Source of the DNA: an uncultured Clostridia bacterium
Lineage (GTDB): Bacteria > Bacillota > Clostridia > Christensenellales > Borkfalkiaceae
NCBI GenBank assembly: GCA_944368155.1
Contig: CALVWW010000003.1
Location: 62,001-126,000, forward strand
Direction: 5' to 3'
DNA: 64,000 bases
The notes below the pieces were generated by a model. The model saw only the letters and a program-made list of their open reading frames with translations. It was not told the DNA's origin and ran no database searches. A program made the position numbers and the translations under genes. Shown here one piece after another: positions 1 to 64,000 of this stretch. The stretch's first letter is position 1. Every line of letters begins with the position of its first letter.

Positions 1-1511
1 CCGAAGTCGTTGCATTTCTTTATTCTGCGGGTAGCCTCTTTATTGAGGAACAGACGCTGCAGCTTGCGTTCGGTGAGGGCGTTGCCCTTCTGCACCTCTG
101 CGCCGCACGTCTGAACGGACTTTTTGTCGTGAGCTTTTGAAGAACCCGTGGCGCCGCCGCAGCCGTCGCGCCCCGTCTCGCCGCCGAGAAGTATAATCAC
201 ATCGCCTGCCTTGGGGCGCTCGCGGTAAATCATATCCGACTTTGCGCCCGCAACCACGAAGCCCGTTTCAAGCCTCTTTGCTTTATAGCCGTCGTGATAG
301 ACTTCGTCGACCTGACCTGTGGCAAGGCCAATCTGGTTGCCGTACGACGAAAATCCCGCCGCGGCCGTGGTCGTTATCACGCGCTGCGGAAGTTTGCCGG
401 GGAGGGTATCTTCCAACGGAACGGTGGGGTCGGCCGCGCCTGTTATGCGCATGGATTGCAGAACATACGTCCTGCCCGAAAGCGGATCGCGTATGGCGCC
501 GCCGAGGCAGGTAGCCGCGCCGCCGAAGGGCTCGATTTCAGTGGGGTGGTTATGCGTTTCATTTTTGAACATAACCGTATATTTTTCCGGTTTGCCGTCG
601 AGCTCGACGTCTACGTTTATCGAGCAGGCGTTTATCTCTTCAGATTCATCAAGATTGGCAAGTTTGCCGTCTTTTTTAAGCTTTTTGGCGCCGATTGTCG
701 CTATATCCATGAGGCAGGGATATTTATCGTTCCTGCCGGCATACAGCTCTTTGAACAGGTCGCAATAGAGGTCATAGGCCTTTTTAACGTCCTTATTGTC
801 GCCCTCTATCTCAACATCGGTTATTTCGGTGGCGAAAGTCGTGTGGCGGCAATGGTCGGACCAATAGGTATCTATAACTTTAAGTTCTGTTTCGGTAGGG
901 TCGCGCTTTTCAGATATAAAGTAGTCGCGCACAAAGGCAAGGTCCTCAACCGACATGGCAAAGCCCATGGTTTTATGGTAGGCTGCTATCTCGCCGTCGG
1001 TCATTGAAGTAAAACCTTCGACCGACTGCACGTCGGGAGCGTCGATATGCACGCGGACGAGGGTCGAAGGCTTTTCGAGAGAGACCTCCTCGCTTTCAAC
1101 AGGGTTGATGAGATGCTTCTTTAATTTTTCAACCTCTTCAGGCGTCGCGCCCTTCACTGCATACACGCGGGCGCACTCGATTAAGGGGCGCTCTTTCTGG
1201 GTGAGCAGCTGAACGCACTGGGCGGCGCTGTCGGCACGCTGGTCGTACTGTCCCGTGAGGTAGGCTATGGCGAAAACTGAATATCCCTCGCCGAAATCTA
1301 TCTCCTCCCTGTAGACATTGTCGACGGGTGGCTCGGAGAACACGCCGGGAATTGCAGCGGAAAACTCCTCCTCGGTCATCCCCTCAACGTCGTAACGGAT
1401 TAAAAGGCGGACATCCTCTATATCAGTTATTCCGAGGAGGTTTCTGGCCTCGTCCATAACTTTTTTGGCCTGCAAATTATCTTTCTTTTCAACGAATACT
1501 CTGTAAATCAT
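1..1511 (-). CDS. purL: Phosphoribosylformylglycinamidine synthase, N-terminal part (cut by window edge)
   Basis: Converts FGAR to FGAM with ATP and glutamine, the fourth step of purine synthesis, in the cytoplasm. The frame starts at an ATG (1511-1509) and stays open to the left edge, giving 503 residues with no stop. Around residues 217-225 it shows SDHCRHTTF, and around 312-330 KNETHNHPTEISPFGG, both hallmarks of the synthetase domain. The N-terminal PurS-like region (MIYRVFVEKKD) is fused, so this should be the long single-chain form of well over 1000 residues; the glutaminase domain would lie outside the window. It is the last visible gene of the operon, 31 bp after purD. Confidence 0.96.
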   Translation of the reverse strand, partial: MIYRVFVEKKDNLQAKKVMDEARNLLGITDIEDVRLLIRYDVEGMTEEEFSAAIPGVFSEPPVDNVYREEIDFGEGYSVFAIAYLTGQYDQRADSAAQCVQLLTQKERPLIECARVYAVKGATPEEVEKLKKHLINPVESEEVSLEKPSTLVRVHIDAPDVQSVEGFTSMTDGEIAAYHKTMGFAMSVEDLAFVRDYFISEKRDPTETELKVIDTYWSDHCRHTTFATEITDVEIEGDNKDVKKAYDLYCDLFKELYAGRNDKYPCLMDIATIGAKKLKKDGKLANLDESEEINACSINVDVELDGKPEKYTVMFKNETHNHPTEIEPFGGAATCLGGAIRDPLSGRTYVLQSMRITGAADPTVPLEDTLPGKLPQRVITTTAAAGFSSYGNQIGLATGQVDEVYHDGYKAKRLETGFVVAGAKSDMIYRERPKAGDVIILLGGETGRDGCGGATGSSKAHDKKSVQTCGAEVQKGNALTERKLQRLFLNKEATRRIKKCNDF

Positions 1512-1542
1512 CTGGCGCTCCAAATTTTTCAAGTCGTATAAA

Positions 1543-2823
1543 TTAACCTTCGCGGTACTTTATTCCAATATCGCTGCGGCAGTACATTCCGTCCCAGCTT
1601 ATGTTCTTTGCGGCGGCGTATGCCTTTGCCCGGGCTTCGTCTACGTCGCTGCCCTTTGCAACCACGCCCAAAACCCTGCCGCCGTTTGTGACGAGCTTTC
1701 CGTCCTTTATAGCCGTGCCCGCATGAACTATCTGGCAGTCGCCTACGTCGCCTATGGAAATTTCTTTGCCCTTTTCGTAGCGGGCGGGATAGCCGCCCGA
1801 GGCAAGAACGACGCACACGCAGGCGCCATCCTCCCACTCTATTTTTATATCGGAGAGTTTTCCGTCGGTAACGGCTTCAAATATATCCATCAGGTCTGTT
1901 TTGAGCATGGGGAGAACTACCTGCGTTTCGGGGTCGCCGAAGCGGGAATTGTACTCCACCACCCTCATTCCCTTATCTGTGCGCATGAGGCCGAAATACA
2001 GGCAGCCTTTAAAAGTTCTGCCCTCGGCATTCATGGCGTTCATCGTGGGTACCATGATATTGTTCATTACTTCCTTTTCAAGTTCCTTCGTCCAGAAAGG
2101 GCAGGGCGAAAACGTGCCCATGCCGCCCGTGTTGAGGCCCTTATCGTTATCGAGCGCACGCTTATGGTCGCACGAAGTTATCATGGGAACTATTGTTTTT
2201 CCGTCTGTGAATGAGAGGACCGATACCTCCTCGCCGGGGGTATATTTTAAACCGCGCATGCACTCTTCGATGACGATTTTATTTCCGGCCGAACCGAAGG
2301 CCTTATCGAGCATAATGCTCTTCAAACCCTCTTCAGCCTCGCTCAGAGTATTGCACACCAGAACGCCTTTGCCCAGTGCGAGGCCGTCGGCCTTTAAAAC
2401 TATAGGCGCCCCCTTTTCGCGTATGTAGGCAAGGGCGCTGTCGTAATCGTCGAATATTTCACTCTCCGCGGTGGGTATGCCGTACTTTTTCATGAGATTT
2501 TTGGAAAAGGCCTTGCTCGCTTCGATTATCGCCGCATCTTTGCGGGGACCGAAACAACGCTTGCCGATATCCTCCAGCGCGTCGACAAGGCCGGCAGCCA
2601 AGGGGTCGTCCGGAGCGACTACATAATAGTCGATTTCGGGGTGGGCTTTGGCATATTCCACCACCGCAGGTATATCCATGTAGTCAACGTCCACATTTTC
2701 TGCAATTTCGGCTGTGCCTGCGTTGCCCTTCATGCAATAGAGCTTGTGTACCCTTTTACTCTTTTTCAAGGCAAGAAGGATTGCATGTTCCCTTCCGCCG
2801 TTACCAATTACAAGAACATTCAT
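1543..2823 (-). CDS. purD: Phosphoribosylamine-glycine ligase
   Basis: GAR synthetase joins glycine to phosphoribosylamine with ATP (step 2 of purine synthesis). It has 426 residues, the usual size. It begins with the family signature MNVLVIGNGGREHA and has the ATP-grasp parts LKADGLALGKGV near residue 143 and EYNSRFGDPETQ near 290. A GGAG-type ribosome-binding site precedes the ATG at 2823. It lies between purH and purL on the same strand, but 265 bp separate it from purH, and that gap holds a structured repeat. It is therefore co-transcribed only if RNA polymerase reads through that element. Confidence 0.97.
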   Translation of the reverse strand: MNVLVIGNGGREHAILLALKKSKRVHKLYCMKGNAGTAEIAENVDVDYMDIPAVVEYAKAHPEIDYYVVAPDDPLAAGLVDALEDIGKRCFGPRKDAAIIEASKAFSKNLMKKYGIPTAESEIFDDYDSALAYIREKGAPIVLKADGLALGKGVLVCNTLSEAEEGLKSIMLDKAFGSAGNKIVIEECMRGLKYTPGEEVSVLSFTDGKTIVPMITSCDHKRALDNDKGLNTGGMGTFSPCPFWTKELEKEVMNNIMVPTMNAMNAEGRTFKGCLYFGLMRTDKGMRVVEYNSRFGDPETQVVLPMLKTDLMDIFEAVTDGKLSDIKIEWEDGACVCVVLASGGYPARYEKGKEISIGDVGDCQIVHAGTAIKDGKLVTNGGRVLGVVAKGSDVDEARAKAYAAAKNISWDGMYCRSDIGIKYREG

Positions 2824-2914
2824 AGAAATTCTCCTTCACGGATGAGGAATAAACTTTACAGGGTTAATCTGCGCGCGAAATGACAATTATTATTTAAAAA
2901 AATTATGTACGCAA

Positions 2915-2955
2915 GGCGAATTTAGTTCGCCGTTAGCGCGACCCAATTTGTCGCG
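2915..2955 (-). other. Two further hairpins next to the purH-purD repeat
   Basis: Immediately beyond repeat copy 1, toward purD, are two more perfect stems: CGCGAC with GTCGCG (2937-2955) and GGCGAA with TTCGCC (2915-2931). They are not seen beside copy 2, so they seem to be specific to this spacer. The whole 265-bp purH-purD gap (2824-3088) is thus structured and non-coding; it could slow or process the operon transcript. Confidence 0.5.
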
Positions 2956-2957
2956 AA

Positions 2958-3080
2958 GCGAGCTCACTGGGTGAGCGCGCACAATTATATGATATGAGAG
3001 CCTTAAAGATTGTACGCGCGAGGGCAAAGCCCTTAAATCACGAAGATTTTTCGTGCTTCACCTGCACGAAAAATCTGTGA
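2958..3080 (-). repeat. Structured 3'-UTR repeat, copy 1 (after purH)
   Basis: Read on the minus strand, this ~123-bp element begins 8 bp after the purH stop codon. A second copy lies at 30823-30946, 6 bp after another gene's stop and in the same orientation relative to that gene; by eye they share about 80-85 percent. Three hairpins are visible: a long one (TCAC...GTGA closing pairs, inner arms GATTTTTCGTGC and GCACGAAAAATC, loop AGGTGAA), a short AGGGC-TTT-GCCCT, and GCTCAC-CCA-GTGAGC. The stems are conserved between copies even where bases differ. There is no open frame of interest. It may be a mobile or structural RNA element; its function is unknown. Confidence 0.75.
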
Positions 3081-3088
3081 ACCCTTTT

Positions 3089-4708
3089 TTAGTGTTTAAA
3101 GTGCCTTTCGCCCACAAAAACCATCGCGATGCCCGCTTTGTTTGCCGCCTCCACCGAATCTTTGTCGCGAATGGAGCCGCCCGGCTGAATTATTGCCGTT
3201 ATGCCGGCTTTAACGCACTCCTCAACACAGTCGGAGAAGGGGAAGAATGCGTCGGATGCCATAACGGAACCCTTAGCCTCTTCGCCGGCATGAGCTATGG
3301 CCTGCTGCGCCGCCCATATGCGGTTGGTCTGGCCCATGCCTATGCCCGTCGTTCTGCCCGGTTTGCCGATGACTATCGCATTTGACTTTGTATGTTTTAC
3401 TACCCGCCATGCGAACATCATTGCCTCCACCTCTTCAGCGGTGGGCACGCGGTCGGTGACAACGCCGAGACCGTAGGTCGTTCTCGTTTTACCTGAGGGC
3501 AGAGTTTCGGTTTTGACTTCCGCCTTGCGGGTGAAAAGATTCATGTCCTCGTCCTTTATAAGGCACTCGTCGTATTGCTGGACGAGCAGGCCGCCGTACA
3601 CTTTTTTCATGTCGCGGGCGTCGGGAGCCCTGCGGGCGGAAATATCGTCTATCTGCAGAAGGCGGATATTCTTCTTACCCTCGAGTATTTTGAGCGCCTC
3701 ATCGGTGTAGGCGGGCGCCATTACTATCTCGATAAATATCTTGTTTATCTCTTCGGCGGTCCTTTCGTCGACGGTGCCGTTTATCGCCAGAATTCCGCCG
3801 AACACAGAGACGGGGTCGGAATTGTAGGCGCGCATATAAGCTTCGTAGATATCGCTGCCCGTACCCACGCCGCAGGGATTGGCGTGCTTGCAGGCTACTA
3901 CGGCGGGTTTATCGCCGAATTCCTTTAACAGCTCAAGTGCACCGTTTGCGTCGTTTATGTTGTTATATGAAAGTTCCTTGCCCCACAGCTGCTTTGCCGA
4001 CGAGAGCGAACCCTTCCTGATGAAGGGCTCGTTGTAGAACACGGCCGACTGCTGGGGATTTTCGCCGTAGCGCATATCCTGCGCCTTCTCGTAGGCGAAA
4101 GTTATCGTTTCGGGATAGGTTATGCCGAGCTGGGAGGCGAGATAGTTGGAGATGAGGCTGTCGTATACTGCGGTATGGGCGAATACCTTGTATTGAAGAT
4201 ATTTCTTGGTTTCAAGCGTAACGCCGCCCGAGGCGAGCTCTTCGAGCACCTTTTTGTAGTCTTTGGGGTCGACGATTACTGCGACATCCTGATAGTTCTT
4301 TGCCGCCGCCCTTATCATGGTGGGACCGCCGATATCAATATTTTCGATGCACTCGGCAAATCCGGCACCGCGCGCAAGGGTGGCCTTGAAGGGATAGAGA
4401 TTTACGGCGACAATGTCTATCGTGTTGATTCCGAGCTCTTCGAGCTGACGCATATGCTCGGGATTGGAGCGCATGGCAAGAAGGCCGGCATGCACATTGG
4501 GATGCAATGTTTTGACTCTGCCGTCGAGGCACTCGGGGAAACCCGTGATTTCGGATATTCCGATAACTTTAAGGCCCGCCTCTTTTAAAGCTTTAGCCGT
4601 TCCGCCGGTGGAAATTATTTCGAAGCCGTTTTCAATCAGCCCCTTGCAGAACTCCACTACGCCCGTCTTGTCGGATACGCTTACAAGCGCTCTCTTTTTC
4701 ATCTCCAT
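3089..4708 (-). CDS. purH: Bifunctional AICAR formyltransferase / IMP cyclohydrolase
   Basis: Carries out the last two steps to IMP: formylation of AICAR with 10-formyl-THF and ring closure. At 539 residues it is full length. The N-terminal IMP cyclohydrolase (MGS-like) domain shows [10 protein letters not shown] and DGRVKTLHP; the transformylase part shows RYGENPQQ, the KHANPCGVG segment and SDAFFPFSD. An in-frame GTG at 4723 exists, but it is part of the GTGAGG ribosome-binding site of the ATG at 4708, so the ATG (MEMKKRAL) is taken as the start. It follows purN with a 129-bp gap containing a palindrome. Confidence 0.97.
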
Positions 4709-4768
4709 ATTGTAAAACCTCACGTATGATATTTTATTGTTTAAGCTTTTTTGGATAAAACATATTTT

Positions 4769-4785
4769 GCATAGTACTATGCGTG
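4769..4785. promoter_or_regulatory. Palindrome GCATAGTACTATGC upstream of purH
   Basis: A perfect 14-base palindrome (4769-4782) lies 61 bp before the purH start. Its coding-strand core CACGCATAGTACTA occurs once more at 15388-15401, 62 bp before the start of an ABC transporter binding-protein gene. The matching position before two unrelated genes suggests a regulator site or a small promoter-associated repeat. No factor can be named from sequence. Confidence 0.4.
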
Positions 4786-4837
4786 ATACAAATTACTGAT
4801 TTTGTAGTAATTTTTTGGCGATATGTAAGATTGCCGC

Positions 4838-5455
4838 TCAATCAAGGACGGTAACCTTTCTGCCGCATTTTAAGATTTTGCCCTCGCACAGTTTTTTCAC
4901 GCAGAACGGAAGGAGTTTGTGCTCCGCTTCAAGTATCCTCTTCTGAAGGCTTTCGGGAGTATCTCCGTCCTCCACCTCCACGGCGCGCTGAGCTATTATC
5001 GCGCCGCCGTCGGGAACCTCATTCACAAAATGAACGGTGCAACCCGAAATTTTTGCACCATACTCAATCACCGCGCTGTGAACGCGCAACCCGTAAAAGC
5101 CGCCGCCGCAGAATGCCGGTATGAGCGAGGGATGGATATTGATTATTCTGTCTTCGAAAGACTTTATAAAACTTTCGGGAATGATTTTAAGCCAGCCGGC
5201 AAGCACTATATAATCTACATCAAGCTCCTTTAAGAGCGAGGAGAGATTTTTATATAACTCTTCAATGTCGGGCCACTCGGCTTTGGCATAAACTTCGGCG
5301 CGTATTCCGTGCGCCCTTGCGCGCTCTATGGCGCCTATACCGTGCTTTGAAGCAATCAGTGCGACAATCTCGCAGAAGGGCTCCCTCTCGTTGGCGTCGA
5401 TTACCGACTGAAAATCGGTGCCGCCGCCCGAGGCAAATACAGCTATGCGCTTCAT
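4838..5455 (-). CDS. purN: Phosphoribosylglycinamide formyltransferase
   Basis: Formylates GAR using 10-formyl-THF (step 3 of purine synthesis). The 205 residues match the family. It starts MKRIAVFASGGGTDFQ, the phosphoribosyl-binding loop, and carries the catalytic INIHPSLIPAF segment (Asn, His) and the downstream Asp in EVPDGGAII. The ATG at 5455 overlaps the purM stop as ATGA, which indicates translational coupling and rules out the longer in-frame start upstream. Confidence 0.96.
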   Translation of the reverse strand: MKRIAVFASGGGTDFQSVIDANEREPFCEIVALIASKHGIGAIERARAHGIRAEVYAKAEWPDIEELYKNLSSLLKELDVDYIVLAGWLKIIPESFIKSFEDRIINIHPSLIPAFCGGGFYGLRVHSAVIEYGAKISGCTVHFVNEVPDGGAIIAQRAVEVEDGDTPESLQKRILEAEHKLLPFCVKKLCEGKILKCGRKVTVLD

Positions 5456-6474
5456 TTGATGAGTTTTACCCCGCTGCCCTTGATTGCTTTGCCGAGAAGA
5501 ACGCATTCCTCACCTGTAGACTCGAGCGTCTGAACGGTTTTATCCACATCGCGCTTGTTCACGCATACAACCATTCCTATGCCCATGTTGAAAGTGTTAT
5601 AAATCTGCTCGTCGGAGATACCTGATATCTCCTGCATTACTCTGAACACCGCGGGAACCTCATAGGAGCGGGTACGTATTTCACACCCCACTCCCTTGGG
5701 GAAAATTCTGGGAATATTTTCGATAAAACCGCCGCCTGTAATATGGGCTATACCCTTAACCTTGACCTTTTCGATGAGATTGAGAATCGAACGGACATAT
5801 ATACGGGTGGGAGTCAGCAACACGTCTATCGGCTTTGCTCCGAGGCGGGAATCAAACGTGTTGAGTTTTGCCGCGTCCTCGCCGAAGAGTTTTCTAACAA
5901 GCGAATAGCCGTTGGAATGAATTCCGCTCGACTTTATGCCGATTAACATATCCCCGGGTTTTATTTTGCTGCCGTTGATAATCTTCTTTTTGTCTACAAC
6001 GCCCACGGCAAAGCCTGCAATGTCGTACTCACCGTCGGCATAGAAACCAGGCATTTCGGCAGTTTCGCCTCCGATTAATGCAGCTCCTGACTGCCTGCAC
6101 CCTTCGGCCACGCCGGAAACGACGGTTGCCACCGTTTCGGGCGAGAGTTTGCCTGTTGCAAAATAATCGAGGAAAAATAAAGGCTTCGCACCCTGACACA
6201 CAATGTCGTTCACGCACATTGCAACCGCGTCGATACCTATTGTGTCGTGCCTGTTTGCAATAAAAGCATATTTGAGCTTGGTGCCCACTCCGTCGGTACC
6301 GGCGACGAGGACGGGATTTTTCATGCCCTTGGAAAGCTCGTAAAAGCCGCCGAACGAACCGATGTCGCCGAGGACGTTTTCATTATAGGTGGACTGTACG
6401 TGCTGCTTCATGAGGCGCACTGCCTCATAGCCCCTCTCCACATCTACGCCGCTGTCTTTATATGAGATTGCCAT
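5452..6474 (-). CDS. purM: Phosphoribosylformylglycinamidine cyclo-ligase
   Basis: AIR synthetase closes the imidazole ring of FGAM with ATP (step 5). It has 340 residues, standard for PurM. Seen are the N-terminal AGVDV-like SYKDSGVDVERG segment, VAGTDGVGTKLK near residue 57 and the glycine-rich HITGGGFIENIPR near 240. It follows purF by 18 bp and overlaps purN by four bases (ATGA), so it sits tightly inside the operon. Confidence 0.97.
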   Translation of the reverse strand: MAISYKDSGVDVERGYEAVRLMKQHVQSTYNENVLGDIGSFGGFYELSKGMKNPVLVAGTDGVGTKLKYAFIANRHDTIGIDAVAMCVNDIVCQGAKPLFFLDYFATGKLSPETVATVVSGVAEGCRQSGAALIGGETAEMPGFYADGEYDIAGFAVGVVDKKKIINGSKIKPGDMLIGIKSSGIHSNGYSLVRKLFGEDAAKLNTFDSRLGAKPIDVLLTPTRIYVRSILNLIEKVKVKGIAHITGGGFIENIPRIFPKGVGCEIRTRSYEVPAVFRVMQEISGISDEQIYNTFNMGIGMVVCVNKRDVDKTVQTLESTGEECVLLGKAIKGSGVKLIK

Positions 6475-6492
6475 AGAATATTTTTACCTCGC

Positions 6493-7905
6493 TTATTCAA
6501 ATTTGAATTTATCCGTCTCGTAAGTCTCCATAGGATAGGGATACTTGCCCGTAAAACATCCGAGGCAGAATTTTAGATTAGATTTTTTGCACGATTCGAC
6601 GAGGTGCTCTACCGAAAGATAGCGCACGCTGTCTGCGCCGATACAGCGCGAAATTTCATTTTCATCCCTGTAGGCGCCGATGAGCTGGGAATAGGACTGA
6701 ATATCTATTCCGAGATGGCACGGATGCTTTACTATCGGCGAGCACACGCGCACATGCACTTCCTTTGCGCCTGCGTCGCGCAGCATTTTTATTATCTTGC
6801 GCATGGTTGTGCCGCGGACTATCGAGTCGTCTATGATAATGAGACGTTTGCCGCGGATATTGGCGCGCAGCGCGTTCATCTTTACGCTCAAAGAGTTTTC
6901 GCGCTGGGTCTGGTCGGGCTGAATGAAAGTTCTGCCCACATACCTGTTTTTCGCCAGCGCCTCGACAAACGGAATGCCGCTCTCCTCGGCATAAGCGCGG
7001 GCAGCGACGTTTGCGCTGTCGGGCACGCCCGCAACTATGTCGGCGTCTACGCCGTAGTGACGCGCAAGCAGCCTGCCTGCCTCCTGCCTCGCCTCGTATA
7101 CGCTGCAACCGTCTATAACGGAGTCATGACGGGCAAAATATACATATTCAAAGATGCACAGCCGGCTCTCTTCCGGAATTTCGTCCATCATATACGACTG
7201 AATGCCGTTTGAATCTATTACAACTATCTCGCCCGGCTTTACGTCGCGCAGGAAATTTGCGCCGACCGCGTCGAGAGCGCAACTCTCGCTGGCGACTATT
7301 ACGTCGTCGTCGGCAGTGCCTATGCAAAGCGGACGGATGCCGTACGGGTCGCGCACGGCTATAAGCTTATCCACCGTCATTATAACAAGCGCATAGGCGC
7401 CTTTAAACTGCGGACAGGCGAGCTTTACTCCCTTTAAAATATCTCCGTCGGAGAGACTGTTTATCATAATCGCCATAACTTCAGAGTCGATTGTCGTCTG
7501 AAACACGGCGTTCTGCGCGATAAGCTTATCGCGGAGCTGTTTTGTGTTGGTGAGATTGCCGTTGTGGGCAAGCGCCATTTTGCCGCATTTGCCTGTAAAC
7601 ACTACGGGCTGGGCATTTAAAAGCTGACTTGCGCCCGTAGTAGAATAGCGCACGTGGCCGACGGCAATGTCGCCCTCGGGCAGTTTTTCAAGGTTGCCTC
7701 CCGTAAATATTTCGGGGATGAGCCCCATGCCCTTGTAGTAGGTAATTTTATCGGCAAAGGCGACGGCAATGCCGCCGCTCTCCTGACCTCTGTGCTGAAG
7801 GGCGTACAACCCGTAGTATACAGTATGCGCGACTGAGCGGTTTTCGGAGGAATAGACGCCGAATACGCCGCACTCGTCGTGAATCTCGTCATGAATTTCG
7901 TCCAT
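6493..7905 (-). CDS. purF: Amidophosphoribosyltransferase (active form)
   Basis: Commits PRPP to purine synthesis by transferring the glutamine amide to make phosphoribosylamine. It has 470 residues. A short propeptide (residues 1-11, with a DEIH repeat) precedes the predicted nucleophile Cys12 in DECGVFG. The glutaminase domain shows ALQHRGQESGG; the transferase domain has the PRPP loop IIIDDSIVRGTT. C-terminal cysteines (CLGCFTGKYP) resemble the Fe-S ligands of the Bacillus enzyme. It lies just after a second PurF-like gene, from which it differs by keeping the catalytic Cys. Confidence 0.97.
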   Translation of the reverse strand: MDEIHDEIHDECGVFGVYSSENRSVAHTVYYGLYALQHRGQESGGIAVAFADKITYYKGMGLIPEIFTGGNLEKLPEGDIAVGHVRYSTTGASQLLNAQPVVFTGKCGKMALAHNGNLTNTKQLRDKLIAQNAVFQTTIDSEVMAIMINSLSDGDILKGVKLACPQFKGAYALVIMTVDKLIAVRDPYGIRPLCIGTADDDVIVASESCALDAVGANFLRDVKPGEIVVIDSNGIQSYMMDEIPEESRLCIFEYVYFARHDSVIDGCSVYEARQEAGRLLARHYGVDADIVAGVPDSANVAARAYAEESGIPFVEALAKNRYVGRTFIQPDQTQRENSLSVKMNALRANIRGKRLIIIDDSIVRGTTMRKIIKMLRDAGAKEVHVRVCSPIVKHPCHLGIDIQSYSQLIGAYRDENEISRCIGADSVRYLSVEHLVESCKKSNLKFCLGCFTGKYPYPMETYETDKFKFE

Positions 7906-7972
7906 TTATTATGATAACTCCGTGACAAAATTGTTTGCGGGAGGCAATCTCCCGCGCGGTAAACAGCAGAAT

Positions 7973-9394
7973 TTATTCCTTGCCGGTCCAGCAATAGGTG
8001 CACAGTTTGCAGGGCTCTATGCCTATAGCCTCTACGAGCCCCTCTATCGACTGAAATTCAAGAGATTCAAACTTGAATTTATCGCATATTGCCTTTCGCA
8101 TGGCCTTTCCGCGTTCCGTGTTGGAATCGCTGTATTCCTCGAGATGGTTTATCGCCTCGTCACCCTCAAGCTCCGCCATCGTGCGGCGGGTTATCAGGTC
8201 CATATCTCCTGAGGAGCGCGAAAAATTGAGATATTTGCAGCCGTACATTATGGGAGGACACGCCGAACGCATATGAACAGCCTTTGCGCCGTGGGAGTAC
8301 AAAAATTCAACGGTCTCCTTGAGCTGTGTGCCGCGCACTATCGAATCGTCGACGAGCAGAAGGCGCTTGCCCTCTATGAGCTCGTGCACGGGGATGAGCT
8401 TCATTTTAGCGACCTTATTGCGCTCGGACTGGTTAACAGGCATAAAGCTGCGCGACCACGTGGGCGTATATTTAATATAGGGACGGGCAAAGGGAACCTT
8501 GCATGCGTTGGCATAGCCTATCGCATGGGGAGTGCCGGAGTCGGGAACGCCGCCAACATAGTCAATGCCGTGCATATCGTGGGTCTTTGAATCGTTCTTT
8601 GCAAAAATTTCGCCGTTTTTGCAGCGCATCATCTCTACGTTCACTCCCTCGTAAGATGACGTGGGATAGCCGTAGTATGACCAGAGGAACGCGCAAATAC
8701 GCATTTTTTCGCCCGCGGGAGCGAGCTGAGTTACGCCGTCTGCCGAAATTTCGACTATCTCGCCGGGACCGAGCTCCCGATAATCGGAATAGCCGAGCTT
8801 TTTGTATGCGAAGCTTTCAAATGACGCGCAGTAACCGTCGTCGCACTTTCCCAGCTGAACGGGCAGCCTGCCGACCTTGTCCCTTGCGGCGATTATAGTG
8901 CCGCGGTCGGTAAGAATGAGGATTGACGCAGTTCCCTCAATCTTGTCCTGCGCATAGCGTATTCCTTCGACATAGGAATCTTTGCTGTTTATGAGCGCAG
9001 CCACAAGCTCGTTCGAGTTTACCTTGCTGCCCGTCATTGCGTCGAAGTAGCCGCCTACGGAGAGAACCTCATGCATTAATTCGTCGGCGTTGTTGATAAT
9101 GCCGATGGTGCTTATGGCGTATTTGCCTATTTTGGAGACCATTAAAAGAGGCTGTGGGTCGGTATCGCTTATGCAGCCTATTGCGGCGTTGCCGCGCATT
9201 TCCGACACAGTGCGCTCGAACTTCGTGCGGAAGGGTGCGTTTTCTATATTGTGGATTTCGCGCTGGAGGCCGATTTCGGGGTCGAATGCCGCCATGCCGC
9301 CGCGCTTTGTGCCTAAATGGGAATGATAGTCGGTGCCGATGAACGTATCGAATACGGCGCTGCTCTTTTTAACAGAGCCAAAAAATCCGCCCAT
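7973..9394 (-). CDS. PurF-like paralogue lacking the glutaminase cysteine
   Basis: A 473-residue amidophosphoribosyltransferase homologue encoded inside the operon between purC and purF. The N-terminus reads MGGFFGSVKK where active PurF proteins have a catalytic Cys (MCGIFG or a processed ECGVFG), so glutamine hydrolysis by the normal route should be impossible. The PRPP loop RLLLVDDSIVRGTQ (residues 344-357) is intact, as are GGVPDSGTPHA near 281 and C-terminal cysteines (CKLCTYCWTGKE). It could use ammonia, act as a regulatory partner of PurF, or bind PRPP. Homologues with this MGGFFG start are, as I recall, widespread in Clostridia and usually annotated simply as purF. The domain assignment is certain; the role is not. 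Confidence 0.88.
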   Translation of the reverse strand: MGGFFGSVKKSSAVFDTFIGTDYHSHLGTKRGGMAAFDPEIGLQREIHNIENAPFRTKFERTVSEMRGNAAIGCISDTDPQPLLMVSKIGKYAISTIGIINNADELMHEVLSVGGYFDAMTGSKVNSNELVAALINSKDSYVEGIRYAQDKIEGTASILILTDRGTIIAARDKVGRLPVQLGKCDDGYCASFESFAYKKLGYSDYRELGPGEIVEISADGVTQLAPAGEKMRICAFLWSYYGYPTSSYEGVNVEMMRCKNGEIFAKNDSKTHDMHGIDYVGGVPDSGTPHAIGYANACKVPFARPYIKYTPTWSRSFMPVNQSERNKVAKMKLIPVHELIEGKRLLLVDDSIVRGTQLKETVEFLYSHGAKAVHMRSACPPIMYGCKYLNFSRSSGDMDLITRRTMAELEGDEAINHLEEYSDSNTERGKAMRKAICDKFKFESLEFQSIEGLVEAIGIEPCKLCTYCWTGKE

Positions 9395-9400
9395 TGCGCC

Positions 9401-10123
9401 TTACTCTCCCGTAAGGCGTTTGAAAACTTCGTTGTAGGCGTCCTCAACGCCGCCGAGGTCGCGGCGGAACCTGTCTTTATCCAGGCTGACGTGCTTTTCG
9501 GTATCCCATGTGCCCGCCTCCCAGAAGCGGCAGGTATCGGGTGAAATTTCGTCGGCAAGCACGATTTCGCCGTGGAACCTGCCGAATTCGAGCTTGAAGT
9601 CGATGAGGTCGATATTGAGCTTTTTGAAGAACTCTATCATCACGTCGTTTACCTTGAACGCGAGTTCTTTGATTTTTGCAATCTCCTGTTCGGTGGCAAG
9701 ATTGAGCGCGAGAGCGTGATAGTCGTTGATTAAGGGGTCGTTGAGCTCGTCGCACTTATAGGAGAACTCTATAGTGGGAATTGAAAGTTTTGTTCCCTCT
9801 TTTACGCCGTAGCGCTTGGAAAAGCTGCCGGCGGCCACGTTTCTTATGATAACCTCGAGAGGGACAATCTGCACCTTTTTTACTACGGTGTCCCTGTCGG
9901 AGAGCTGCTCTACAAAGTGAGTGGGCACGCCGTGCTTTTCGAGCATAGACATCATCATGTTGCTCATCTTGTTGTTGATTACGCCCTTGCCGGCTATCGT
10001 GCCCTTTTTCTGGCCGTTGAAAGCCGTGGCGTCGTCCTTATAGGATACGATTACATAGTCGGGATTTTCGGTGGCAAAAACTTTTTTTGCCTTGCCTTCG
10101 TAAAGCTGTTCCTTCTTTTCCAT
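9401..10123 (-). CDS. purC: SAICAR synthetase
   Basis: Joins aspartate to CAIR with ATP (step 7). The 240 residues match bacterial PurC. It begins [17 protein letters not shown], the ATP-binding start of the family, and carries [11 protein letters not shown] near residue 90, DFKLEFGR near 179 and [11 protein letters not shown] near 193. An AAGGAG ribosome-binding site precedes the ATG. The gap to purF's paralogue is only 6 bp; the gap to purE upstream is 143 bp and holds hairpins. Confidence 0.97.
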
Positions 10124-10165
10124 AAAAAACTTTTCTCCTTAGAAATTTTTTAACCTGATGAACGG

Positions 10166-10262
10166 GCGGAAAATTTCCGCCGCATAAAATTGCGGCTTGC
10201 ACCGCAGAAATTTTGCCGAAAAAATATATTTTACCCGCAGGGCGCGCGGCTTTGCGGGTAAA
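10166..10262 (-). terminator. Hairpins between purE and purC, including a terminator-like stem
   Basis: Three inverted repeats fill the gap. Going downstream from purE: TTTACCCGCA paired with TGCGGGTAAA (10229-10262) followed by a U-rich stretch on the minus strand, then GCCGCA/TGCGGC, then the palindrome GGCGGAAAATTTCCGCC. The first looks like a weak intrinsic terminator, which would lower expression of purC and later genes relative to purE, or be an attenuator. Confidence 0.5.
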
Positions 10263-10266
10263 CTTT

Positions 10267-10764
10267 TTACATATCCTTGAGCTCGGACTGAAGGGCCGCG
10301 TCGTCGGAATTTATTTTATCTCTCATTGCCTGTTTGTAGGCTGAGAGTTTTTGCGCTATTTCGGGATACTTTACGCCCAGAATCTGAAGTGCAAGCAGAC
10401 CGGCGTTCTCTCCGCCGTTTACGCCCACAGTCGCAACGGGAATGCCCGAGGGCATCTGAACTATCGACAGAAGGCTGTCGAGTCCGCCCATCATATCTGT
10501 TTTTACGGGAAGCCCTATCACGGGCAGAGTGGTATAAGCGGCAACCACGCCGCCGAGGTGCGCGGCCTTGCCTGCCGCGCAGATGATTACCTCCACTCCG
10601 TTTTCGCGCGCGGAGCCGGCAAAGGCATGGGCCTCTTCAGGCGTGCGGTGGGCGGAAATTACGCGCACCTCCACCTCTGCGCCGAAGTCCTTCAAAACCT
10701 TGACCGCGGGTTTAACTACGGGAAAATCTGATTTGGAGCCCATGATGACGGCAACTTTTGCCAT
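10267..10764 (-). CDS. purE: N5-carboxyaminoimidazole ribonucleotide mutase (class I)
   Basis: Converts N5-CAIR to CAIR. The 165 residues match bacterial PurE: MGSKSDFP, ISAHRTPEEA and AGKAAHLGGV form the active site, and GINAALLA-like GGENAGLLALQIL follows. It is the first gene of the operon, with a strong AAGGAGG ribosome-binding site. No purK or purB is in the window. Only 49 bp separate it from a divergent gene, so both promoters must be packed together. Confidence 0.97.
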   Translation of the reverse strand: MAKVAVIMGSKSDFPVVKPAVKVLKDFGAEVEVRVISAHRTPEEAHAFAGSARENGVEVIICAAGKAAHLGGVVAAYTTLPVIGLPVKTDMMGGLDSLLSIVQMPSGIPVATVGVNGGENAGLLALQILGVKYPEIAQKLSAYKQAMRDKINSDDAALQSELKDM

Positions 10765-10801
10765 AAAGCAAACCTCCTTGGCTAAAAAGGGAATTATTAA
10801 A

Positions 10802-10816
10802 CATACTTAAAGTATG
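10802..10816. promoter_or_regulatory. Dyad CATACTT-A-AAGTATG between purE and the divergent gene
   Basis: A 7-base inverted repeat with a one-base centre overlaps the ATG of the divergent gene (10814) and the CATACT hexamer that could be its -10 (with TTGGCT 18 bp upstream at 10778). Such a dyad in a 49-bp divergent spacer could be an operator. No PurR-box or purine riboswitch was recognised. Confidence 0.35.
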
Positions 10817-11119
10817 GTGCTGTTATATATTCTGGTAGCCGTGTATATAGCCGCAATAAACTTTTACGCCGTGACGCTTATCAGAGCGCAGCGCGAAGAA
10901 GACGGCGACGGCGACGATAAAAAACACAGCGGCGACGGCAAACTTATACTCACCGCGCTCATGGGCGGAGCGATTGCTATTTATGTAAGCATGTTCATTA
11001 TGCGGTACCGCACGAAAAACCTGCTTTTAATGGTGCTCATGCCCGTTCTGTCGGCGCTCAACATCTATCTCTTTTACGTGGCTTTCAAGTCGGGGTTCAC
11101 GTTTTTTATCGCGGCATGA
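10814..11119 (+). CDS. DUF1294-like small membrane protein
   Basis: 101 residues with an N-terminal membrane segment, a charged hydrophilic loop (REEDGDGDDKKHSGDGK), and two further membrane segments. The LTALMGGAIAIYVSMFIMRYRTKNLLLMVLMP pattern (given here only as its key parts GG, R-x-R-T-K and the C-terminal helix) resembles DUF1294 proteins, in which a GG helix is followed by an RHKT motif. Function of that family is unknown. There is no Shine-Dalgarno site; the putative -10 lies 6 bp before the ATG, so the mRNA may be leaderless. Confidence 0.7.
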   Translation: MVLLYILVAVYIAAINFYAVTLIRAQREEDGDGDDKKHSGDGKLILTALMGGAIAIYVSMFIMRYRTKNLLLMVLMPVLSALNIYLFYVAFKSGFTFFIAA

Positions 11120-11366
11120 ACGCATGATTCGCAAAGTTTTACCGTGCTCCGCAAACAAAAAAAGACACCCCTATTTTGTGCTACAAAAGAATTATACCAC
11201 AAAGGGTGCGCAAATGGAAACGTTTGAAACAAGTTTTTTCAAAATTTTATAAGGCCGACACGGCGTGCCGCAAAAATTGCAGGCAATTAAATGATAAACA
11301 GGATGAAACCTCTGAAGCAAAAAAATTTTGCAGGCAAAAAATTTCAAGCCTTTATCAACATACTTA
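11120..11366. other. Non-coding gap with an imperfect hairpin
   Basis: No gene is evident. At about 11166-11211, CACCCCTATTTTGTG pairs imperfectly with CACAAAGGGTG. Read on the minus strand the stem is followed by a run of seven T and encloses a GGTATAAT -10-like box, an odd promoter-inside-hairpin arrangement. The rest is AT-rich and featureless up to the promoter at 11367. Confidence 0.35.
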
Positions 11367-11395
11367 TTGACACTTTTCTCTATGTATGCTAAAAT
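11367..11395 (+). promoter_or_regulatory. Sigma-A promoter of the DUF898/DUF4190 gene
   Basis: TTGACA (11367-11372), 17-bp spacer, TAAAAT (11390-11395). Transcription would start near 11402, leaving an ~85-base leader before the ATG at 11487. This is the closest match to consensus in the window. Confidence 0.75.
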
Positions 11396-11486
11396 GAATA
11401 ATAATTGACATCCGCAATATAAATAATTATCTGACTTGTTTTAGCCGTTCATACGCGATGCCAGTAAAAATTTTTTGGAGGGAATT

Positions 11487-12710
11487 ATGAATAACGACGA
11501 CTATGAGCCCCGTCTGAACGACGGCAGCGAACAGCCGGGCGATACCGGAACAGAGGCGGCTGAGACCAATCTGCAGCCGCAAAATGACGGAAAGCCGGCT
11601 GACGCCGCACATGAAACCGGATTGACCGAGCAGAAATCCGGCAACACCATGCCGGTTATGCCGGCACAGAGCATGCCGATGCCCGAATCCCGTTTTACGG
11701 GCGGCGCTCTTGCAAACTTTTTTATCGGACTGATAGCTTTTATTGTTTCAGTTATAACGCTAACGCTTGCGTACCCTGCAATGAAGTGCTGGAAAATGCG
11801 CTGGCAGACAAAACACACTTACATAAACGGCAGACACCTTGTTTTTGACGGCAAAGGCATACAGCTTTTCGGAAAGTATATTATCTGGTTTCTGCTCACC
11901 ATTATTACATTTGGAATTTATTACCTTGTGCGCGGCAAACTGAACATTGTGAGATGGCAAACCAAACATACTCACATCGAGGGCGTCGAAAACGGCGAAT
12001 CAAAGTTTACCGGCAGCGCAATAGGACTGTTCGGGCACACGCTGCTTGTAGTTTTTGTAACTATCATCACATTTACTTTGGGACTTTATTGGGGAATATG
12101 CCACATAAGGCGTTGGTATGTAAACCATACAGTTTACGACGGTTACAGCCTGAAGTTTGACGGCAAAGGCATACAGCTTTTCGGCAAGTGCATATGCTGG
12201 GCGTTACTCACAATTATTACGTTAGGCATATATTCGTTCTGGCTCATAGTCAAAGTAAAGAAGTGGATTACAAAACATACCGATTTTATTCAGGGTGTAG
12301 TTTTACCTCCCGTGACAGACCCTAAGTACATGGCAGCGGCCGCCCCCGTTGCAATGCGCGCACCCGTGCCCGCACAGCAGACGGCAATCCGGCCGCAAGT
12401 TGCACAGCAGCAATACGCGCAGCCCTATCAACCCGTATACCCCGTTCAGCCCGCGCCGCAGTCGAACGGCATGGCGACGGCAGGCTTCGTCATTTCGCTG
12501 CTCTCATTCATTATGTTCAGCTTTACGCTGATAATGCCCATTCTCGGAATAATTTTCAGCAGCGTCGGCATAAGTAAGGTCAAAAAGACGAACACAGGCA
12601 AAGGGCTCGCCATTGCAGGACTGGTGCTCGGAATTTTAAGCCTGCTGTGGTTTTTAGTATTTGTCGGAGTTATTTTGCCTTTAATTGCGCAACTGATTCA
12701 AAGCCTTTGA
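11487..12710 (+). CDS. DUF898 (YjgN-like) membrane protein with C-terminal DUF4190
   Basis: 407 residues starting at an ATG 6 bp after GGAGGG; an upstream in-frame TTG is part of that ribosome-binding site. After an acidic, Gln-rich N-terminal tail (~65 residues), it has repeated units of membrane helices joined to W-x-T-K-H-T segments, as in YjgN/DUF898 proteins. Two units share DGKGIQLFGK, and the underlying DNA is nearly identical (11849 and 12160), a trace of internal duplication. A Pro/Gln-rich linker (~290-325) leads to two C-terminal helices typical of DUF4190. The function is unknown; a cell-envelope role is only a guess. Confidence 0.8.
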   Translation: MNNDDYEPRLNDGSEQPGDTGTEAAETNLQPQNDGKPADAAHETGLTEQKSGNTMPVMPAQSMPMPESRFTGGALANFFIGLIAFIVSVITLTLAYPAMKCWKMRWQTKHTYINGRHLVFDGKGIQLFGKYIIWFLLTIITFGIYYLVRGKLNIVRWQTKHTHIEGVENGESKFTGSAIGLFGHTLLVVFVTIITFTLGLYWGICHIRRWYVNHTVYDGYSLKFDGKGIQLFGKCICWALLTIITLGIYSFWLIVKVKKWITKHTDFIQGVVLPPVTDPKYMAAAAPVAMRAPVPAQQTAIRPQVAQQQYAQPYQPVYPVQPAPQSNGMATAGFVISLLSFIMFSFTLIMPILGIIFSSVGISKVKKTNTGKGLAIAGLVLGILSLLWFLVFVGVILPLIAQLIQSL

Positions 12711-12777
12711 GTTTAATTCTCCGAAACAGGCGGGAACAGCAGTTTTATAACAGGAACAGCAATTTTATAAGTGTTAA

Positions 12778-12810
12778 AGGGCCGCGCGGCAAATTTTGCC
12801 GCGCGGCCCT
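12778..12810. terminator. Terminator between convergent genes
   Basis: AGGGCCGCGCGGCAAA pairs with TTTGCCGCGCGGCCCT, a near-perfect long stem. It serves the plus-strand gene ending at 12710 and the minus-strand ABC operon ending at 12875. Confidence 0.8.
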
Positions 12811-12874
12811 GACTTTTATTATTCAAATTATGCAGCAGAAACAGCGACGCGCAATTGCTCCTTCAGATAATGCG

Positions 12875-13534
12875 TCAGATAAGGGCGCGCACGAGCTTTT
12901 CACGAAAATCGGGACGGGCGAACATGTCTGCCGAAGGTTCGCCATCCGGACGGAAATCGGCGGTAACCTCACTCTTCTTCAACACTACAACGCGCTGCGA
13001 CAGCATTGCCGCTTCGTCCACGTCGTGCGTAACAAATACTGCGGTGCGCCGCTCTCTTTTCCACAGCTCAAGAAAGAGCCCGGCTATTCTGAGTTTTAAA
13101 CCGAGGTCGAGCGACGAGAACGGCTCGTCCATAAGAATGACGTCGGACGGATAGAGACAGGCCCGGGCTATCGAAACCCTCTGCGCCTGTCCGCCCGAAA
13201 GCTGCGCGGGATAGGAGCCCGCCTTATCGGAAAGTTCCACGGCGGCGAGCATATTTTCTATCGCGAGCGCGTCTTTGCAGATAAGTTTCAAGTTACCTGA
13301 AACGGTGAGTGAAGGCACCAGCCGCGGCTGCTGAAAAATGTAAGAACAGGCGGGCTTCGGCTCAATCTCGCCTTCATACGGTGTGAGCCCCGCGAGCATG
13401 TTCAAAAGCGTAGTTTTGCCGCTGCCGCTCTCGCCGAGAATACAGGTGATTTTGCCCTCCTCGAGCGAAAAATTGAAATCGCTGTATACGGTGAGGTCGC
13501 CGTATTTTTTCGTAATATGTTTAAACTCAATCAT
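12875..13534 (-). CDS. ABC transporter ATPase (nitrate/sulfonate/taurine type)
   Basis: 219 residues. Walker A GESGSGKTT, Q-loop FQQPRLVPSLTV, signature LSGGQAQR, Walker B VILMDEP and switch His in FVTHDVDEA are all present, so it should be active. It is the ATPase of a three-gene operon (binding lipoprotein, permease, ATPase). The ATG at 13534 overlaps the permease stop as ATGA; a longer in-frame start upstream is therefore unlikely. Family resemblance is to SsuB/TauB/ThiZ; the substrate is unknown. Confidence 0.93.
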   Translation of the reverse strand: MIEFKHITKKYGDLTVYSDFNFSLEEGKITCILGESGSGKTTLLNMLAGLTPYEGEIEPKPACSYIFQQPRLVPSLTVSGNLKLICKDALAIENMLAAVELSDKAGSYPAQLSGGQAQRVSIARACLYPSDVILMDEPFSSLDLGLKLRIAGLFLELWKRERRTAVFVTHDVDEAAMLSQRVVVLKKSEVTADFRPDGEPSADMFARPDFREKLVRALI

Positions 13535-14304
13535 GCCCGCACCCCGCAACGCCATTTTATAAGTTCCCTGACCCCGTAAGAAAACAGTTCCAACAGCAAA
13601 CCGAGCGCTATGCAAAGCACTGTGAGCGCGGCAAAACGGGGCATTTCGGCATAGAGCCGGGCCTGTTGCATCAGCCCGCCTAGACTGCTGAGCGTATAGG
13701 AGAGAACTTCGGCCGAAACCATAACTTTGAGGCCGAGCGAGAGCCCCGCGCCTACCTGCGAGATTACTTCGGGCGCAACTGAGGGCAGAATGATTTTTAT
13801 AAGTTTTTCGCGCGCCGGAACACGGTAAACCTCAGCCATTTCCAAAAGCCCCGGGTCAACGCCGTCTATGGCGGCGGCAAACTGCGAATACACCATGGGA
13901 AACAGCACGAGAGCCGTAACTATTGCAGGCGCTATGCGAGGGCTTGACCAGATGAGCAGCATAAGAGTAACTGCCATTGTGGGCAAAGTTCTTACGACAG
14001 AGATAAGGCAGGCAAAAACCACTTTAAAAGGCCTGCAAACGGCCGAAACAGCAGAAAACAACGCCGCGAGGGCAAAAGATACCGCAAAAGAAATTACGGT
14101 GCGCAGCAACGTGTTACCCAGAGCAAGATAGAAAGAGCTTTGCCCGAACAGCGCGGCAAACTGCGCAAACGTTGCACCGATGCCCGGAATCATATAGTCG
14201 TTTTTTACACAGACATAAGCAACAAGCCATGCCGCGAAAATTATGAGCAGAGCAACGAGCGCCCAAACTATGTTTAGTATGAAAATTCTTTTTGACTCTT
14301 TCAC
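13531..14304 (-). CDS. ABC transporter permease (nitrate/sulfonate/taurine type)
   Basis: 257 residues, about six membrane helices, with the cytoplasmic EAA loop EMAEVYRVPAREKLIKI...LPSVAP near residues 150-175 that docks with the ATPase. The start is a GTG two bases after the stop of the binding-protein gene, with no separate ribosome-binding site, so translation is probably coupled. It is of the SsuC/TauC/ThiX group. Confidence 0.93.
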   Translation of the reverse strand: MKESKRIFILNIVWALVALLIIFAAWLVAYVCVKNDYMIPGIGATFAQFAALFGQSSFYLALGNTLLRTVISFAVSFALAALFSAVSAVCRPFKVVFACLISVVRTLPTMAVTLMLLIWSSPRIAPAIVTALVLFPMVYSQFAAAIDGVDPGLLEMAEVYRVPAREKLIKIILPSVAPEVISQVGAGLSLGLKVMVSAEVLSYTLSSLGGLMQQARLYAEMPRFAALTVLCIALGLLLELFSYGVRELIKWRCGVRA

Positions 14305-14306
14305 TT

Positions 14307-15326
14307 TTATTGCAATGTTTCGAAGGGAATATCAAATTTATTGAGTATTATTTTCAGCGTAAGCCCGGGCACGTTTGCCAGATTGATGACGCCTATTCTT
14401 TTGCCTTTGAGGGAAGACAGATTTTCCGCCGTTATCTCCTCGCCGTCGGCCGTGAGCAGATACAAATTGCCGTTTGTGACCGTGCCGAGCATTTTATATT
14501 TTTCGCCGTTGCCCAGAAGTTTAGCGGCAGCATTAACGGGAAGCACGCAGATGTCGGCGGCGGGATTTGCCCCGTTTACATAGGAAGCTATGCTTTCGGA
14601 AGGCACAACATTATAAGTAACTGAAGCCTGAGAAAAATCATTCTCCTCCGCCATGAGTTTTGCAAGCGCAAGCGCGGGCGCGCCGTCAGGCATGTATATC
14701 TCCACATCGGAAGAAGCGGAGGCTGTGCCGAGCGCGCCGCAGAAGAATCCGTCTGCGGGAATGACGGTCGAAGCCGAATCGACGGCAATCATCTCCTCCA
14801 GAAATGCAGTTACCCTGCTCTTATCCGTCTGCGCGTCAACAAAATTTATGCCGCAGTTGGCAATTACCTGCGCGGTAAGATTTTTTGCATTAAACGTGGG
14901 CGTCGTGTCGGGCGGGAGATGGGAAGACACCGCCTCTATAACGACATCGGGCGATGCTGTTGCAAGCCATTCGGAATTTGCCTCAACCTCTGAAAGAAAT
15001 GCCGAAAGGAAAGCAGGGTTGCTTTCAATCAGCTCATTTTTCGCAACAATCACAGCCTGAGGATAACCGCCCTGCGCGCCATAGAGCTCCTGCAGGTCAC
15101 CTGCAAATTTCAAACCGGTCGCATTTGCGCGCGTTGTTGCCGCAGGTTCGGCCGCCACGAAATAGTCGGCTTCGATTCCCGCCGCCCCCACGTCGGCCGC
15201 CGCAACCGAAAAGAGCTGTACCGAATCGGCGCCGGCAGAAAAGTCCGTACATGCGGCGAGAGAAAACGCGCCCATTGCCGCAGCCATGCATGCCGCGGCG
15301 ATTACTGTTCTTTTTAAACCTTTCAT
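14307..15326 (-). CDS. ABC substrate-binding lipoprotein, apparently circularly permuted
   Basis: 339 residues with a lipoprotein signal (SLAAC, Cys26). In NMT1/ThiY/SsuA-type binding proteins the mature chain normally starts with a segment like VEIYMPDGAPALALAKLM, continues through ADICVLP and SSLKGKRIGVINLANVPG, and ends with a DYFVAAEPA - GDLQELYG - YPQAVIVAK half. Here the order is reversed: the usual C-terminal half occupies residues ~36-195 (ending PADGFF, like a family C-terminus) and the usual N-terminal half residues ~208-339, stopping just after the hinge. Total length is normal, so nothing seems lost. AAGGAGATAAAT-ATG gives a firm start. It is first in the operon with permease and ATPase. 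Confidence 0.85.
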   Translation of the reverse strand: MKGLKRTVIAAACMAAAMGAFSLAACTDFSAGADSVQLFSVAAADVGAAGIEADYFVAAEPAATTRANATGLKFAGDLQELYGAQGGYPQAVIVAKNELIESNPAFLSAFLSEVEANSEWLATASPDVVIEAVSSHLPPDTTPTFNAKNLTAQVIANCGINFVDAQTDKSRVTAFLEEMIAVDSASTVIPADGFFCGALGTASASSDVEIYMPDGAPALALAKLMAEENDFSQASVTYNVVPSESIASYVNGANPAADICVLPVNAAAKLLGNGEKYKMLGTVTNGNLYLLTADGEEITAENLSSLKGKRIGVINLANVPGLTLKIILNKFDIPFETLQ

Positions 15327-15387
15327 ATTTATCTCCTTAAAAATTCTTTACCGAAAATTGTCAGATGCACGCTTTTATGCCTCAATG

Positions 15388-15401
15388 TAGTACTATGCGT
15401 G
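15388..15401 (-). promoter_or_regulatory. Second copy of the CACGCATAGTACTA motif
   Basis: This 14-base motif, 62 bp before the binding-protein ATG, is identical to that upstream of purH (4772-4785). Unlike the purH copy, it is not a full palindrome on its far side. The spacer 15327-15442 holds nothing else obvious. Confidence 0.4.
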
Positions 15402-15442
15402 GCATAAAGCATAATTTTTGTATTGAAAATTGCAGAAAAATT

Positions 15443-15691
15443 TCAAATTTTGCTCATCAGCGTTTTTGCAGACACTCCCTTAAGCTGCCCGATTTTGCCG
15501 GTAAGCGTATTTAAAATTTCGGTCGGGGCATCGGCAATGACGCACATTACCGATATGTTTTTGGCTTTATACGGAACCCCCATTCTCCCGATTATATATC
15601 CGGCATATTCCGACAACAGGGCATTTATCTGCGAGGCAGACGACCTGTCCTCCACTATTATGCTGATTATTGCCACTCTGTTTTCATTCAT
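15443..15691 (-). CDS. TM1266-family putative iron-only hydrogenase system regulator
   Basis: 82 residues of a small ACT/NikR-C-like fold family. It matches the family closely: a beta strand RVAIISIIVEDR, then YAGYIIGRMGVPY, VIADAPTEILNTLTGKIG, and GVSAKT. The ATG at 15691 lies 7 bases after GGGAG; the frame is open further upstream but those codons lie in the leader hairpin. The family is named from association with [FeFe]-hydrogenase genes; no hydrogenase is in this window. It precedes the ABC transporter operon by 116 bp on the same strand, so the two may be linked functionally. Confidence 0.88.
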   Translation of the reverse strand: MNENRVAIISIIVEDRSSASQINALLSEYAGYIIGRMGVPYKAKNISVMCVIADAPTEILNTLTGKIGQLKGVSAKTLMSKI

Positions 15692-15698
15692 ACAAAAA

Positions 15699-15723
15699 CT
15701 CCCTGCCCGTAGCGGACAGGGAG
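15699..15723 (-). promoter_or_regulatory. Attenuator-like hairpin in the TM1266 leader
   Basis: On the minus strand, CTCCCTGTCC pairs with GGGCAGGGAG, followed at once by TTTTTGT and the ATG. It has the form of an intrinsic terminator, and its 3' arm contains the GGGAG ribosome-binding site, so it could act at transcription or translation. The ~105 bases before it (15724-15824) contain other inverted repeats (for example AATGC-CGAA-GCATT). I matched it against TPP, THF, ZTP, SAM and T-box consensus patterns from memory and found no fit. Confidence 0.55.
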
Positions 15724-15825
15724 AAACACGCAAAACAATGCTTCGGCATTAAAACCGCGCATGCACAAGCGAAGTATTCACCCCTTTACAGTCAGGCAAC
15801 GCGGCCTTTCCGCTCAGGCAGTGAT

Positions 15826-15854
15826 ATTGTAGCATTTGTTACAAAAAAAGGCAA
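15826..15854 (-). promoter_or_regulatory. Sigma-A promoter of the TM1266 gene
   Basis: TTGCCT (15854-15849), 17-bp spacer, TACAAT (15831-15826) on the minus strand. It predicts a leader of about 128 bases before the start codon, long enough for a sensing structure. Confidence 0.65.
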
Positions 15855-15894
15855 GCAGTTGAATAACCTTTGTTAATTTTCACATACTGCGGAT

Positions 15895-16485
15895 ATGAAA
15901 AAGTTGATTGTTATTTTACTTACCGCCGCCATTGCTGCGGCGGGTTGCGGCGCCGCAGCCTGCTCAAAGGGACAGACGGGCGGCGGTAACAACACTCTGA
16001 GCGGATACACGCGTAGAAGCACTACCGACGGTAACTTTGACTGCGGATGCGGCAGCGACTGCAAGTGCGGCGGAAACTGCACCGACGGATGCGACTGTAA
16101 GCAAGACTGCGATTGCGGGAATGAAGACAACGGCAATCTGCCTGAAGGGCAGCGCGAAAGAGAGGGACGCATGCCCCGCGGCGAGCACACGGGCGGCATG
16201 GACGGCTTTGAATTCGACAGAGGCACAAGCGGGAAAAATCCCGGTGAAAAGCATGGCAAATTCGGTTTTTTTGCACCGGGAGACGGTTTTGCACGGCGCA
16301 AACCGATGCCGCTTCCCCCTCCTCCTCGCAAAGATGAGGGCGAAAACGATAATAACGGCAATACGGAACAACCTCCTGCCGGAGAGACCGAGGAACCCGC
16401 CGTCGGACAGAACAGACGCGACAGAGGGAACAGAGACAAAGATAAGCCTGCCAAGCCCGGAAAAAAAGCACGCATGGCAAGCTGA
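15895..16485 (+). CDS. Cysteine-rich lipoprotein with metallothionein-like segment
   Basis: 196 residues. An N-terminal lipoprotein signal (MKKLIVILLTAAIAAAGCG; Cys18 or Cys23) indicates export. Residues 50-74 hold nine cysteines in CxC and CxxxC spacing (CGCGSDC, CKCGGNC, CDCKQDCDC) mixed with Asp and Lys, as in metallothioneins. The rest is low-complexity, Gly/Arg/Pro/Asp/Glu-rich and probably disordered, ending in a basic tail. Metal binding at the cell surface is an inference from the cysteine pattern; no known family was recognised. The ribosome-binding site is weak. Confidence 0.75.
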   Translation: MKKLIVILLTAAIAAAGCGAAACSKGQTGGGNNTLSGYTRRSTTDGNFDCGCGSDCKCGGNCTDGCDCKQDCDCGNEDNGNLPEGQREREGRMPRGEHTGGMDGFEFDRGTSGKNPGEKHGKFGFFAPGDGFARRKPMPLPPPPRKDEGENDNNGNTEQPPAGETEEPAVGQNRRDRGNRDKDKPAKPGKKARMAS

Positions 16486-16509
16486 ACGGAGGATTATTTA
16501 CACAATAAA

Positions 16510-16545
16510 TTGCCGCGCAGTCAGAACATTCCGACTGCGCGGCAA
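16510..16545 (+). terminator. Terminator after the Cys-rich lipoprotein gene
   Basis: TTGCCGCGCAGTC pairs perfectly with GACTGCGCGGCAA, followed by TTTTA. Confidence 0.8.
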
Positions 16546-16666
16546 TTTTATAACCTTATTCAGCAAAAGACAACTATACCATATAATTTGCCGCAGGTAA
16601 TATTCGCGGCGGACAAATTTGCAGTGAACACAGACGGACTAAAACAAAGGCGAAATGATTTTCATT

Positions 16667-17656
16667 TTAAAAAATATCGCGTTCAACAGAACTGTAAAAA
16701 AGTTTTGCCGCTTCCTCCCCCTTTGCAAAGGAAAGAATCCACATAAGTTTGGTAACCGCCGCCTCCAATGTCATGCAACGCGCCTCCAACACATTTCCGC
16801 ACGCGCGCAGCCGCCGACCCACGGCGTATTTATCGAGGGAACTTCCCTCGTGCTCTGTCTGGGTTGTGAGCACAGCAGTTTTCCCTGCCGCCATAAAACG
16901 CGCGAGGCGGGTAAAAAACGCGTCGTTTTCATAGTTGGGCAGGCCGCCCGCACCGAACGATTCGATGACCAGACCGTCGCAATGTCCGTCGAGATAGTCA
17001 AAGACGTCGGCGCTAAGACCGGGTATCATTTTAAGAACAAACACATTTTCATTGAGGGAGCGGTAAAATTCAGGAACGCCGTCAGGCTTTGCGTCGACAA
17101 CATAATAAAAAGGCTTCCCGTCGCGCATGACTGCGATTGCGGGAAAATCGATGCTGGAGAAGGCGTTGAATGAGCGCGTACGCGTCTTCTTTGCGCGCGT
17201 GCCCAGAATTACGTTGCCGTCGAACACAATGCGCACGCCGAAAGCGCCTTCGTCCGCACAGAATAAAAAGGCGTCGGAGAGGTTGCGGCGGGCGTCGGTG
17301 TCGCGCGAGTAGACAGATTTCTGCGAACCCGTTAAAACTATGGGCTTTGCGCTCTTCTGCACGAGATATGAAAGAGCGGCGGCCGTGTACGCCATGGTAT
17401 CGGTGCCGTGCGTGACGACAAAACCGTCGAATGCGCTGTAATTTTCTTCTATTATGCGGGCTATCGCAAGCCAGTGCGGAGCATAAACGTTTGTACTGTC
17501 GAGATTGAAGGGTTGGACGGCATGCACATTGCACACTTTTGCCACCTCCGGCACGCAGGACAAGAGCTCTGAAGGCGAAATCGCGGGCGCAAGGCCCTCC
17601 GCCGTCTCTTTAGATGCTATCGTGCCGCCCGTGGCTATCATTAATATATTTTTCAT
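16667..17656 (-). CDS. ansA: Type I L-asparaginase
   Basis: Hydrolyses asparagine to aspartate and ammonia. It has 329 residues with no signal peptide, so it is cytoplasmic. The first catalytic motif is MIATGGTIAS (Thr at residue 12), the second VVTHGTDTMAYTA near residue 83, and the Lys of GSQKS follows near 111. The start MKNILMIATGG fits the family. It is transcribed alone on the minus strand between a plus-strand lipoprotein gene and a divergent gene. Confidence 0.93.
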   Translation of the reverse strand: MKNILMIATGGTIASKETAEGLAPAISPSELLSCVPEVAKVCNVHAVQPFNLDSTNVYAPHWLAIARIIEENYSAFDGFVVTHGTDTMAYTAAALSYLVQKSAKPIVLTGSQKSVYSRDTDARRNLSDAFLFCADEGAFGVRIVFDGNVILGTRAKKTRTRSFNAFSSIDFPAIAVMRDGKPFYYVVDAKPDGVPEFYRSLNENVFVLKMIPGLSADVFDYLDGHCDGLVIESFGAGGLPNYENDAFFTRLARFMAAGKTAVLTTQTEHEGSSLDKYAVGRRLRACGNVLEARCMTLEAAVTKLMWILSFAKGEEAAKLFYSSVERDIF

Positions 17657-17766
17657 AGACTACCTTTGCGCGAAATTTGCTCAGCTTCGGCACCTGAACT
17701 TTACGGCGACATTATAGCTTGTTTTATTATTGCAGTCAACCTTAAGCGCTTTAAAATTTCAGGGTA

Positions 17767-17795
17767 TTGAAAAAGTCGCTTTTCTATGATATAAT
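17767..17795 (+). promoter_or_regulatory. Sigma-A promoter for the gene at 17821
   Basis: TTGAAA (17767-17772), 17-bp spacer, TATAAT (17790-17795). This places the transcript start near 17802 and excludes in-frame starts at 17767 and 17794, which lie inside the promoter. Confidence 0.7.
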
Positions 17796-17820
17796 GGACA
17801 AAAAAGCAGACGACAAAACT

Positions 17821-18840
17821 ATGGAAAAGATAATTTATGCTAAAATTAAAGAACTTCTGGACGGCATGGTGAGCGTGGATGTTACTGCGGCCGACGGCAA
17901 AAGGCATGAACTGAACGGAAATTACGTTCTGCACTTCGGTGAGGGACGGCTCGACACGACTTTCAGCGAGATAACCGTAGAGGGCTACACCTCCACCTGC
18001 GACAGACAGACGAAAAAGTTCGCCACCTTTGAAGAAATGTGTGCGTTTTTAAAAGGAATCGGCGCCGCTGACGGCAAATTTATGTTTCTTACGAAGTGCG
18101 GAGGTTTTGCAAGCACGTCGGAGTATGAAACAAAGGGCCGGTTCGATTCACTCGATATGGAGGGTATTTTAAACTACTACCGCGACGCGGACGAGTTCGA
18201 ACTTGTTGACCGTTCACCCGTATACGAAAAACTTTCCGACGGGGAAGTGGAGGCAATCAGGAACGAATGCAACGAATGGGCAAAACTCTCGGCCAAAAAT
18301 TTATACGGCGAGCTTGCGCCGGAAGAACGGCAAAAGCTCCCTGAATTTGAACAGCTTTGGCAGGAGATTTGCGAGGAAGTTGCGGCGTTTTTGAAGAAGG
18401 TAAAATACGGCAAACTTAAAAAGGGGGCGAGCCGGTTTATTTGCGACCATGTGGGCGAGGACACAAAATACAGCGAGCCCGCACACTTTTTCTGGCATAC
18501 TTATCACGGTTGCGAAATGGCGGCAATGCAGTGCGAGCAGGCTGAAAACTTTAAAAAAGCAGAGGGAAAAGAAGTAATATTTGAAAACGCGCACTTTGCG
18601 CCCCTCCTTCCGCATCTGATATCTTCGCGCATGACCTTTATATGGCACTGCACGATAAGCGGTTCGCCGGCAAGAGTTTACCGCTTTGCGCTCAACGACA
18701 AAACGAGGGCTTGGCTTAAGCAATATAAGAGCGACTACGATTTGGAAGAACTGCAAGATTTGGCGCTTTATAAGGGCGGTAAACTCGTTTTCTCTTCCTG
18801 CACGCACGAAGTATACCACAACGACTACTCCGACAAATAA
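17821..18840 (+). CDS. Conserved hypothetical protein (possibly DUF3878)
   Basis: 339 residues, soluble, no signal peptide or membrane segment. It contains a Cys/His-bearing stretch (HFFWHTYHGCEMAAMQCEQA near residues 220-240) and charged helical regions. It faintly recalls DUF3878 proteins of Clostridia, but I am not sure. The ATG at 17821 is chosen because the promoter overlaps all earlier starts; the leader is about 19 bases with no clear ribosome-binding site. It is monocistronic, ended by a strong hairpin. Confidence 0.7.
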   Translation: MEKIIYAKIKELLDGMVSVDVTAADGKRHELNGNYVLHFGEGRLDTTFSEITVEGYTSTCDRQTKKFATFEEMCAFLKGIGAADGKFMFLTKCGGFASTSEYETKGRFDSLDMEGILNYYRDADEFELVDRSPVYEKLSDGEVEAIRNECNEWAKLSAKNLYGELAPEERQKLPEFEQLWQEICEEVAAFLKKVKYGKLKKGASRFICDHVGEDTKYSEPAHFFWHTYHGCEMAAMQCEQAENFKKAEGKEVIFENAHFAPLLPHLISSRMTFIWHCTISGSPARVYRFALNDKTRAWLKQYKSDYDLEELQDLALYKGGKLVFSSCTHEVYHNDYSDK

Positions 18841-18924
18841 ATGCGTGGACAGAGTGACGCCGGAAGCTGTTATATATAGTGAAAGGAGCAAAGCCTGAAA
18901 AAGGATTGCGAGAGGAGAATTTAT

Positions 18925-18965
18925 GCCGCCCGCGGCGCAAAGACAGCTTTTGCGCCGCGGGCGGC
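18925..18965 (+). terminator. Strong GC-rich terminator hairpin
   Basis: GCCGCCCGCGGCGCAAA pairs perfectly with TTTGCGCCGCGGGCGGC (17 pairs, loop of about 7). It ends the gene at 17821; only a weak T-run follows. Confidence 0.65.
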
Positions 18966-18990
18966 AATCATCATTATTGATAAAAATTAT

Positions 18991-19539
18991 ATGATTAAAA
19001 TAACTATACAGAAACTGAAAGAAAGCAATTTCAATTACTGCTCGCTTGATGATTTTATGCTCAAGCAAAGTGTAAGCGAGTGTTGGAGAAAAAACGGAGA
19101 TGTTTACAAACTTACCAAAGTTAACTACACAGAGGATTGGGATTTAAACAAACGCAGGTCGATTGCCCGTCAAATAGCAGAACTGATAAAAAATGACGGC
19201 GCGGCGTTCGGTGCCTTTTGCCGCAACAAAATTATAGGGTTTGCTTTGATAGACCCGTTATTTTTCGGTTCGGCAAAACAATATCTCGATTTGGCGATGC
19301 TATATGTTTCCCTTCCGTACCGAAGGCATGGCATAGGGAGACAATTATTTCGTGCAGCTTGCGATGAAGCTATTTTGCGCGGCGCAAAAAAACTATATAT
19401 TTCAGCTCACTCTGCAAAAGAGAGCGCTGCCGCATACTTTAATTACGGTTGTACGTTCGCAGAAGAAATTAACAGTCTCCTTATAGAAAAAGAGCCGTTT
19501 GATTTACAGCTGGAATTTGATTTGCTAAAAAAATTGTAA
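18991..19539 (+). CDS. GNAT family N-acetyltransferase
   Basis: 182 residues with the GNAT fold: strand LDLAMLYVSLPYRRHGIGRQLF (key acetyl-CoA loop Y-R-R-H-G-I-G-R) near residues 100-120, then an alpha/beta end with Y-F-N-Y-G near 150, where GNATs often read FYxxxGF. The target is unknown. No ribosome-binding site is seen before the ATG, which follows an A/T-rich TTGATAAAAATTAT run. It is lower in GC than its neighbours, which could mean transfer. Confidence 0.85.
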   Translation: MIKITIQKLKESNFNYCSLDDFMLKQSVSECWRKNGDVYKLTKVNYTEDWDLNKRRSIARQIAELIKNDGAAFGAFCRNKIIGFALIDPLFFGSAKQYLDLAMLYVSLPYRRHGIGRQLFRAACDEAILRGAKKLYISAHSAKESAAAYFNYGCTFAEEINSLLIEKEPFDLQLEFDLLKKL

Positions 19540-19621
19540 CACCGATGACTGATACATAAGGATGACTTCAGAGACAAACACTCTCAAAAACAAAACTTTT
19601 AAAATGACAGGCGATAAACTT

Positions 19622-20152
19622 TTACCTTAAACCGCGCAGATATTTATATACGGCGGCAATCGTCTTGGCGTCGCATATTTCGCCGTTCTCTATCATGCGC
19701 TCCACTTCACAAAGTTTGACAAAGCGAGCGTTGATAAATTCGTCGTCATCGAGGTGCTGCCCCGCCATTTCTCCGCCTTCGGCAAGATAGATGTGAATTA
19801 TCTCGTCGGTGTAGCCGGGGGAAGGATATATATCGACGAGGTGATAAAGCTCTTCCGCCCTGTACCCGGTTTCCTCCTCAAGCTCGCGCATTGCGGCCGC
19901 TTTCGGGTCCTCGCCGCGGCCGAGCTTGCCTGCGGGTATCTCCCATATTACTTTGTTGTACGGGAAACGGAACTGCCGCTCCATGAGCACCTTGCCGCCT
20001 TTGACAAAGAGCACGGCGGCGCCGCCCGGGTGGCGTACCACTTCCCTTAAAGCGGTATGCCCGTTGGGCAGTTTTACGTCGCTGAGTTCAAGCGTTATTA
20101 TTTTCCCCTCATAGAAGGTCTTTTTTGAAATCTGTTCCTCTTCGAGCTTCAA
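19622..20152 (-). CDS. nudF: Nudix hydrolase, ADP-ribose pyrophosphatase type
   Basis: 176 residues. The Nudix box runs from GKLGRGEDPKAAAM to RELEEETGY (G-x5-E-x7-REUxEExGU), preceded by WEIPAG, the pattern of ADP-ribose pyrophosphatases that split ADP-ribose to AMP and ribose 5-phosphate. The start is a TTG at 20152 that overlaps the upstream gene's TGA as TTGA, 7 bases after GGAGG. It forms a two-gene operon with the hypothetical gene before it. Confidence 0.9.
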   Translation of the reverse strand: MKLEEEQISKKTFYEGKIITLELSDVKLPNGHTALREVVRHPGGAAVLFVKGGKVLMERQFRFPYNKVIWEIPAGKLGRGEDPKAAAMRELEEETGYRAEELYHLVDIYPSPGYTDEIIHIYLAEGGEMAGQHLDDDEFINARFVKLCEVERMIENGEICDAKTIAAVYKYLRGLR

Positions 20153-21105
20153 TCGGAACCTCCGAGCGTTGACCTGAGCATTATAGAAAACTGAGAAAAA
20201 TTATTATGGCATGCAGAATAGTATTCGTATCCTCTCAGCACAGCATACATAGTATTTGTTCTGCCCTCGCGCACGGCAGCCTCTATCTCGCCGAGCATAA
20301 GATAACCGTCCTGCTTATCGGCTTCGGGCATGAGCGAGCGGGCAATCAAATCTCTTTCGTAAGCGACCAGCATAGACACTGCCGTAAATTTTTCCGCAGC
20401 GTCGGGGTTTGGCACGGGTCTGGGCGGCACAGACGAATATTCATCTGCAGCCTGAACGGGTTGCTGCTGCAAACCGCGGGACGGAACGGGCATTTCAGCA
20501 TATATCTGCTGCGGCTGCGGCATAGCTACGCCGAACGAACTTACAGAACCGTGCGGCAAAACTGCTTCCGAACTATATGTATTTGTTTTCGGGGCATTAT
20601 ATGCTCCCGAAGGCGGCGCGACATATGATACCTGCTGAACCTGAGCATGAGGGGCGGCCCCCTCCACCTCCACACTGAACACATCGCGGAGAATATCTTC
20701 CATACTGTCTATCACAAGATTGCAGAAACTGCGGAAACTTGCATAATAACTGCCGTCTTCAGGGAAGAACTGTTGAAGAAATTCGTTGAAGTTTATGGTA
20801 TCATGGTCGAATTCAACGAGCAGACAAAAGATAAAGGCAAGCCGTTCGCCCGCAGATTCGGGGAGGACGAGACGGCGTTCGCCGAGAAAACTGCCGTTTA
20901 CAGACACAAAGTATTTGCGCTTTGCCGAGACGTAGTCAAAATGCGCGGTTGCCGCCTGAAATAGCTCATAGAGAACAGGGCTGTTGACTATGCACTTCAA
21001 AAGGTCCTTTATTCTGGTCGTGGCCATAATAAATTTACTCTTTTTAAGCTGCTCGCACTTTTTTAAAAATTCAACAATCTGCTCGCCCGTGCTCTTAGCT
21101 TTCAT
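20149..21105 (-). CDS. Hypothetical protein upstream of nudF
   Basis: 318 residues, not recognised. The N-terminal ~165 residues look globular and helical (MKAKSTGEQIVEFLKKCEQ...). Residues ~170-255 form a Pro/Gln/Ser-rich linker (APHAQVQQ, QPQQIYAEM, LQQQPVQ), and the last ~60 residues are again helical. The ATG at 21105 is preceded by AAGGGTGTGAG; a longer frame extends upstream over the divergent promoter and is rejected. It is translationally coupled to nudF. Confidence 0.72.
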   Translation of the reverse strand: MKAKSTGEQIVEFLKKCEQLKKSKFIMATTRIKDLLKCIVNSPVLYELFQAATAHFDYVSAKRKYFVSVNGSFLGERRLVLPESAGERLAFIFCLLVEFDHDTINFNEFLQQFFPEDGSYYASFRSFCNLVIDSMEDILRDVFSVEVEGAAPHAQVQQVSYVAPPSGAYNAPKTNTYSSEAVLPHGSVSSFGVAMPQPQQIYAEMPVPSRGLQQQPVQAADEYSSVPPRPVPNPDAAEKFTAVSMLVAYERDLIARSLMPEADKQDGYLMLGEIEAAVREGRTNTMYAVLRGYEYYSACHNNFSQFSIMLRSTLGGSD

Positions 21106-21191
21106 ACTCACACCCTTATACATAATAATTTTTGTTGATATATAGATTATATCACATATTTTGCAAAATAAAATAAATTTTGAGTAATTAG

Positions 21192-21220
21192 TTGCTTTTA
21201 ATTTATAAATTATGTATAAT
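21192..21220 (+). promoter_or_regulatory. Promoter of the DUF4364 gene
   Basis: TTGCTT (21192-21197), 17-bp spacer, TATAAT (21215-21220). The -10 overlaps an ATG at 21212, so that codon cannot be the start. Confidence 0.6.
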
Positions 21221-21262
21221 GATATCACTTTTTTCACGACAGAAGGGGAATTTTCAAAAGTT

Positions 21263-21787
21263 ATGCTGAATACCGGCGAGACGTCGATTAACAAATTAAT
21301 AATTCTTTTTGTGTTCGACAAGATGGAGAGCGCCATTTCAGAGAGGACGATAGTCGACATGTGTTCCTCATCCAACGACTGGATGGGTTACATGGACTGC
21401 GTCAATGTTATTCACAAACTTTTGGACGACAACTTTATCTGCATAGTAAACGAGGACGAGGACACGCTCTACACGATAACGCCCGACGGACGAGAGACGC
21501 TTGCTAACTTCTACATAAAGATACCAAAGAGCGTGCGGGAAGAGATTTCGCAGTTCGTTAAAAAGAACAGCTCCCGCTACAGGAACAAACAGGAGTGCCG
21601 CTCGGACTACTATCAGAACAAGGACGGGACTTATACCGTTTATCTGAAAATTCTTGCGCCCGTTCAACCGATACTCGAACTGAAATTCGTCGTTCCAGAC
21701 AGAAAAACGGCGAATAAGATTTATAAAAAATGGGAGGAAAAGGCTTCCGATTTATACGCTGTTATATACGAAAACCTTTCAGACTGA
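21263..21787 (+). CDS. DUF4364 family protein (winged-helix)
   Basis: 174 residues, the normal size of this clostridial family. After the start, NKLIILFVFDKMESAISERTIVDMC is typical, with a winged-helix prediction over the first ~90 residues and a beta-rich C-terminal part (DGTYTVYLKIL, LELKFVVP). Function is unknown; DNA binding is plausible. The promoter overlaps the ATG at 21212, so the ATG at 21263 is preferred; GGGG lies rather far upstream (16 bases), so the start is not certain. It is followed within 2 bp by a TSCPD gene. Confidence 0.82.
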   Translation: MLNTGETSINKLIILFVFDKMESAISERTIVDMCSSSNDWMGYMDCVNVIHKLLDDNFICIVNEDEDTLYTITPDGRETLANFYIKIPKSVREEISQFVKKNSSRYRNKQECRSDYYQNKDGTYTVYLKILAPVQPILELKFVVPDRKTANKIYKKWEEKASDLYAVIYENLSD

Positions 21788-21789
21788 CT

Positions 21790-22047
21790 ATGTTTACTTT
21801 TACCACTTCAGGCACTTGTTCGCGCAAAATATCCTTTGACGTAGACAGCGAAAACAAAATTCACAACGTAAAGTTTGCAGGCGGCTGCACAGGCAACACG
21901 CAGGGCGTTGCAAAACTTTGCGAGGGAAGAGATATCGACGAGCTTGAAAATCTTTTGAGCGGCGTACTCTGCCGCAACGGCACGTCCTGTCCTGACCAGC
22001 TTTCCAAAGCCATAGCAGAATACAAAAAATCAGTAAAGAATGCGTAA
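21790..22047 (+). CDS. TSCPD domain protein (TIGR03905 type)
   Basis: 85 residues. Conserved cysteines and the closing motif are seen: CSRKISF, FAGGCTGNTQGVAKLCEG and RNGTSCPDQLSKAI. The TSCPD domain also occurs at the C-terminus of class II ribonucleotide reductases, where the Cys pairs bind metal; the role of the free-standing form is unknown. It starts 2 bp after the DUF4364 stop, so the two are one transcript. Confidence 0.9.
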   Translation: MFTFTTSGTCSRKISFDVDSENKIHNVKFAGGCTGNTQGVAKLCEGRDIDELENLLSGVLCRNGTSCPDQLSKAIAEYKKSVKNA

Positions 22048-22104
22048 CATAATACTGCGCAAAATGAGCCCGGCTGTTACTGATTAGTCAAAACATTTAA
22101 AAAC

Positions 22105-22146
22105 CTCCCGCCTTTTATGTAATTAGGAAACTACAAAAAGCGGGAG
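22105..22146 (+). terminator. Terminator after the TSCPD gene
   Basis: CTCCCGCTTTT-type stem: CTCCCGCCTTTT pairs with AAAAAGCGGGAG, followed by ATTTTTGTTTTT. Confidence 0.75.
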
Positions 22147-22210
22147 ATTTTTGTTTTTAAAGCGCATCACGGCGCGCTTTACTGTTAACACCGGCATGTT
22201 TATATGTATA

Positions 22211-22250
22211 AAAAAACCATGGGCGGCAAAATTGCCTCCCATGGTTTTTT
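22211..22250. terminator. Bidirectional terminator before the hydratase gene end
   Basis: AAAAAACCATGGG pairs with CCCATGGTTTTTT. T-runs on both strands fit the minus-strand hydratase gene ending at 22256 and any plus-strand read-through. Confidence 0.75.
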
Positions 22251-22255
22251 ATTGA

Positions 22256-24487
22256 TTAAAGCCCCGCCTTCTGCCTGTTATAGTTTATCAGGCACCCGGA
22301 GAGAATAATCTGTTTTTCTTCAGGCGTGAGGAAACCGAGCTCGAGTTGTATATTTTTCACTTTACCGCCGGATATATGTTTTGCCGGCACAACGTCCGCC
22401 CCCTCTTTAAGAAGTCCGACTATATTTTCGATATAAATATAGTCGCCTACGTTATAGTCGAAACTTCTGCACACAAGGGGAAGCATGCCCCAGTTTATGA
22501 GATTGGAACGATAGCGCTTGGTTGCATATTCGGTTGCGATGTTGGCAACTCCGCCGAGTACGCGCTGACAGGAAGCCGCCTGTTCGCGGGCGGAACCGTC
22601 GCCCGGCTTTCTTGCAACGACGCAGCTGCCGTACATGGTGTTTTCATCGAGCGGAATTCCTACCTCTTTGAGCACCTCTGCGGGAAGCGAGCCGCTCTCG
22701 CGCCTTGATTTTTCGTCGGCCATGACTGACTTTGCCCTGCCTACATAACCGGGGTCCTTGCGGGAGAGGGCAAACTGAGCAAGACGCATGGGGTTGGAGC
22801 GGTATGAAGAAGTCTCACCCGAAGGGATGAGCTCGTCTGTGGTGGTGACGGGGTCGGTCAAAACGGAGACAGCCTTCATGAGCACGCTGTTTGCAAGGGG
22901 AATCTGTTCGGGCCAGTCGGCAATGTTGTTGCCGTATATAAGCCCGGTTTCCGGCTGAGCGTTGCCCCAGCCGCGGTATACGCGCTTTTCGTATATAGAG
23001 CCGTCGAAAAAATACTTTTTGACTTTTTTTGTATATTCCGCCTCTGTGCCCGGGGTCAGCACGCCGCCGTTTGCAGCAGTTGCCGCAATCGAACGCGCGT
23101 CCATCAATGCCACTGCAGAGAGCTGGCCCTCGCCGAGCTTGGAGCCTTCCCTGTTTTCAAAATTGCGGGTGGTATGACGGATGGATAGTCCGTTGTCGGC
23201 TGGCGTGTCGCCGGCGCCGAAGCAGGGTCCGCAGAACGCCGTTTTTACTATTGCGCCCGCACCCATGAGCGTTGAAATGTAGCCGTTATCCACTAGGCAC
23301 TTGAACACAGGCTGGCTCTGCGGATATACGTTCAAAGAGAATTCGCCGTTGCCGCAGCTGCCGCCCTTTAAAATTTCGGCGGCCTCGGCTATATTTTCAT
23401 ACATGCCGCCCGCACAGCCGGCGATTACGCCTTGGTCGACATAAATTCTGCCGTCCCTGATTTTGTCGGTGAGATGGAACGTATCGGCGCCCTTTAACTT
23501 GTTGCCGAGCGCCTCAACCCCGCCTAAGATATCCCTTGCATTTTCAATCACTTCTCTTATCGTATAAGCATTCGAGGGATGGAAAGGAAGGGCTATCATC
23601 GGCTCTATGCGCGAAAGGTCGATTACAACAGCGCCGTCATAATAGGCGGGCTGTTCGGGATGAAGCTCTTTAAAGTCACCCTCTCTGCCGTGAATCCTGA
23701 AGAATTCGCGCGTTACCTCGTCGGTCTCCCATATACTTGAGAGGCATGTGGTTTCGGTAGTCATCACGTCGATGCCGAGGCGGTAGTCCATTGAAAGATT
23801 TTTTATGCCGGGGCCGATAAATTCAAGCACTTTATTTTTTACGAAACCTTTTTTGAACGTGGCACCCACAAGGGCTATTGCAACGTCCTGAGGACCGACG
23901 CCCTTTTTGGGCTTACCGCGAAGGTAAACGGCGATAACTTCCGGGCGTTTTACGTCGTAAGTCTGACCGAGAAGCTGTTTTACGAGCTCGGGGCCACCTT
24001 CGCCCACCGCCATTGTGCCGAGGGCGCCGTAGCGGGTATGGGAATCGGAGCCGAGAATCATGGCGCCGCACTTTGCCTCCGCCTCCCTCATATACTGGTG
24101 AATTACGGCAAGGTGCGGAGGAACATAATTTCCGCCGTACTTCTTTGCGGCGGAGAGGCCGAACACATGGTCGTCCTCGTTTATCGTGCCGCCGACGGCG
24201 CACAGCGAATTGTGGCAGTTGGTGAGAGTATATGAAAGGGGAAACTGCTTTAACCCCGAGGCCTTGGCTGTTTGAATTATGCCGACGTAGGTTATATCGT
24301 GCGAAGCAAGCGCGTCGAATTTAATTTTAAGATTTTCGTCGTCGCCCCTGTTGTGCGAAGAGAGAATTTTATATGCCATCGTGCTCTTTTTGGCACGCAG
24401 TTTTTTCTCTTCGACCATAAACGCGGCACTCTCTTTGAAGAGCTTGTCTTCCATATAATAAACGCCGCCTTTAATGAGCTTTATCAT
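22256..24487 (-). CDS. Aconitase-family hydratase (YbhJ-like)
   Basis: 743 residues, like E. coli YbhJ and clostridial proteins annotated hydratase. Aconitase-type [4Fe-4S] ligands are visible in AGCAGG near residue 367 and FCGPCFGAGDTPADNG near 425; the substrate region has GSDSHTRYGALGTMAVGEGG near 150. The C-terminal swivel domain is present (SYRSNPMRLA, RSNLINWGMLPL). The exact substrate is unknown; no citrate synthase or isocitrate dehydrogenase is nearby. The ATG at 24487 follows GGGG; a second in-frame ATG at 24454 (MEDKLF) is possible. Confidence 0.85.
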   Translation of the reverse strand: MIKLIKGGVYYMEDKLFKESAAFMVEEKKLRAKKSTMAYKILSSHNRGDDENLKIKFDALASHDITYVGIIQTAKASGLKQFPLSYTLTNCHNSLCAVGGTINEDDHVFGLSAAKKYGGNYVPPHLAVIHQYMREAEAKCGAMILGSDSHTRYGALGTMAVGEGGPELVKQLLGQTYDVKRPEVIAVYLRGKPKKGVGPQDVAIALVGATFKKGFVKNKVLEFIGPGIKNLSMDYRLGIDVMTTETTCLSSIWETDEVTREFFRIHGREGDFKELHPEQPAYYDGAVVIDLSRIEPMIALPFHPSNAYTIREVIENARDILGGVEALGNKLKGADTFHLTDKIRDGRIYVDQGVIAGCAGGMYENIAEAAEILKGGSCGNGEFSLNVYPQSQPVFKCLVDNGYISTLMGAGAIVKTAFCGPCFGAGDTPADNGLSIRHTTRNFENREGSKLGEGQLSAVALMDARSIAATAANGGVLTPGTEAEYTKKVKKYFFDGSIYEKRVYRGWGNAQPETGLIYGNNIADWPEQIPLANSVLMKAVSVLTDPVTTTDELIPSGETSSYRSNPMRLAQFALSRKDPGYVGRAKSVMADEKSRRESGSLPAEVLKEVGIPLDENTMYGSCVVARKPGDGSAREQAASCQRVLGGVANIATEYATKRYRSNLINWGMLPLVCRSFDYNVGDYIYIENIVGLLKEGADVVPAKHISGGKVKNIQLELGFLTPEEKQIILSGCLINYNRQKAGL

Positions 24488-24656
24488 GTGAACTACCCCT
24501 TTTATAATTATAGTACAGGTTTTATTATAACAAATGCACGGCGATTGTTCAAGGCTTTGCCGCATACAAATTCATAACAAACGCAAAAAAGTTTGACCGT
24601 TTTAAACTGCAAAATCAAAAAAACGAGCGTAAAGCGGCAATTTAAGCAAAATAACC

Positions 24657-24686
24657 TTGATTTTTTCATATGCAATGTTGTATAAT
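24657..24686 (+). promoter_or_regulatory. Promoter giving a leaderless transcript
   Basis: TTGATT (24657-24662), 18-bp spacer, TATAAT (24681-24686), then six T and the ATG at 24693. Transcription would begin at or next to the start codon. Confidence 0.65.
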
Positions 24687-24692
24687 TTTTTT

Positions 24693-25184
24693 ATGAAAAT
24701 TTTCAGATACAAATTTACTAAACTCATATATGCGCTCATAGGCGTTATTCTTGCGCTGAGCGTTGCCGGCTTTGCCATAACGCTGTGGCAGGTGTTAAGA
24801 TACGGGCTGGAAAGCTCGGCAAACCCCACATTCACCGTCATCAGATATATTCTTATGTTCATCGTGACGGTTGCGCTGTTTGTAATTTTGTTGTCGTTGC
24901 TCATCTCGTCCTACTACGCCGTAGACGGCAAGACGAAAATGATAATCACCAGCTTCGGCTTTATAAAGAGCAGATATGAGATTGCTAAAATAGACGCCGT
25001 CACGCTCGACAGAACTACAAACAAGCTGACAGTTACCTTTGAAGACGGGCACTTCATCGTCATTGTGGTAAAGGACGAATGGTATGAAGATTTTGTTCAG
25101 GCTATACTCGACGTAAACCCGAGAATAGAGTACAGCATAAAATCAAAGACGAGCACAGGCGAAGACGACGAAAAAAAATCATGA
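24693..25184 (+). CDS. Small membrane protein with PH-like cytoplasmic domain
   Basis: 163 residues. Two membrane helices (about 13-33 and 53-78) are followed by a beta-rich domain (DGKTKMIITSFGFIKSRYEIAKID, TNKLTVTFED, HFIVIVVKDEW) resembling bacterial PH-like domains, and an acidic tail. No function is known. The promoter's -10 lies six bases before the ATG, with no ribosome-binding site, so translation is probably leaderless. A strong terminator follows. Confidence 0.72.
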   Translation: MKIFRYKFTKLIYALIGVILALSVAGFAITLWQVLRYGLESSANPTFTVIRYILMFIVTVALFVILLSLLISSYYAVDGKTKMIITSFGFIKSRYEIAKIDAVTLDRTTNKLTVTFEDGHFIVIVVKDEWYEDFVQAILDVNPRIEYSIKSKTSTGEDDEKKS

Positions 25185-25203
25185 AATGAACTATATTAAA
25201 CGC

Positions 25204-25234
25204 TGGCGCCGCGGCAGGTTTTGCCGCGGCGCCA
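25204..25234. terminator. Terminator between convergent genes
   Basis: TGGCGCCGCGGCA pairs perfectly with TGCCGCGGCGCCA; T-rich on the plus side. It serves the gene ending at 25184 and plsY ending at 25244. Confidence 0.75.
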
Positions 25235-25243
25235 TTGATTTTA

Positions 25244-25975
25244 TTATGATTTTTTAAGTTTTTTATTTATCATGCGCTTTATCGACGTGCGGTGTTCTTC
25301 GCCGCCCAAAAGTTTGTATAAATTTTTGTGATGAGCAATCCATGTGAAAAGATTGATTGCAAGAAGGAGCATAAAACAGCCGATAACCCAGCCGTTTGAA
25401 AGCTCGGCACCGTAGCGCACGAAGAACTCTGCAGCCTGCCAGATTGAAAAGGCCGAAACGCCGAGAAGCGAGCCCATAGACCCCCACTCTGAAACGGCGA
25501 TATAGAGAAACACGAGCACGCATACGCCGAGACCGATGAATACGTACCACCACTGCTCGCACGCGAGCGAGACCCAGAAGAGGCCGAGCGTAGAAGCTAT
25601 GCCTTTCCCCCCTTTAAACTTCATTGTGACAGGGAAGATATGCCCTATAACCACGAACAGTCCGCAGAAATAGCGCATAAAGTCGGCAACATTCACATCA
25701 GTGCCGGCAAAAACGCTGTTTCTGAAGATGAAATATGCGCAGAGCACAGGCAGACCGCCCTTTAAAGCGTCGCAAAAGAAGTTGATTATTCCGACTTTTA
25801 AGCCGAAAGTGCGCATCATGTTCATTGTGCCGGGATTGCCGCTGCCCTGTTCGCGTATATCGCGGTTTTTAAATTGAGATATTATTACCGCAAAGTTGAA
25901 ACAGCCCACGAGGTAGCACACCGCCGCGGCAATTAAAAGATAGTACCAACTTTGGGATATATAGAACTGTTCCAT
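25244..25975 (-). CDS. plsY: Glycerol-3-phosphate acyltransferase
   Basis: Acylates glycerol-3-phosphate from acyl phosphate at the membrane, the first step of phospholipid synthesis. 243 residues with five or more helices. Motif 1 is REQGSGNPGTMNMMR near residues 41-55, motif 2 FKGGKGIASTLG near 123-134, and the third loop lies near 190. It has a C-terminal extension of about 25 residues beyond typical PlsY. It follows der by 3 bp on the same strand. Confidence 0.95.
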   Translation of the reverse strand: MEQFYISQSWYYLLIAAAVCYLVGCFNFAVIISQFKNRDIREQGSGNPGTMNMMRTFGLKVGIINFFCDALKGGLPVLCAYFIFRNSVFAGTDVNVADFMRYFCGLFVVIGHIFPVTMKFKGGKGIASTLGLFWVSLACEQWWYVFIGLGVCVLVFLYIAVSEWGSMGSLLGVSAFSIWQAAEFFVRYGAELSNGWVIGCFMLLLAINLFTWIAHHKNLYKLLGGEEHRTSIKRMINKKLKKS

Positions 25976-25978
25976 AAA

Positions 25979-27295
25979 TCACACATCTTCCTTCTTGTCG
26001 CGCGTGAGAATTTTTATGGGCGTGCCCGAGAAATCAAATGCCGAGCGCAGAGTGTTTTCCAAGAACCTTTCGTATGAGAAGTGCAGAAGCCTGCCGTCGT
26101 TGACGAACAGCGCAAATGCGGGCGGCGCCTCGGATACCTGCGTGGAATAATAGATTTTCAATCTGCGGCCGTTGTATGACGGCGGCTCGTTGGCGCGCAC
26201 GGCGGAGCTTATCACGTCGTTCAACACGCCCGTCTGAATGCGTTTATGCGAATTTTGATAAACTTCCTTTACGGCGGCAAGAATCTTATCCACTCTCTGC
26301 CCCGTCTTTGCAGAGATATAAATCGAGCGGAAATAGTCCATAAACTTTAAATCTTCCTTTAATTTATTCTGGAAGGTGTTTATGGTGTTGGTGTCCTTTT
26401 CAATCAAATCCCACTTATTCATGAGAATGAGCGAAGGTTTTCCCTGCTCGTGCACATAGCCTATTATCTTTGTATCCTGCTCTGTAAGACCTTCGGTGCT
26501 GTCGACAACAAGCACGCATACGTCGGCGCGGCGCACGGCATCGAAGGCGCGCATTACCGAATAATACTCGATATCGTCCTCCACCCTGCTCTTCTTTCTT
26601 ATTCCCGCAGTATCGATAATTGTATATTCCTCGCCGTCGGGAGCGGTGAAAAGGGTATCTATCGCGTCGCGCGTGGTGCCTGCTATGTCGGTTACAATTG
26701 AACGGTCGAAACCTAAAAGCCTGTTGACAAGGCTTGACTTACCTGCATTCGGCTTGCCGACTACGGCTATCTTTATGCTGTTGTCCTCTTCCGCCGGAAT
26801 TTTTTCGAAGTAACTAACGACCTCGTCCAAAAGGTCGCCAAGTCCCGTGCCGTGTTCCGAGGAGACGGGATAAGGCTCGCCGAGGCCGAGAGAATAGAAT
26901 TCGAAAATCTTTTCTTCGGAATATTCGTCTATCTTGTTGACGACAAGAATTACCGGTTTTTTGCTGCGGCGGAGCATATCCGCCACGTCGTAATCGGAAG
27001 ATGTGAGTCCCTCTTTGCCGTCGACAAAGAACAGAATGACTTGCGCCGTGTCTATCGCGACTTCGGCTTGTTTTTTAATCTCCCGCCACATGGTATCCTG
27101 AGATTTGAGCTCGATGCCGCCCGTATCCACCATAGAAAAGGCACGGCCCCGCCACTCGGCGTCGGCATACAGTCTGTCGCGCGTGACGCCCGGCCTGTCT
27201 TCGGTTATTGAAATTTTTCTGCCTGCCACCTTATTGAAAAAAGTGCTCTTGCCGACGTTAGGTCTGCCGACAATGGCGACGAGCGGTTTAGCCAT
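25979..27295 (-). CDS. der: Ribosome biogenesis GTPase Der (EngA)
   Basis: 438 residues with two tandem GTPase domains and a C-terminal KH-like domain, needed for 50S subunit assembly. G1 motifs are GRPNVGKST near residue 9 and GKPNAGKSS near 187; G3 is DTGG and DTAG; G4 is NKID and NKWD. The ATG at 27295 (MAKPLVAIVG) is preceded by AGAGGAG, so the longer in-frame extension is not used. It is in an operon with plsY. Confidence 0.97.
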   Translation of the reverse strand: MAKPLVAIVGRPNVGKSTFFNKVAGRKISITEDRPGVTRDRLYADAEWRGRAFSMVDTGGIELKSQDTMWREIKKQAEVAIDTAQVILFFVDGKEGLTSSDYDVADMLRRSKKPVILVVNKIDEYSEEKIFEFYSLGLGEPYPVSSEHGTGLGDLLDEVVSYFEKIPAEEDNSIKIAVVGKPNAGKSSLVNRLLGFDRSIVTDIAGTTRDAIDTLFTAPDGEEYTIIDTAGIRKKSRVEDDIEYYSVMRAFDAVRRADVCVLVVDSTEGLTEQDTKIIGYVHEQGKPSLILMNKWDLIEKDTNTINTFQNKLKEDLKFMDYFRSIYISAKTGQRVDKILAAVKEVYQNSHKRIQTGVLNDVISSAVRANEPPSYNGRRLKIYYSTQVSEAPPAFALFVNDGRLLHFSYERFLENTLRSAFDFSGTPIKILTRDKKEDV

Positions 27296-27451
27296 ATTGC
27301 TCCTCTTTAAATGTTTATTCCACATTATTATAATAAAATACTGCGTTTTTGTAAAGAAAAACGGCTTACCTTTTGAGGCAAGCCGTTCCATTTGTTATTT
27401 ACAGCCTGTAAAATTTCTTCCGCATCAGTTATCGTTAAACCGAAGCGTGCA

Positions 27452-27784
27452 TTAAAGCGTGAAACCTATACCGATTATGCCGCAGATATAGAGAATGAGC
27501 GCCACCCAATACACCGCTTTCCAGCTCTTGCCTCTGCCGCGCACATAGTCGTAGGCGGGGAAAGCGATTGCAATTAAAAGGGCAATCATTGAAACTATGT
27601 TGCATATGCCGCGCAGCGTACCCGCCCAGCCGACAGTGATATCAAAGAGGGCGAGAAGGGAAATGATAAAGCCGATGAACATTGCGACGCCGGCAAGGAC
27701 TATTCCCCAAAAGGCGCAGATTTTGGTTAAATCTCTGCGCTCCCTGCGCTCTGCCGTGCGGCGGCTGTTACTCTTTTTTGCCAT
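27452..27784 (-). CDS. Small three-helix membrane protein
   Basis: 110 residues, not recognised. A basic N-terminus (MAKKSNSRRTAERRERRD) precedes about three membrane helices with short loops. Two ATGs follow GGAGAG; the second (27784) has the better spacing of 8 bases. It lies alone between der and the pseudouridine synthase gene on the same strand. Confidence 0.72.
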   Translation of the reverse strand: MAKKSNSRRTAERRERRDLTKICAFWGIVLAGVAMFIGFIISLLALFDITVGWAGTLRGICNIVSMIALLIAIAFPAYDYVRGRGKSWKAVYWVALILYICGIIGIGFTL

Positions 27785-27863
27785 AATCATACTCTCCTTT
27801 ATATTTTGATTGAGTATATTATAGCACCGCGGCGGAAAGAATTCAAGATTTTAAAAAAACTAA

Positions 27864-28784
27864 TCACAGCTCTTTGAGTTTTTTGAGCACCGAGAGAAAA
27901 TAATCGGGGAGAGGAGCTGAAAACGTCATGCGTTTACCTGTCGAGGGGTGAGTGAGTTCGAGCTCCATAGCATGCAGCAGCTGGCCATTTAACGCAAACT
28001 TCTGCTTTTTTATGCCGTAGACGGGGTCGCCGACAATGGGATGACCGAGGTATTTTGCGTGCACCCTTATCTGATGCGTGCGCCCCGTTTTCAGATTGAA
28101 AAGGCAGAGCGTGTAACCTTCGTAGCGCTTTAAAACAGTAAACTCCGTTACAGCGAGTTTGCCCTTATCTGCCGGAACGACGGCCATTTTAAGCCTGTCT
28201 TTAGGGTCGCGGCCGATATAAGTGGTAACCGTGCCGCCGTCCTCCTTAAGATTGCCCTCCAAAAGAGCGATATATTGCCGCCTGCACGTCTTTTCGGCTA
28301 TCTGCCCGGAGAGCGAGATGTGCGCCGCGTCGTTTTTGGCGACGACGAGAAGGCCGGATGTATCCTTATCTATGCGGTGTACGATTCCGGGGCGGATAAC
28401 TCCGTTTATACCGCTCAAATTATCGAGATTATATAAAAGGGCGTTTACTAAAGTGCCCTCTTTGTTGCCGTTGCCCATGTGCACTGTCATCCCCTGCGGC
28501 TTGTTTATCACAGCGATATCTTCGTCCTGATAGACGATATCGAGAGGAATTGCCTCGGGCTTTGCGGAATATTCTTCGGCGGGAGGGACATTTACCTCCA
28601 GCACGTCGCCCGCCTTTACGCTCTGCGACGGCTTTGCCGGCTTGCCGTTTATTGTAACGCCGCCTCCCTCAAAGATTTTTTTGAGCGCAGAACGCGTTAC
28701 GTGCGGCATAATACTGTTCAAAAATACGTCGGCACGGGAGAACGCGCCCTCGGCGGTAAATTCAAAGCGCCCGTATTCACTCAT
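27864..28784 (-). CDS. RluA/RluD-family pseudouridine synthase
   Basis: 306 residues. An N-terminal S4 RNA-binding domain (ALKKIFEGGGVTINGKPAKPSQSVKAGD split around the key VTINGK) precedes the catalytic domain with GIVHRIDKDTSGLLVVAK (catalytic Asp near residue 137) and RTHQIRVH near 240. It modifies uridines in rRNA, probably 23S. Its ATG overlaps the lspA stop by 8 bp, so it is expressed with lspA, an arrangement common in Bacillota. Confidence 0.94.
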   Translation of the reverse strand: MSEYGRFEFTAEGAFSRADVFLNSIMPHVTRSALKKIFEGGGVTINGKPAKPSQSVKAGDVLEVNVPPAEEYSAKPEAIPLDIVYQDEDIAVINKPQGMTVHMGNGNKEGTLVNALLYNLDNLSGINGVIRPGIVHRIDKDTSGLLVVAKNDAAHISLSGQIAEKTCRRQYIALLEGNLKEDGGTVTTYIGRDPKDRLKMAVVPADKGKLAVTEFTVLKRYEGYTLCLFNLKTGRTHQIRVHAKYLGHPIVGDPVYGIKKQKFALNGQLLHAMELELTHPSTGKRMTFSAPLPDYFLSVLKKLKEL

Positions 28785-29493
28785 CTTTATCGCTCTCTTT
28801 AGCTTTTCCGCTCTCTTCAGGCAGAACCAAGTCCGCCGAAGCGCTTGCACCCGCTCCTTCCGAGCCGCCCTCTGAGGCGGAAGTTTTTAAACGGTCAGGC
28901 GTTTGAAGCTTTTTTTCCTCTTCGCGGCGGCGTTGCTCGGCCTGAGCCTCGCGCGCCTTTTTAGTGAGCGGGAACACGGCCCATTCGCTGAAGAAGAGTA
29001 AATCGAAGATGGCAATAACCAGCCCGACCATCAGCCAGATATCGGCAAAATTGCAATGAAAGGAGACAAAGCCGAAATTCATGCCGATAAAGTCGCGCAC
29101 TTCGCCCAGAGCAATTCTGTCGACAAGGTTACCCAAAGCGCCGGCAAGAGCCATGTAAACACAGAATTTTAAAAGCGCCGCGCGCTCGGGCAGAAGGAGA
29201 ACGACAAGGATAAATACGGGGACGGCTATGCATGTGAGCGCAATGAGAAGGGACATACCCCACTCGTATTCGCTCAGCCAGCCGAGGCTGGCTCCGTCGT
29301 TGCGGTGGCCGCTGCTAACCTCGATGAAGCCGGGAATTACAGTAAAATTCCAGTTATCGGCCTCTTCAAAGTGCTTCGTTAAGAGGTCGATTGCCAGCAT
29401 TGCTATGCATATTCCCAGAAACAGAGCGCTCTTCCAGCCGAAGTTGGCCTTGATTTTGCGCGCAATATTTACAAAAAAATCTTTGACTTTCAT
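28777..29493 (-). CDS. lspA: Lipoprotein signal peptidase (signal peptidase II)
   Basis: Cleaves prolipoprotein signal peptides in the membrane; lipoproteins are encoded in this window (ApbE, the ABC binding protein). 238 residues with four membrane helices. Family boxes are visible: DLLTKHF, RNDGASLGW (usually NxGxAFG), GNLVDRI and CNFADIW, the last two carrying the catalytic Asp pair. A charged Ala/Glu/Ser-rich C-terminal tail of about 50 residues is extra. The promoter TTAAGT-17-TATAAT on the minus strand has its -10 at 29511-29506, so the leader is only a few bases. Confidence 0.93.
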   Translation of the reverse strand: MKVKDFFVNIARKIKANFGWKSALFLGICIAMLAIDLLTKHFEEADNWNFTVIPGFIEVSSGHRNDGASLGWLSEYEWGMSLLIALTCIAVPVFILVVLLLPERAALLKFCVYMALAGALGNLVDRIALGEVRDFIGMNFGFVSFHCNFADIWLMVGLVIAIFDLLFFSEWAVFPLTKKAREAQAEQRRREEEKKLQTPDRLKTSASEGGSEGAGASASADLVLPEESGKAKESDKDE

Positions 29494-29587
29494 ATTTCGC
29501 ATATAATTATAGCATACGTGGCAAAAAAACTTAACCGTTTTAGAGTGAAAATTTTGCGACAGGCAAAATAAAATAATGGGACCGCGC

Positions 29588-29616
29588 TTTACATTTTTGC
29601 GCTCCTGTGATAAAAT
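29588..29616 (+). promoter_or_regulatory. Promoter of the CDF exporter gene
   Basis: TTTACA (29588-29593), 17-bp spacer, TAAAAT (29611-29616). A leader of about 30 bases with AAGGTGAGG before the ATG at 29653 follows. Confidence 0.65.
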
Positions 29617-29652
29617 AAGCGGACATACAAAGAGATAAATTTAAGGTGAGGC

Positions 29653-30816
29653 ATGAGTGAACTTTTGTTGCGGCTGTTTGTTCCCAAAGGGAACGCCGAC
29701 GACCCGAATGTGCGCACGCGGTGCGGACTGCTTTCGGGAATAACAGGCATAATACTAAATATCCTGCTCGTTGCAGGCAAGCTGACAGTGGGAATTATTG
29801 CCGGGTCTGTTGCGATTATCGCCGATGCAGTAAATAACTTTTCCGACGCCGCCTCCTCAGTGATAACGCTTGCAGGATTCAAGCTTGCCGGGCAGAAACC
29901 CGACAAAGAACATCCCTTCGGGCACGGAAGAATTGAATATGTGGCGGGACTGATTGTTTCGGTACTGATAATTTTTATGGGATTTGAGCTGGCGTGGTCG
30001 TCTGTCGAAAAAATTATCACCCCTGAAGCGGCGGAATTTTCTTACGCGGCCATGGGCGTGTTGATTGCGGCCATACTCGTAAAATTATGGATGTTCTATT
30101 TCAACCGCAAAATCGCAAAGCGCATTAACTCCGCATCCATCGCCGCGACGGCAACTGACTCGCTCTCAGACGTAGTGGCAACCTCTGTGGTACTTGCGTC
30201 GCTGATTGCAGGGCAGTACGTCGACTGGCCGATAGACGGCATTGCGGGCGTCGTGGTGGCAGTTTTCATATTCAAAGCGGGCTGGAGCGCCGTTAAGGCC
30301 ACGCAGGCACCCCTCTTGGGCAGGCCGATGAGTAAAGAGCTTGCCGACGAAATAGATAAGCTCGCCCTTGAACACGAGAACATACTGGGCATACACGACT
30401 TAATCTACCACGACTACGGCCCCGGCAGGGCAATAGTTTCCTTTCACGCCGAGGTTCCCGCAGACGGAAACCTCATGGAGACGCACGAACTTATCGACCA
30501 CATAGAACGAGAGATACGCGAAAAATTCGGCATAGAGGCAGTGATACATATGGACCCCATAGTCGTCGACGGCGACACCGAGGAAGTGCGGGAACTTGTG
30601 GAGGGCGTCGTTAAGGCCATTCATCCCGACGCCACCGTGCATGACCTGAGAATTGCAAACTGGGATAAAATTAAAAACGTTTATTTCGACGCTATATTCC
30701 CGTACGGCATGGATATGACAGACGGGGAAATAGCGGGGCGAATAAAGCAGGATATAAACGAAAAGAGCGGCTTAAACGCCGTCGTGCATATTGAGCACCC
30801 CTTTATAGAAAGCTGA
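29653..30816 (+). CDS. Cation diffusion facilitator (CDF) metal exporter
   Basis: 387 residues. Six membrane helices with the metal-site motifs ADAVNNFSDAASS (helix 2) and TATDSLSDVVATS (helix 5), and HPFGHGRIEY between, then a long cytoplasmic domain with His/Asp-rich segments that usually regulates by metal binding; it appears duplicated or extended (PDATVHDLRIAN). It should move Zn, Mn, Fe or Co ions out of the cell. A structured repeat starts 6 bp after its stop. Confidence 0.93.
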   Translation: MSELLLRLFVPKGNADDPNVRTRCGLLSGITGIILNILLVAGKLTVGIIAGSVAIIADAVNNFSDAASSVITLAGFKLAGQKPDKEHPFGHGRIEYVAGLIVSVLIIFMGFELAWSSVEKIITPEAAEFSYAAMGVLIAAILVKLWMFYFNRKIAKRINSASIAATATDSLSDVVATSVVLASLIAGQYVDWPIDGIAGVVVAVFIFKAGWSAVKATQAPLLGRPMSKELADEIDKLALEHENILGIHDLIYHDYGPGRAIVSFHAEVPADGNLMETHELIDHIEREIREKFGIEAVIHMDPIVVDGDTEEVRELVEGVVKAIHPDATVHDLRIANWDKIKNVYFDAIFPYGMDMTDGEIAGRIKQDINEKSGLNAVVHIEHPFIES

Positions 30817-30822
30817 CACCAC

Positions 30823-30946
30823 TCACAGAATTTCCGTGCAGGTGAAGCATGGAAATTCTTCGTGATTTTTAGGGCGTTGCCCTCGCGCGCGCAATCTTAA
30901 ATGCTCTCTTATTATATAATTGCACGCGCTCACCCAGTGAGCCTGC
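30823..30946 (+). repeat. Structured 3'-UTR repeat, copy 2 (after the CDF gene)
   Basis: Plus-strand copy of the element at 2958-3080. It keeps the same three hairpins: inner arms GAATTTCCGTGC and GCATGGAAATTC with loop AGGTGAA; AGGGC-GTT-GCCCT; and GCTCAC-CCA-GTGAGC. Several differences from copy 1 occur on both sides of the long stem and keep it paired. It begins 6 bp after the stop codon. Confidence 0.75.
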
Positions 30947-30960
30947 TGTCCACGCCTCAC

Positions 30961-31164
30961 TTCATAGCACAACGAGTGTCCGTTGTGCTATGAAGCGCCT
31001 CGGTCATCCCCCCTTTTACACAAGGGGAGCTTATCCGATAATTGCTCATGCAACCTCTATTTTTTCTCATCGACAAAAGCCTATTACTAAACCCCCGGAC
31101 TATCCGGGGGTTTTCGCTATACAATAACGCCTGCGGAGCGGAAGAAACTTTCTTCCGCTCCGCC
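30961..31164. other. Hairpin-rich spacer between two convergent genes
   Basis: Three further perfect stems follow the repeat: CTTCATAGCACAAC/GTTGTGCTATGAAG (30961-30996), AACCCCCGGA/TCCGGGGGTT (about 31090-31112, followed by TT, terminator-like) and GCGGAGCGGAAGAA/TTCTTCCGCTCCGC (31134-31164). The piece between (CCCCCCTTTTACACAAGGGGAGCT) is also inverted-repeat-like. No open frame of interest is present up to 31234. Confidence 0.5.
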
Positions 31165-31234
31165 GCTGTTACATTTAACAATTATTGCTCATTTGTGCAA
31201 CCATGCTTCAAATTATTCAGTGACAGCGGCGCTC

Positions 31235-31981
31235 TCAGCCCACCCTGTTCTTAGCCCTGCGCAAATCTTCCACAGACTGACGGGCGAGCTCGCCTGCCTT
31301 ATCGTACTGCTCCCCGGTTATAGCGCCGCGGGATAAAAGTTCCTCGGCATAGCCGTCCCGCCCGAGCGAAATGAACCCGCTCTTTTCACCGCGGAACAGG
31401 CGCAGCAAAGGCACGAAGAACGAGCGCAAATCAGAAAAGAGATTGCGCCTTGCCGCATAGTCGCAGTCGGCAGCAAACATCTCTTCATAAGCGGGGCGGC
31501 GCGGGAATATGTTTGCCGCAGACGAAAACAGCCCCGGGCGAACAGAGAAACGGCCTTCATACTCTTCGGGAATCAACGTTCCGTCTATAAGCGGGAGCGG
31601 CGAAGGGCCGACGAGCGAGAGTTTGCCCGTGATTACCGAAAGGAGCAGCGGCAGGTACTTAAGCCATGTGCAGCATATGTAGCCCTGTTTTTCTCCGCTC
31701 ATGTAATCGGAAAATACGCGCACTTCGACGGGTTTGCCCCCCTTGCCGACTATCCAGCAGCGGGTGCAGGCCCTGCCCGCATTTGCCCTGACCACTGCGG
31801 CGCACACCGCCGTGAGCGGCGAGGTGATAATAAAAAACACAAGCCCGAACAATAAGTCCAACGCCGACTTGGCAAAGAAACGGTAATTGAGCGCGATAAC
31901 GGCAATGACTATGGCCGCCGCGACTACGGAAAAAATTGCAATTCCCGCAGGCGACGACATAAACTCGAGAAACTCTTCCAC
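31235..31981 (-). CDS. Bacterial sugar transferase-like protein
   Basis: 248 residues. An N-terminal membrane helix and a second hydrophobic segment are followed by the sugar-transferase core: LKYLPLLLSVITGKLSLVGPSPLP near residues 117-140 (the family usually reads PQL.N...G.MS.VGPRP) and RFSVRPGLFS near 155. The family transfers a sugar-1-phosphate to undecaprenyl phosphate in polysaccharide synthesis. Loss of the Arg in VGPRP and the lack of surrounding glycan genes make its activity uncertain. It overlaps the stop/start with engB at 31981. Confidence 0.75.
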   Translation of the reverse strand: MEEFLEFMSSPAGIAIFSVVAAAIVIAVIALNYRFFAKSALDLLFGLVFFIITSPLTAVCAAVVRANAGRACTRCWIVGKGGKPVEVRVFSDYMSGEKQGYICCTWLKYLPLLLSVITGKLSLVGPSPLPLIDGTLIPEEYEGRFSVRPGLFSSAANIFPRRPAYEEMFAADCDYAARRNLFSDLRSFFVPLLRLFRGEKSGFISLGRDGYAEELLSRGAITGEQYDKAGELARQSVEDLRRAKNRVG

Positions 31982-32616
31982 TATTCGCCGCCCTCCTCTG
32001 TATTTTTCATGTCACTCTCCCCCTCCCCGCCGTGAAGGGCTATTACGCCCTCTATGCGCCCGAGGACCTGTTCAAGCCCCAGACGCGTCTGCGAGGATGT
32101 TAAAATTATGTTTCCCTCGCCGCACTTTAATTTTGCGGCGATTTTTTTTGTATTGCCCAGCCCTGCCATGCGCGAGAGCTTATCCGCCTTTGTAGCGACG
32201 ACCGTGAAAGGTATCAGCCCGGCATACAGAAAGTTTATCATGTTGACGTCGTCGGCAGTCGGTTCGTGGCGGATATCGACGAGCGAAAAGGCATGCGCGC
32301 AGTTGCTCCTGTCGGCAAAGAAATCTTCCATCAGGCGCGCCCAGCGTGCCTTTTCGGCCTTGGATACCTTGGCGAAGCCGTACCCCGGAAGGTCGGCGAG
32401 AATAAACGCGCCGAAATCGAAGTAGTTTACCAGCCGCGTCCTGCCCGGGTCCTTTGAAACGCGGGCAAGCTTTTTGCGGTTTGCAAGCATATTGATAAAG
32501 CTTGATTTCCCGACGTTAGACTTGCCGCAGACGGCGATTACAGGCTTTTCGGACTTAATGAACTGTGACTTTGAAGCTGCGCTGGTCACAAACGTAACAT
32601 CAGTTATCTTGAGCAT
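31981..32616 (-). CDS. engB: Ribosome biogenesis GTP-binding protein YsxC/EngB
   Basis: 211 residues. G1 CGKSNVGKSS near residue 30, switch region DPGRTRLVNYF, G3 DLPGYGFAKVS and G4 TKADKL are all present. It helps 50S assembly. It follows lon by 12 bp, the usual clostridial order, and ends in an acidic Glu/Gly tail (GGEGESDMKNTEEGGE). Confidence 0.96.
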   Translation of the reverse strand: MLKITDVTFVTSAASKSQFIKSEKPVIAVCGKSNVGKSSFINMLANRKKLARVSKDPGRTRLVNYFDFGAFILADLPGYGFAKVSKAEKARWARLMEDFFADRSNCAHAFSLVDIRHEPTADDVNMINFLYAGLIPFTVVATKADKLSRMAGLGNTKKIAAKLKCGEGNIILTSSQTRLGLEQVLGRIEGVIALHGGEGESDMKNTEEGGE

Positions 32617-32628
32617 ACGCGCCAGCCT

Positions 32629-34938
32629 TTAAAGCCCTACAATAGCGCTTTTGAACACCGCGCCCACATTGTTTACTGGGATAAAATTTATCTTTTCGCG
32701 GACATCCTTGGGAATCTCTTCGAGGTCCTTTTGATTGTCTTCGGGGATAATTACATTTTTAACGCCTGTGCGGTAGGCAGCGAGCGCCTTCTCCTTGAGG
32801 CCGCCGATGGGCAGCACGTTGCCGAGAAGGGTAATTTCGCCCGTCATTGCGATATCTCCGCGCACGGGCTTGTGCGTGAACGCAGAAAGAATGGCGGTCG
32901 CCATAGTTATGCCGGCGCTCGGCCCGTCTTTGGGCGTTGCCCCCTCGGGCACGTGAATGTGAATGTCTGTTGAATCGAATGCGCTGTCGTCAAGACCGTA
33001 GCGCGTGCTGTTGGAACGGATATAGCTTATTGCTGCACGGGCGCTCTCCTTCATTACGTCGCCAAGTTTTCCGGTGAGCTGAATTTCGCCCTTGCCGTGC
33101 ATGGCCGAGACCTCTATCGTAAGAGTGGTGCCGCCGACGGCCGTCCATGCAAGCCCGGTTGCGGCGCCCACCTCGTCGCGGCGGGGGGTATCGCTGTCCT
33201 GTTTGAAACGCGCGGGGCCGAGAAGCGAATGAAGGCTTTCGGCCGTCACCTTTCGCTTTGCTTTGCCTCCCTCGGCTACTTTTACCGCCACTTTGCGGCA
33301 CACAGCGTCTATCCTTCGTTCCAGAGTTCTGACGCCGGCTTCGCGTGTGTAGCCCTCTATTATGGCGCGGAGAGCACCGTCGGTGAAGGTTATATCTCCC
33401 TCTTGGAGGCCGTTCGACTTTATCCGTTTAGGGATTAAATAGCGTTTGGCTATCTGGAGCTTTTCCTCCTCGGTGTAACCGCTAAGCTCGATGAGCTCCA
33501 TTCTGTCGAGAAGGGGCGACGGAATTGTGTCCATGCTGTTGGCCGTGGTTATGAACAGCACCTTGGAAAGGTCGTACGGAACTTCAAGATACCTGTCGCG
33601 GAAAGTGTTGTTCTGGGCGGGGTCCAAAACTTCCAAAAGGGCGCTGGCGGGGTCGCCGCGCATATCGGAGGAGAGCTTGTCTATCTCATCGAGAAGAAAC
33701 ACGGGATTTATGGAACCTGCGTTTTTAATGCCGTATATTATGCGCCCCGGCATTGCGCCGACATAGGTGCGGCGGTGGCCGCGTATTTCCGCCTCGTCCT
33801 TTACGCCGCCGAGACTCATGCGCACGAACTTGCGTCCGAGAGCGCGGGCGACTGAAGTGGCAATAGACGTTTTGCCTACGCCCGGAGGACCTACAAAGCA
33901 CAGAATAGGCGCGTTTAAACTGTTTGTAAGTTTGAGGACTGCGAGATATTCGGTTATGCGCTCCTTAATCTTCTCCAGGCCGTAGTGGTCGTCATTGAGA
34001 ATTTTAACGGCGTCCTTAAGATTTTCGGTATCCTTTGTCTCCTCCTTCCACGGAAGGTCTATGAGCCAGTCGAGGTAGTTGCGGATAACGGTATATTCGG
34101 GAGAAGAGGATGACATCTTGTCCATTCTGGCTATCTCTTTGAGAGCCTTCTCCTCCACCTCCTGCGGCATACCCTTGGCCTTTATTTTTTCGACGAGCGC
34201 TTCGCGCTCGTCCTCGTCGTCTCCGAGTTCCGCATGAATGGCCTTGAGTTGTTCGCGAAGGTAATATTCCCGCTGGTTTTTATCGATATTCTGGCGCACG
34301 GCGGCATTTATCTTGCGCGCAAGGCGCATTACCTCAAGCTCGTCGTTGAGGCACTTTTCGAGCATTCTTAGCCGTTCGGTGACGTTTTCGCACTCGAGAA
34401 TTTTCAATTTGACTTCATCGCGCAGAGGCAGACTGTTTGCGGCGACGTTTACAAACTCGTCGGGGTCGCCGCACCTGTCCATGCGGGCAATATTGTCTTT
34501 CGAGATTCTGTTCTCGGAAGAAGTTATGTCGCGCATGATATCCTTTGCGGTACGGAAATATGCCTCCTCCAAAGTGAGGTCGCCGTGCACGGCCTTTAGT
34601 TCGTCGGCTTCGGCGAGAAAGCACTCGTCGAAGGTGAACCTGCGCACGCGAACGCGGCAGACGCCCTCGGCAAGAATACGCACGCTGTCGGAAGGCAGCC
34701 GCGTTATCTGCTTGATTTTAACGACGGTGCCTACCCTGCAGATATCTTCGTCTGTTATTTCCTCCTTTTCTGAATCGGGCTGAGTACAAACAAGAAGGCG
34801 CATATCGCCCTCGGCGGCGCGCTTTATCGCAGTGAGCGAAATAATTCTGCCCGCGTCGAAGGAAACGACCGTATCCGGGAATATGACCCGGCCGCGCATG
34901 GGCACGACGGGTATTTCATCAAAGTATTTAATAGGCAT
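32629..34938 (-). CDS. lon: ATP-dependent protease Lon
   Basis: 769 residues, full length. The N-terminal LON domain ([20 protein letters not shown]) is followed by the AAA+ module ([18 protein letters not shown]) and the C-terminal serine protease with [12 protein letters not shown] (catalytic Ser) and the Lys in [12 protein letters not shown]. It degrades misfolded and regulatory proteins in the cytoplasm. The ATG at 34938 lies 27 bases after a terminator-like hairpin and has a weak AGAGA ribosome-binding site. The longer in-frame start would run through that hairpin. Confidence 0.97.
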
Positions 34939-34965
34939 AATACAGTTCTCTTTGTTAAAAAAACA

Positions 34966-34984
34966 GGGGAGCACAACGCTCCCC
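34966..34984 (-). terminator. Terminator hairpin just upstream of lon
   Basis: On the minus strand GGGGAGC pairs with GCTCCCC, followed by TGTTTTTTT, only 27 bases before the lon ATG. It either ends the clpX transcript or controls lon by attenuation. Confidence 0.7.
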
Positions 34985-35014
34985 TTTAAAAGGCGGCATT
35001 GCCGCTTGATTTTT

Positions 35015-35350
35015 TATTATGAATTGCGCAATCACCGCCGCAACAAACCAGCCGTTACAATGACTTAATAGTTGCGTGGCGAAACCCCTCCGCCGCAGCG
35101 CGGCACCGTATTGCGACGCTTATATGAAGGCAAATGCAATAAGCAAACGCGGCAAAAAACCTTGGAGATGCGAGCGAGACGAGGCGCACCACAACCATAG
35201 AATAAGCCGCAATTCATAACTTCATAGTTGCGAGCAGTACGAGGAGCCGGCGGAAGGTGCGAAGGAGCTTACTTAGACGTAAGTGACTGAGCACACCCGT
35301 AACAGCGACAATGTAATGCGAAGTAAATATGAAGTTTAGCGGAGCAAGTT
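35015..35350. repeat. Palindromic repeat-like element between clpX and lon
   Basis: The ~375-bp gap has no credible gene but has nested inverted repeats: TTATGAATTGCG (35018) with CGCAATTCATAA (35208), and ACTTCATA-TT arms around 35219-35333 enclosing a centre CTTAC-TTAGAC-GTAAG (about 35269-35284). The base composition with GCGAGCAG/GACGAGG steps is unlike coding sequence. I believe similar elements recur in related genomes, but that is from memory. It could be a MITE-like element. Confidence 0.5.
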
Positions 35351-35361
35351 AATTAACGCGG

Positions 35362-36591
35362 TTAGGCGGATTTTTTGTAAACCAGCTTCGGCTCCGCATT
35401 GCTCGTAACGCAATCACGGGTGACGATTACCTCCTCCACGTCAGGTTCGGAGGGCAGCTTATACATGACGGACGTCATGAAGCTTTCGATAATCGTGCGC
35501 AGTCCGCGTGCGCCCGTTTTTAAACGGATAGCGGTATTTGCAATCTCGCGGACGGCCGCATCCTCCACTGTGAGTTTTACGCCGTCGAGCGCGATAAGCT
35601 TCTGATACTGCTTGATTATTGCGTTTTTAGGCTGAGTGAGAATGTTTACGAGCGCATCCTCGTCGAGCGGATGCAGGCTTACAACTATGGGCACCCTGCC
35701 GACGAACTCGGGGATGAGTCCGTATTTTGTCAAATCCTGCGGCTTGACATCGGCAAGCATTTCATAGGAAACTTCGTTATCGGCCAGCTTTACCTGCCCG
35801 CCGAAACCTAAAGATGTGGTGTCTTTGCGCTTTTGCACGATTTTATCCAGCCCGACGAAGGCGCCGCCGCATATAAACAATATATCGGTAGTGTCTATTC
35901 TGAGGCACTCCTGCTGGGGGTGTTTTCTGCCGCCCTGCGGAGGAACGTTGGCAACCGTGCTCTCTATTATTTTGAGAAGAGCCTGCTGCACACCCTCGCC
36001 GGAAACGTCGCGCGTGATAGACACGTTTTCGCCCTTTCTTGCAATTTTATCTATTTCGTCGATGTAGATTATGCCGCGCTGTGCGCGTTCGATGTTATAA
36101 TCTGCGTTCTGAATAAGCTTTAAAAGTATATTTTCAACATCTTCCCCGACATAGCCCGCTTCGGTGAGTGTAGTTGCATCGGTAGTGGCAAAGGGCACGT
36201 TCAAAATTTTTGCAAGCGTGCGTGCAAGCAGCGTTTTGCCGCAGCCAGTGGGGCCTAAAAGAAGAATGTTGCTCTTTTCTATCTCAATGTCGTCGTCCTT
36301 CTGCTTGGATTGAGCGGCGTTGTTTATGCGCTTGTAGTGGTTGTATACCGCTACGGACAGAACCCTCTTCGCCTCGTCCTGACCGACAATATATTTATCG
36401 AGTTCGGCCTTGATTTCGGCAGGTTTTTTAAGCGGAACGGGGGTAAAAGTTTCGCCGCCCGTCTCTTTTACCATGTCGTAACCTATTTCCAGACATTCGT
36501 CGCATATGCAGGCGCCGTTCTGACCGGTTATAAGCTTTCTTACGAGGTCCTCGGGCTTGCCGCAGAAGGAACAATATCTCTTTTCTTTCAT
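35362..36591 (-). CDS. clpX: ATP-dependent Clp protease ATP-binding subunit ClpX
   Basis: 409 residues. An N-terminal zinc-binding domain with Cys7, Cys10, Cys29, Cys32 (CSFCGK ... CICDEC) precedes the AAA+ ATPase: Walker A GPTGCGKT, Walker [11 protein letters not shown], sensor region and pore loop GYVGEDVE. It unfolds substrates for ClpP. GAGGAGG lies 5 bases before the ATG at 36591. Encoded after clpP, with a 149-bp gap holding a strong hairpin. Confidence 0.97.
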
Positions 36592-36687
36592 CAATACCTC
36601 CTCGCCCGCATGAACACGGGCGATATGTACGGCAATCTATTTATAGTGTTGAGAAGTTGCCGGCCGTTGTCCGGCAAAAGATTAAAA

Positions 36688-36721
36688 TTGCGCGCGCCCG
36701 CCGCGCGGCGGGCGCGCGCAA
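36688..36721 (-). terminator. Strong GC hairpin between clpP and clpX
   Basis: TTGCGCGCGCCCGCC pairs perfectly with GGCGGGCGCGCGCAA around a 4-base loop, followed on the minus strand by a T-rich TTTTAATCTTTT. It should reduce read-through from clpP into clpX or protect the clpP mRNA end. Confidence 0.65.
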
Positions 36722-36740
36722 TAAAATTAAGTGCGTACCT

Positions 36741-37340
36741 TTATCTCTTGGTGAATACTCTGTCGATAAGGCCGTATGCAAGCGCCTCGTTTGCCGAGAG
36801 ATAGTTATCCCTGTCGGTATCCCTTTCAAGCTGTTCCACGGGCTTGCCTGTGTTTGCGGCCAGAATTTCGTTGAGTTTGCGCTTGGTGCGCAGAATGTGC
36901 TCGGCGGCAATCTTTATATCGCTCGCCTGACCCTGCGCGCCGCCAAGAGGCTGGTGAATCATTATCTCGCTGTTGGGCAGGGCATAGCGCTTGCCCTTTG
37001 CACCGCTGGATAAGAGGAATGCGCCCATTGAAGCAGCCATGCCTATGCAGATAGTGGAAACGTCGCACTTTACATAGTTCATGGTATCGTAAATCGCAAG
37101 GCCCGCCGAAACGCTGCCGCCGGGGCTGTTGATATACAGAGAAATATCCTTCGAAGGGTCCTTTGCCTCGAGATAGATGAGCTGGGCGACTACCGTATTG
37201 GCGGTCGCGTCGTCGATTTCGCCGCTTAAGAATACGATTCTGTCCTCCAGAAGACGGCTGTATATATCATATGAGCGTTCCCCGCGGGAAGTCTGCTCGA
37301 CTATATAGGGCACGAGCGCGCCCCTTTCGTTAAGTTCCAT
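36741..37340 (-). CDS. clpP: ATP-dependent Clp protease proteolytic subunit
   Basis: 199 residues. Catalytic Ser104 in GMAASMGA, His129 in MIHQPLGG and the Asp in RDTDRDN near 174-178 are all visible. It forms the tetradecameric chamber used with ClpX. The short N-terminal sequence before [17 protein letters not shown] is normal for ClpP propeptides. It follows tig by 58 bp on the same strand. Confidence 0.97.
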
Positions 37341-37398
37341 AACTTTTAATACTCCTGAAATTACGCCGCGCGCGGCGGCTTTAAAGTTTTAAGGAAGT

Positions 37399-38697
37399 TT
37401 ATTCGGTATACATCTCGTTGTTTGACTTTAAGAAGCCGAAGAGCTTGGATACCACGATATCGCTCTCGATATACTCCCTCTGACGGGGGTCGAGAGTCTT
37501 TTTGTATTCTTCTGCAGTTTTACCTACCGACTCGGCCTGCTCGGCAATCTTGGCCTCGACCTCGTCGGGCTCGGCCTTGATATTCTCCGTGCGCACAATC
37601 TTGTCGATGACAAGTGTAGACATTACGCGCTCGGTTGCACTGCCGGTAAACTGGGAACGGAACTGCTCCATGGTCGTGCCCATGTATTTTAAATAGTCCT
37701 CGAGTTTGAGTCCCTGATACATGAGCCTGTAGGAGAAGTCCTGCACCATTTTATCGATTTCCTGCTCTATCATGGCGTCGGGGATTTCCGCCTTGGCTGT
37801 GGCGCAGATTGCCTTTAATATGCTGTTCTCAGTTTCGTTCAGGCTGCGGGTTGCGGCGTTGCGCTCCAACCTTTCGCGGCACTTTGCCTTGTATTCATCG
37901 ACAGTTTCGCAACCTGCATTGGCCTTTACGAACTCATCGGTGAGCTCGGGGTACTGCTTTTCGGTTATACCCTTGAGCTTTATTTCAAACACGGCCTCCT
38001 TGCCTTTCAAATCGTCGGCCTGATAGTCGTCGGGGAATTTTACGTTTATATTCCTTTCCTCGCCGATGCTCATGCCCTCTACCTGTTCTTCAAAGCCGGG
38101 TATAAAGGCGCCGCTGCCAAGCTCGAGGTCGTAGTCCTCAGCCGTGCCGCCGGGGAACTTAACCCCGTCGACGCTGCCCGAGAAGTCAATTTTTACTACA
38201 TCGCCGCTCTTGCAGGGGCGGTTATCAACGGAAACGTTTTCAGCCTTGCTTAAAAGTATTCTTTTTGCCTCTTTGTCAACGTCCTCGTCCGTAACATTAT
38301 ACTCATAACTTCTGATTTTTAAACCTTTGTACGAGCCTATCTCCACGTCGGGTTTTACGGGAACGAGCGCCGTTAAAGTTACGCCCTTTTCGTCGGAAAT
38401 ATCGTCTACGGAGAGCGAAGGGTCGCCCACAGCGGTGAAATTGGCCTGTTCCTTGGCGATTATCTCGGGATACGTGGCAGAGAAGAGAATGTTGAACGCC
38501 TCGTCGAAAAATACGCCCTTGCCGTAAAAGTTTTCAAGCACGGGCTTGGGCGCCTTGCCCTTTCTGAAACCGGGTACGCTGTACTTGCCCCTCGTGCGGG
38601 CATATGCCTTGTTTATCGCGTCGTCCCACTCCTCTTTGGAATAGGCGATGGTTACCTTTACCGTGCTTTTTTCTGCAGGTGCTGTTGTGTAATTCAT
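37399..38697 (-). CDS. tig: Trigger factor (ribosome-bound chaperone)
   Basis: 432 residues. The N-terminal ribosome-binding signature is GFRKGKAPKPV near residue 43, the central FKBP-type prolyl isomerase domain runs about 150-240 (SGDVVKIDFSG, LGSGAFIPGFEE), and the C-terminal arm is helical. It folds nascent chains and precedes clpP-clpX as in most Clostridia. GGAG lies 7 bases before the ATG at 38697; a TTG two codons upstream is not needed. Confidence 0.97.
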   Translation of the reverse strand: MNYTTAPAEKSTVKVTIAYSKEEWDDAINKAYARTRGKYSVPGFRKGKAPKPVLENFYGKGVFFDEAFNILFSATYPEIIAKEQANFTAVGDPSLSVDDISDEKGVTLTALVPVKPDVEIGSYKGLKIRSYEYNVTDEDVDKEAKRILLSKAENVSVDNRPCKSGDVVKIDFSGSVDGVKFPGGTAEDYDLELGSGAFIPGFEEQVEGMSIGEERNINVKFPDDYQADDLKGKEAVFEIKLKGITEKQYPELTDEFVKANAGCETVDEYKAKCRERLERNAATRSLNETENSILKAICATAKAEIPDAMIEQEIDKMVQDFSYRLMYQGLKLEDYLKYMGTTMEQFRSQFTGSATERVMSTLVIDKIVRTENIKAEPDEVEAKIAEQAESVGKTAEEYKKTLDPRQREYIESDIVVSKLFGFLKSNNEMYTE

Positions 38698-38884
38698 AAT
38701 CAATCTCCGTTTTTTATGTTAAATTTTACTTTTTCTTAGTTGTGCGGCGGTCTTAAGCCGCGCGCCTGATTGCATACGCGCGTTTACATTTATATAAATA
38801 TAACAAATTCCCGCGTAGAAGTTATTTTAACACAATAGTTTGTTTTTGAAAAGCGTTTTAAACAGTTTGCCTGCAAATAATTAA

Positions 38885-38913
38885 TTTACTTTTTGCCCGA
38901 CTTGCTGTATACT
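38885..38913 (+). promoter_or_regulatory. Promoter of rqcH
   Basis: TTTACT (38885-38890), 17-bp spacer, TATACT (38908-38913). The rqcH ATG at 38960 follows GAGG. Confidence 0.6.
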
Positions 38914-38959
38914 AAGGCAAAAACGGCGGCAGAACCGCCGCGGACACCGAGGTAAAACT

Positions 38960-40636
38960 ATGCCGCAGGACGCATTTACACTGAGATATATAATACGCGA
39001 ACTCGACGAAAGGCTGAAAGGCGGAAAAGTATCGCGCATCAACCAGCCCGCCAAAGATGAGCTTACTCTTTTTATATACACACAAAAAGGCACCGTTAAA
39101 CTTGAAATATGCGCACACGCGCAAAATTGCAGACTGAACATTGCCGAAGGAGGCGCGCACGGGCAACAGTCCGCCCTCTCGTTCTGCATGCTGCTGCGCA
39201 AACACCTCACGGGCGCGGTGGTTAAATCGGTGACGCAGCCGGGTTTTGAAAGAATTGCCGCCGTAACTTTAGACTGCGCGGGCGACTTCGACAGGGCCGA
39301 GCGCGTTTTGTATTGCGAGATAATGGGCAAGTACAGCAACGTCGTGCTCACCGAAAAAGGTAGAATACTCGGCGCGATGAAGACCACTTCATTGGAAAGC
39401 GGCGCAAAGCGTATTTTGTTCACGGGAGCACAGTATGAATTGCCCGAACCGCAGGACAAGGCGGACCCGACAGACCTCTCCGCACTGCGCGAGGCGTTGG
39501 CTCATGGATGTGCCGGCGCTGAATTTATCGCTGACAAGGTCACGGGAATAAGCTATGCTACCGCGCTCGACATAGAAGAAACATTCGGCGGCCGCGCCGG
39601 CGCGGATGACATTTACAAATATGTGAGCGGCGCTTATTTTGCGCCGTGCGTGACATACAAAAAGGGCGTGCCCTGCGACTTCAAAGTTTGCTGCCGCGGC
39701 GGGGAGAAGAAAAACTATCCCTCCGTTCTCGAGGCTCAGACGGCATATTACGCCTATGTATGTGCGAAGAAGGCGTTTGACGACAGAAAAAGAAAACTCG
39801 ATTCTGCTTTGAAATCTGCGGAGAAAAAGTGTGAAAAGAGGCTGGCATTGATTGTGAGCCGCCTTGCAGAATGCCGTGACATAGAGGAAGTAAAATTAAA
39901 GGGCGAACTTATAACGGCGAATATTTACGCAATAGAGCGGGGCGCGGAAAGCTTCAAAGCCGTAAATTACTACGATGCAGACATGCCCGAAATAACCATT
40001 GCTCTCGACGCGCGCCTGACGCCTGCGCAGAATGCGCAGAAATATTATAGGCGGTACGCCAAACTGAAGCGCACGCTCGACGCGCTTGCTGTGCAGAAAA
40101 AGGATACCGAGGACGAAAAGCACTATTTGGAAAGCATACGGTTTTCACTGGACAGAGCCGACGATTTAACCGACTTCGACGAAGCCGAAAGCGAGCTCGT
40201 TTCGCTCGGCGTGCTGAGGGCGGAAAACGCGCCGAAAACCAAAAAGCGCGAAACTCCGCGCGCGCCGTTCAGAAGATATGAATACTGCGGGTTTACCATA
40301 GTGGCCGGCAGAAACAATGTTCAGAACGAACGGCTGACCAAGGGCCTTTCCGAGAGAGATTTGTGGCTGCATGCGCAGAAATACCACTCCTCCCACGTGG
40401 GCATACTCACCGAAGGCAGGGCAGTGCCCGACGAAGTTATAAAGGTTGCCGCTGAAATATGTGCGTGGTATTCCGAAGCGCGCGAGGGCGCCAAGGTTCC
40501 CGTAGACTACACGTTAAAAAAATATGTAAAAAAACCTTCGGGCGGGAAGACGGGTTTTGTGACGTACACCGACTACAAAACGGCGCTTGCCTCGCCCCAA
40601 AAACACGAAGAGCTGAGGTGTGACGATGAACAATAA
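38960..40636 (+). CDS. rqcH: RqcH (NFACT family, ribosome quality control)
   Basis: 558 residues, often annotated fibronectin-binding protein. The N-terminal NFACT-N domain begins DAFTLRYIIRELDERLKGGKVSRI; a coiled coil lies about 270-310 and 360-395; the NFACT-R domain shows GRNNVQNERLT near 450 and DLWLHAQKYHSSHV near 470. In bacteria RqcH binds stalled 50S subunits and recruits tRNA-Ala to add Ala tails, marking the peptide for degradation. It sits divergent from tig-clpPX-lon, the proteases that would deal with such tails. Confidence 0.93.
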   Translation: MPQDAFTLRYIIRELDERLKGGKVSRINQPAKDELTLFIYTQKGTVKLEICAHAQNCRLNIAEGGAHGQQSALSFCMLLRKHLTGAVVKSVTQPGFERIAAVTLDCAGDFDRAERVLYCEIMGKYSNVVLTEKGRILGAMKTTSLESGAKRILFTGAQYELPEPQDKADPTDLSALREALAHGCAGAEFIADKVTGISYATALDIEETFGGRAGADDIYKYVSGAYFAPCVTYKKGVPCDFKVCCRGGEKKNYPSVLEAQTAYYAYVCAKKAFDDRKRKLDSALKSAEKKCEKRLALIVSRLAECRDIEEVKLKGELITANIYAIERGAESFKAVNYYDADMPEITIALDARLTPAQNAQKYYRRYAKLKRTLDALAVQKKDTEDEKHYLESIRFSLDRADDLTDFDEAESELVSLGVLRAENAPKTKKRETPRAPFRRYEYCGFTIVAGRNNVQNERLTKGLSERDLWLHAQKYHSSHVGILTEGRAVPDEVIKVAAEICAWYSEAREGAKVPVDYTLKKYVKKPSGGKTGFVTYTDYKTALASPQKHEELRCDDEQ

Positions 40637-40979
40637 AGAGAAAAAGCCTGCCGATTTGCCCGAACAGGAAAAAGACGGGAACCTGCCGGAAGAAAAATCT
40701 CCCGCTACCGCAAAGGAATGCATATATGCCATACTCGGCGCGGCAGCCGGCGCGCTCGGCGTAATTTTATACGGACTGGCATTCTCACCCGCAGGCATAT
40801 ACGGCCTGATAGGCGGAATTGTATGCGAAATTGCAGCATGCGGACTTTTCAGAACACAGAAAAAGCGCCGGCCCGCAGGCTGGGCTAAGATACCCGCGAT
40901 AATCTGCTATATATTGCTGGCCCTCGGAGTTGTTTTTATGACAGGCGGCATTATATGGGCGTCGTTACAAAAAAATTAA
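40626..40979 (+). CDS. Small membrane protein after rqcH
   Basis: 117 residues, not recognised. A charged N-terminal tail (~33 residues, Glu/Lys/Pro-rich) is followed by three hydrophobic segments with Gly-rich helices (ILGAAAGALGVILYG, GLIGGIVCEIAA, ILLALGVVFMTGG). Its ATG overlaps the end of rqcH by 11 bp, with GAGG upstream, so it is in that operon. Confidence 0.75.
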   Translation: MNNKEKKPADLPEQEKDGNLPEEKSPATAKECIYAILGAAAGALGVILYGLAFSPAGIYGLIGGIVCEIAACGLFRTQKKRRPAGWAKIPAIICYILLALGVVFMTGGIIWASLQKN

Positions 40980-41052
40980 AAAATAATTTAAATTTATTTT
41001 AAATTTAATTTTTACTTTCTATCCGCAATAAAATTAATGCATGGTTGCTTAT

Positions 41053-41100
41053 AATGCGGACGGAAGTTACCTGTCGCTGCAGTTAACTTCCGTCCGCATT
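41053..41100 (+). terminator. Terminator after the rqcH operon
   Basis: AATGCGGACGGAAGTTA pairs with TTAACTTCCGTCCGCATT, followed by TTAATTT. The gap 40980-41163 holds nothing else except a possible promoter TTTATA-17-TATAAA ending near 41133. Confidence 0.8.
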
Positions 41101-41163
41101 TTAATTTATACAGGAACCCGGCACAAGTATAAAAATGAGAATTATGGCGCAATTTTATATTAA

Positions 41164-41556
41164 ATGGAAAATATAGACAGAGCTGTATTCGACAAAATAG
41201 CCGCCGTATCAAGAGACGGAAGCTATGCAATAATCGACGGCGATGAATTTGCCGACGCACTTCCCGAAGGCGTAAGGCGGGCGGCGGGCGAAATAGACGG
41301 CGCCCTTAAAAACCTGCAAAAACAGGGATATATCGATTTGAAGTACGCACGCGGCGGGACATACTGCGTGGCGGCGCTGAAATCAAAAATAGCCGAACCC
41401 GTTGAAATGCCCGCACCGACAAAAGATGAGAGCGCCACGATAGTGGAAGTAAAGGAAAAATTCAACGGCTTTGCGGCGGCAATGTATGCTGTTGCCGCAT
41501 TTTTCGGAGCGGCGGCGGGCAGCGCGATAGTCTGCGCAATTTTTGCGGCGGTGTGA
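41164..41556 (+). CDS. Membrane-anchored winged-helix-like protein A
   Basis: 130 residues. The first ~70 look like a winged helix (VFDKIAAVSRDGSYAIID..., then a helix LKNLQKQGYIDLKY and a wing GGTYCVAAL), and a single membrane helix ends the protein (GFAAAMYAVAAFFGAAAGSAIVCAIF). It has the same plan as the next gene, so the two look like diverged duplicates. No ribosome-binding site; function unknown. Confidence 0.65.
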   Translation: MENIDRAVFDKIAAVSRDGSYAIIDGDEFADALPEGVRRAAGEIDGALKNLQKQGYIDLKYARGGTYCVAALKSKIAEPVEMPAPTKDESATIVEVKEKFNGFAAAMYAVAAFFGAAAGSAIVCAIFAAV

Positions 41557-41557
41557 A

Positions 41558-41920
41558 ATGCTTTCGCGCAAGGAAAACGTCGTTATGACGGCGGTATATG
41601 AACTGTGCGACGGCAGCGAATGCTGCCTGATTTCGCGCTCCGACATACTCGCCCTGCTGCCCAAACGCGTCTCGCTTACTGCCGACGCGCTTGACGACAC
41701 GATGTACGCCCTGCACCTCGACGGTTATTTCGACATGGTGACTTCCGAACGAAAGGGCGAAAGAATGTATGTAATCACACTCAAAGAAAACGGATTTGCA
41801 TTCAGGCGTACCCGTCTGCAGAAGCGGCGCGACATAACTTTTAAAATAGCGCTCGCCTTTATAGGCGCCGTGGCTACGTTCATTTTCGGCCTGATACTGC
41901 GCGGCATATTCGGGCAATAA
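41558..41920 (+). CDS. Membrane-anchored winged-helix-like protein B
   Basis: 120 residues: helix-turn-helix-like region (TAVYELCDGSECCLISRSDILALLP..., YALHLDGYFDMV), wing ERMYVITLKENG, basic stretch RRTRLQKRR and a C-terminal membrane helix. The start lies 2 bp after the stop of protein A, so both are co-translated. Shared architecture suggests a pair acting together, perhaps at the membrane near the chromosome; this is inference. Confidence 0.68.
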   Translation: MLSRKENVVMTAVYELCDGSECCLISRSDILALLPKRVSLTADALDDTMYALHLDGYFDMVTSERKGERMYVITLKENGFAFRRTRLQKRRDITFKIALAFIGAVATFIFGLILRGIFGQ

Positions 41921-42008
41921 AAAAACCGCCCTGATGCCGGGGACGCGGCACCCTGCGCCGTTTTGCACGCTCTCCCTTTAATTTAAGGTGAATTTTTAAT
42001 AAAAAGTA

Positions 42009-42037
42009 TTGCCTTTACGCACAAAATCTGCTAAACT
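42009..42037 (+). promoter_or_regulatory. Promoter of the propeller-like protein gene
   Basis: TTGCCT (42009-42014), 17-bp spacer, TAAACT (42032-42037). GGAG lies 7 bases before the TTG start at 42068. Confidence 0.6.
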
Positions 42038-42067
42038 GTTCTGGATAAACTTTTACGGAGCAAAATT

Positions 42068-43102
42068 TTGGAAGAAAAAGAAGTAAACGCGGCAGACGGA
42101 AAGATTTCCGACGGCGTAAAGAAATCAAAAAAGAGCAAACTTATAACGGTCTTAGCCGTAGCGGCGAGCGTGATTGCCGCACTCGGCGTATTCATAATGG
42201 TGTGGTACATGGGCGACAGCTACCCCGATTTTGAGAACAGGTTCCGCTCGGAAACTGAGATACCGGGACTCGACGAGGGCTTTGTTCCGCAGGGTCTGGG
42301 TAACTATGGCGACAGGCAATTTGTGAGCGGGTATATGAACGACGGCAGCCCTTCGAGGATATACGTCATCGAAGACGGCGAAACGGCGGGATATGTGACC
42401 GTTAAGCTGAGCGACGACAGCATCTATTCGGGGCACGCCTGCGGCGTTGCCACCAACGGAGTGCGCATATGGCTGGTTTCGGAAGGTACTGTATACGTTT
42501 TGAACTATGCCCGCACGCTTGAGGCAGCCGAAGAGAACGGCGAAGTGGAAATAACAAACAGCTGGAACGCAAACTGCGCCGCCGACTTCTGCTATTACCG
42601 CTCCGGATATCTGTATATCGGCGAGTTCTACCGCAAGGGCAATTACGAGACCGACGAGAGCCATAGATTGACCACGCCTGCCGGAGATGAAAATACGGCG
42701 CTGATACTGCGCTACTCCTCCGCGCTCACCACCCCCACCACTCCCGGCAGAGCTTTCAGCATAACGGGTGAAATTCAGGGCATGGCCTTGAACGACGACG
42801 GCACAAGGATAATCCTTTCGCAGAGCTACGGGCTTAAAAACTCGCACATACTGACTTACTCCTTCAACACATCAAGTACGGCGCACAGCGACGACGTGCT
42901 CGAGATAAACGGCTACGACGTCACGGTTTACTATCTCGACAGTGCCAATCTCCTTTCCGATTACGAGATTCCCTGCATGAGCGAGGGGCTGTGCTCAGAC
43001 GGGGACAGAGTTTATGTGCTGTTTGAATCTGCAAGCGTGAAGTATCGCACTTTTGTGCGCGAAAGGCTGAAAAATATTTATTCTTTCAGAATAAGAACAT
43101 AA
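42068..43102 (+). CDS. Membrane-anchored beta-propeller-like protein
   Basis: 344 residues, starting at a TTG with a good GGAG. A basic N-terminus and one membrane helix (about residues 25-46) place the rest outside. The outer part has repeated beta-blade-like stretches (FVSGYMNDGSPSRIYVIEDG, GVRIWLVSEGTVYVLNY, GEIQGMALNDDGTRIILSQ) as in propeller proteins, and ends LCSDGDRVYVLFESAS. No family or ligand was recognised. Confidence 0.65.
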   Translation: MEEKEVNAADGKISDGVKKSKKSKLITVLAVAASVIAALGVFIMVWYMGDSYPDFENRFRSETEIPGLDEGFVPQGLGNYGDRQFVSGYMNDGSPSRIYVIEDGETAGYVTVKLSDDSIYSGHACGVATNGVRIWLVSEGTVYVLNYARTLEAAEENGEVEITNSWNANCAADFCYYRSGYLYIGEFYRKGNYETDESHRLTTPAGDENTALILRYSSALTTPTTPGRAFSITGEIQGMALNDDGTRIILSQSYGLKNSHILTYSFNTSSTAHSDDVLEINGYDVTVYYLDSANLLSDYEIPCMSEGLCSDGDRVYVLFESASVKYRTFVRERLKNIYSFRIRT

Positions 43103-43125
43103 AAAACGCTTTGCGGCGTTATGCC

Positions 43126-43168
43126 GTAAAAAACGGACGGAGGCTTACCTGCTCCGCCCGTTTTTTAC
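43126..43168. terminator. Terminator after the propeller-like gene
   Basis: GTAAAAAACGG(A)CGGAG pairs with CTCCGCCCGTTTTTTAC. T-rich ends on both strands. Confidence 0.7.
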
Positions 43169-43282
43169 GTCAAATAAATTAACCGCATTTAACTTATAAG
43201 CCGTTTTGCAAAACATAAGCGCAAATGAGGGTATGGGATAAAAAATTTTAAGCCTTCAATGCAAAAAATCGGGCGATAAATA

Positions 43283-43311
43283 TTTACTAAAATGCAAAAA
43301 TGTTTTATAAT
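43283..43311 (+). promoter_or_regulatory. Promoter of the Gx-rnf operon (leaderless)
   Basis: TTTACT (43283-43288), 17-bp spacer, TATAAT (43306-43311), then 8 bases to the ATG at 43320. The transcript should start on or next to the start codon. Confidence 0.65.
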
Positions 43312-43319
43312 GTTTGCGT

Positions 43320-43874
43320 ATGAACGGCCGCTTCCCTGCAAAAAAAATTGCTGTGCTGGCGCTCTTTTCAGCGCTGGGACTGATAGTTTTTATAATAGAA
43401 AATCAATTTCCCCCGCTGTTCGTGCCGGGGGCAAAGATGGGGCTTGCAAACATATTCTCCCTTTCGGCACTAATTCTGTACGGACCGGTTGAGGCTTTTA
43501 TAGTAGTCGCTGCGCGCACGGTGCTCGGCTCCCTTTTTGCAGGCAATATTTCCATGCTGATGTACAGTTTTACGGGGGGAGTTATTTCGCTGGCGCTTTC
43601 GGCTATACTTATGTATACCGCCTACCCGAAAGTGAGCGTCATGGCGGTGAGCATTGCCGCGGCTGTTCTGCACAACATCGTTCAGAATGCGGTGTATGTG
43701 CTTATCACGGGAACGACGCTCATGTTTTCATACATGCCCTACCTTGCGCTAATCGGCATACTCTCGGGCGCGATTGTCGGGGCGATAGTCACCATAATAT
43801 TCAAAAAAGTGCCGGAAAGCATTTTTATGCGACTGGCATACGACAAGCCGAAAAATTTTGACGAAAAAAAGTAA
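43320..43874 (+). CDS. Gx transporter family membrane protein
   Basis: 184 residues with about five membrane helices. It starts ...KKIAVLALFSALGLIVFIIENQFPP, with FVPGAKMGLANIFSL and a YSFTGGVISL helix, the pattern of the Gx transporter family (often misnamed heptaprenyl diphosphate synthase component I). In Bacillota such genes often neighbour ApbE, NusG_II and FMN-binding genes, as here. A role in flavin or quinone supply to the redox complex is a guess. A hairpin and 65 bp separate it from rnfC. Confidence 0.88.
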   Translation: MNGRFPAKKIAVLALFSALGLIVFIIENQFPPLFVPGAKMGLANIFSLSALILYGPVEAFIVVAARTVLGSLFAGNISMLMYSFTGGVISLALSAILMYTAYPKVSVMAVSIAAAVLHNIVQNAVYVLITGTTLMFSYMPYLALIGILSGAIVGAIVTIIFKKVPESIFMRLAYDKPKNFDEKK

Positions 43875-43891
43875 ATTTTAATACGCATCAG

Positions 43892-43920
43892 GCACGGGTT
43901 TAAACAAACAAAACCCGTGC
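43892..43920 (+). other. Hairpin before rnfC
   Basis: GCACGGGTTT pairs with AAACCCGTGC around an AAACAAACA loop, just upstream of the GGAGG of rnfC. It lacks a T-run, so it is more likely a processing or stability element than a terminator. Confidence 0.45.
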
Positions 43921-43939
43921 AAAACCAAGGAGGTAAATT

Positions 43940-45250
43940 TTGAAAGCTGTTAAAGGCAGAATGCTTTTCGGCGGCGCGCACGTGCCGGACAATAAGTCCC
44001 TTGCAAAGAACGCGCCGATTGAAGAGCTGCCGGAACCGCCTGAGGTTAAAATCGCCATGAGCCAGTCCCTTGGCAGACCGGCAGTGCCCTGCGTGAACGC
44101 GGGCGACACCGTTCTTAAAGGCCAGCTCATTGCACGCGCGGACGGAGCCGTATCATCGGACGTGTTCGCAAGCGTAAGCGGCGAGGTGACCGGGGTATGC
44201 GAACTTGAAAACGAGTGCGGCAACAAAGACACCTTTGTGTGCATACGCTCTGACGGCACGGGAAAAACGCAGTATCTTCCGCCGCTTGAAAACCCTTCCG
44301 CAGAGCAGATAGTCGAAAGGGTAAAAGAAGCCGGCATCGTAGGTCTTGGCGGCGCGGGCTTTCCCACCGCCGTTAAACTGCGGCCAAAGACGCCCGTTGA
44401 CACGTTTATTGTGAACGGCGCCGAGTGCGAACCGTACCTTACCTGCGACTACCGCGTGATGATTGAGCGTACCGACGACGTTATGCGCGGAGCGCGCTAC
44501 ATTGCAAAGGCGCTCGGCGTAGAAAATATTATAATCGGTATAGAGCGGAATAAGCCCGACTGCATAGAGGCGTTTGAAAAATACAGCGACGTAAAGGTCG
44601 TTTCATTAAAAAAGATATACCCTATGGGCGGCGAAAAACAGCTGATATACAGTGCCACGGGCAGGAAGATAAAGCTCGGGCAGCTTCCCGCCGACGTCGG
44701 CGTTATCGTGAACAACGTAGCCACATGCCTTGCCGTATGCGAGGCGGTTGAGACAGGCAAACCAGCCTGCGAGGCAATTCTTACCGTTTCGGGCAAGTCG
44801 GTAAAAAAGCCTGCAAACGTAAAGGTGCCTGTAGGCACACCGATTTCTTACATCATTGAACATTGCGGCGGCGAGGCCGAGGCTCCCAAAAAAGCTGTGC
44901 TCGGCGGCCCGATGACGGGCGTTGCCATAAAGAGCTACGATAACTACGTTAAAAAGACAACGAGCGGAATTCTGCTCTTATCAGAGAAGGAGGCCGCGGC
45001 AGAGGAACCCACTCCCTGCCTGAACTGCGGCCTGTGCGCGGACCACTGCCCCATGCATCTCATGCCTATGAATACTGCGTTCTATTCCTCAGCGGGAGAT
45101 ATCGACAATGCAGTAAAACTCGGCGGCGTTATGTATTGCATTGAATGCGGCGTATGCGAATATGTATGCCCCGCAAAGAGACCGCTCATTCAGGCGATAA
45201 GAAACACAAAGGCCGCCGTGCGCGCAAAGAATAAAGGAGGCAAACAATGA
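43940..45250 (+). CDS. rnfC: Rnf complex subunit C
   Basis: 436 residues. This peripheral subunit takes electrons from NADH: Gly-rich NADH/FMN region VGLGGAGFPTAVKL near residue 135 and NGAECEPYLTCD near 158, then two [4Fe-4S] sites CLNCGLCADHCP near 360 and CIECGVCEYVCP near 400. The start is a TTG after GGAGG. It is first of rnfCDGEAB, a ferredoxin:NAD+ oxidoreductase that builds a Na+ or H+ gradient. Confidence 0.97.
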   Translation: MKAVKGRMLFGGAHVPDNKSLAKNAPIEELPEPPEVKIAMSQSLGRPAVPCVNAGDTVLKGQLIARADGAVSSDVFASVSGEVTGVCELENECGNKDTFVCIRSDGTGKTQYLPPLENPSAEQIVERVKEAGIVGLGGAGFPTAVKLRPKTPVDTFIVNGAECEPYLTCDYRVMIERTDDVMRGARYIAKALGVENIIIGIERNKPDCIEAFEKYSDVKVVSLKKIYPMGGEKQLIYSATGRKIKLGQLPADVGVIVNNVATCLAVCEAVETGKPACEAILTVSGKSVKKPANVKVPVGTPISYIIEHCGGEAEAPKKAVLGGPMTGVAIKSYDNYVKKTTSGILLLSEKEAAAEEPTPCLNCGLCADHCPMHLMPMNTAFYSSAGDIDNAVKLGGVMYCIECGVCEYVCPAKRPLIQAIRNTKAAVRAKNKGGKQ

Positions 45251-46401
45251 ATAGCAGCATAGTTATCTCCACCCCTCCCCACGTCAAATCCAAGCGCACG
45301 ACAAAAAAGATAATGCTCGACGTTCTGATTGCGCTTGCCCCCGCGGCAATCTGCGGCATCGTTTACTTTTTGTGGGACGCGCTGATACTTGAAGTTACAT
45401 GCGTGGCCTTTGCCGTACTTGCTGAGTTTGTTTACTTTTTTATAGCCAAAGGCGGATTTAACGTCCGCTTTGCAAACAAAGAGACAAAGACGCTGGCAAA
45501 GGACATAAAACAGTTGAAAAAGAGCGGGCAGCCTGCGGACGAAGCCTGCGCGCAGTTGAAAGACAAGCGCTCGCAGCTGAGAAAAGAGGCCTTTTCAAAG
45601 TCGGGTGCGGTCTGCAAAAAGTGGGCAAGGCAATTTGACTTTACATCCGTTGTTACAGGGCTCATCCTCGCGCTCATACTGCCCCCCACCGTGCACTGGT
45701 ACGAGGCGGCCATAGGCGCGGTATTTGCCATAGTAGTAGTTAAAATGGTGTTCGGCGGCACGGGGAAAAACATTGCCAACCCTGCCTCTGTCGGAAGGGT
45801 GTTCATGCTCATATCCTTTGTTATCACAATGAATATCTACCCTGCCGCAAACTTCGGACCTATCGACGGCGCAACCCTCGGGACAGGCTCGACCTATCTT
45901 TCGGGCGCGCTGCTCACCGACAACCCCAACCTTGAAGCAATGTCGCTTTTAGACCTGTTTTTAGGCACCGGCGTTGCCGGATGCATAGGCGAAACGTGCA
46001 AGCTTGCGCTTATCGCAGGATATATATACCTTTGCGTGCGCAGAGTAATCAAATGGTGGCAACCCGTTTTGTTCCTTGCTGTAACAGGGCTTATGACCGT
46101 TGCATTGAACGGAGACTTTGCATTCTTCCTGCCCTCCATTCTCTCCGGCGGCGTTATGTTCGGCGCTATATTTATGATGACCGACTATGTAACCTCACCC
46201 AAGGGGCTGTATGCACAGATTGTTTATTATGCGCTTGGCGGCCTTCTCGTGGCAGTTTTAAGGCACTTCACTCACCTCGAGGTCACTTCGTTTGTCATAA
46301 TCATAATGAACCTCATCGTACCCCTTTTGGACAACTTTATAAGACGCAGGCCTTTCGGATATGTTAAAGAAAAGAAAAATAAGGAGGGTGCCGGAAAATG
46401 A
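45247..46401 (+). CDS. rnfD: Rnf complex subunit D
   Basis: 384 residues, polytopic, with a covalent-FMN motif region around GTGSTYLSGA near residue 215 (family: S-G-A-T-like). It overlaps rnfC by four bases. Compared with typical RnfD (about 310-350 residues) there is an extra basic cytoplasmic stretch at about 72-130 (LAKDIKQLKKSGQPADEA, KDKRSQLRKEAF) between early membrane helices. GGTGKNIANPASVGRVF is the conserved core. Confidence 0.96.
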   Translation: MNSSIVISTPPHVKSKRTTKKIMLDVLIALAPAAICGIVYFLWDALILEVTCVAFAVLAEFVYFFIAKGGFNVRFANKETKTLAKDIKQLKKSGQPADEACAQLKDKRSQLRKEAFSKSGAVCKKWARQFDFTSVVTGLILALILPPTVHWYEAAIGAVFAIVVVKMVFGGTGKNIANPASVGRVFMLISFVITMNIYPAANFGPIDGATLGTGSTYLSGALLTDNPNLEAMSLLDLFLGTGVAGCIGETCKLALIAGYIYLCVRRVIKWWQPVLFLAVTGLMTVALNGDFAFFLPSILSGGVMFGAIFMMTDYVTSPKGLYAQIVYYALGGLLVAVLRHFTHLEVTSFVIIIMNLIVPLLDNFIRRRPFGYVKEKKNKEGAGK

Positions 46402-48668
46402 GCGAAACCAGCGGAAAAGAAAAGAAATCGTTTACCGTGAAGGGCTTTTTTAAGAGTACCTCCTTTAAGTGTATAGCCGTGCTGCTTGCAATCGTGCTCA
46501 TATCGGGCATATTGCTTACGATATGCAACAGTCTGTTCTACGTTTCGGCAGACGAGAGATTGCAAAGAGTGCTCTCAAACATATACGGAAGAGAAGTTAC
46601 GGCGACGGAAATTGTTCTGGATGAACCCAATATTGAAAGCTATGAGATAGTAACCGACGGCTCCACTTCGGGTTACGGCGATTACATGCCGGAAGGCGTT
46701 AAAGACGGTTCGCTTTTCAGACATAAGACCCAGAGCGATTTGCTTTCGCTTTTAAATCTTGACGGCGAATTTACAACGGGAAATCTCGACGGCTCGCTTT
46801 CAACAGGTGCAACATACTCGAACTTTTTGTGCACCTATGCAGCTTTATTCGCCGCTGTCAACTATCAGAACGCGCTTGACGGCAGGGAGGTTGCCGTGCT
46901 TTCGAGGACAAAATATATCGACCTTGAAAAGACGGCATACTCGGTTGACGGAAGCAATGTGACTTTCGATATCACCACCACATCCTATTCACGCGCAGGT
47001 GTATTTGAAATAGACGTCACGGTAGGCGAAAACGGAGTAATATCCTCCTACACAATCGTTACAAACGGCTCATCGCCCGAATCGTTTGGCGACAGAATGG
47101 ACGAATCGGTGCTGAACGGTTCACTTTATATCGGCAAAGACGGGGCGGCAATGCTCGAACTGTTCGCCGAGACCGGCATGACGATAGACAACACCGACGA
47201 AGTACTCGTAACAGGCGCAACATATTCAAATTTTTTGTGCGCTTACGCTGCGCTGTTCGCTACTGCAAACTATGACGCCATAATAAACGACGGCGCTGAA
47301 ATTTCGGAAGAGCTTGAATATACGCAGTATATCAACACCGCAGAGACAACAGCAACTGTTTCCGAAGGCGGCATAGACTTCACCGTAGTTACGACAGAAT
47401 ACAGCAGAGCGGACGCCTTTACCATAGATATAAGAGTGCGAGGCGGCTTTGAAACGGAGTATACAGGCGGCAATATAAACAGCGCCTACTACATCGAGGA
47501 CGACGGAAATTACCTTGTAAACGCTACGGGTACGGGCGGCTTTTCAGGCGGCACGGTGACATGCTGGGTAGTTATCAACATGAACGACGGCACCGTGAGC
47601 GGCGTAGGCAAAGTCGTTATCGACAGCAACTCCGGACAGTCGTATATAAGCAGAGTAAACAAAGACAGCGTGCTTTCGCAGTTCGAAGGCGAGTTCGAAG
47701 AGGGCGAGGAAGCTTCGGCATGGACGGGCACGGGCGCAACCATGTCGCTTACGGCAATTACCGGCGCCGTAAATACCGCGCTATCCTTTGCCAGGGAAGA
47801 GCTTGCCTCAAATACAAATCCCGACCCGCTGGCAGGCTATGAATATACCGACTACATCAACGGCTATCTCACCACCGTAACGACGGACGGAAGCAATGTA
47901 AACTACAGAGTCGTTACCTCTGCGTTTGCACACGCACAGTCGTTTACAATAGACATTACTGTAGGCACAGGCGGCGTTATTTCCGATTATGAAATAATAA
48001 CAAACGGCTCCACTGCTGACAGATATATTGAGGCAATGCCTGAAAACGTGAAGGACGGTTCGCTGTATATAGGCAAGGATGCAGATGCCATATTATCTAT
48101 ACTTTCAGATAACGGCATTTCGTCGGACGGCGTATTTGAAGACGGCGCTGACGGCAATTTGCATACAGGCGCGACATACTCCAACTCCCTGTGCACATAT
48201 GCGGCGCTGTTTGCGGCGGCAAACTATGATTATGCGCTTGAAAACGCCGTGCAGTATGAATACACTCAATATATCAATCTTGCAAACACCTCATATTCTG
48301 TAAACGGCAATGAAGTAACCTACAAAATAGCCACGCAGGGCGGTATAAGGGGAAGCTTTTCTATAAGCATAAAGGTTGCAAACGGCACAGTGACACAATT
48401 CGAAATATTATCGAACGGCTCTTCGCAAATGCCCGAACAGGACTACGGCGAACTTATGGACCAATCTGTATTGAACGGCTCGCTGTTCGTCGGCAAGAAC
48501 CTTGAAGAACTAAAAACGCTTTTTAACGGCGAAGGTTTTGAATGGGGCGACATCGACGGCGAGTTGCACACGGGCGCAACGATTTCCAATTTCCTGTGCG
48601 CATATTCGGCGCTGTTTGCCACCGCCAACTACAATACCGTGCTTGATAACGCAGGAGGTGTGCTATGA
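46398..48668 (+). CDS. rnfG: RnfG with five FMN-binding domains
   Basis: 756 residues, versus about 200 for ordinary RnfG. One N-terminal membrane helix (about 25-48) leads to an exported chain with five TGAT flavinylation motifs at 136-139, 272-275, 445-448, 590-593 and 725-728; Thr139, 275, 448, 593 and 728 are the expected FMN attachment sites ([ST]GATx[ST]). Units 1, 2, 4 and 5 resemble each other strongly (TGATYSNFLCxYAALFAxxNY after an NGSLYIGKD segment); unit 3 (GTGATMSLTAITGAV, preceded by GTVSGVGKVVI) is nearest the classical RnfG domain. It sits in the normal rnfG slot, and ApbE is encoded 2.8 kb away. Confidence 0.93.
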   Translation: MSETSGKEKKSFTVKGFFKSTSFKCIAVLLAIVLISGILLTICNSLFYVSADERLQRVLSNIYGREVTATEIVLDEPNIESYEIVTDGSTSGYGDYMPEGVKDGSLFRHKTQSDLLSLLNLDGEFTTGNLDGSLSTGATYSNFLCTYAALFAAVNYQNALDGREVAVLSRTKYIDLEKTAYSVDGSNVTFDITTTSYSRAGVFEIDVTVGENGVISSYTIVTNGSSPESFGDRMDESVLNGSLYIGKDGAAMLELFAETGMTIDNTDEVLVTGATYSNFLCAYAALFATANYDAIINDGAEISEELEYTQYINTAETTATVSEGGIDFTVVTTEYSRADAFTIDIRVRGGFETEYTGGNINSAYYIEDDGNYLVNATGTGGFSGGTVTCWVVINMNDGTVSGVGKVVIDSNSGQSYISRVNKDSVLSQFEGEFEEGEEASAWTGTGATMSLTAITGAVNTALSFAREELASNTNPDPLAGYEYTDYINGYLTTVTTDGSNVNYRVVTSAFAHAQSFTIDITVGTGGVISDYEIITNGSTADRYIEAMPENVKDGSLYIGKDADAILSILSDNGISSDGVFEDGADGNLHTGATYSNSLCTYAALFAAANYDYALENAVQYEYTQYINLANTSYSVNGNEVTYKIATQGGIRGSFSISIKVANGTVTQFEILSNGSSQMPEQDYGELMDQSVLNGSLFVGKNLEELKTLFNGEGFEWGDIDGELHTGATISNFLCAYSALFATANYNTVLDNAGGVL

Positions 48669-49315
48669 ACAAATATGCAAAGATAAGTTTAGACGGACTC
48701 ATCTTCCAGAACCCCACCTTTATGCTGGTGCTGGGCACCTGCCCCACTCTCGGACTTATTTCATCCGCCTCCAGCGCGGCGGGCATGGGCCTCACCGTAG
48801 TGGTAATTCTCACGCTGAGCAATATGCTGATTTCTGCGCTGAGAAAGTTGATTCCAAACGCCGTGCGAATTCCGTCATATATCGTTATAATCGCGACGCT
48901 TGTTACCCTTGCCAGAATGGTGCTTGAAAAGTTTGTGCCGGACCTGTACGACAGTTTGGGCGGATTCCTCGCACTTATTGTCGTTAACTGCATAATCCTC
49001 GGCAGAGCGGAGGCGTTTGCAAGCAAGCATACGGTGATTGAATCGGCGGTCGACGGCGTGGCAACCGGCCTCGGCTTTACCGCCGCACTCACAATAATGG
49101 GCATTATCTGTGAATTTTTGGGTTCAGGCTCAATATTCGGCCTGCAGATAATGGAATTTACGATAGGCGCGTTTGCAAACCCCGCTGGAGCCTTCCTTGT
49201 TTACGGCACCTGCATTGCAATATTCGTTTATATCATGGACACAATAGAGCGCGTGCGCAGGGAAAAGAAATACAGGCCTTTGACGCACGAATCTCTCGCA
49301 CAGGAGGTGGCGTAA
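48665..49315 (+). CDS. rnfE: Rnf complex subunit E
   Basis: 216 residues, six membrane helices. NPTFMLVLGTCPTLGL (with the conserved Cys of the membrane [2Fe-2S] region) near residue 15 and IVVNCIILGRAEAFAS near 105 are typical. It overlaps rnfG by four bases (ATGA). With RnfA it forms the membrane core. Confidence 0.96.
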   Translation: MNKYAKISLDGLIFQNPTFMLVLGTCPTLGLISSASSAAGMGLTVVVILTLSNMLISALRKLIPNAVRIPSYIVIIATLVTLARMVLEKFVPDLYDSLGGFLALIVVNCIILGRAEAFASKHTVIESAVDGVATGLGFTAALTIMGIICEFLGSGSIFGLQIMEFTIGAFANPAGAFLVYGTCIAIFVYIMDTIERVRREKKYRPLTHESLAQEVA

Positions 49316-49930
49316 ATGGGAACATTTATAGCGATAGTCCTTGCCGCCGTGCTCACAAATAACTTTATTACCGTGCGCACATACGGCATCTGCCCCTTTT
49401 TGGGCGTTTCGAAAAAGACAAACTCGGCCGTCGGCATGGGCATTGCCGTGACCATAGTCATGGCCATTGCCACGGCAGTGACATATCCTCTGTATGAGTA
49501 CGTAATGAAACCGCTCAATATAGAGTTTTTAGAGATTATTTTCTTCATCTTCATCATCGCAGCGCTCGTGCAGATGATTGAAAAGGTAATACAGAAACTC
49601 TCTCCTCCCCTCTACAACGCGATGGGCATATACCTGCCGCTTATAACCACAAACTGCGCCGTTCTCGGCGTGTGCGAGCTGGTTATCGGCGACAACTTTA
49701 TGGAGAACACGGTAGGGGTCGCTGCGGCGATGAACACCGGTTGGGCGGTTTTATACGCCGTGTTTGCAGGGCTGGGATTTACGCTCGTAATGATTATAAT
49801 GAGCGGACTTCGCGAAAGGATAGGCAACTACGGAGAAATGCCCAAAGCTTTAAAGGGCTTCCCCATAGCCATGATAACGGCGAGCATCATCTGCATGGCA
49901 TTCACCGTGTTCAGTTCCATTCAGGTTTGA
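49316..49930 (+). CDS. rnfA: Rnf complex subunit A
   Basis: 204 residues, six membrane helices. Conserved parts: AAVLTNNFITVRTYGICPFLGVSKK near the N-terminus (with Cys) and LITTNCAVLGVCELV near 105. It follows the rnfE stop directly with no gap. It is homologous to RnfE in inverted topology. Confidence 0.96.
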   Translation: MGTFIAIVLAAVLTNNFITVRTYGICPFLGVSKKTNSAVGMGIAVTIVMAIATAVTYPLYEYVMKPLNIEFLEIIFFIFIIAALVQMIEKVIQKLSPPLYNAMGIYLPLITTNCAVLGVCELVIGDNFMENTVGVAAAMNTGWAVLYAVFAGLGFTLVMIIMSGLRERIGNYGEMPKALKGFPIAMITASIICMAFTVFSSIQV

Positions 49931-49940
49931 GGAGGGCGAT

Positions 49941-50774
49941 ATGAATTTACTTGTTAGCTTAGGCGAATTAAACGCCGAAACCTGGAAAACTGTCGGAATT
50001 GTTGCGGGTATTCTTGCGGGAATAGCGCTTGTACTCGTTATAGCCATTCTCGTTATAGGCAAAGTGTTCAAAGTGGACGTAGACGAAAAGGTTACGGCTA
50101 TACTTGAAAATCTTGCCGGTGCAAACTGCGGCGGGTGCGGCTGCTCGGGTTGCAGCGGTTTTGCACAGAAACTGGCCTGCGGGCAGGGCGACCTTGCCGA
50201 CTGCCACGTCACCTCGCCCGAAAAGAAGGCGGAAATTGCCAAGCTTTTGGGCATTGAAGTGAAAGACGAAGAACCTACCGTTGCGATAGTGCATTGCAAC
50301 GGCGGCGCGGAAAATGCGCCCGACGCATTTGAATACAACGGAAACCCCACATGCAAGGCATGCAATACGCTGCTCGGCGGCAACAAACTGTGCAAATCGG
50401 CCTGCCTCGGCTGCGGCGACTGCGCTTCGGTCTGCCCTGAAAAGGCAATAAAAGTCGAAGGCAGGCTTGCAAAAGTCATACCTGAAAGATGCATTTCGTG
50501 CGGGGCGTGCATAAACGCCTGCCCCAAACACATAATAGAGCGCATCCCTGCAAGCGCGCCCGTCTATGTGGCCTGCTCCTCCCATTGCCCCGGCAAAGAG
50601 GTACGAGCGCAGTGCAAAGTTGGCTGTATAAGTTGCGGAATATGTGCAAAGAGCTGCCCGCACGGCGCAATAACCATGGTCGACAATCTGCCTGCATTCG
50701 ATTATTCAAAATGCACGGGGTGTTTGACCTGTGTTTCGAAGTGTCCGAGAAAGATTATTCTTGTAAGGGAATAA
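49941..50774 (+). CDS. rnfB: Rnf complex subunit B (multi-cluster ferredoxin-like)
   Basis: 277 residues. An N-terminal membrane helix (about 17-41), then a four-Cys Fe-S domain (GANCGGCGCSGCSGFA...DC), then cysteine motifs CKACN...CKSACLGCGDCASVCP, CISCGACINACP, CISCGICAKSCP and CTGCLTCVSKCP: four [4Fe-4S] ferredoxin-type sites besides the first cluster. It is the electron entry from ferredoxin. It is last in the operon and followed by a strong terminator. Confidence 0.96.
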   Translation: MNLLVSLGELNAETWKTVGIVAGILAGIALVLVIAILVIGKVFKVDVDEKVTAILENLAGANCGGCGCSGCSGFAQKLACGQGDLADCHVTSPEKKAEIAKLLGIEVKDEEPTVAIVHCNGGAENAPDAFEYNGNPTCKACNTLLGGNKLCKSACLGCGDCASVCPEKAIKVEGRLAKVIPERCISCGACINACPKHIIERIPASAPVYVACSSHCPGKEVRAQCKVGCISCGICAKSCPHGAITMVDNLPAFDYSKCTGCLTCVSKCPRKIILVRE

Positions 50775-50791
50775 TAATCATTAACGGCCGG

Positions 50792-50830
50792 CAAAAGCCC
50801 GCCGCGGAAAAATTCCGCGGCGGGCTTTTG
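50792..50830 (+). terminator. Terminator of the rnf operon
   Basis: CAAAAGCCCGCCGCGGA pairs perfectly with TCCGCGGCGGGCTTTTG. The convergent NusG_II gene ends 57 bp further. Confidence 0.8.
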
Positions 50831-50886
50831 AACGTTATAAAACTAATTTTGCATTAAATACTCCCGATTTTAAGGCAGAGCATCTC

Positions 50887-51387
50887 TCAGCCGACGGGCA
50901 GAATTCCGTCGATATCAGAGAACCCTGCCGGCACTATCTGAAAATTGTGCGGAGTACATACAATGACGCCTGAATTATCTGTAATGGCCGGAGTATGAAC
51001 GCAGTCGCGACGGGCAGAACAATCGCTCTCTGTAACAGCGACTGAACGTGCGGATTTATCGATAAATATTATGTTATAGTCTGAAGGCAAGGTAAGGGAA
51101 CCGCCGTCGATACAGAAGGTTATCATAAGGCCGTTGCCGTCTTCGCTGTAAGCATATTCCACATTGTCTTCCATATATACGGTCAGTTCGTCGGAGGAAA
51201 AGTCATAATAAAAAACCGGCTCGTTATTGTACTGCCCCTCCACCGCCGAAAGCGCGCTGTTGTCGCCCGTTAAAAATACAGCGAGGAAAACAGCGGCCAC
51301 TATCAGTGCGATGGCGCCGTATATCAGGATATCCCAGATTTTAAAAAACCTGTCCTGTTTAAGCTGGTCGACCTTTTTTTGTGACAT
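50887..51387 (-). CDS. NusG domain II-containing membrane protein
   Basis: 166 residues. One membrane helix (about 20-45) anchors an outer beta domain. The C-terminal part with CSARRDCVHTPAITDNSGVIVCTPHNFQI (key cysteines and the C-x-H/P-N ending) matches the NusG_II domain seen in many Bacillota proteins encoded with FMN-binding and ApbE genes. Its cysteines could form a disulfide or redox site. It lies between rnf and apbE, convergent with rnf, and is downstream of apbE on the same strand. Confidence 0.85.
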   Translation of the reverse strand: MSQKKVDQLKQDRFFKIWDILIYGAIALIVAAVFLAVFLTGDNSALSAVEGQYNNEPVFYYDFSSDELTVYMEDNVEYAYSEDGNGLMITFCIDGGSLTLPSDYNIIFIDKSARSVAVTESDCSARRDCVHTPAITDNSGVIVCTPHNFQIVPAGFSDIDGILPVG

Positions 51388-51452
51388 AAGCCTCCGCCTT
51401 TAAAAGCGCACCCGATTGACTGAGGCGCTTAGCTCCGCCGATTGGCAACGCA

Positions 51453-52682
51453 CTATCTGGTGCCGGTAAATACTACATTCCCGTTCGCATCGATTGTGCA
51501 GGCAACGGTATAATTCCCGCGCATAATATTGTATTCGCCTTCTGGAATATTTGTAATGAGCAAGTATTCGCCGAGAGAATTCTGATAAATAAACGTTATT
51601 TTAAGCCCCGACGCTTTTACGACGTCGGAATTTATATACTCAATCGCCCTGTCAAGCCCCATTGCCATAATTGCCGTTGTGCGCGCGTCGGCCTCTGCGG
51701 CGGTGCCGCCTATGCAGTTTGCCATTACCATGCCGGTCTGTATGGGCGAGCCCGTAAACGGGTCGATTATATGACAGTAGCGCGTATCTTCGATTATATA
51801 ATAATTTTCATAATCGCCGCTGGTGGAAAGATTAATGTCGGACGCATAGAGCGACATAAAGTAATCGTCGTCGGTGTTATCGTCTTCAATACTGGTACGA
51901 GGGTCGCGAATCTCAATGAGCCAGTCGCCGTTATCGCTTGCATAGGTCTTGTTTGCAGCCATGCTCGACGAACCGTAAGAAAAACTGGAGCGGTCGTAAC
52001 TTTCGCTCCGGATATAATCATCTATGATATCTACAGCGTAACCCTTTGCTATGCCGCTCAAATCGATTGCCAGAGAGTAAGTTACGCCCTCCACCTCTAC
52101 CGTTGTCTGCGGCTTAACAGCATAGTATCTTCCGTTATTAACTGAAAGCCCGATATCGGCAAAACTCTGCGACAGAGTCTGAAATGCCTTTACATACTCG
52201 TCATCGGGCAACTGAGCCTTAGTATTTTCCCTGTCATAGGGACGGGTTACTCCCTCCGGACGAGCAGCAAAACCATAGAGGTCGACGCTGTAATAAACGC
52301 CGGCATTGTAATAGCCCTCCGTTTCCTCATACATATCGAGGGCAAGAGATAAAACCGTGTAGGCTTGCCCGCTTATTTCAACGGTGTCGCCGGGGGCAGC
52401 TTCGTTGAACCGGCAAACGTCTGAATCTTCCACCGTAGTGCTGAAGATATTTTCAAATGATTTGAGCATATCTTCCACTTCAGCACCGATATCGATGGCA
52501 ACCTGTTTTTGCTCGTCGGTAAAAAATTCGCCCTCGAGGACGAGAGTTGCATATGTGCCGAAAGAGGTATATGTGCGTCTGTAACGCGAGAAGTTGTTTG
52601 AATTGGATGAAGTACAGCCGCTGAATATGGCCGCGCATGCCGCAAGTGACGCGGCGGAAACTGCAAGTAATTTTTTTATCAT
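51453..52682 (-). CDS. apbE: FAD:protein FMN transferase (ApbE lipoprotein)
   Basis: 409 residues with a lipoprotein signal (FSGC, Cys22 region), so it acts outside the membrane. Motifs: SFENIFSTTVEDSDVCRFNEA near 95, LAIDLSGIAKGYAVD near 208, CHIIDPFTGSP near 305 and the Mg-binding ADARTTAIMAMG near 335. The enzyme transfers FMN from FAD to the Thr of S/T-GAT motifs. Being 2.8 kb from an RnfG with five such motifs, it is the natural enzyme for loading them. Confidence 0.95.
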   Translation of the reverse strand: MIKKLLAVSAASLAACAAIFSGCTSSNSNNFSRYRRTYTSFGTYATLVLEGEFFTDEQKQVAIDIGAEVEDMLKSFENIFSTTVEDSDVCRFNEAAPGDTVEISGQAYTVLSLALDMYEETEGYYNAGVYYSVDLYGFAARPEGVTRPYDRENTKAQLPDDEYVKAFQTLSQSFADIGLSVNNGRYYAVKPQTTVEVEGVTYSLAIDLSGIAKGYAVDIIDDYIRSESYDRSSFSYGSSSMAANKTYASDNGDWLIEIRDPRTSIEDDNTDDDYFMSLYASDINLSTSGDYENYYIIEDTRYCHIIDPFTGSPIQTGMVMANCIGGTAAEADARTTAIMAMGLDRAIEYINSDVVKASGLKITFIYQNSLGEYLLITNIPEGEYNIMRGNYTVACTIDANGNVVFTGTR

Positions 52683-52771
52683 AAGCTGCTAATTATTATA
52701 CATTATCGGGCGGCAAAAAGGCAAACCAAAATGCACGCCTGATATATTTAAAAAAGTGTTTTAACAAAATA

Positions 52772-52804
52772 TGCCGCGGCGCGCCATTCCTTTGCGCCGC
52801 GGCA
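52772..52804 (-). terminator. Terminator after the ABC exporter gene
   Basis: TGCCGCGGCGC pairs with TGCGCCGCGGCA... stem on the minus strand, followed by a T-rich TATTTTGTT. It ends the gene at 52821. Confidence 0.7.
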
Positions 52805-52820
52805 CCTGAGTTTTTACAGA

Positions 52821-55619
52821 CTATTCGGTCCTGAGTGCGATTACAGGGTCTTTATTCGCTGCGGACGAGGCAGGAATCAAACCTGAAATCAGCGTAAGGA
52901 CTATGCTTACGCACAGCATTATTGCCGCCTGCCATATAGGCAGCGCCGCAAGTCCCGATATACCCGTAAGCGGAGTTAATATCAGGTTTATCAAAAGCTG
53001 CAACAGATAGGCTACAATCACGCCTATAAGTCCTGCGAACAGGCCGATGATAAATGTTTCCGCGTTGAACACATGGCGTATATCCCGCTTGCGTGCGCCT
53101 ATCGAGCGGAGAATACCAATCTCTTTTGTTCGCTCGACGACGGATACATACGTTATTACGCCTATCATAACCGTCGACACGACGAGCGATATGGCTGTGA
53201 ATGCTATAAGCACATATGTTATGGCGTCGAGAATGGTATTAACCATTCCCATGAGCGTACCTACGGTATCGGAATAGTTTATTTCGGTAGGGCCCGCATA
53301 CTCTCCGTTTTCATCGGCATATACAGAATTTGCGCCGTTCAATTCATAATCTTGTCTTGCCGCACTCACTGCGTCGTTCCAGCCGTCGAGATAGGCAAGC
53401 AAATCTTCCTTTGTGTCGAAATCGCGCGCATAAAGCGAAACAGTCGACGGACGGTTATTCCCTCCGAGTTCGCGCACAATTTCCTCTAAATCAGAAGAGG
53501 TGAACCCCGGCTGAGAGCTGTATTTTGCTGTTACCCGCTGCGGCACAAGCTCGCCTGAAAGTAAATTTTCCACCCAGTTGGCAATAGTTTGTTCGCCTGC
53601 CATTGCCGACATTTCATTGGCATTGCCGAGCGAATTTATCGAATTGACTATATCCGACTGCATGTTTTTTTCGATATATTCGAGAACGAGCTGTTCTGTA
53701 AAATTTAAGCCGGAGGTAAGACAACCGTAAGTCAAACCTTCCTGAAGGCGCAAGATGCCGCTGATTTTAAGCGTTATATAGTCGCCGTCCTGCGCGCCTT
53801 CGACCAGACCCGCATTCTCACCGGGTTCGGCAATGTTATACCCAGTGTATTGGTATTCGTACTCTCCGTCGGACTGCTTATAGAGTGCATCATTATAGTA
53901 CAGAGTATATTCCCTGCCTATAATTTCATCGAATGGTATACTGTCGGGTTCGGAATCATCCACGCCGTCTTCAGCGGAAATAAATAAATCAAGAAAGCGC
54001 GTTTCATCGAGAAAACCGAGCTGAACGAGCGTCAAATCAATGACATCGTTCTGTTCCCCGACTACAAGCACGATTTCGTCTGAACTTTGCGGGAAATCAC
54101 CCGCAATTATTTCATATTGCGATTTTACATAAGAACCGAAATCTTCATCGGAAAAATTCCCGGAAGTTCCCGGCATTACGTTTACAACTTCAGTAAAAAA
54201 CTGCACGAACTGGGTCAGGTTTGAGTATTCATCGGCCGCTGTAGTGAGTATATATGTGTAATATTCTCTCAGGGCGTCGAGCGAAAGATGCGCATCGCGC
54301 GGTTCTATGCCCGTCGTTTCCGAACCTATCTCGACATCTGTGAACAGGTTGCCTGACATAGATACTCCGTATGAATACATTATAGCGTTATACAGCTCTT
54401 CAGGCATGGCCTCAAGGTACTCGAGATAATTCATCTCCTGCCCGTCGATATTTGCCACATTGTCCTCGGTAAGGTCATTCTGCGTAGTCATACCCTGAGC
54501 AAGCTGAGACAGGAAGGAATTGACATACACCTTATTATCAATCTCGTCGAGGTCAATATTACTCGTTGACCCGCTCATGAAAGAAGACATAGCCGAAGTC
54601 AAATCAACGGAAGTTTCGCTCACCTCCACGGGATAATATGAGAGCATATCCTCCTCTGTCTGTCGGATATAACTGTTGAAGCCCGAAGAGAGCGCAAGAA
54701 CGAGGCATACGGAAATTATGCCTATGCTGCCCGCAATCGAAGTTATGAGCGTACGCGTCTTTTTGGTCAAAAGGTTTTTGCCGCTCAAAGCAAATGCCGT
54801 CAAAAGCGACATGGAAGAATGCTTCTTTTTGTATACTGCCGCGCGTGAGACTGCTTTATCGTCCTTTTTGCCGGGTTCAACTGCAGTCTGCTCATCGACG
54901 GCGGCTTTGTGCCGCGCAACTTCCTCTTCCTCTTCTTCGCGAGAATAAGGGGCGCTGTCAGAAACTACCAAACCGTCTTTAAGCTCTACTATTCTTGAGG
55001 AATACTTATAAGCGAGTTCGGGGTTGTGTGTAACCATTATGACGAGGCGCTCGCCAGCAATCTCCTTTATGAGGTCCATTATCTGCACCGAGGTATTGGT
55101 GTCGAGCGCGCCTGTGGGCTCGTCGGCAAGCAGAATCTCGGGGTTGTTCACAAGGGCGCGGGCAATGGCTACACGCTGCATCTGCCCGCCCGAGAGCTGG
55201 TTGGGCTTTTTGTTCAGCTCGCTTTCAAGACCAACGCGGCGCAGAGCTTCGGTTGCGCGCGCCTTGCGCTCTTTGGGACTTACGCCGGAGAGAGTTAAGG
55301 CAAGTTCAACGTTAGATAGCACAGTCTGATGGGGAATCAGGTTATATGTCTGGAATACAAAGCCTATGCGGTGGTTGCGGTATGTGTCCCAGTCGCCGTC
55401 TTTATAGTCCTTTGTTGATATTCCCTCGATAATAAGGTCGCCCGACGTATAGTGGTCGAGGCCGCCGATAATGTTTAAAAGGGTGGTTTTGCCGCAGCCC
55501 GACGCACCGAGAATGGAAACGAACTCGTTGCGGCGGAAAGAGAGACTTACGCCCTTTAAGGCGGCAACGGTCGAATCGCCTACCTTATAGTCCTTTTTGA
55601 TGTTGCGTAGTTGGAGCAT
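52821..55619 (-). CDS. MacB-like ABC transporter (ATPase fused to FtsX-type permease)
   Basis: 932 residues. The ATPase part comes first (about 1-240): Walker [10 protein letters not shown], signature LSGGQMQR, Walker [13 protein letters not shown], His in VTHNPELA. After a charged linker (about 230-285) a membrane helix (about 315-335), a large outer domain (about 340-780) and three C-terminal helices with [19 protein letters not shown] make an FtsX/MacB-type permease. Such exporters move peptides, antibiotics or lipoproteins. It starts at an ATG after GAGG and has a long structured leader. Confidence 0.94.
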
Positions 55620-55740
55620 AATATATCCTCTATAAATAAAAAAACTTTTGCCTGAATTTGAAAGCGTAAATTCTGCCGCATGCTTGCAGCAGGCCTTTAA
55701 AAACAAAATACCGCAGAACGGCTATATAAAAAAAGCAAAA

Positions 55741-55805
55741 GCCGCGCCGGGCGGGCGCGACTTAAATCTGCGGGTTATGCCCGTTCTCTGGTTAATAATT
55801 TTATA
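55741..55805 (-). promoter_or_regulatory. Promoter and attenuator-like hairpin in the exporter leader
   Basis: An extended -10 (TGG-TATAAA, 55805-55800) on the minus strand implies a ~174-base leader. Within it, CGGG-TTATG-CCCG type pairing (55771-55785) and then GTCGCGCC/GGCGCGGC (55741-55761) followed by TTTTGCTTTTTTT form an intrinsic terminator before the coding region. Nothing else is evident in 55620-55740, and the gap 55806-55933 on the far side is AT-rich and empty. Confidence 0.55.
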
Positions 55806-55933
55806 CCAAAGATATAAATTTATTATAAAATAATTGTGAAAGTTTGTGTAAAATCACAAATCTTATGTAAAATTACTGCCAAACCCTTGGCGGCCTTAAA
55901 CATGAAATTAAGCGCTGTGTGAAAAAGCGGAAG

Positions 55934-56809
55934 TTATTTTTCTGAATTGCCGGCGTCGTTTCCGCCTTCGCTACCGCCGTTTCCGTCCTTATCGTGTGCC
56001 TCTTCGTCGGCTTTGGCGCGCTGCTTTTTTAACTTGTCGAAGTAGTCTGAGAGCATCTCCTGCATACTTTTGCCCGATTTAAAGGCAAACAAAAAGCTGG
56101 CTTTTCCCGCCCTTGCTCTCTCTTTTGCACGCTTTGCGCTTTCAGCCGCGCGTTGCCTGCCCCTCTCTATACTCTCAGCCGCACGCTCTTTGCCGCGCTC
56201 GATATTTTCTTTGACGCTCTCCTTGAGCTTCTCATACGCGACGACTATTCCCCGCTCCTTGGCGAATTTGCGAATCTTCACCGAAAGGTTCATAGAGTGC
56301 GCAAGGTCGACGATAAACACGCCGAAAAACAGCCCGACAAAGAAGGCAAAGCCGAGGTGGTTTACAAACCATGCCACCCAGCTTATTACATACCCGTGAA
56401 TGAACAAAATATATACTGCCGCCGCAGCCGTCCATATGAGGGAAAAAAGCGGACAGATTATGCCCTGAATGTTGCCGGGGCGCTTTGAATAGTCCCACAG
56501 TTTTATCTTCATGCCCTTTATAAAAATAAGGCCGGCAATATACTCGAGCGCCGTCAAAAGCACGCCCGCAATTAGTATCAGAATAAGTTTATCAGCCCAA
56601 ACATATCCCGTATCAACGGGTATGAAACTGACGGCATACATAAAAGTAAGCCCGAAACCGTATAGCGGAAGATACGGGCCCGTCAAAAAACCAGGGTTTA
56701 TCCACTTTTTTGCACTGAAAAATCTGCGGAACAGCACTTCGGCGCACCACCCGAGACAGCTGCCCACGAAGAACAGAAAACAGAGTTCGAGTAAGACTTG
56801 CGCTACCAT
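55934..56809 (-). CDS. CmpB-type putative ABC transporter permease (PF06541-like)
   Basis: 291 residues. Four to five membrane helices with GSCLGWCAEVLFRRFF, NPGFLTGPYLPLYGFG and LWDYSKRPGNIQGIICPLFSLIW, the conserved core of the PF06541 family, whose link to ABC transport is by annotation only. The C-terminal ~110 residues are a highly charged helix with repeated ERGKERAAESI / ERGRQRAAESA / AKRAKERARAG, probably a coiled coil, and an acidic Gly-rich end. This tail is longer than in most relatives. Confidence 0.85.
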   Translation of the reverse strand: MVAQVLLELCFLFFVGSCLGWCAEVLFRRFFSAKKWINPGFLTGPYLPLYGFGLTFMYAVSFIPVDTGYVWADKLILILIAGVLLTALEYIAGLIFIKGMKIKLWDYSKRPGNIQGIICPLFSLIWTAAAAVYILFIHGYVISWVAWFVNHLGFAFFVGLFFGVFIVDLAHSMNLSVKIRKFAKERGIVVAYEKLKESVKENIERGKERAAESIERGRQRAAESAKRAKERARAGKASFLFAFKSGKSMQEMLSDYFDKLKKQRAKADEEAHDKDGNGGSEGGNDAGNSEK

Positions 56810-56848
56810 ATCGTAATTCCTTTGTGTATTGTCTTATTACGCGCTAAA

Positions 56849-58489
56849 TCACCTTTTTGCAGCGGCTATGCGCGCAAGCGAGCGCTGTTCCCCGAGAATT
56901 GACATTACCGTGCACAAATCGGGCGAGTTTGGACTGCCGGTTATGGCTATGCGCACAATCTCGGCCGCATCCGACACATTGCCCTTAAATGCTTCGGGAT
57001 TGAGCTTGTATTCAGAATTTTCAGAAGCAAAACCTGCCGCGGCCGCCGCGGTCTTCAGCTTTGCAAACCATGCGGAGTTGTCGTCGCTTTCGTCATAGGT
57101 CCGGGCAAAGGCAGACAGCATTTTATTCACCGTTTCGTCGTCTGTGCGGAAAGAATATTCGGGGGTGAAAGTATCGTCGAAGAAATAATCGATAAGGCGC
57201 ACGCCCTGTTCGGCGCGCTCGATATCCTTGCGGCGCTTTTTTTGCCCGGCGCCCATAATGAGGGCGAGTATTTTGATTACATATTCCCTGTTTTCAAAGT
57301 GAGCCCTGTCGGCCTCTGTCCCGAATTCCTTCACCCAGCCGTTCAAAAATTCATACATGCCCTCGGGAGAGAGCTTTGAAAGCTCGTCGCGCGAGACGTC
57401 GTTGAGTTTATCCAAATCGAACAACGCTCCGCTCTTGCCCATCTTTGAGACGGAGAAAGGAAACGCGGTGTAGTCCTTTTCGGGGTTCTTTGCCGCCCAT
57501 TCCTCAAAATTGGAATTTAAGATGGTCATGAGATATTTTATCACCGCCTGCGGATAGTAGCCTGCGGCACGGTAGAAATCGAGGGAAAGCTCGGGGTCTT
57601 TACGTTTGGAGAGCTTGCGCTTGGTGCCGCCGTCCACCTTCATTAAAGAACATGTATGGCCGTAGCGCGGAAGGGGAAAGCCGAGCACCTTGAACAGCTC
57701 TATGTGAATTGGCAGACTTGAAAGCCACTCCTCACCCCTTATCACCAGCGTGGTGCGCATGAAGTGGTCGTCGACGGCATGCGCGAAGTGATAAGTAGGT
57801 ATACCGTCCGACTTTAGAATTACAACGTCCTGATTGTTTTCCGTCACCGTGATGCTGCCCTTTATGGCGTCGCGGAAGGTATGCTTTATGTTTACGTCGC
57901 CCTGAGATTTAAGCCTTATCACAAAGGGCAGTCCCTTTTCGAGCGCGGCATAAACCTCTTCCTCCGTCTTATCGCGCCATACTGCATATTTGCCGTAGTA
58001 ACCTGTTATCTCTTTATTCTCGGTCTGCACCCTTCTTATCTCGTCGAGTTCTTCTTCCGTACAGAAACAGGGATAGGCAAGGCCGCGCTCCAACAAATCT
58101 TTTGCGAAGGCGCGGTAAATGGGCGCACGGCGGCGCTGATAGTAGGGGCCGTAGGCATTCTCGCCGTCAATTTCCGCTCCCTCGTCGAAATTTATGCCAA
58201 AGTAGTCGAGCGAACGTATGACCGACTCGACAGCACCCTCCACTTTGCGCTTTTCGTCGGTATCTTCAATGCGCAGATAGAATATGCCGCCTGTGGTGTG
58301 CGCAGTGCGTTCGTCGGCAAGGGCGCTGTAGAGATTGCCCAAATGTATAAAACCGGTAGGCGAAGGCGCAAGGCGGGTAACCTCAGCCCCTTCGTTCAAT
58401 TTGCGGGGAGGATAAGCCCTTTCGCACTCTTCAAGCGAAGGGAGATTTTCATCGGGAATAAGCCTTGCGGCAAGTTTTTTCAAATCCAT
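56849..58489 (-). CDS. gltX: Glutamate-tRNA ligase
   Basis: Charges tRNA-Glu. 546 residues of a class I synthetase: APSPTGFIHLGNLY with the HIGH-type HLGN at 49-52, and the KMSKS-type KRKLSKRKDP near 290. The catalytic domain and the C-terminal anticodon-binding helices (up to LARIAAAKR) are present. About 40 residues precede the HIGH region, longer than in E. coli GltX. It lies alone on the minus strand, 40 bp from the CmpB-type gene. Confidence 0.95.
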   Translation of the reverse strand: MDLKKLAARLIPDENLPSLEECERAYPPRKLNEGAEVTRLAPSPTGFIHLGNLYSALADERTAHTTGGIFYLRIEDTDEKRKVEGAVESVIRSLDYFGINFDEGAEIDGENAYGPYYQRRRAPIYRAFAKDLLERGLAYPCFCTEEELDEIRRVQTENKEITGYYGKYAVWRDKTEEEVYAALEKGLPFVIRLKSQGDVNIKHTFRDAIKGSITVTENNQDVVILKSDGIPTYHFAHAVDDHFMRTTLVIRGEEWLSSLPIHIELFKVLGFPLPRYGHTCSLMKVDGGTKRKLSKRKDPELSLDFYRAAGYYPQAVIKYLMTILNSNFEEWAAKNPEKDYTAFPFSVSKMGKSGALFDLDKLNDVSRDELSKLSPEGMYEFLNGWVKEFGTEADRAHFENREYVIKILALIMGAGQKKRRKDIERAEQGVRLIDYFFDDTFTPEYSFRTDDETVNKMLSAFARTYDESDDNSAWFAKLKTAAAAAGFASENSEYKLNPEAFKGNVSDAAEIVRIAITGSPNSPDLCTVMSILGEQRSLARIAAAKR

Positions 58490-58527
58490 AGTTCACCTTT
58501 AAAATTTTTCCTGAAATTACAGATACA

Positions 58528-59847
58528 TTATAACACGAGCAGGCTGAATAAGTAACCTTTTTTAGCCGTCAATTTAAATTTTTTGCGGCTGAAAAACATG
58601 CGCACGGCGCCGGGCAGAAATATTCCGGCAAGGCGCAGAACGGCTGCGGCCGCAGCAACGCCCACGGCAATCGAGCCGAAAAACAGGACGGCGTCGGCGC
58701 CGTATTCAAGTGCGACGGCAAAATTGCCGCATGCAAGCTCCTCTGCCGCATAATAAAGCGGAGCGCCGGGAAGCAGGGGCAATATTGCAGACGTAAGGAA
58801 CATGCCATTAGGCAAGCGGAAAGCATATGAAAGTGCCGCGGCGACGAAATAAGCAAAAAACGAGGCTATAGCCGTAGCCCAAAAAACACCGAGGGGAATG
58901 CAGAGACAGTAAACGCAATAAGTTGACGCCGCCGCAAGCACACCCGAAGCCGCACGGGAGGGGCGCGCCCTGAACATAATGCAGAAGCCTGAAGCGCCTG
59001 CGGCACACGACGCGAGCGACAGCAAAAAAGACGGCTGGCCGCGCGCGATATGCGGCAGACTGAGAAAGGACAGCGCCGCGCCCGAAAGGGAATATCCCGC
59101 CGCCATGGCAAGCGCGGATGATAAACCGCCTGTTATCCGCTCTGCGGCAGACTGATAGTCTCCCGAAAGCAAGTCGCGCAGGGCGCCGAAAATATTGAGT
59201 CCCGGAACGGTCGCCATAATACTGCCCAGAACCACATAGGCCGCACTGCACTCAATTTTGCAGGCGATTGCGAGCGCGCTTAAAATTAATGAAAGCGCAC
59301 CGCCGAGCACAGATATGGCAAGGACTCTTGCCGCTCCGCCCGCGCCGCGGCGCGACAGTGCGGCAGATAAAAGGCAGGTGACGATGCCGACGAGCAAACA
59401 TATGGCAGATTCGCACAGCCCGCCGCCGAAAAAGGCACAGAATGAGGCGCACGCAATTCCGCCGCCGAGAGACTGCAAATAAATTTTATCCTCTCTCTGC
59501 ACACGCGATAGCTCAAACTCACACTCATCTATCGTGGCGCCCGATTCGGCGAGCCTTAGTATGCGCGTACAGCGCTCCATCACCGAAAGGTCGGTCGACA
59601 ACGCATATACGCGCCTGAACACCGTAACGTTAGTTCCGCAACTGTAAATGCACACTGTTGCCTGCGAGGGCGAAGCATACACCTCTGCATCGCCAAATCC
59701 GAAGGCGGCGAGAGCGCGCAGCGCACATGACGAAGCATACCCCGACGAGGCACCGCATGCAATAAACGCCGCACAAAGATTTACCGAAAATTTCGCGGCT
59801 GATGAAGCGCTCGGCGCACCGCGGTCAAAATTTACACAATTTCCCAT
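58528..59847 (-). CDS. Threonine/serine exporter ThrE-type membrane protein
   Basis: 439 residues. It combines the two halves that in many bacteria are separate genes (DUF1212 and DUF3815): an N-terminal soluble region with CALRALAAFGFGDAEVYASPSQATVCI, then about ten helices. Conserved ATVPGLNIFGALRDLLSGDY near 215 and PNGMFLTSAILPLLPGAPLY near 365 mark the pair of homologous membrane halves. It is rich in Ala, Ser and Cys. Its ATG lies 4 bp from a palindromic element that must supply or contain its promoter. Confidence 0.88.
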   Translation of the reverse strand: MGNCVNFDRGAPSASSAAKFSVNLCAAFIACGASSGYASSCALRALAAFGFGDAEVYASPSQATVCIYSCGTNVTVFRRVYALSTDLSVMERCTRILRLAESGATIDECEFELSRVQREDKIYLQSLGGGIACASFCAFFGGGLCESAICLLVGIVTCLLSAALSRRGAGGAARVLAISVLGGALSLILSALAIACKIECSAAYVVLGSIMATVPGLNIFGALRDLLSGDYQSAAERITGGLSSALAMAAGYSLSGAALSFLSLPHIARGQPSFLLSLASCAAGASGFCIMFRARPSRAASGVLAAASTYCVYCLCIPLGVFWATAIASFFAYFVAAALSYAFRLPNGMFLTSAILPLLPGAPLYYAAEELACGNFAVALEYGADAVLFFGSIAVGVAAAAAVLRLAGIFLPGAVRMFFSRKKFKLTAKKGYLFSLLVL

Positions 59848-59851
59848 ACGC

Positions 59852-60066
59852 TATACTGTAAGGGATTAATACGAACCCGATTTAAAGCGGGGATATCGCA
59901 GATATCTGCCCGCTTAAATTGTCCTGCACCTTTAAATAGCGCATTTTGCGTTGGATTGGCGCGAAGAGGAGGCGGCAATACTCATGCAGTATTGCAACGA
60001 CGATGAACGCCGAGGCATGCAAAAGACGCATTTAAAGGCGGGTTCGTTTTATTCTCTTACAGTATA
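59852..60066. repeat. MITE-like palindromic element with ~36-bp terminal inverted repeats
   Basis: The left end (from TATACTGTAAG at 59852 to TTTAAA at 59886) matches the reverse complement of the right end (60031-60066); both contain TATACTGTAAG and ACGAACCCG. Inside are more nested dyads: AAGCGGG/CCCGCTT around GATATC-GCA-GATATC, and GCAATACT/AGTATTGC at the centre. No open frame of note. This is the shape of a non-autonomous transposable element or a long structured RNA. Confidence 0.6.
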
Positions 60067-60158
60067 CTATACGGCGGACGGGAAAATATGCAGATGTAAA
60101 ATAAATAAAAAATAAAAATTAAATTAATTAAATTAATTAAATTAAATATTGCCGTAAA

Positions 60159-60195
60159 TTATTTTATCGGCCGCGGTATGCGGCCGATAAAATAA
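60159..60195. terminator. Terminator after the XRE regulator gene
   Basis: TTATTTTATCGGCCGC pairs perfectly with GCGGCCGATAAAATAA around GGTAT. Between it and the MITE-like element (60067-60158) is only an A/T tract of repeated AATTAATTA. Confidence 0.75.
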
Positions 60196-60208
60196 ATAAA
60201 TCACAAAA

Positions 60209-60808
60209 TTATTTTACTTTGCGGAAAACAAACCATAAAATTATGAGCACCTCGAACGGGCAGGCCGCCACAAACAACAGCCACAGGCTTGTGAGGGGCG
60301 TAAACAGATAAAGTATGGTAAACAACAGGGCGGCAAGCGACCACAGAATGAGCGAACATGTTATTGCATTTGTAATTCTGTTGCCCCACACCCCGGAAAA
60401 CACCGTAAGCACTATTGACGAAACCAGAGCCGCGGCCACAAAACTGAGCCACTCGTATTCAAGCTGAGGCACATAGCAAAGGATAACGAAAATGCCGGTG
60501 GCGATGAACCACACAAGCGCGAATGAAAGCAACGTTATCAAAAGCCGCTTTTTGCGCTTGTGAAGCACAGGCTTTACTTCCTTCTCCTTGGGTCGACTGA
60601 CAAGGTCGTCGAGAGTAATATTGTAGATGCCGGCAATCTGAATTAGCACGCGGATATCGGGGACGGACTCTCCCCTCTCCCACTTGGATACGGCTTTATC
60701 AGAATAATTGAGCAATTCCGCAAGCTGCGCCTGCGTTAAATTGGCCTGAGTGCGGAAGCGCAGAAGGTTTTCCGCAATTATCTCTTTTATGTCTTGCGTT
60801 TCATTCAT
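60209..60808 (-). CDS. XRE-family regulator with C-terminal membrane domain
   Basis: 199 residues. Residues ~8-65 are a Cro/CI helix-turn-helix (LTQAQLAELLNYSDKAVSKWERGESVPDIRVL split around the recognition helix). A basic linker leads to four membrane helices in the second half. Such regulators may sense membrane state or a membrane ligand. The promoter's -10 is 6 bases before the ATG, so the mRNA is probably leaderless. Inverted repeats lie further upstream. Confidence 0.9.
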   Translation of the reverse strand: MNETQDIKEIIAENLLRFRTQANLTQAQLAELLNYSDKAVSKWERGESVPDIRVLIQIAGIYNITLDDLVSRPKEKEVKPVLHKRKKRLLITLLSFALVWFIATGIFVILCYVPQLEYEWLSFVAAALVSSIVLTVFSGVWGNRITNAITCSLILWSLAALLFTILYLFTPLTSLWLLFVAACPFEVLIILWFVFRKVK

Positions 60809-60814
60809 AGCACG

Positions 60815-60843
60815 ATTTTAACACAATTCAAGCGCAAAATCAA
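60815..60843 (-). promoter_or_regulatory. Promoter of the XRE regulator (leaderless)
   Basis: On the minus strand TTGATT (60843-60838), 17-bp spacer, TAAAAT (60820-60815), then six bases to the ATG at 60808. Confidence 0.65.
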
Positions 60844-60855
60844 GAATATTTACAC

Positions 60856-60897
60856 AACTCTACTGTGAGTAGAATGTGAAATTTTTGCAGTAGAGTT
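60856..60897. promoter_or_regulatory. Inverted repeats in the XRE-degV divergent spacer
   Basis: AACTCTACTG (60856-60865) and CAGTAGAGTT (60888-60897) are perfect inverted repeats 22 bp apart; within the left arm lies the tight dyad CTACT-GTG-AGTAG (60860-60872). They are good candidate operators for the XRE regulator itself and perhaps the divergent degV gene. Confidence 0.5.
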
Positions 60898-60979
60898 ACA
60901 TTTATGCGCAGTATAGCGCGATTTTTTATTTGTAGAGCAGCGGCGCAAACAATAGGGTGTATTTGCCGGCAAAAGCGTA

Positions 60980-61103
60980 TATAATTAAATTGTAACAAAA
61001 AGGTAAACAAGTTTTGCCGCGAACGGCGGAAAGTTCCGGCTTGGGCCTGCCTCAGACTTAAATTAAGCTGAATCGAGAGGCATGCGGTTAAACCGCCTTT
61101 TTT
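60980..61103 (+). promoter_or_regulatory. Possible degV promoter and leader hairpin
   Basis: TATAAT at 60980-60985 (weak -35) implies a leader of nearly 190 bases. GCGGTT-A-AACCGC (61084-61096) followed by CTTTTTTC resembles a small terminator within it. A second weak promoter (TTGACA at about 61111) lies after it. Confidence 0.35.
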
Positions 61104-61180
61104 CGGCGACATTGACAGATTGAACATACACGGCTGAATTTTGCCCGTTTTTATTTTAAAAATCAAGGAGAAATATTTTA

Positions 61181-62119
61181 ATGAAATTTGAAATTTTCGT
61201 CGATTCTTCGGCAAATCTTACTGAAAAGATGATTGAAGAGTGCGGGATAAAAGTTATTTCGTACGTATGCACATGCGACGGCAAAGAAGTAATCTGCTAC
61301 AAAGACGGAGCGACGTTTGCTCAGTCGGCAAAGGAATTTTACGCCGCCATGAGCCGCGGAGCAGACGTTTCCACCTCGCTTATAACCAAGGAGAGATTTG
61401 AAGCCGAACTCGAACCCACTTTAAAAGAGGGGCGCGACGCGCTTGTATTTACCATATCTTCACAGGTCAGCGGCACCAACCATCAGGCCAATCTCGCCGC
61501 AGAGGCGCTCATGAAAAAATATCCCGGCCGCAAGATTTATATTGCCGACGCCGTAAACTCTTCCCTCGGCGAGGGACTGCTTGCCGTAAAAGCGGCAAAT
61601 CTACGCGACATGGGCGAAAATCTCGAAACCTGCGCAAAGTGGGTCGAGGCCAACAAGTGGAAGATGAATTCATACTTCACCGTATCTGACCTTAAGTATC
61701 TGAGAAAAGGCGGCAGGATTTCGGGCGTGACCGCGCTTGCAGGAACTCTGCTCAATATCAAACCCATTCTGAAAGCCGACGGAAACGGCAGAATTGTTAT
61801 GTGCGGCAGAGTGAAGGGCAGAAGGAAATCTGTGGCCGAGCTTGCAGAATACTATAAAAATTATGCAGTTTTCCCCGAAGGCGCAACGGCCGCGATATGC
61901 CACTGCGACTGCGAGGAAGAAGCCGATAATCTTGCCGCAATGATAAGGGAGCTTGGCGCTACTGACGTGACGGTTGAGTATTACGATATCGTCAGCGGAG
62001 CGCACGTAGGTCCGGGAACTATAGCGCTGTTCTTTATGGGCAAAGACAGGCGCGGCGAACTTAAGCCTTCGGAAAAACGCGCCGACGGAAAGCCCGTGCA
62101 TGCAGAGAACAACATCTGA
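61181..62119 (+). CDS. DegV family protein (fatty-acid-binding)
   Basis: 312 residues with the DegV two-domain plan: FVDSSANLTEKMIEE at the start, VSTSLITKERF near 64 (Thr/Ser that bind the lipid carboxylate), VFTISSQVSGTNHQA near 90 and RKGGRISG near 175. Members bind fatty acids, and in Bacillota FakB proteins of this family present them to a fatty acid kinase; no FakA gene is nearby. AAGGAG gives a clear start. Confidence 0.93.
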   Translation: MKFEIFVDSSANLTEKMIEECGIKVISYVCTCDGKEVICYKDGATFAQSAKEFYAAMSRGADVSTSLITKERFEAELEPTLKEGRDALVFTISSQVSGTNHQANLAAEALMKKYPGRKIYIADAVNSSLGEGLLAVKAANLRDMGENLETCAKWVEANKWKMNSYFTVSDLKYLRKGGRISGVTALAGTLLNIKPILKADGNGRIVMCGRVKGRRKSVAELAEYYKNYAVFPEGATAAICHCDCEEEADNLAAMIRELGATDVTVEYYDIVSGAHVGPGTIALFFMGKDRRGELKPSEKRADGKPVHAENNI

Positions 62120-62257
62120 GCATAAAAGTCACGGCCGCCGCCTTTTAAAGGGCATGCAAAGCACGGCGCAATGTACATTCGGCGGCAGGAAAAAGCAGAC
62201 GCCGCATATTATCGGTATAATTTAAGATTACACTAACTCCTAAATAAAAAAACTTGG

Positions 62258-62289
62258 ACCGCCGCCGCGCAGATTTGCGCGGCGGCGGT
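62258..62289 (-). terminator. Terminator after the DeoC-like gene
   Basis: CCGCCGCCGCGC pairs perfectly with GCGCGGCGGCGG; on the minus strand AAGTTTTTTT follows a few bases later. Confidence 0.75.
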
Positions 62290-62307
62290 TCAGTTTACGC
62301 AAAAAAT

Positions 62308-63117
62308 TTATTTTTCGGCAGCGGCCAGAATTGCCTGTGCGAGCGGGATTGCCGACTCGCTGCCGATAATCTGCGCTCCTAACTCGAGCAAAGTGGCCAT
62401 GCGCCCCGGCTCGGCGGCACCCTCCGCCTTTATCAGCGCCTTATCTTTTACGGCCGCCCTGATAAGCTTCAGGTCCTCTTCATCGGCTCCGCTGCCGAAC
62501 TGTCCGCAAGCCGTGCGCACGCAGGTTACAGAGAGGTCGCACAAGAGGGACAAAAGTTTTGTGAGTTCCTCCGAAGTCAGAAGGGGAGCTTCAACGTTTA
62601 TGCGCAGCGTTTTTTTGCGTGACGCGCGCTTAAGCTTCCTGAGTTCGCGCTTTACATACCCCCAACTGCCCTCCTTTATTGCCGGCACGCACACAGCCGC
62701 CTCCACGATGTCGGCTCCGTCGCTTACGGCGCGCTTTATCTGACGCACTTTAATATCGGTGGTGTCAGTTCCGCCGAAAGGAGAAATCAGGGTTGAAATT
62801 TTTACCGCGGACTGCGTGCCTAAAAAACTACGCGCAGGTTTCACCATGCAAGGAAGCGTGCATACTCCGCCTATGCCGAGCTTTTCACACTCTTTAAGGG
62901 CACGGCGCAGGGCGGCGCGCTCGAACGTCACCGAACATGCTGAAAATTCTATCTTATTTATGAGGTTGCGGGCCTCCGCCACGCGTTTCTGGCGCTTGAA
63001 CTCGTCGAATTCCTGCCGCTCCTGCGCGGAAATTATATGCGCCTGCGGCGCGGAGCCGCTTGCGCTTGCCGTAGTTTTTTGCATATTTGCATTTGAAGCA
63101 TTGCCGTTCATATCCAT
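62308..63117 (-). CDS. Degenerate DeoC (deoxyribose-phosphate aldolase)-like protein
   Basis: 269 residues. The order of motifs follows DeoC: GGVCTLPCMVKPA near 83 (DeoC: VCV.P.yv), KISTLISPFGG near 106, VSDGADIVEAAV near 131, RINVEAPLL near 172, CVRTACGQFGSGA near 199 (DeoC: KTSTGF...GAT) and LIKAEGA near 228. The Schiff-base Lys is replaced by Arg201 and the first catalytic Asp seems to be Glu139; Lys230 remains. Normal aldolase activity is unlikely. The ~35 N-terminal residues are a low-complexity Ala/Ser/Asn-rich extension. Its promoter spacer is divergent from a small membrane protein gene. Confidence 0.78.
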   Translation of the reverse strand: MDMNGNASNANMQKTTASASGSAPQAHIISAQERQEFDEFKRQKRVAEARNLINKIEFSACSVTFERAALRRALKECEKLGIGGVCTLPCMVKPARSFLGTQSAVKISTLISPFGGTDTTDIKVRQIKRAVSDGADIVEAAVCVPAIKEGSWGYVKRELRKLKRASRKKTLRINVEAPLLTSEELTKLLSLLCDLSVTCVRTACGQFGSGADEEDLKLIRAAVKDKALIKAEGAAEPGRMATLLELGAQIIGSESAIPLAQAILAAAEK

Positions 63118-63189
63118 AATTTACCTTTTACTGCATTATGCCCCAACAAAAGGCAAAATATACGGCTCAATCTGCGTTACAATGCAGGC

Positions 63190-63432
63190 ATGAAAGCCAT
63201 AGGACTGCTATATCTCGTACTTTTATATATTGCTTGCTTTGTATTCATAAACATAGTAAAATTTGCATTGATAGGCATAAAGAGTCTTAGAGAGAGGCCG
63301 CAGGAAAAACCGCCCGAACCTGAAAAAAAGAGCGAGCCGCAACCCGTGTATTATATCGTTGAAAAAAAGAAGGCCCGAAGCAAGGCAACTTACTCCAAAC
63401 CGAGGGAAATTAAATTTTCCGATGAAAAATAG
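63190..63432 (+). CDS. Small single-helix membrane protein
   Basis: 80 residues: one N-terminal membrane helix (GLLYLVLLYIACFVFINIV) and a charged Lys/Glu/Pro-rich tail. Not recognised. A TACAAT box ends 6 bases before the ATG, with no ribosome-binding site, so it may be leaderless. It is followed by a clear terminator. Confidence 0.6.
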   Translation: MKAIGLLYLVLLYIACFVFINIVKFALIGIKSLRERPQEKPPEPEKKSEPQPVYYIVEKKKARSKATYSKPREIKFSDEK

Positions 63433-63462
63433 TCAAACCGCATTTTCCATACTATCAGCCGG

Positions 63463-63485
63463 GGCGCGCGAAAACTTTGCGCGCC
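63463..63485 (+). terminator. Terminator after the small membrane protein gene
   Basis: GGCGCGC pairs with GCGCGCC (loop GAAAACTTT region), followed by TTTTATTG. Confidence 0.7.
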
Positions 63486-63533
63486 TTTTATTGAATTTTT
63501 GAGAATAAATTATTTAGAAACCGCCGTTTCAGC

Positions 63534-63562
63534 TTGATTTTAAGACGCAGACATGATATTAT
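63534..63562 (+). promoter_or_regulatory. Promoter of the last gene (leaderless)
   Basis: TTGATT (63534-63539), 17-bp spacer, TATTAT (63557-63562), then 7 bases to the ATG at 63570. Confidence 0.65.
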
Positions 63563-63569
63563 TCCAGCT

Positions 63570-64000
63570 ATGGAAATCAGGTTCGGAAGTATTGACGATT
63601 TGAACATACTTACTGCGGCGGAGGCCGAGTGCTTCCCCCCTTCGGAGCGGGCAGGCGAAGATGCGATAAAGGCACGTTTATGCGCTTTCCCCGAACATTT
63701 TTTGCTGCTGTTTGAAGACGGGGAATTTGCAGCATACATAGACGGAGCCGTGACCGCGCAGAGCGACCTCACCGACGAGATGTTCAAAGACACGACGCTT
63801 CATACCGAAGGCGGCTCATGGCAGATGATTTTCGGGCTGGGCGTAAAGAGCAGGTTCCGCGGGAAGGGTTACGCGGCCGAACTTTTAAAAAAATTTGAGG
63901 AACTTGCAAGAATACAGAACAGACTGGGACTTGTGCTCACCTGTAAGCCGCAGCTTGTGAATTTTTATGCCGGATTCGGATATGACGACGAAGGAATTTG
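63570..64000 (+). CDS. GNAT family acetyltransferase, partial (cut by window edge)
   Basis: 143 codons are visible with no stop before the edge. MEIRFGSIDDLNILTAAEAECFPPSE is the usual GNAT beginning (N-terminal strand and helix), and LGVKSRFRGKGYAAELLKKF carries the acetyl-CoA loop R-x-x-G-x-G/A; FYAGFGYDDEG near the end matches the C-terminal GNAT strand. Only a few residues should be missing. The substrate is unknown. Confidence 0.88.
   Translation, partial: MEIRFGSIDDLNILTAAEAECFPPSERAGEDAIKARLCAFPEHFLLLFEDGEFAAYIDGAVTAQSDLTDEMFKDTTLHTEGGSWQMIFGLGVKSRFRGKGYAAELLKKFEELARIQNRLGLVLTCKPQLVNFYAGFGYDDEGI

Follow-up and report, generated by a model that had tools for sequence, protein, structure and literature searches.

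The Rnf complex is an energy-conserving pump in many anaerobes. The RnfG subunits of Clostridium tetanomorphum (7zc6) and Acetobacterium woodii (9eri), which we take to carry one flavin each, have a canonical domain in common with the RnfG described here, but their solved chains comprise 187–207 residues, as against 756 in the protein encoded in the window (the whole stretch of 64,000 nucleotides that was analyzed). In the standard Rnf complex, electrons flow from ferredoxin to NAD+ through the RnfG and RnfD flavins (PMC12052999). RNF clusters with a multi-flavinylated RnfG have also been described, with a second electron path proposed and the Christensenellales named (Meheust et al., 2021, eLife; PMC8238504). 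The multi-flavinylated RnfG and the idea of a branching path are thus already in print, and the suggestion of the initial annotation of this DNA that no such RnfG was known is not supported. The window protein resembles the RnfGs of that paper in its predicted possession of more than one FMN-binding domain and in the order of its host. However, the domains described in its text are Pfam PF04205 domains, whereas Pfam sees one of the five predicted here, and the Christensenellales subset described there has a multi-heme domain, whereas the window RnfG is without CxxCH.

Tandem covalent FMN domains are likewise found in SaFMN3 and CbFMN4, which are predicted to be exported with a membrane anchor and are flavinylated by ApbE (Tong et al., 2023; PMC10339131). 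They are not described as Rnf subunits, and their domains, of about 85 aa, are more than 80% identical, unlike the repeats of the window RnfG (R domains), which measure about 130–150 aa and are 42–56% identical. A larger FMN-bind subtype, FMN-bind2, was found by BLAST and occurs in multiple copies (Huang et al., 2024; PMC11334425); its features are insertions between beta1/beta2 and beta3/alpha1 and a length of about 160 aa, against about 130–150 aa for the R domains. The same paper reports permuted FMN-bind1 double-flavin proteins with the second domain embedded, a permutation that displaces the C-terminal helix, whereas the cassette modeled here displaces three N-terminal strands. Neither Pfam-negative RnfG repeats nor a permuted RnfG cassette was found in the literature searched, and what appears to be new here is a Pfam-invisible subfamily, a permuted cassette, and repeated, independent growth of RnfG.

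By its same-genus label, the host belongs to the genus of Candidatus Coproplasma, which is placed in Christensenellales, Borkfalkiaceae (PMC8035907). Pfam and NCBIfam give the gene order rnfC-D-G-E-A-B in the window (Table 1). The long protein is an RnfG, as the initial annotation had stated, by its position between rnfD and rnfE, its shared N-terminus and a PF04205 match over the gathering cut-off, with NCBIfam in agreement. A motif scan of its 756 residues found exactly five [ST]GA[ST] motifs, every one TGAT, with candidate acceptors at Thr139, Thr275, Thr448, Thr593, and Thr728 (spacings of 136, 173, 145, and 135 residues); these are the five predicted flavin sites named from the start. From composition, 0.25 such motifs would be expected, which rules out a chance origin. 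An assembly artefact is ruled out as well, both by the same layout in four other genomes at 63–70% identity and by the divergence of the units from one another. The aspartate of the Dxx[ST]GAT pattern is absent from its usual position in all five units, as it is from many canonical domains of the genus. There is no CxxCH haem motif in the protein, which rules out a multi-heme RnfG, and no open reading frame with two or more such motifs was present in the loci scanned. The host genome (1.73 Mb, 94.9% complete) contains one match to ApbE, which is the neighbor of the rnf operon, and no second relative of the whole RnfG at E ≤ 10.

Table 1. Coordinates of the rnf locus and of the predicted subdivisions of RnfG (positions in the window; residue numbers refer to RnfG).
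Feature	Position	Strand	Description
Hpre_diP_synt_I / ECF-like membrane protein	43314..43874	+	upstream of rnfC, likewise in many relatives
rnfC	43940..45250	+	TIGR01945
rnfD	45247..46401	+	PF03116; own predicted flavin site TGST
rnfG	46398..48668	+	756 aa, ATG start, between rnfD and rnfE; five predicted FMN-threonine sites
RnfG N-terminus, residues 1–76	46398..46625	+	short tail, modeled membrane helix ~21–46, stalk helix 51–63
Unit 1, flavin half only, ~77–161	46626..46880	+	R profile 98 bits, positions 42–128; TGAT 136–139
Unit 2, complete R, ~167–302	46896..47303	+	R profile 159 bits, positions 3–128; TGAT 272–275
Displaced N-terminal repeat half, ~305–350	47310..47447	+	R profile 42 bits, positions 2–52
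Unit 3, canonical FMN_bind, 351–470	47448..47807	+	PF04205 23.4 bits; C profile 149 bits; TGAT 445–448
Unit 4, complete R, ~481–614	47838..48239	+	R profile 156 bits; TGAT 590–593
Unit 5, complete R, ~620–749	48255..48644	+	R profile 140 bits; TGAT 725–728
rnfE	48665..49315	+	Pfam, NCBIfam
rnfA	49316..49930	+	Pfam, NCBIfam
rnfB	49941..50774	+	Pfam, NCBIfam
NusG_II-domain protein	50887..51387	-	adjoins apbE here and in many relatives
apbE, FAD:protein FMN transferase	51453..52682	-	PF02424, 170 bits

Comparison of the units by BLASTP gave a mutual identity of 42–56% over 79–141 aa for units 1, 2, 4, and 5, whereas the similarity of unit 3 to units 2, 4, and 5 is confined to its first ~50 residues (37–44%), with no match in its flavin half. 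Pfam recognizes a single FMN_bind stretch, residues 384–463 in unit 3 (cut-off 22 bits), and units 1, 2, 4, and 5 go undetected; a PF04205 search of the genome at E ≤ 0.001 missed the protein altogether. Two profiles were built by iteration over the open reading frames of the window and its relatives, C from unit 3 and R from units 2, 4, and 5. Along the protein they mark, in order, half of an R domain, a complete R, the N-terminal half of an R, C, and two further R domains. The assignment of units 1, 2, 4, and 5 to one family and of unit 3 to the canonical, ancestral type, both already proposed in the initial annotation, agrees with these identities and profiles, unit 3 being the sole PF04205 match. 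The unit boundaries that it implied were off, in that residues ~305–350 form a displaced repeat half which is absent from unit 1.

An alignment of 35 RnfGs places residues ~77–350 as a 274-residue insert between the stalk and the canonical domain. The insert is present in four rows of this alignment, with the RnfG of a further genome (G140; G numbers denote genomes) as the fifth bearer. Residues F17, F23, L29, L40, E53, and R57, in the N-terminal region that comprises the membrane helix and stalk, are invariant across the 35 sequences, both helices being taken from the whole-protein model. With a flavin half at its start and a strand half at its end, the insert would open with a circularly permuted domain. 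According to the models, units 1 and 2 would form a cassette in permuted phase, and units 4 and 5 form a C-terminal tail; the strands of the cassette may pair across the permutation.

AlphaFold models of the insert alone (24-row alignment; mean pLDDT 85.1, pTM 0.66) and of the whole RnfG (35 rows; mean pLDDT 84.3, pTM 0.59) are consistent with this arrangement. In each of units 2, 4, and 5, the models place four strands followed by short helices and then, beginning at TGAT, a long helix; unit 1 is modeled with one such strand, and three length-matched strands lie at 318–322, 325–332, and 342–348 in the displaced half (block pLDDT 90–97), which is the part missing from unit 1. The flavin-site loops of units 1 and 2 (residues 125–136 and 257–273) have a pLDDT under 50 in the whole model, and the flavin-site blocks of the cassette-only model have values of 59–85. 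Foldseek with the whole model reached 7zc6_G with probability 0.98 and a TM-score of 0.41 on the target but an E value of 0.19, and 9eri_G with probability 0.94 and E 0.31, ranking these RnfG structures 11 and 18 among its matches. With the cassette model, no FMN_bind structure was among the top 50 PDB matches, and none of 399 matches had E ≤ 0.001.

The relation of R to FMN_bind was also followed through profiles. PF04205 is matched by 10 of 54 R domains (best E 2.4e-4), as against 3 of 54 for the next Pfam family, and unit 4 of the window, searched by itself, matched no Pfam family. R domains of G053 (two) and of G029 are over the Pfam gathering cut-off, and one of G032 passes it when its neighbors share the frame. 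Outside the order, in a 391-genome sample of the class, the R profile gave eight weak matches (E 2e-5 to 4e-4), seven in frames of 189–198 aa and one in an 896-aa frame; the two of these loci that were inspected both hold an ordinary RnfG between RnfD and RnfE. When the R and canonical-domain profiles were compared directly, the match was weak, with a probability of 14.7% over 18 columns, or 2.6% in global mode, and the R profile, searched against PDB sequences, reached RnfG at E 0.6 at best; the canonical-domain profile finds the solved RnfG 7zc6 at E 0.0015. The R domains are likely homologous to FMN_bind, and this weak but consistent resemblance suggests a divergent subfamily that Pfam mostly misses, so that the window RnfG would be built of several domains related to FMN_bind, all of them carrying a flavinylation motif.

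It could instead be argued that the extra domains are mainly structural, as spacers or surface repeats whose flavin was lost or never used, with Thr448 alone modified. The weakness of the link to FMN_bind in both fold and profile searches, and a divergence so great that Pfam misses the R domains of the window, would fit such a role, as would the motifs of two relatives: three R domains of G016 have Gly in place of the acceptor Ser or Thr, and five of six in G042 have NGSS or NGST. A long RnfG can therefore persist without the consensus site. However, an acceptor Ser or Thr occupies 52 of 54 rows of our R alignment (A1, from which one further R domain with Gly at this position was left out), and G029 encodes a protein that joins an R domain to ApbE itself. 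Furthermore, in the cassette-bearing clade the motif is retained: in the four relatives at 63–70% identity, 16 of the 17 motifs that can be aligned, those of unit 3 among them, read TGAT, and the 17th is TNAT, with the acceptor retained. Conservation is complete in four of the five TGAT windows, compared with 7.4% of 685 four-residue windows, and the fifth ranks in the top 15.5%. We consider a mainly structural role quite improbable and flavinylation of the R domains probable. A sixth outer flavin, on RnfD, is likely because the TGST of the window RnfD aligns with the GAT found at the flavin site in 31 of 44 aligned RnfD rows.

A tree of the repeat halves (n = 40; support is given as pairs, the first value being ultrafast support) bears on how the protein grew. 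Unit 1 of five species groups together (82/89), as do unit 2 of five species, with the G016 repeats inside (93/81), and unit 4 of four species with unit 5 of G140 (85/83); the unit 5 sequences branch around the unit-2 group. Repeats cluster by protein in G028, G036, and G016 and in five of the six of G042. From these groupings, it is likely that the layout in the window is older than its clade and that separate expansions of RnfG happened several times. Growth by duplication, as first proposed from the sequence, is supported by the tree together with the similarity of the units and the profiles. The clusters within single proteins, and a domain number that is very variable, might also suggest that the extra length is mere drift, a recombination-made tandem duplication without benefit that is tolerated as long as the docking domain still works. 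However, within the cassette clade, units 1, 2, and 4 of different species cluster with their positional counterparts, with modest support, and the layout was kept while the sequences diverged to the extent given above, so that we would allow drift a slim chance.

Given the observed sequence, operon, and motif conservation, the reading that we favor, and to which we assign about an even chance, is that unit 3 serves for docking and that four added FMN_bind-type domains, flavinylated by ApbE, feed an outer side branch or small reservoir. Unit 3 would keep the standard Rnf electron step beside RnfD; a two-flavin cassette would have been inserted where the membrane stalk meets the docking domain, and two more domains appended as a tail, with the neighboring ApbE attaching FMN to each threonine. 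As the two ends of the cassette would belong to one domain, it may form a closed lobe that leaves the stalk-to-docking distance nearly unchanged. Besides returning to NAD+, electrons that reach the canonical flavin from ferredoxin could then hop to the extra flavins, from which we infer a side branch (or small reservoir) on the outer side of the membrane and an acceptor. The flavin domain SaFMN3-D2 has dimensions of 26 x 26 x 44 A (PMC10339131); five domains of this size could therefore reach some way into the wall.

Alternatively, the extra domains might carry flavin but serve an anaerobe as a surface reservoir, or as an oxygen or peroxide sink, and not as a wire to a specific acceptor. Reduced three-flavin SaFMN3 reacts with O2, and its flavins share one potential of -184 mV, in which the authors see no directionality (PMC10339131). 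In addition, Pfam and NCBIfam found no extracellular reductase among the ten proteins scanned at 42068–52682. However, the fusion of the extra domains into RnfG, instead of their secretion, suggests exchange with the pump; we regard this alternative as unlikely. The side branch fed from RnfG also admits a broader and more tentative formulation, which we hold to be possible at well under an even chance: a subfamily mostly missed by Pfam may have repeatedly built multi-flavin RnfGs throughout the Coproplasma genus, with a permuted, self-closing cassette in one clade and six covalent outer flavins in all (five on RnfG and one on RnfD), and the pump would serve as a branch point that vents electrons from ferredoxin or NADH to the surface. 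If this outer subunit can be lengthened into a chain of flavins, fermenters could have a way to connect the pump with surface acceptors.

Close matches were found in two named records, Candidatus Coproplasma stercoripullorum (DVHB01000129.1), whose 922-aa RnfG is the same as that of G140, and an uncultured Clostridia bacterium (CALVQA010000004.1). Among 93 genomes of the genus, the R profile matches 70 and PF04205 matches 29, which suggests that covalent flavin domains are undercounted when Pfam is the basis. In a sample of 297 genomes of the order, R is found in 13, of which nine are from the genus (window included), one is from the same family, and three are weak matches elsewhere. Multi-domain forms occur among relatives: in 40 genus genomes drawn from search matches, and thus biased to R bearers, RnfG has one domain in 7, two in 19, and three or more in 14 (more than one in 33 of 40), the highest count being seven in G042, and the cassette occurs in five. 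Two RnfGs in this tally are cut by contig ends, loci L005–L030 were left out, and a fragment carrying R and C pieces, which lies next to rnfE where its contig ends (G057), was counted as part of rnfG rather than as a separate protein. This varied domain number within one genus offers a natural series for studying the coupling of the pump to acceptors. Other families of the order have long RnfGs too: that of G342 has 544 aa, and that of G299 has 736 aa and five GAT motifs, each with RnfD and RnfE on either side.

As a side observation, a separate R-bearing protein was seen, in the loci inspected, in seven genus genomes (G026, G029, G030, G035, G046, G058, and G127), and G001 has a separate multi-flavin protein by motif count alone; in all eight genomes, the RnfG carries a single R domain. 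No separate multi-flavin protein was seen in the 14 genomes in which RnfG has at least three domains, a pattern that might hint at a trade-off between the two, in genomes that are related and with profiles that are not sensitive. Further separate long PF04205 frames are found, for example, in G027, G056, and G128.

The divergent repeat domain R, a probable relative of FMN_bind, occurs outside RnfG in separate predicted multi-flavin proteins of 721-1209 aa, which carry 5 to 9 motifs each and combine R domains with further FMN_bind units (loci L034, L040, L086 and L088). Relative G029 encodes the FMN transferase ApbE with a predicted flavin domain of R type fused to its N-terminus; this domain spans residues 66-192 and contains a TGAT motif, and the fusion gene is immediately preceded by that of a 1189-aa predicted multi-flavin protein.

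A cysteine follows the acceptor threonine, the predicted covalent FMN site, at +6 in 44 of the 54 aligned R domains and may lie close to the flavin; the canonical domain of the window RnfG has no cysteine at +6 from its acceptor.

Some long RnfG proteins differ in their sites. All three R domains of G016 RnfG have glycine at the acceptor position, and a search of the whole protein for [ST]GA[ST] gave zero occurrences, so that, judged from its sequence, it is a long RnfG lacking consensus flavin sites. RnfG of G299, from a different family of the same order, has the context RAGATLTS around four of its five GAT motifs and is apparently a multi-flavin RnfG of independent origin, its flavins being predicted. 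At the predicted flavin site of RnfD, the window protein (45247-46401) has TGST, whereas 31 of 44 aligned RnfD rows have GAT.

R-domain proteins and long RnfG in the window and in loci (L) of relatives
Feature	Location	Remark
R domains + other FMN_bind units	L034:12949-15114	apbE next recognised gene
R domains + other FMN_bind units	L088:10225-13323	apbE next recognised gene
R domains + other FMN_bind units	L040:1582-5211	apbE next recognised gene
R domains + other FMN_bind units	L086:7120-9923	
R-ApbE fusion, G029	L037:13832-15604	R-type domain N-terminal
Window RnfG	46398-48668	+6 Cys 145, 281, 599, 734
G016 RnfG	L042:2265-4286	three R domains, similar to one another
G299 RnfG	L092:7062-9272	736 aa
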